From positions 1 through 22,420 of the forward strand of contig RFFU01000049.1 in assembly GCA_003697085.1 (NCBI GenBank): DNA of 22,420 nt. The letters are read 5' to 3'. The notes beneath the pieces are model-generated. The model saw nothing but the letters and a program-made list of their open reading frames with translations. It made no database searches and was not told where the DNA came from. The position numbers and the translations under genes are program-made. Position 1 is the first letter of the stretch. Every line of letters starts with the position of its first letter. Below, piece after piece: positions 1 through 22,420 of this stretch. This DNA is from Candidatus Hydrogenedentota bacterium. Its GTDB lineage: Bacteria; UBA8481; J006.

Positions 1-1
1 C

Positions 2-751
2 AATCCGTTCTCGGTCTTGAATCTTTTCCATCACAAGAAGTTCGACAACTACTGGTTCCAGAGCGGGACGCCGACGTTTCTGGTGGAGTTGATGCGGGAG
101 AAGAATTTCGACGTGTCGAAGGTGGCGGGGCTGGAACTCTCCGACGATGATTTCTCACGGTTCGATGTAGAGAAGATCTATGTTCCGGCGTTGCTATTCC
201 AGACGGGGTATCTGACGATCGAAGACGAGATCGTGGAAGGAAACGATCGGTATTATCGATTGGGGTATCCCAATTACGAGGTACAGAAATCGCTCTTGTC
301 GGAACTGGTCGTGGGGTACGCGGGGGATCGTGACGAGATGCGGGAGGCGGGATGGCAGAGGGAGTTGCGGCGGAGCCTGCGGCAGGGGGATGTCGACGGT
401 TTTTTCGAGATGGTGAAGGTGGCGTTCGCGGGGATTCCCTACGAGATCGTGATCAACCGGGAAGACTACTACAACAGCCTGATGTATATGTGTCTGAAGT
501 TGGCGGGGCTGGAGGGAGCGTTCGAGGTGATGACGAACCGGGGGCGGCTGGATTGTGCCTTGGAGTTGAAGGACCGGGTTTACATCTTCGAGTTCAAGAT
601 CGACGAAGAACCGGAGAAGTGCATCGAACAGATCCGACAGAGAGGGTATCCGGAGAAATACCGGGACCGAGGAAAGCCGATCGACCTGGTGGGGGTCACG
701 TACTCGAGCGAGGAGAAGAACATCGGGGGTTGGAAAGTGGAGCGGATGTAG
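2..751 (+). CDS. AAA-ATPase-like / PD-(D/E)XK nuclease-domain protein, C-terminal part (5' end outside window)
   Basis: The reading frame is open from base 2, so the gene enters from the left; the TTG at 17 is not the likely start. The first residues read NPFSVLNLF, followed by KFDNYWFQSGTPTFLVEL, the junction motif typical of proteins that join an N-terminal AAA-ATPase-like domain to a C-terminal DUF1703/PD-(D/E)XK nuclease domain. Near the C-terminus GRLDCALEL and YIFEFKID supply the Asp and Glu-x-Lys of a PD-(D/E)XK core, followed by the family-like QRGYPEKY. The core looks intact. Cellular role is not established for this family; such genes are often present in many copies and scattered. 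The stop TAG (749-751) touches a 28-bp palindrome. The ATPase half lies outside the window, so its integrity cannot be judged. Confidence 0.85.
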   Translation, partial: NPFSVLNLFHHKKFDNYWFQSGTPTFLVELMREKNFDVSKVAGLELSDDDFSRFDVEKIYVPALLFQTGYLTIEDEIVEGNDRYYRLGYPNYEVQKSLLSELVVGYAGDRDEMREAGWQRELRRSLRQGDVDGFFEMVKVAFAGIPYEIVINREDYYNSLMYMCLKLAGLEGAFEVMTNRGRLDCALELKDRVYIFEFKIDEEPEKCIEQIRQRGYPEKYRDRGKPIDLVGVTYSSEEKNIGGWKVERM

Positions 752-778
752 TACGGGCACGGCATGCCGTGCCCGTAC
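751..778. repeat. Perfect 28-bp palindrome between convergent genes, possible bidirectional terminator or dispersed repeat
   Basis: Bases 751-778 are identical to their own reverse complement; the core is GGGCACGGCATGCCGTGCCC flanked by GTAC on each side. A degenerate half-copy (GGCGTGCCGTG) follows at 779-789. It begins at the last base of the stop codon of the left-hand gene and lies 39 bp from the end of the convergent 65-aa gene. There is no T-tract on either side, so it is not a textbook intrinsic terminator. The position and perfect symmetry fit a transcript-end hairpin or a dispersed palindromic repeat. Confidence 0.7.
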
Positions 779-816
779 GGCGTGCCGTGTTCGTGCTATT
801 CGTCCGGACTGTCTTT

Positions 817-1014
817 TCAGGCCGCTTTGGGAAGAGTCTCTTTTCGCGCCCGAATCCAGGCCGCCGGGCGCTCGAAGCCATCCGGTTGATTGAGAAGCGT
901 TAGACCTTCGTTACCGAGAAGGTCCGCGAAGCGAGATCGAATGTATTCCCGCATAACCTGCTCGGCTTCCTCGCGGTTACGGAAGCGGAAGGGCGTCTCT
1001 TTTCCAATAACCAT
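817..1014 (-). CDS. Small hypothetical protein, 65 aa
   Basis: I do not recognise a family. The 65-aa product is charged and soluble (many Arg/Glu, no membrane segment or signal peptide), with a probable helix at about residues 12-32 (NREEAEQVMREYIRSRFADLL) and a basic C-terminus ending KAA. The best evidence that it is real is the ribosome binding site: AAAGGAGG stands 7 bases before the ATG, among the strongest in the window. It is the last gene of the right-to-left cluster, 104 bp after the folate cyclo-ligase stop, so it may be the operon tail or have its own promoter. It ends just short of the palindrome it shares with the convergent nuclease gene. Function unknown. Confidence 0.6.
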   Translation of the reverse strand: MVIGKETPFRFRNREEAEQVMREYIRSRFADLLGNEGLTLLNQPDGFERPAAWIRARKETLPKAA

Positions 1015-1118
1015 GGTGTTCCTCCTTTTCTCGAAACAGTTTCTTCCCTCATCGGCTTTTCGCGACCGCGGCTTGAAAAGTTTGAAAGAGAATCAATCCT
1101 TCAAAGAACGTAAGAAAG

Positions 1119-1604
1119 TCAAAGGACGTAAGTAACGGATGGATGAAGGATGCGGTCCATTGGAACATCGTGGGCGGCTGTGGGAAGAGAAAGAAAGATT
1201 TGTTCGTCGAAGGCGACGCCGATCTTGGGGCACTCGAGGCGTGCCAGAATACGATCAAAGGTGCCGCCACCACGACCGATTCGGTGGCCTTTGATGTCGA
1301 AAGCGCGTCCGGGGACGAGCGCGAGCGCGGGGACGGCGCCGGCGGGATCGAGATGCGGATCGGAACGATCCCCGGCGACGAGAATCAGCCGCCCTTCTCT
1401 TCGCAGCCGTTCGATGATCGGTGAGATGTCGGGCTCATCGGAAAGAGGCTCGAAAGCGAGAACAGGGCCGGATTTCGGAAGGACGGATTCGATCAGCCGA
1501 CAGATTCGAAGGGATTCCCGGCGTTTTCGATCCGGATCAAGGGAATTCAACCGCCGGCGCACCTCCTTCCGAATCGCGCGCTTCCGATCCAGCAACCCCT
1601 TCAC
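1119..1604 (-). CDS. 5-formyltetrahydrofolate cyclo-ligase (methenyltetrahydrofolate synthetase)
   Basis: Converts 5-formyl-THF to 5,10-methenyl-THF using ATP, returning an inhibitory folate to the one-carbon pool in the cytosol. The family signature is clear: ALVPGRAFDIKGHRIGRGGGTFDRIL (about residues 96-121) matches the conserved pattern LVPG-x-AFD-x(2)-G-x-R-x-G-x-GGG-x-(Y/F)DR, and the N-terminal basic stretch KRAIRKEVRRRL is the usual start of the nucleotide-binding part. At 161 aa it is somewhat shorter than the usual 180-200 aa, apparently through a shortened middle segment. The start is GTG; GGTGA at 1612-1616 (read on -), 7 bases upstream, can serve as its ribosome binding site. It follows secA by 30 bp in the same operon. 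Confidence 0.88.
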   Translation of the reverse strand: MKGLLDRKRAIRKEVRRRLNSLDPDRKRRESLRICRLIESVLPKSGPVLAFEPLSDEPDISPIIERLRREGRLILVAGDRSDPHLDPAGAVPALALVPGRAFDIKGHRIGRGGGTFDRILARLECPKIGVAFDEQIFLSLPTAAHDVPMDRILHPSVTYVL

Positions 1605-1634
1605 GGATTATTCACCGGGGAGGAAAGAGCCCCC

Positions 1635-4235
1635 TCAACGGCCGCAACATTTCTTGTATTTCTTGCCGCTTCCACATGGGCAAGGATCGTTGCGGCCGAT
1701 CTTGCCGGCGGCGACGGCGGCCTTCCGCTTTCTTCCGGCCGGTGCCGACCGGGAAACAGCGGCCCGTCGTCTCGGTTGTTCCGAAACCGGTTGAACGTGA
1801 AAGAGAAAAGAGACGAGTTCCTCGCGGAGATTGGAGACGAGATCGGAAAAGAGAAAAAAGGCTTCGCGCTTATAGGCGACAAGCGGGTCGTCGCCTCCGA
1901 CTCCTCGCCATCCGATTCCCTCGCGCAAGGCATCCATCGCGTAGAGGTGTTCCTTCCACTTGGAGTCAACGATCATCAGCATCACTTGACGGGAGAGATG
2001 ATGAAATTGCTCCGTACCGATCTCCCGCTGTTTCTTCTCGAAACGCCCGCGGATCTCGGACCAGAGCATTTCCCGGACCTCATCGCGTTCCATCCGCGCT
2101 CCCTCCAATGCTTCCCGGGGGAGATCGAGGTCGAAGAGGCGGCGCATAATCTCGAGAAGATGGTCGATGTTCCAGTCCTGGGGTTTCGAACGGGCCGGGA
2201 TATTCTCCTCGATCGCGGCATCCAGGAATTCCTCAGCGGCCTCAAGAATATAATCGTCGATATCCTCCGCTTCCAACGCGGTAGCGCGGAGATCGTAAAT
2301 GATCTCGCGCTGTTGATTCATGACGTTGTCATAATCGAGGAGGCGCTTCCGGCGCTCGAAATTCATCATCTCGACGCGCTCTTGCGCTCGAGCAACGGCC
2401 TTTGTGACGAGTTTATGGCTGATCGGCTCCCCTTCTTCCCATTTCATCACATCCATCATCTTGGCGACGCGTTCGCTGCCGAAGAGGCGCATCAGATCGT
2501 CTTCGAGGGAAAGGTAGAAACGGGAAGAGCCGGGATCGCCCTGGCGACCGGAACGCCCCCGGAGCTGGTTGTCGATTCGGCGGGACTCATGCCGTTCCGT
2601 TCCCAAAATATGCAGTCCCCCCACCGCTACCACTTGCTCGTGCTCTCGCGCACATTCCTCCTTCGCTCGGGAAAGTTCCCTTTCATACGATTCGGGATCG
2701 TCGGGCTGGGCCCGCGTCCGCGCCAGAAAAGCCGGATTACCACCGAGCATAATGTCCGTTCCCCGCCCGGCCATATTCGTCGCGATCGTAACCGCCTTGA
2801 GACGCCCTGCTTGAGCCACGATGTCCGCTTCGCGTTCATGGTGCTTCGCGTTCAGGACGTGATGAGGAATACCGCGTTCAGTCAACAGTTCCGAAAGACG
2901 TTCCGACTTTTCTATCGAGATCGTTCCTACCAGTACGGGTTGTCCGCGCTCATAACAATCTTCAATCTCCTCGATCACCGCTTGAAATTTCTCGCGCTCC
3001 GTCTTGTAGATGACATCGGGATGATCGACGCGGATCATCGGTTTGTTGGTCGGAAGAACCACGACGTCGAGGTTGTAAATCTGCATGAACTCGGTCGCTT
3101 CCGTATCCGCGGTCCCGGTCATTCCGGCCAGTTTTTCATACATCTTGAAGTAGTTTTGGAAGGTGATGGTGGCCAACGTCTGGCTTTCGCGTTTGATGGG
3201 AAGTCGTTCCTTCGCCTCGACGGCCTGATGGAGTCCGTCGGACCAGCGTCGGCCGGGCATCATTCGTCCCGTAAACTCGTCAACGATGATCACTTCGCCG
3301 TCCTTGACGACGTAATCGGTATCCCGTTTGTAGAGTTCCCGAGCGCGCAGGGCTTGGACGATATGGTGAACGAGATGCATATTTTCCGGATTATAGAGGT
3401 TGCCACAGCCGAGGCGGTTTTCGATCACGGTGACCCCCGTTTCGGTCAATGTCACGGCCCGGTCCTTCTCGTCGATCTCGTAATCCTGATCGCGTCGCAG
3501 CGCGGCCGCGATACGATCGGCTTGATAATAGATCTGCGTCGATTCCTCGGCGGGGCCGGAGATGATCAGCGGTGTCCTGGCTTCGTCGATCAGGATGGAA
3601 TCCACCTCATCCACGATCGCGTAATAGTGTCCGCGCTGGACCTTGAGAGAGGCGTCGGGAACCATGTTGTCGCGAAGGTAATCGAATCCGAACTCGTTGT
3701 TGGTGCCGTATGTAATATCGCAGGCGTATGCCCGCCTCCTTGCTTCGTTCTCCATCTCGTTCTGGATGAATCCCACTTCGAGTCCCAGGAAACGAAAGAC
3801 CGGGCCCATCCACTCCGCATCCCTCCGCGCGAGATAGTCATTGACCGTAACCACATGGACTCCTCGTCCGGTCAACGCGTTGAGATAGACGGGCATCGTG
3901 GCGACAAGCGTCTTCCCTTCCCCCGTCTTCATCTCCGCAATCCGCCCTTCGTGAAGAACGATTCCGCCCATAACCTGAACGTCAAACGGGCGCAGGCCGA
4001 TCGTGCGTCGCGCCGCCTCGCGGACCGCGGCGAAGGCTTCCGGAAGAAGCAATTCCAGTGATTCTCCGTTATCGAGCCGTTCGCGAAAATGTGGCGTGAG
4101 CGCGGCCAACTCTTCGTCGGTCTTCCCGCGCATCTCCGGCTCGAGCGCGCTGACTTGCTCGACGATGGGAGTCAGACGCTTGATATCGCGCTCATGTTTC
4201 GTTCCGAAAACCTTTTTTAATACCGTTTGAAGCAC
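1635..4235 (-). CDS. secA: SecA, preprotein translocase ATPase
   Basis: Motor of the general secretion pathway; binds SecYEG at the inner membrane and drives unfolded preproteins across with ATP. The 866-aa protein is full length for a SecA. Visible elements: Walker A region MKTGEGKT at residues 102-109; the DEAD-type motif in [20 protein letters not shown] at about 210; helicase motifs [24 protein letters not shown] and [47 protein letters not shown]; and the C-terminal zinc/SecB-binding tail with Cys at 852, 854, 863 and 864 ([13 protein letters not shown]). The start is GTG, chosen because [11 protein letters not shown] is the usual SecA N-terminus; the ribosome binding site is weak. The gene lies 29 bp after the TPR gene. 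Nothing indicates loss of function. Confidence 0.98.
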
Positions 4236-4264
4236 TCTCCGGCCTCGCTTTCCTCCGTCTTTCC

Positions 4265-5665
4265 CTATCCCCTCTCTTCTCCCTGCGATGAGGAGTTTTC
4301 GGCGGATGCCGAAACGGACAACCCTCCCATCAGGGGGATCAAGATATGCCCTATCTCGTCGCGGGAGAAGAGTTCAATCATAGCATGGCGGGACGCGAAT
4401 TCCAAAGCCGCGGGCGAAAAACGCGTGAGTGAAAGGTAGATACCCCCGTCCAAGCCGGATTCCTTGACCTGAAGGAAGAGTTCGCGAACCGCCAATTCGC
4501 CGATATCACCTTCCCAACGTGCTGCGTAAGCGATCTTCTTCCGCCGGCGTCCTTCCTCGGTCCGGTGGACCTCGAAGGTGGCCGTCTCGTCATCGAGCAA
4601 TCGTTCGCTGATCACGGAATACCCCCAGCGTTCCAGAAGATTTCGGAAGAGTCGAAGGAAGGCGGGGGCCGCGAGGCCGCGAATCTTGGCGGGAAGCGTT
4701 TCCGGCGAGACGGCGGGAGATTCCTCGGAATGTGGCGCGGAGTCGGAGGGCTTTCCGAGGATGCGCGCGGCGCGTTTACGGAGTTCGGCTCCTTCCTCCC
4801 GCTCACCGAGTACCTCCAGCAAAGCCGCCCGCCACTCCAGAATCCGCGCCGCTTCCTTATCCGAGAGGTTGTTCGTGTTGCCGATCTTCGCGAGGAGGTC
4901 GAGCGCGTCTCGCTCCCGCGACGCGTTCTCGAGGATCTCAGCGAGCAGAAGGCCGATCTGGAAACGTCTGCGGCCCTGAGAGGAATGGAAGAGTTCGTGG
5001 AAGCAACGCGCCGCCGTTCCAAGGTCTCCTTCCTCACGGGCGATCTCGCCGAGACGGTTCAGAACCCCGGCATGGGAAGGGTGAAGTTCGAGCAACGATT
5101 CGAGACGGCGGCGTGCTTCCTTCCTGCGGCCGGTCGAGCGCAAGAGGTCGACATAAGCGAGAAGATCATCGGGCGATCGGAGTCGTTCAGCGGCCTCGAG
5201 CCGTTCGTAGGCGCGAATGGCTTTCTCGTATTCCCCCGCTCCGGTGGCGACGCGTGCATAAAGATGAATCAGAAGCGGATCCGCTTCGGGATCGCGATAG
5301 TAAGGATCCAGGAGAGAGAGGGCATCCCCGTCGCGATTCAGGGCTTCGTAGGAGGGGACGAGCAACGCGGCCATCTCCGGGCGAGAAGAGGTCTCGGGGG
5401 GAGAATGAACCAGCGGGACCCCGAAATCGATTGCGTCGCGATGGCGCCCCTGTTCTTGAAGAAGGGTTACGAGCATCAGGCGGGCCGAGGCATTCTCCGG
5501 CTCTCGCTCCACCAGGTTTTGAAGAAGCATAATGTGTTCGCGCGAATGGCCTGCGGAAATTTCCGCCCAGAGTGCGCGCTCCTGCCGCGCCTTCGCGATT
5601 TTCTTGATCAAAAGAAAAAGAATGATTCCGGCCGCCAGGCCGAGCAGAAGAAGAAGAGAGGTCAT
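4265..5665 (-). CDS. Membrane-anchored TPR protein with a degenerate Mrr/restriction-endonuclease-like C-terminal domain
   Basis: 466 aa, no close family recognised. Residues 3-21 ([19 protein letters not shown]) form one N-terminal membrane segment followed by positive charges, so the body is probably cytoplasmic. Residues about 40-300 are tetratricopeptide-like helical repeats ([34 protein letters not shown]). After a Pro/Ser-rich linker (about 305-328), residues 330-449 resemble the restriction-endonuclease (Mrr) fold: [12 protein letters not shown], then a beta-rich part, then [36 protein letters not shown], the typical 'GG-x-hydrophobic-T-x-F-S-x-x-A-x-E-x-A' end. The Asp and Lys expected for catalysis are not evident (TATFEV, AYAARW), so it is probably inactive and used for binding. 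The ATG overlaps the cca stop (ATGA), implying translational coupling; secA follows 29 bp later. Confidence 0.75.
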
Positions 5666-7023
5666 ACCTCGACCATCTTCCTTTTCGTTTTCTTTTCGAT
5701 CTCCGGTAGGATTTCTTCGCGGAGAAAGATGACCGCGCTTTCCTCGGTGGAGAAGAGTCCCTCAAGTTGAGCCTCGTAACATCGCCGGAGAATCTCGGAG
5801 AAGGCGGGCCCGGGAGTGAGGCCGAGGCGGATGAGGGTATGCCCGGTGACAGCGCGCGGCGGCAAAGCCTTGATTCGCTCGATCTCCCGCAGCACACGAC
5901 ACGAGGTTTCGAAAGCGGAGAGATCACCGTGGGAAGCGACGCAATCGGCGCGATGGACTTCGAGGAGGTCCCGAAAATGTTCCCGCCCCGCCCAATTCAT
6001 CAGACGCCCCGGCCGCATTCGGTCCACATCCGCGAACTTTTGGTGTTCGAGAATGATGATATGGATGCGGTCTTCCAAGGCTCGGGACATCCGGAATCGC
6101 CGTGCGATTCTTCGGCTCATTCTTGCTCCCAACTCCGCGTGTCCGTGAAAACGGATTCGATCACGTTTCTCGAAGGTGCCCGGTTTCCCGATGTCGTGCA
6201 ACAGCGCCGCCCACGCAACGGCTGCGGAAGGAGCATCCTTGAGAGCGTTCAGAGTCAAAAGCGTATGAACGAAAACATCTCCCTCGGGATGGAATTCCTC
6301 CGGTTGAGGAAGGTTCTTGAGAGCGGTGATCTCGGGAAGGAGTGGTTCGAGAAGACCGGCCTTGTCGAGCAGCGCAACGCCGTCTCCCGCCGGGGGACTC
6401 GTCAGAATCTTCGTCAACTCGATGAAGAGGCGTTCGGCGGCGACATCGTTGATGGAAGGAGCCATTTCCTCCAAGGCGCGGAAGGTTTCTTCCTCGATCG
6501 AGAATTTTAATGTATGCGCAAACCGAACGGCCCGAATGAGCCGGAGGCGATCCTCCGAGAATCGCCTTCGCGGATCGCCGACGGTTCGGATAATTTTTCG
6601 CTTGAGGTCCTCGAGTCCTCCGACGTGATCGATGACATCTCCCGTCTCCGGATTGGCCGCTAACGCGTTCACCGTGAAGTCTCGACGGTGAATATCGTTT
6701 TCGAGTGTCGTGAAAGTGACGGAGTCGGGCCGCCGACCGTCCGAGTAAGGACCGTCACAACGGAACGTGGCCACTTCGATTTCCGTGCCTTGTGTTCGGA
6801 CACGGATGACGCCGAAGGAACGACCGGTTTCGATCGCATTTGGAAATAGAGTAAGGACCTGATCGGGGGGGAGCGACGTCGCGACGTCGTAATCCGCCGG
6901 TTCCTTTTCGAGACAGAGGTCGCGGACGCAACCTCCGATCAGAACCGCGTCTCCACCGGCGTCGCGAAGTCTCCGCGCCACCCGCCGGGCTGGTTCCGCG
7001 GATTTCGGAAAAGCGAGTTTCAT
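5662..7023 (-). CDS. cca: CCA tRNA nucleotidyltransferase / polynucleotide adenylyltransferase with HD domain
   Basis: Template-free nucleotidyltransferase of the class II poly(A)-polymerase/CCA family, which adds or repairs the 3'-CCA end of tRNAs in the cytosol. N-terminal catalytic core: VLIGGCVRDL, the metal-binding D-x-D in PADYDVAT, and RRDFTVNALA; then the nucleotide-recognition region RLIRAVRFAHTLKFSIE. An HD hydrolase domain follows (WAALLHDIGKPGTF, HAELGARMSRRIARRF). 453 aa is a normal length. A split A-adding/CC-adding role cannot be excluded because the rest of the genome is not visible. The ATG start has no clear ribosome binding site. It is the first gene of the leftward operon, and its stop overlaps the next ATG by four bases. 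Confidence 0.93.
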   Translation of the reverse strand: MKLAFPKSAEPARRVARRLRDAGGDAVLIGGCVRDLCLEKEPADYDVATSLPPDQVLTLFPNAIETGRSFGVIRVRTQGTEIEVATFRCDGPYSDGRRPDSVTFTTLENDIHRRDFTVNALAANPETGDVIDHVGGLEDLKRKIIRTVGDPRRRFSEDRLRLIRAVRFAHTLKFSIEEETFRALEEMAPSINDVAAERLFIELTKILTSPPAGDGVALLDKAGLLEPLLPEITALKNLPQPEEFHPEGDVFVHTLLTLNALKDAPSAAVAWAALLHDIGKPGTFEKRDRIRFHGHAELGARMSRRIARRFRMSRALEDRIHIIILEHQKFADVDRMRPGRLMNWAGREHFRDLLEVHRADCVASHGDLSAFETSCRVLREIERIKALPPRAVTGHTLIRLGLTPGPAFSEILRRCYEAQLEGLFSTEESAVIFLREEILPEIEKKTKRKMVEV

Positions 7024-7089
7024 GATGACGAGAGTTTAGGTGAAAGGGGGGGATTCTTCCAGTTTAACGGCGGAGTCACGAAAGTCGCT

Positions 7090-7111
7090 CCCCCCCAAAA
7101 AAAAGGGGGGG
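7090..7111. repeat. C7-A8-G7 homopolymer hairpin
   Basis: Seven C (7090-7096), eight A (7097-7104) and seven G (7105-7111) in direct succession can fold into a 7-bp G:C stem with an A8 loop (U8 on the other strand). No T-tract follows on either strand, so a standard terminator is unlikely. Runs of this length are prone to slippage and may vary in length between cells. Confidence 0.6.
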
Positions 7112-7286
7112 CCATAAGGCGGAAGAAAAAGGCAAAGAAAATTCCAGACCGGAAACGCCGCACTTTTTGCGAAGTCGTCGAGAGCAGAAAAGGTAAGGGA
7201 ACGAAATCGCGCAAGAGAAACCACGTTCGGGACAGAAATGACCGATTGGGATTAAGGGGAGAGGCGTAAGGCGTGAAAAATCAGTT

Positions 7287-7302
7287 TGGCATTCCTGTTG
7301 CA
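7287..7302 (+). promoter_or_regulatory. Sigma-54 (-24/-12) promoter for the porin gene
   Basis: TGGCATTCCTGTTGCA matches the 16-base sigma-54 consensus TGGCACG-N4-TTGCW at every fixed position except two (CG replaced by TT), with the GG and GC dinucleotides at the required spacing. Transcription would begin near 7313, leaving a leader of about 67 nt that contains a perfect AAGGAGGT five bases before the porin ATG. An enhancer-binding activator is expected, but no activator gene is in the window. Confidence 0.65.
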
Positions 7303-7379
7303 AAAAGAAGCGCTCCAAGGCGCACGCCGTTCGATCGGGAACGTGTGGTGCGAGGAAGAGGACGATAAGGAGGTAGGAA

Positions 7380-8570
7380 ATGTCAAGGGAACGGACAACG
7401 GTTGGGTTTACGCTCAGTGGAATGGGAAGGACATCGGGTCTGAGTTTTATCCGCGGTGTTCTTGGCATGGCCGTGGCGGCCGTGCTCTGCGGCGCACCGG
7501 CTCAAGCCGCGGGAGTTACAATCAGCGGATACATTGATGCCGGTTATATCGCGGCGGAAGGCGGAGTGAATAACGGATTGACACTCCAGGCTTCCGGAGC
7601 AACGAACGGGAATCTGAGCATCAATGACGGTTTTGCGTTAAACGACGTCAACATCGACCTCGCGGGAGACTTGCGGGACGACATATCGTACTACGCATCA
7701 TTCAACTTTGTTACGGGAGCGGCCCCGAGCATCGATGCGGCCTACTTGGAATTCAAGAATCCGGGACCGTTCGATCTCAAGCTTCAGGCGGGGCGGATCT
7801 TCTCGATCATGGGGATCGAACCGCGCGTCGCGGAATCGAATATCAGCAAATTCGTGAATTTGTCCTTGCTGTCACCGATTCTGGTTGGTTCCCAGGATGG
7901 CGTGGCCGTCATGGGAAGTTTCTCTCCGATCGATTACGCGTTCGCCGTTACAAATGAGGACAATATCGGAGGCTCGGCGTTATCGGGGGTCGGGAACGGC
8001 TCGATCAGCGATTCGACGTATCTCCGGCCCGGGATTTACGGTATGACCGGGGCATCGGCCAACTCGAACAACGCTCTGACTCTTTCGGGGCGTCTCGGCG
8101 TGAAACCCCTTGAAGGGCTCGAACTGGGCATTACCGGAGCGAAGAGTGATCTGGCGGTTCCAGGGACGGCTGCGAGCCGCGACAGAACGACGGTGGGAGC
8201 GGATGCGAGTTTTGTGTACGGCGCTTTTTCTCTTTCCGGAGAATGGGTGAAGGTGACGGAGGACGGCTTGGCCACGGGACAACCGAAGACGGAGATGAAA
8301 GGCTTTTATGCGGCGCTGGGATACGACATCAACAAGAGTTGGTGGATCGGAGCGCGGTACGCCGAAATGAATCAGTATCAGTTGAACAACGTCGCGGCGC
8401 AGAATGACGTGCGGACGATCTCCCTTGCGGGGGCTTATACGATCTCCGATAACGTCATTCTTCGAGCGGAGTACGATTTCAACGACGAGAGTGTGTACAA
8501 TGGTGTAAGCGGAGGTGCGGCAGAGATTCCGAACGACGTCTTCGCCTTATCGCTCGTGGGAAGTTTCTGA
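7380..8570 (+). CDS. Outer-membrane beta-barrel porin
   Basis: A 396-aa outer-membrane channel. Residues 1-44 form a Sec signal peptide with an unusually long n-region (about 25 residues) and the hydrophobic stretch GVLGMAVAAVLCGAPAQAA, cleaved after AQA or AQAA. The mature chain alternates polar and nonpolar residues, is rich in Gly, Asn and aromatics and has many short beta strands (DDISYYASFNFVTG; SWWIGARYAEMNQYQLNN; NVILRAEYDFND). It ends in Phe (VFALSLVGSF), the C-terminal aromatic signal recognised by the BAM complex. It resembles the OmpL-like/Bbp2 group of putative porins; substrate unknown. The start is fixed by AAGGAGGT five bases upstream. Single-gene unit with a sigma-54-type promoter, converging on clpB. 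Confidence 0.85.
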   Translation: MSRERTTVGFTLSGMGRTSGLSFIRGVLGMAVAAVLCGAPAQAAGVTISGYIDAGYIAAEGGVNNGLTLQASGATNGNLSINDGFALNDVNIDLAGDLRDDISYYASFNFVTGAAPSIDAAYLEFKNPGPFDLKLQAGRIFSIMGIEPRVAESNISKFVNLSLLSPILVGSQDGVAVMGSFSPIDYAFAVTNEDNIGGSALSGVGNGSISDSTYLRPGIYGMTGASANSNNALTLSGRLGVKPLEGLELGITGAKSDLAVPGTAASRDRTTVGADASFVYGAFSLSGEWVKVTEDGLATGQPKTEMKGFYAALGYDINKSWWIGARYAEMNQYQLNNVAAQNDVRTISLAGAYTISDNVILRAEYDFNDESVYNGVSGGAAEIPNDVFALSLVGSF

Positions 8571-8658
8571 TCGCCGAACGAGAACGGATACGGTGGAAAG
8601 GTAGAGGATTGTTCGAGAAACGGTTGGTCGGTATGAGTGTGTATCTCTTCAAGTGAAG

Positions 8659-8687
8659 GCCTGCTCGCGCGTGGAGCGCGGGCAGGC
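8659..8687. terminator. GC-rich stem-loop between convergent porin and clpB
   Basis: Arms GCCTGCTCGCGC (8659-8670) and GCGCGGGCAGGC (8676-8687) pair over 12 bp with one G-U wobble around a 5-nt loop. It lies between the stop of the porin (8570) and the stop of clpB (8748), where both transcripts must end. No T-run follows on either strand, so it may act as an mRNA-stabilising or Rho-assisted 3' end rather than a simple intrinsic terminator. Confidence 0.5.
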
Positions 8688-8747
8688 GCGGGGAGGAAGA
8701 GGCGATTCTTGTGGAAAGGCGTTTTCCGTAGGGCGGTGCGCCGGAGG

Positions 8748-11321
8748 TTATTCGTCGTTCCCTGCCGGCTCGAAGACCCACGCGTCCTCCGTTCGATCGC
8801 ATCGAACGGTGTCACCCGGTTTAATGGAACCGGCGATCAGTTCCCGCGCGAGGCGCATCTCGATTTCACGTTCGATTACGCGCCGCAAAGGCCTTGCCCC
8901 GAATGCCGGGTCGAAACCCGTTTTTGCAATCCAATGAACGGCATTATCGGAGAGGGTGAGACGAATACCGCGTTGTTCGCAACGCGCGGCGAGGTCCTTC
9001 GCTAACAATCGAACGATCGCTTCGATCTCTTCTTCCGTGAGAGATTTGAAGATAACGATATCGTCGAGGCGGTTGAGGAATTCCGGGCGGAAGTGGCGTT
9101 TCAATTCGGCAAGAATTTCGTTTCGGAGAGCATCCGTGACGACATTTTCGTTGCGAAGGTGGTCCGAGATGATTTCAGTACCAAGATTCGAAGTCATAAT
9201 GATGATGCAGTTTCGAAAATCCACCGTTCGCCCCTGGTTATCGGTCAGGCGGCCATCGTCGAGAATCTGCAGAAAGATATTGAAGACATCGGGATGCGCC
9301 TTTTCGATTTCGTCGAAGAGGAGGACGGAGTACGGTTGACGCCGTACCGCTTCGGTCAACTGCCCCCCTTCATCGTAACCGACGTATCCGGGGGGCGCTC
9401 CGATGAGGCGTGAGACGGAGTGCTTCTCCATATACTCCGTCATATCGATTCGAATCAGTTTCTCCTCACTGTCGAAGAGAACCGCGGCGACGGTCTTCGC
9501 CAATTCGGTCTTGCCGACCCCCGTCGGTCCGAGGAAGAGGAAGGAGCCGGTGGGGCGACGCGGATCCTTGAGACCGGAACGGGAGCGAATGATCGCATCG
9601 GAAACACGCTGTACCGCTTCGTCCTGGCCCACAATGCGTTCGTGAAGGACTTCTTCGAGTCGGAGAAGTTTTTTTCTGTCGGATTCCATCAATTTTTCGA
9701 CGGGGATTCCCGTCCAACGAGCGACGACCGCGGCAATCTCTTCCGGGGTGACTTCTTCGCGCAACAAAGGACGCCGTCCGTTTTCCTGTTCCGTTGCTTG
9801 GAGCGCTTCGAGCTCCTTTTGGAGCTGAGGAAGGACACCGTGCCGCAGTTCCGCGGCACGTTCGAGGTCATAGGTGCGTTCGGCGGTCTCCATATCGATT
9901 CGGGCCTGTTCGATCTTTTCCTTGAGTTCCCGCTGGCGGGAAATTTGACCTTTTTCTTTCTCCCACTGTGCCCGCAATGCGGAGGCCTCTTCTTTCAACT
10001 GTGCGATTTCCGTTCGGATTTCATTGAGTCGCTTTTTGGCGTCCGGTTCCGTATCCTTCGCCAGCGCCGTCTCCTCGATCTCGAGCTGGCGGATCTTGCG
10101 TTCCAGGTTATCCAAAGGCAGGGGAAGACTGTCGATTTCGGTGCGCACCGTCGCCGCAGCCTCATCGACGAGGTCGATCGCCTTGTCGGGGAGGAAGCGG
10201 TCGGTGATGTAGCGGTCGGAGAGACGCGCCGCCTCGAGAAGCGCGGAATCCAGAATCCGAACACCGTGATGAACCTCGAAGCGCTCCTTCAATCCCCGCA
10301 AGATGCTGACCGTTTCTTCAATATTCGGCGGTTCGACAGGGACCGGCTGAAAACGACGTTCAAGCGCCGAATCCTTTTCGATATATTTGCGGTATTCGTC
10401 ATAGGTCGTGGCGCCGATGCAGTGAAGTTCTCCACGGGCCAACATCGGTTTGAGCAGATTGCCCGCGTCCATTGCGCCTTCCGTCTTTCCCGCTCCGACA
10501 ATGAGATGAATCTCGTCGATGAAGAGGATGATACGGCCTTCAGACGCTTTTATCTCGTCGAGAACGGCCTTGAGCCGTTCTTCGAATTCTCCGCGGAATT
10601 TTGCGCCCGCAATCAGTGCCCCCATGTCCAAGGCGAAGATCGTCTTGTCCTTCAGGCCCTCGGGAACGTCCCCGCGGACGATACGTTGGGCCAAGCCTTC
10701 GACCACGGCTGTCTTTCCCGTGCCGGGAGCGCCCACGAGAACCGGGTTGTTCTTCGTCCGGCGGGAAAGGATGCGGATTAGGCGCCGTTGTTCCTCGTCC
10801 CTTCCTATGACAGGATCCAACTTTCCTTCCCGAGCCAAAGAAACGAGATCCCGGCCGTATTTTTCGAGTGCTTCGTAGCGCACCTCGGGAGTCGCTGTGT
10901 CGACCTTACGGTTCCCACGGATTTTCTTTACCGCCTCGGCAAGGCGCTCCTTGGGAAAATCCCATTCCTTTTGTAGAGCCAGGACCAGGTGTTCGACACT
11001 GATGTAGTGATCTCCCATCTTTTCCCGTTCGCTGTCCGCGTCGAGGAGGACCTTCGAGGTGCGGCGGGAGAGTTGCGGCTGCGGAAGAGAATCGCCTGTT
11101 ACGGAAGGGAGGCGATCGAGCGCGCGTTTGAGGCGTTCATTGAGGTCTTGAAGATTTGCTCCGGCGGTCTCAAGAATACGGGGGGCGTAAGAACCCTCTG
11201 TGTTAAGAGAGGCTACGGCGAGGTGAACCGGCTCGATCTCTTGATGTGACCGGTGAAGAGCAAGATCAAAGGCTGTTTGTACGACGGCGCGCGTCTTTTC
11301 GGTCCATCGTTCCGGGTTCAT
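8748..11321 (-). CDS. clpB: ClpB, ATP-dependent protein disaggregase
   Basis: Hexameric AAA+ chaperone that, with DnaK, resolubilises aggregated proteins after heat or other stress. The chosen ATG (11321) gives 857 aa, the usual ClpB length, begins [17 protein letters not shown] like family members and has AGGAGG five bases upstream; the longer frame from 11399 adds 26 unlikely residues. Domains: Clp N-terminal repeats (about 1-145); first AAA module with Walker A GAPGTGKT at 197-204 and Walker [11 protein letters not shown]; long coiled-coil middle domain (about 400-520; [40 protein letters not shown]) characteristic of ClpB rather than ClpA/C; second module with GPTGVGKT at 598-605 and [30 protein letters not shown]-terminal small domain. 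No CIRCE-type element seen upstream. Confidence 0.97.
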
Positions 11322-11680
11322 TTTTTCCTCCTGATTCGGTTTTTCGGTAAAACGAAAGCAACAAGTTTGCGATTCGTTCGAATGATAGAAAAGTATCAAG
11401 AAACGTACCGTTTCGCGTCAATCGCAGGCGAAGCGGTTTTCATGGAAAATCCAGAAGATGGGAAAAGAAGAAAAAACGCTCGTAACTCAAGTAATTTTAG
11501 AATAATATCATGGTAATTCCTTTCGTTCAGGATGGATTGAGTTCTCGTTTTTGAACCGATCGGCTGCGGGTGCGGCTGGAAACCGAACTCCCCGAGAAAC
11601 GCCGATATGACCATCAAAGAGGCAATAAAAGCCAAAATGACATCACTTAAGTTGGATATGGTAAAATTGTCTTGCGGAAA
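11322..11680. other. 359-bp gap between the DtxR-family gene and clpB
   Basis: No convincing gene. Both flanking genes read leftward, so this region holds the end of the regulator transcript and the clpB promoter region. A candidate clpB promoter lies at 11392-11421. A hydrophobic-looking frame opening with TTG at 11635 lacks a ribosome binding site and a recognisable product. The DNA is more A+T-rich than the neighbouring genes, as expected for regulatory sequence. Confidence 0.65.
11392..11421 (-). promoter_or_regulatory. Candidate sigma-70-type clpB promoter with internal inverted repeat
   Basis: Read on the minus strand: TTGACG (-35, at 11421-11416), 18-bp spacer, GATACT (-10, at 11397-11392). 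The predicted start near 11384 gives a leader of about 63 nt ending in AGGAGG. The spacer contains GAAACG-GTA-CGTTTC (11400-11414), a 6-bp inverted repeat that could be a repressor site. The -10 match is only 4 of 6. Confidence 0.35.
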
Positions 11681-12391
11681 TTATCTTTTCGGGTTTTTCT
11701 TTCCGCTGTTTTTTTGAGGATTCCGGCTCTTCTTCTTGCTTGCGGCCCGGGGGCCACGCGAGGATTTTTTTCGGGATTTCGGAAGGGGCTCAGTTGATAG
11801 GCCGGCGCTTTCGATGAGATGTTGAGCGCATTCCTCGAGCGAATCACAGCGGCGGCATTCCTCGACGACGTCGCATTGGGAGACGAGGGTTCGGAAGTTT
11901 TTGATGACGTTGTGAAGCGGGGGGGCGTAGAGAAGGAACTGGATGAAACGAGTCAGGCGGTCGCTGGTGAGTCGATGGACGAGGTGCTCGAGTTTACAGG
12001 CGTCTTCGAGGGCGATGTGTTCGTCGATGCCGAGGATTTCGTGGAAGAAACGCAGGAAGGTGATCCGGGCGCCGAGGACGGAGCGAGCCGCTTCTTTGCC
12101 GGTTTTTGTCAAAATGAGCATTCGGTTGCGATCCTCGGCGACGAATCCCTTTTCCTTGAGAGCCTTGAGGCCGATGGAGGTGGCCCCTTTGGTGATGCCG
12201 AGCCGTCGGGCGACATCGACGGCGCGCGCGTACCCCATTTCCTCGCGCAATTCGTGAATGGCGAGGATATAGTGCGCCATGCTGTGCGTCAGCGGCGTAT
12301 CCTCGAAGGCTTTCCAGACCTCGGATGTAGAATGCGTCTGCGTCACGACTTCCCCATTAAAGGGGTCATTCTTGCATTTTGTCAATTTCAT
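11681..12391 (-). CDS. DtxR/MntR-family metal-dependent-type transcriptional regulator with Cys-cluster and basic tail
   Basis: Winged-helix DNA-binding repressor of the DtxR/MntR family. THSMAHYILAIHEL, the HTH (YARAVDVARRLGITKGATSIGLKALKEKGFV) and the dimerisation/metal part (EILGIDEHIALEDACKLEHLVHRLTSD) are all recognisable. Compared with DtxR, the Cys/Glu/His of the primary site (DACKLEH) are kept, DtxR Met10 aligns with His, and the ancillary ligands equivalent to His79, Glu83 and His98 appear lost. The SH3-like domain of DtxR is absent; instead there is a CX5CX2CX5C cluster and a Lys/Arg/Ser-rich tail. The start is uncertain: GTG 12436, ATG 12391 (GGAGG directly adjacent) or GTG 12346; a TTGACA/TTTAAT promoter at 12385-12356 would favour the shortest. 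It follows acs on the same strand. Target and inducer unknown. Confidence 0.82.
   Translation of the reverse strand: MKLTKCKNDPFNGEVVTQTHSTSEVWKAFEDTPLTHSMAHYILAIHELREEMGYARAVDVARRLGITKGATSIGLKALKEKGFVAEDRNRMLILTKTGKEAARSVLGARITFLRFFHEILGIDEHIALEDACKLEHLVHRLTSDRLTRFIQFLLYAPPLHNVIKNFRTLVSQCDVVEECRRCDSLEECAQHLIESAGLSTEPLPKSRKKSSRGPRAASKKKSRNPQKNSGKKNPKR
12356..12385 (-). promoter_or_regulatory. Possible internal promoter of the DtxR-family gene
   Basis: On the minus strand a perfect -35 TTGACA (12385-12380) and TTTAAT (12361-12356) are separated by 18 bp; the -10 hexamer sits between CCCC and GGGG, giving a small palindrome that could be an operator. If used, the transcript would start near 12350 and translation would have to begin at GTG 12346 (nearly leaderless) or further downstream. 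The overlap with the longer reading frame makes this tentative. Confidence 0.35.
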
Positions 12392-12462
12392 CCTCCGGGG
12401 TTCGGCCGTTTGGAAAAGGGGGGCTCCCTGCCGCACGACGATCGGCGATGAGGGCCGGAGTT

Positions 12463-14418
12463 TTACTCCTCGTATTGCGCCTTGAGCCTTTCCATGACGG
12501 AGGCATCGGCTAGGGTCGTGACATTGCCCAACGCCCGTCCCGTGGCAATATCTCGCAAGAGGCGCCGCATGATCTTTCCGGAGCGAGTTTTCGGGAGTTC
12601 GGAGGAGAAGATAATCTTTTCGGGGCGCGCGAACTTTCCGATCTTTTTTGCGATCAAGTCATTGAGTTCAGCGAGGAGGTCCTCCGTTCCCTCGGCTCCC
12701 TCGCGAAGGCTGCAAAATGCCACAAGGGCTTGGCCCTTGAGATCGTGAGGGATACCGATGACGGCGCTTTCAGCGACGGCGGGATGTTCGACGAAAGCGC
12801 TCTCCAATTCCGCGGTTCCGATTCGGTGTCCCGCGACATTCACGACGTCATCGACACGGCCGAGGATCCAGAAGTAACCGTCGGAGTCCTTCCGGGCTCC
12901 GTCCCCGGGGAAATAGACACCGGGCCACTTTGACCAATAGGTTTCCTTGAACCGTTCTGCATCGCCGTAGATGCCGCGGAGCATTCCCGGCCAAGGTTTG
13001 CGAATTGCAAGAAACCCGGCTGTGGTCTCCTTTCCCTCGTCATCAAGCACGGCCGCGTCGATTCCGAAAAACGGCAGCGTGGCGCTGCCGGGTTTGGTGG
13101 GGACACAGCCCGGCAAGGGAGTGATCATAATTCCTCCGGTTTCCGTCTGCCACCACGTATCCACGATCGGGCACCGCTCTTTTCCGATCGTTGTATGGTA
13201 CCACATCCATGCCTCGGGATTGATCGGTTCGCCGACGGTTCCGAGAAGGCGAAGGGAGGAGAGATCATACTTTTCAGGCCATCGGTCCCCCCACTTCATA
13301 AAGGCGCGGATTGCGGTCGGCGCCGTATAAAAGAGCGTCACTCCATACTTTTCGATTAATTCCCAGAAACGTCCCTTGTCGGGAGTATCGGGTGCCCCCT
13401 CGTACATCAGAACCGTCGCGCCGTTTGCGAGCGGTCCGTACACAATATAACTGTGTCCCGTGATCCAGCCGATGTCCGCCGTGCACCAAAAGACGTCTTC
13501 CGGACGGATATCGAAGACGTACTTTGTCGTCAGATAGGTATAGACCATATACCCGCCGGTCGTATGGATGATCCCTTTCGGCTTCCCGGTGGTGCCGCTG
13601 GTGTAAAGCAAGAAGAGCGTCTCCTCGCTGTCCATTGGTTCCGCGTCGCAATCGGAAGAAGCCTCCTCGATGAGGCGATGATACCAGTGGTCTCGCCCTT
13701 CCTTGACGCGGCACGGGAAGGGATCTCCGGAGGCCCGTTTCACGACGACGACGTTCTTCACACAGTCGCAGTCGGAGATCGCCTCATCGACGATCTTCTT
13801 GAGGGGCAAGACGTTTCCCCGACGCCATCCCCCGTCGGCGGTGATAACGAGGGAGCAGGAACAATCGAGCACCCGGTCGCGGATCGATTCGGCGGAGAAT
13901 CCGGCGAAGATCACCGAGTGAATCGCGCCGATTCTGGCGCAGGCGAGAACACTGACGGCAAGTTCAGGAATCATGGGGAGGTAGATCGCAACTCGATCCC
14001 CCTTTTTCACGCCAAGCGATTTCAGGGAATTAGCGAATTTACGAACTTCCCGTGCCAAATCCCAGTAGGTCAAAACCCGTCGTTCGCCGGGCTCCCCTTC
14101 CCAGATGATCGCGGCCTTGTTTCGCGTGGCGGAGTCGAGATGTCGATCGAGGCAGTTGTAACTGATGTTGGTCTTGCCGTTTACGAACCACTGAAAGAAG
14201 GGGGCATTCGTTTCATCGAGAACCGTATCCCATTTTTTGAACCAATGAAGTTCTCCGGCGATTTTTCCCCAAAACGATTCCGGATTGGAAAGACTTTCCT
14301 CGTACATTCTTCGATATTCGGAAAGATTCTTGATCCTTGCCCGGGAGCGAAACGCGTCGTTCGGGGCGAAGACGCGGGTCTCTTCCAACCGAGTTTCCAG
14401 AAGACCGTCTTTTTTCAC
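12463..14418 (-). CDS. acs: Acetyl-CoA synthetase (AMP-forming acetate-CoA ligase)
   Basis: Activates acetate with ATP and CoA to acetyl-CoA plus AMP and PPi through an acetyl-adenylate, in the cytosol. 651 aa, full length. Motifs: N-terminal [43 protein letters not shown]; the phosphate-binding loop [32 protein letters not shown]; the Asp/Arg hinge region [27 protein letters not shown]; and the C-terminal catalytic Lys615 in [11 protein letters not shown], the residue regulated by acetylation in characterised homologues. The start is GTG at 14418, supported by AAAGGAGGG 6 bases upstream. It is the first gene of its unit; the DtxR-family regulator follows within 30-120 bp depending on its start. 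No acetylase or deacetylase gene is nearby. Confidence 0.97.
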
Positions 14419-14586
14419 GATGCCCTCCTTTCAGGAACAGAAGACGGGATTGTAAGGCGGATGATCTTATCAGGAAGAGGAAAAATGAGAACCACGGAAG
14501 ACACGGAAAATGAGAAAGTCAAAAGTCAAAAATCAAAAGGCAAAAGGAAGAAGGGGAAAGGAAAAAGGGAACATGAGATGTGGAGC

Positions 14587-14604
14587 GCAGACTCTCCAGT
14601 CTGC
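14587..14604. repeat. Perfect 7-bp stem-loop GCAGACT-CTCC-AGTCTGC
   Basis: Two perfectly complementary 7-bp arms around a 4-nt loop, immediately left of the inverted-repeat element. No T-tract follows. It could be part of the same repeat family, or a short transcript-end or protein-binding palindrome. Confidence 0.5.
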
Positions 14605-14625
14605 GAATTGCCGATCCGCCCGTGG

Positions 14626-14790
14626 TGTCATTCCGAGGCGGCGCAGCCCGACGAGGAATCCCCCAAGATTGCTGACAACCGCCTCGTTCTCCCTCGCCCC
14701 TCGGGGGAGAGGGTTGGGATAAGGGGGGCGTATTGGCACCATGTCGTGATACCGCGTGAAGGGGATTCCTCGCTGGCGCTCGGAATGACA
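14626..14790. repeat. 165-bp inverted-repeat (MITE-like) intergenic element
   Basis: The left end reads TGTCATTCCGAG (14626-14637) then CGAGGAATCCCC (14652-14663). The right end reads GGGGATTCCTCG (14761-14772) then CTCGGAATGACA (14779-14790), the exact reverse complements of these two blocks. Between them lies a second fold (TCTCCC at 14689-14694 with GGGAGA at 14705-14710, in a C-run/G-run context). It codes for nothing. The structure fits a non-autonomous palindromic element; target-site duplication was not evident. Confidence 0.65.
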
Positions 14791-14857
14791 ACGCGGACGC
14801 CTATTCGTCCCCCCTTATTCCCGGATTCCGAAACCGCTGCCCGTTTCGCAAGTCATG

Positions 14858-14886
14858 TTGTCAGAGGAGTAGTGACGGGGTATGCT
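14858..14886 (+). promoter_or_regulatory. Sigma-70-type promoter for the small frameshifted gene
   Basis: TTGTCA (14858-14863), 17-bp spacer, TATGCT (14881-14886). The -35 and spacer are the same as in the atpA promoter. It would start transcription near 14893, about 50 nt before the ATG at 14945, which has GGAGG at 14933-14937 seven bases upstream. Confidence 0.45.
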
Positions 14887-14944
14887 GGAAATGAAAGGTG
14901 CCCAAGGAATAGGCGGTGTTTGGATACATTGTGGAGGGTTTGCA

Positions 14945-15274
14945 ATGCTGAAGAAGGCCATAAGGGATATATTGGGAAAAACGATCACCGGCGTCCAGGT
15001 TCACAGGTGGTTTCCGCTTGGGTAAGGAAAAGACGGGGGGGCATTTGGGTGGGGACTTCCGCCGGGGACGTGTGATCTCCTTTATCTTTTTTTCAGTGAT
15101 GGAACTTCCTATGAGATTAGCGCGAATGGAACACTTAACTCAGTCGGGACACTGGGTGTAGGACGTCCCGAAAGTCAAAGAGATCTTTCGAACACGCCGG
15201 ACGCAATTGTTATTTATGATGCAGAACTGGAGGACGGGGAAATACGCATCAACGTCGATGCCATTCGTGAATAA
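14945..15274 (+). pseudogene. Small hypothetical gene disrupted by two compensating frameshifts
   Basis: ATG 14945 has a strong ribosome binding site (GGAGG, 7-base spacing) and reads MLKKAIRDILGKTITGVQVHRWFPLG before TAA at 15023-15025. If the frame moves by one base in the GGG at 15020-15022, reading continues as GKEKTGGHLGGDFRRGRVISFIFF. If it moves back in the T7 run at 15087-15093, it continues SDGTSYEISANGTLNSVG, ends IRINVDAIRE and stops at TAA 15272-15274. All three parts are protein-like (about 108 aa in total), whereas the uninterrupted frame gives one in-frame stop and a poor middle. Family not recognised. The likely explanation is decay or sequencing error in homopolymers; programmed slippage on the T7 run is possible but unproven. 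It has its own promoter and lies upstream of the DUF4143 ATPase. Confidence 0.55.
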
Positions 15275-15429
15275 ACGGAAAAAGATGATTAAGAATCCGG
15301 TTTTCCAAGAAACCATCGAATTCGTGTTTCAAGGAACGTCAGTCGCCTGGTCAGCGAAGCGAGTCATTCTGCGGAAAGGAAAAAGGCCGACAGGTGAGGG
15401 AGAACTTTCTTGCGGGTAAAATGGACGTA

Positions 15430-15459
15430 ACTCCACTTTACTAATGAGTAAAATGGAGT
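15430..15459. promoter_or_regulatory. 30-bp inverted repeat (operator-like) overlapping the DUF4143 promoter
   Basis: ACTCCACTTTACT (15430-15442) and AGTAAAATGGAGT (15447-15459) are inverted repeats with one mismatch, separated by AATG. A further half-site GTAAAATGGA lies just upstream (15416-15425). The repeat spans the proposed -35 and spacer of the ATPase promoter and ends where the -10 begins, a classic repressor-site position. Confidence 0.55.
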
Positions 15460-15464
15460 ATAGT
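15437..15464 (+). promoter_or_regulatory. Promoter of the DUF4143 ATPase, likely leaderless transcript
   Basis: TTTACT (15437-15442, 4 of 6 matches) and TATAGT (15459-15464, 5 of 6) with a 16-bp spacer. The predicted start is about 15471, next to the GTG at 15472, which has no Shine-Dalgarno sequence; a leaderless mRNA is therefore plausible. Confidence 0.4.
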
Positions 15465-15471
15465 CCTAAAT

Positions 15472-16614
15472 GTGGATAAGATTGAGAGATATCTGTATCG
15501 GCATATCGAGAAGGTGTTGAGGCGAGGAAAGATGGTCTTTATCGGTGGGCCGAGGCAGGTAGGGAAGACGACGCTTGCCCTTCGGTTTCTCGGGAGCGAG
15601 ACCGGAGCGGAGGATCCAGCGTATTTCAACTGGGATGATCCTCGAGACCGTCCTCATATCAGAAACGCGGAAATTCCTCCAGATTCCGACGTCGTCATCT
15701 TCGATGAGATTCACAAGTACGCGCGTTGGCGGAACCTGATCAAGGGAATTTACGATACCGAGGGGCATCGTCGGCGAATTATCGTAACGGGTTCCGCTCG
15801 GCTCGATTATTACCGAAAGGGAGGGGATTCGCTAGCCAACCGTTATCGTTATTTTCGGCTTCATCCGTTTTCGCTGCCGGAGTGGGAAGCAAAACGTGGA
15901 GACGGTTCGATGGACGCGCTCTTGAGATTTGGAGGATTTCCGGAGCCGTTGATACGCGGAGACGAAACGGAACATCGGATCTGGCAACGAGACCGTCTAT
16001 CGAGGGTTGTCGGGGAAGACCTACGAGATCTCGAACGGGTGCGCGAGATCAGCCTCGTGGAACATCTCGTGGATCTTCTTCCAGACCGGGTCGGAGCCCC
16101 CTTGTCCTTGGCCAATCTTCGCCAAGATCTCGAGGTCGATCACAAGACGGTGGCGCGGTGGATCGAGATTCTCGAGAATATGTATCTCTGTTTCCGGATT
16201 GCGCCTTACGGTGTCCCGCGGATTCGGGCGGTAAAGAAGGAACAGAAACTTTATCTTTGGGACTGGTCACGAGTACCGGACGCTGGCGCGCGTTTTGAGA
16301 ACATGGTCGCCTCCCAACTCTTGAAGTATTGCCACCTCATCGAAGACACGGAAGGGAGAAGAATGGAGTTGCGTTATCTCCGGGACACGGACAAGCGGGA
16401 GGTCGATTTCGTTGTTTTATGTGAAGGGAAGCCCTTGTTCGCGGTCGAGGCGAAGGCCGGGGAACGTTCTGTTTCGACCGCCGTGCGTTATTTTTCCGAG
16501 CGGACCCCGATACCGAAGTTCTATCAGGTTCATCTCGGCCATCGGTATTTTGCGAAGGGCAAAGTCACAGTCTTGCCGTTCCGGAAATTTTGTTCGGTGG
16601 AGAAGATGCCGTAG
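15472..16614 (+). CDS. AAA-family ATPase with DUF4143 domain
   Basis: 380-aa ATP-binding protein of the AAA_14-DUF4143 type, a widespread family of unsettled function. N-terminal P-loop GPRQVGKT at residues 26-33; Walker B VVIFDEIHKYARW; sensor-like IIVTGSARLDYYRKGGDSLANRYRYFRLHPFSLPEW. The C-terminal DUF4143 part contains a nuclease-fold pattern, DKREVDFVVLCEGKPLFAVEAKAG, with Asp and Glu-x-Lys in place. The start is the only one available after an upstream in-frame TGA: GTG at 15472, with no ribosome binding site, so the mRNA is probably leaderless. No antitoxin, methylase or partner gene adjoins it; the nearest upstream gene is the frameshifted small gene. It stands alone between repeat-rich segments, and lateral movement is possible. 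Confidence 0.9.
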   Translation: MDKIERYLYRHIEKVLRRGKMVFIGGPRQVGKTTLALRFLGSETGAEDPAYFNWDDPRDRPHIRNAEIPPDSDVVIFDEIHKYARWRNLIKGIYDTEGHRRRIIVTGSARLDYYRKGGDSLANRYRYFRLHPFSLPEWEAKRGDGSMDALLRFGGFPEPLIRGDETEHRIWQRDRLSRVVGEDLRDLERVREISLVEHLVDLLPDRVGAPLSLANLRQDLEVDHKTVARWIEILENMYLCFRIAPYGVPRIRAVKKEQKLYLWDWSRVPDAGARFENMVASQLLKYCHLIEDTEGRRMELRYLRDTDKREVDFVVLCEGKPLFAVEAKAGERSVSTAVRYFSERTPIPKFYQVHLGHRYFAKGKVTVLPFRKFCSVEKMP

Positions 16615-16643
16615 CGGATTCGAGGCAAGTTGCATCAGGAATC

Positions 16644-16750
16644 CCACGGAAACACGGAATGCACGGAAGGGAGGGGAACCACGGACCACACGGAATACAC
16701 GGAAGAGGGGGTAATACGGAATACACGGAAAGAACGGAAGAAAAGGGAAC
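16644..16750. repeat. Cluster of degenerate CACGGAA direct repeats
   Basis: The heptamer CACGGAA or close variants recurs about nine times in just over 100 bp at irregular 8-18-bp spacing, in forms such as ACACGGAAT, GCACGGAAG, ATACACGGAA and GAACGGAAG. A shorter copy of the same pattern occurs near 14492-14509 upstream of acs, so it is a dispersed family. The irregular spacing rules out a CRISPR array, and there is no open frame of note. Confidence 0.65.
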
Positions 16751-16923
16751 GGAATGCGAGGGATGCGCTGGAGGGGTGAGCATCCTCGTCCGCTCTACCC
16801 CGCCGAGGCATATGTCTCAAGGTCCATCCCTGGGAATCTCCTACGGCTCGTGAGGCCGTTCCAAGGCGTTTGCGACTGTCCAAACCTACTTACAAATCAA
16901 AACTGCCTCCTGCATCCTGGGGG

Positions 16924-16952
16924 TTGTCAGGGGGGGCGAAAACGCGTATAGT
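16924..16952 (+). promoter_or_regulatory. Sigma-70-type promoter of the atpAGDC operon
   Basis: TTGTCA (16924-16929), 17-bp spacer, TATAGT (16947-16952): 5 of 6 matches in both hexamers at optimal spacing. Transcription would begin near 16959, giving a leader of about 70 nt before the atpA ATG at 17029, with AAGGTG four bases upstream as ribosome binding site. A promoter here shows that the F1 genes are transcribed from atpA rather than as the tail of a longer atp operon. Confidence 0.65.
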
Positions 16953-17028
16953 GCGCGTTCCCGTGCGGGATTGGGCGGGTGAGACCTGCTGAAAATCCCG
17001 AAAGTCTGATAGGTGTGAGGAAGGTGTT

Positions 17029-18546
17029 ATGCAGATACGTCCCGAAGAGATTTCCCGTGTTATTCGTGAAGAGATCGCCAACTTTGATGCTCGTTCAACG
17101 ATGACCAATGTCGGAACCGTGATCCAGGTTGGAGACGGGATTGCTCGGATCTGGGGGCTTTCCGAGGCGATGTCCATGGAACTATTGGAATTTCCGAACA
17201 ATGTCTATGGAATGGCGATGAATCTCGAGGAAGACACGGTCGGAGCCGTGATCCTGGGCGACGACAAACTTCTCAAGGAAGGAGACACGGTTCGATGCAC
17301 GGGGCGTGTGGTGGATGTTCCGGCGGGTGAAGCGATGATCGGGCGTGTGGTGAATCCGTTGGGGCAGCCGATCGACGGGAAGGGACCGATCAAGACGGAG
17401 GTTCGGCAGTTGGTCGAGGTGAAGGCGCCGGGTGTCATCGTGAGGAAGCCGGTGACGGAGCCGCTTCAAACCGGCCTCAAAGCGATCGACTCGATGATTC
17501 CGATCGGACGCGGGCAGAGGGAGTTGATCATCGGTGATCGTCAGACAGGCAAGACGGCGCTGATTGTCGATACAATCATCAACCAAAAGGGTCAAGATAT
17601 GATCTGCATTTACGTCGCGATCGGGCAGAAGAAGTCGACGGTGGCGCAGGTCGTGAAGGTTCTCGAGGATGCCGGAGCGATGGAGTACACGATCGTGGTG
17701 AGTGCTTCGGCATCGGAACCGGCTCCGTTGCAATTCCTGGCTCCCTACGCGGGATGCGCCATCGGGGAATATTTTCGAGACAAGGGCGGACACGTCCTCT
17801 GTGCCTACGATGATCTGTCGAAACACGCCCAGGCCTATCGCCAGTTGGCGTTGCTCCTGCGGCGGCCTCCGGGACGCGAGGCCTATCCCGGCGATGTCTT
17901 CTATCTTCACTCTCGCCTTCTGGAGCGCGCGTGCAAATTCAACGAGGCCAACGGCGGCGGATCGTTGACGGCGTTGCCGGTAATCGAGACGCAGGCCGGT
18001 GATGTTTCGGCCTACATTCCGACGAACGTCATCTCGATCACAGACGGGCAGATCTATCTCGAATCGGGGCTTTTTTATTCGGGGGTTCGTCCTGCGGTGA
18101 ACGTGGGCCTTTCCGTCTCCCGTGTCGGCGGCTCGGCTCAGAACCCGGCGATGAAGAAGGTTGCGGGGCGGTTGCGGTTGGAACTGGCGCAGTACCGGGA
18201 ACTGGCCGCCTTTGCGCAATTCGCCAGCGATCTCGACAAGGCGACGCAGCAGCAACTGAACCGTGGAGCGCACCTCGTGGAAATCCTCAAGCAACCCCAA
18301 TATGAGCCGATGCCCGTGGAGAAGCAGATCGTGATCATCTTCGCGGGCACAAACGGGTACCTCGACGAAATTCCCCTCCCGCAATGCGCGCGTTATCAGG
18401 AGGAACTTTTCCAGTATCTCGAAGACCGGCATCCGGAGGTTTTCGAGACGTTGCGGACGGAGAAGAAGATGGACGAGGCTTTGGCCGAGAAACTCAAGGA
18501 TGTCCTGACGGAGTTCGGAAAGAGTTTTTCGGTGGAGAAGGCCTGA
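17029..18546 (+). CDS. atpA: F-type ATP synthase subunit alpha
   Basis: Regulatory nucleotide-binding subunit of the F1 alpha3beta3 ring; alternates with beta around gamma on the cytoplasmic side of the inner membrane. 505 aa, full length. N-terminal [20 protein letters not shown]; beta-barrel domain ([16 protein letters not shown]); P-loop GDRQTGKT at 169-176; catalytic-site features [30 protein letters not shown] and [43 protein letters not shown], which carries the arginine-finger motif; then the C-terminal helical domain. First gene of an alpha-gamma-beta-epsilon operon with its own promoter; the delta (atpH) and b (atpF) genes usually upstream are absent. atpG follows after 36 bp. Confidence 0.98.
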
Positions 18547-18582
18547 GATCACGGAAACGGGACCGGAGTCCGGAGAAGCGAT

Positions 18583-20892
<2,310 letters not shown>

Positions 20893-20893
<1 letters not shown>

Positions 20894-21360
20894 TGGGAAC
20901 GGAAGCGACCGCAACGAGGGGGGACATATCGGAAGAAACCTCGGTTTTGCATTACGAGATCGTGACGCCTCATTCGCGGGTGGGCGCAGGAGAATGCGAA
21001 ATGCTCGTCGCCCCGGCGGCGACGGGGGAAGTCGGTATTCTGCCCCGCCACGCACCGTATCTTTCGGCCTTGGGAATCGGAGTGTTGCGAATCCGGAAAA
21101 CGGATCGGGAAGAGAAGGTTTTCGTGGCCGGGGGATTTTTGGAGGTCTTAGAGAACAAGATCGTGGTGTTGGCGGAGCAGGCGGAGCGTCCGGAACAAAT
21201 CGATGTTGCGAGGGCTGAAGCGGCGCTGGAGCGCGCGCGGCGTCGTCTGGAAACGTTCACCGGCTTGGGCAAGGAGGGGGAGGGGATCGATCGAGTTCGC
21301 GCCAGGCGCGCGTTTCAGAGAGCGGTGGCCCGCCTCAAGACCGCGGGACGAAGAGACTGA
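20893..21360 (+). CDS. atpC: F-type ATP synthase subunit epsilon
   Basis: Small rotor subunit that binds gamma and the c-ring and restrains ATP hydrolysis. The beta-sandwich is clear (LHYEIVTPHSRVGAGECEMLVAPAATGEVGILPRHAPYLSALGIGVLRIRK; EKVFVAGGFLEVLENKIVVLAEQAERPEQID), followed by the two C-terminal helices (RAEAALERARRRLETF). At 155 aa it is slightly longer than the usual 130-140, with a hydrophilic N-terminal extension of about 18 residues (MGTEATATRGDISEETSV) and a basic C-terminus. Its ATG overlaps the atpD stop (TAATG), and its stop overlaps the ATG of the next gene (TGATG), so three genes are translationally coupled. Confidence 0.95.
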
Positions 21361-22420
21361 TGATTCGGCGGGTCGGAGTGTCAATGGCGCTCCTGGCCTC
21401 GTTGATGGTGGGGGTTGCTTCTCCGGCGGAAGCAAGGGAACTCAATCCCTACCAACTCCGCGCGCTCTATCGGCTCTATGTTACGGCGACCTATAAGGCG
21501 CAAACGGGGGACTGGGCGGGAGCGTTGAAGGATTTCCAGGCTGCGGCCAATCTGGCTCCGCGTTCCGCCGAGATTCTTCTCCAGCTGGCCCGGGCTTATT
21601 ATCACACATCTCAAATCAAACAAGCGGAACGGTACGCGCACTTGGCGTTGGAGGCCGACAGTTCGGCTTCGGAGGCTTACGTGATCCTTGGAGAGATCGC
21701 GTTGGCGGCCGAGGATGCCGCGGCGGCCGACTCCTATTTCTCCCAGCGCCTGCGTTGGGAACCGAACGATGACCAGACCCGTTTACGACTCGGGTTTTTG
21801 CGCGAGGAAGCGGGAGATCTGGAGGGCGTTGTGGAGGTTTTGACGGATTTCCCACCGCAGCGCCGGGGAGCCGCGACGGCGCACTACCACCGCGGCCTCG
21901 CTCTCGTCCGTCTCGGACGCTACGACGAGGCGATCTCGGCTTTTCGAACCGTCGTGAACCTCGTCCCCGATCACACGGACTCCTATCGTTTCCTGGCACT
22001 TCTCGAGGAGCAACAAGGTCGCGACGAGGAAGCCCTGGAGGACTGGGGAACGGTCCTGAATCTCGATCCGAATAACATCCAGGCTTTGCGGCATCGGATC
22101 GATCTCTTGTTGGAGAGGAACCGGGTGAAGAAGGCGCGAGAAGATCTTCTGCGGCTTTCCCGTTTGACGGCGGGTGATTCCGGAGGAGTGGATCCGGATG
22201 CGCTGTTGTATCAGTATGCTATGGAGGAGGGGAATTACGGTGCCGCGGCTCGGGCCTTGCTTCGGGTGGCGCGGAAGAAAAACGCGGGAGAGACAACCTT
22301 TCTGCAAGCGGCCCTGTTGGCGTCGCGGGGCGAGGGAGATACGGAGATTGTAATCGAAGCGCTTGAGGGCGCTTATCGAGTAAGCGGAAAAGAAGCGTTG
22401 GGGCACTTGGCGGCGCGGAC
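21360..22420 (+). CDS. Exported TPR-repeat protein, 5' part (3' end outside window)
   Basis: The frame opens at ATG 21360, overlapping the atpC stop, and stays open to the end of the window (353 codons). The first about 25 residues (MIRRVGVSMALLASLMVGVASPAEA) are a Sec signal peptide with cleavage after AEA, so the protein is probably periplasmic or attached to an envelope layer; no lipobox Cys is present. The rest is tandem tetratricopeptide repeats with the Gly-Ala-Pro spacing of TPRs: WAGALKDFQAAANLAPRSAEILLQLARAYYHTSQIKQAERYAHLALEAD; AHYHRGLALVRLGRYDEAISAFRTVVNLVPDHTDSYRFLALLEEQQGRDEEALEDWGTVLNLDPNN. TPR proteins scaffold complexes; its partner is unknown. Coupled translation with the F1 genes implies co-expression but not a shared function. 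Total length and C-terminal domain are unknown. Confidence 0.88.
   Translation, partial: MIRRVGVSMALLASLMVGVASPAEARELNPYQLRALYRLYVTATYKAQTGDWAGALKDFQAAANLAPRSAEILLQLARAYYHTSQIKQAERYAHLALEADSSASEAYVILGEIALAAEDAAAADSYFSQRLRWEPNDDQTRLRLGFLREEAGDLEGVVEVLTDFPPQRRGAATAHYHRGLALVRLGRYDEAISAFRTVVNLVPDHTDSYRFLALLEEQQGRDEEALEDWGTVLNLDPNNIQALRHRIDLLLERNRVKKAREDLLRLSRLTAGDSGGVDPDALLYQYAMEEGNYGAAARALLRVARKKNAGETTFLQAALLASRGEGDTEIVIEALEGAYRVSGKEALGHLAAR

Follow-up and report, generated by a model that had tools for sequence, protein, structure and literature searches.

The window, the whole stretch of 22,420 nucleotides analysed here, comes from a 3.2 Mb draft genome in 145 contigs. About 1 kb without an obvious gene separates acs (12463-14418, minus strand) from a gene for an AAA/DUF4143 ATPase (15472-16614, plus strand), and this interval holds a small locus at 14945-15274. 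Its features are listed below; profile positions refer to an unnamed protein family of about 80 amino acids.

14858-14886, plus strand: sigma-70-like TTGTCA-N17-TATGCT, 9 of 12 positions, little above chance
14933-14937, plus strand: GGAGG, ribosome-binding-like, 7 nt 5' of the ATG
14945, plus strand: ATG start codon of the small locus, read from the sequence
14945-15022, plus strand: N-terminal segment MLKKAIRDILGKTITGVQVHRWFPLG, profile positions 2-19, first beta strand region
15002-15082, plus strand: loop joining strands 1 and 2, enlarged to 27 codons with the TAA counted, placed by alignments, with strand positions from the family model
15018-15092, plus strand: second-frame stretch LGKEKTGGHLGGDFRRGRVISFIFF proposed in the initial annotation, open, codon score 6.38 nats
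15023-15025, plus strand: in-frame TAA, the main lesion, read from the sequence
15083-15271, plus strand: frame-1 core with the C-terminal segment, YLFFSDGTSYEISANG...DAIRE, matching profile positions 29-66
15087-15093, plus strand: T7 run, the proposed second slip site, read from the sequence
15272-15274, plus strand: closing TAA of the locus, read from the sequence

Reading of the sequence bears out the initial annotation as to the ATG, the TAA at a GGG, the T7 run, the stop at 15272-15274, the GGAGG and the frames of the segments. From the ATG, frame 1 encodes MLKKAIRDILGKTITGVQVHRWFPLG up to the TAA at 15023-15025 and then GKDGGAFGWGLPPGTCDLLYLFFSDGTSYEISANGTLNSVGTLGVGRPESQRDLSNTPDAIVIYDAELEDGEIRINVDAIRE up to the closing TAA; SDGTSYEISANGTLNSVG... 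runs on to that same stop. The second frame, which contains DFRRGRVISFIFF, is open without a break from about 15018 to 15092. In the initial annotation, segments in these two frames were joined by two compensating frameshifts, and the bases between VQVH and DFRR, which also translate (RWFPLGKEKTGGHLGG on the two-shift path), were omitted. Frame 1 crosses the T7 run as LLYLFFSDGTSYEI and so needs no change of frame there. The locus had also been credited with its own promoter and ribosome binding site: the latter stands, with the GGAGG well placed before the ATG, but sites of the TTGTCA-N17-TATGCT type occur twice in 1.2 kb against a shuffle mean of 0.8, which makes the putative promoter unremarkable.

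Several other elements are found in the same neighbourhood. Positions 14480-14813, just 5' of the small locus, hold an interspersed mosaic repeat that looks like a REP/MITE-type element, with arms TCATTCCGAG...CGAGGAATCCCC (14617-14637 with 14779-14799) and 77 matching pieces in its own genome including itself, many at 70-94% identity. Degenerate CACGGAA-type short repeats are clustered at 16640-16750, after the DUF4143 gene, and a related copy lies at 14479-14509. The ATPase encoded at 15472-16614 (AAA_14/DUF4143) matches the PADLOC candidate defence model PDC-S01, and directly 5' of its gene a near-perfect palindrome, ACTCCACTTTACTaatgAGTAAAATGGAGT (15431-15460), looks like an operator.

Does an open path with two shifts indicate a gene? 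In dinucleotide-shuffled intergenic DNA, 2336 of 4145 ATGs (56%) start a path that runs for 90 codons or more with no more than two shifts, and the spliced path alone is therefore weak evidence. Its codon score of 12.4 is reached by 1.6% in shuffled DNA and falls short of the lower quartile for true genes (15.4; median 21.6). The non-gene ATGs of the genome were dropped as a comparison, since that set was contaminated by short and truncated real genes. It is the match to a protein family, and not the spliced path, that makes the locus real.

This family was not reached by the route suggested in the initial annotation, a search of genomes with the spliced translation. The spliced protein matched only itself in its own genome and gave chance-level matches only in 386 other genomes; no homologue was found among GTDB contigs (searched with short peptides), plasmids, phages, viral contigs and the PDB (by sequence), or in NCBIfam, PHROGs and PADLOC. 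In a second genome of the phylum, an order relative that is 86% complete, the small-gene search gave no match and a search for acs gave weak, distant matches only; synteny was of no help. The family was found instead by scanning GTDB contigs with a degenerate DNA pattern for the core motif, F-x-hydrophobic-F-x-D-G-T-x-Y-E. The scan returned 33 loci, nine of which encode one coherent family, and profile searches added two further, more diverged members. The intact or contig-edge members are L079, L086, L088, L091, L093, L096, L099, L107, L108, L123, and L124.

Members of the family are typically about 75-85 amino acids long, share the consensus GK[TR]I.G.VV...Q[LV]FLVF.DGTYYEFY, and are carried by metagenome-assembled genomes (MAGs) of Gemmatimonadota, Planctomycetota, Proteobacteria (Gammaproteobacteria and a 'Deltaproteobacteria' MAG), and Bacillota; an example from a Planctomycetota MAG is MKHAIAEILGKTVSGVVVKENGRPPHTQVFLMFRDGTHYELYGEYFTGAGGVDRGTAEEIKSKGQPGGKIVFEVHEGA. 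Thus, the continuous-frame relatives anticipated by the initial annotation do exist, but they are shorter than the predicted length of about 108 residues. One of the two more diverged members, in L124, ends in IVFEAALE, close to the IVIYDAELE of the broken locus. The family is rare, with one to two carriers in each of three samples of 195, 372, and 350 genomes (seed genomes included), and its profile found no additional member among 386 diverse genomes, viral contigs, and plasmids. A looser motif scan of viral contigs returned unrelated proteins, and no intact paralogue was found in the locus's own genome.

AlphaFold, given eleven members, predicted with good confidence (pLDDT 88.7, pTM 0.79) a compact, single-helix beta protein. 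The family fold is accordingly predicted to be a small antiparallel beta-sheet with a single helix, in which Q[LV]FLxFxDGTxYE would form a conserved hairpin. When the family model was compared by Foldseek and VIA-align, no structure stood out as a relative (best E 0.09; best Z 5.8); a model of the core folded alone was of low confidence (57.6) and was set aside. Three members tested against Pfam and NCBIfam gave nothing above cut-off. The locus shows a weak local beta-hairpin resemblance to MoaF_like (PF22036), but at 16.2 bits it falls below the cut-off of 27, the three intact members are without a match to it, and PF22036 has no match in the own genome.

The evidence that the locus belongs to this family comes from a profile of ten members run on six-frame translations covering 272,646 bases of the genome that carries it. 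The two best matches are the core, at 19.7 bits (profile positions 29-65), and the N-terminal part, at 13.8 bits (positions 2-19); the third-best match scores 4.5 bits. The two lie on the same strand and in the same frame, are adjacent, and follow the order of the family. The core contains the FxDGTxYE hairpin and the C-terminal part (19.7-20.2 bits). Its score is partly circular and not independent, as the family was chosen by means of the core motif. By contrast, the N-terminal half played no part in that choice and is thus an independent match; it carries the GKxIxG strand motif and scores 16.3 bits alone, while the best of 2000 shuffles reaches 6.9 bits. The suggestion that the sequence represents an unannotated protein family member is upheld by these two matches.

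Could the locus be no gene at all, but a set of chance open segments resembling a family that was retrieved by their own motif? The way in which the family was found and the frequency of two-shift paths in shuffled DNA both fit such a reading. The N-terminal half does not: it was matched independently, in the right order, spacing, and frame, and is the second-best match in the genome sample. A chance resemblance is therefore very unlikely.

The locus shares with the family the N-terminal GKxIxGV strand and the Q[LV]FLxFxDGTxYE hairpin in the same order, and frame 1 retains nine of the 12 invariant or near-invariant residues. It differs in its architecture. The members have one continuous frame with a first loop of 11-14 residues, whereas here a loop of 27 codons contains a TAA. 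The locus is thus a broken copy of the family and not a working member. The invariant Q28 before the second strand has been lost (frame 1 has a leucine there and the second frame an isoleucine), which, judged from the alignment, is more in keeping with a diverged relic than with a working member of the usual kind.

Both conserved halves are in frame 1, and no frameshift is required to connect them. Contrary to the idea of two compensating frameshifts, the shift at the T7 run gains nothing: frame 1 gives the core 20.2 bits and the two-shift route 18.1 bits, and the second frame contributes no more than the loop plus an alternative strand, at a slightly lower score and with nothing for the family match. 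A score for a version with part of the loop omitted was also computed and was left out of the evidence. Over the disputed stretch, codon usage mildly favours the second frame (5.75 nats against 3.08 in frame 1, a difference of 2.7), which keeps the two-frameshift route in play, but that route is unnecessary and the simpler one suffices.

The same observations bear on whether the gene is in fact intact, with about 108 codons and a loop of unusual length, and is broken in the assembly only, by two indel errors. Codon usage at 15018-15092 resembles that of genes (0.255 nats per codon), the stretch keeps a phenylalanine at the conserved F30 column, and both a G7 and a T7 run lie close by. On the other hand, two independent errors would be needed, the core fits the family no better on that path, and the G7 run (15035-15041) lies 3' of the TAA and so cannot be the first shift site. 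The long neighbouring genes are intact despite T6-T7 and G6-G7 runs. Among the intact genes of the window, T7 occurs in clpB and mntR, and G7 in pcnB, mntR, and atpD; T7 is found inside intact genes at 9669, 11709, and 11765. These runs weaken both the sequencing-error and the slippage ideas, and a pair of assembly errors is considered unlikely.

The gene might instead be live, with a joined product arising from recoding, either through polymerase or ribosome slippage at two sites or through readthrough of the stop; the otherwise open frame, the ribosome-binding-like site, and the retained family residues would be consistent with this. Several points argue against it. There is no excess of RNA structure (fold z +0.69), and the T7 run falls short of the nine A or T cited for transcriptional slippage in bacteria (PMC5009743). 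Efficient shifting would be needed twice, in opposite directions, and the frame is continuous in all relatives found, so the arrangement is not conserved among them, although none of them is close. Such expression is extremely improbable.

Alternatively, the TAA and some 45 extra bases might form a gap that is skipped by ribosomes taking off from the GGG next to the TAA, in the manner of a gene 60-like bypass, or passed by paired slippage, so that a joined protein would still be made. The likeness to T4 gene 60 is that a glycine codon is followed at once by a stop, with about 45 nt of extra sequence until the match to the family is taken up again. GGG precedes the TAA and recurs farther on, as candidate take-off and landing codons, but in a stretch that is rich in G. 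In contrast to gene 60, no special RNA structure and no sign that the gap is conserved were seen, and a take-off signal would be hypothetical. This reading is extremely improbable.

An ordinary dead gene (pseudogene) is the most likely explanation. The locus is quite probably a decayed copy of the unnamed family, and one probably acquired horizontally. The TAA, placed within the enlarged turn between the first two predicted strands, interrupts conserved halves that share a single frame. Translation from the ATG at 14945 would yield a stub of 26 residues only, and the core would not be made separately, as no ATG, GTG, or TTG restart codon exists in frame 1 after the TAA. The locus is thus most likely without a working product, and we infer that its function has been lost. 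The initial annotation had left open a decaying gene, a sequencing error, or a slippage-expressed product; the first is favoured, and the other two found no support.

A diverged but still useful gene might instead persist only as the 26-residue stub, a short peptide, or as a regulatory leader. The ATG and its well-spaced GGAGG are compatible with this proposal. Against it, in the predicted fold the stub would stop at the turn that follows strand 1, and the next gene begins about 450 bases downstream with its own promoter-like site and palindrome. A retained peptide or leader is highly improbable.

Decay as the preferred reading is not without points against it. Across about 109 codons there is only one stop, and the ribosome-binding site is good; these features are also compatible with a gene inactivated recently, with recoding, or with an error in the sequence. 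Codon usage in the loop slightly favours the second frame. Base composition bears on the origin of the gene. Over the core (15095-15271), GC1 (0.61) and GC2 (0.44) are coding-like, and GC3 is 0.39 compared with a median of 0.68 for genes; all 973 gene pieces of the genome lie above the core's value, in a comparison set that was picked by codon score and leaves atypical genes out. Together with the patchy distribution of the family, this low GC3 points to acquisition from outside followed by decay.

The dead gene itself is of little consequence, and the useful by-product of its analysis is the intact family: a small protein in MAGs of several phyla, whose tested members have no Pfam or NCBIfam match and whose gene, in some genomes, adjoins restriction, CRISPR, or toxin-like genes. 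The neighbours of one intact member encode a Mrr-type restriction enzyme and an OLD-like ATPase (L125), those of a second an IrrE-like protein and a DUF4411 protein (L132), and those of a third Cas1 and a WYL regulator (L134), while a fourth lies next to an IS200-type transposase (L129). The scattered distribution and the presence of defence or mobile genes beside these four members, a handful of cases without a control, suggest that the intact family is an accessory protein borne on genome islands. It is a candidate accessory protein worth naming.
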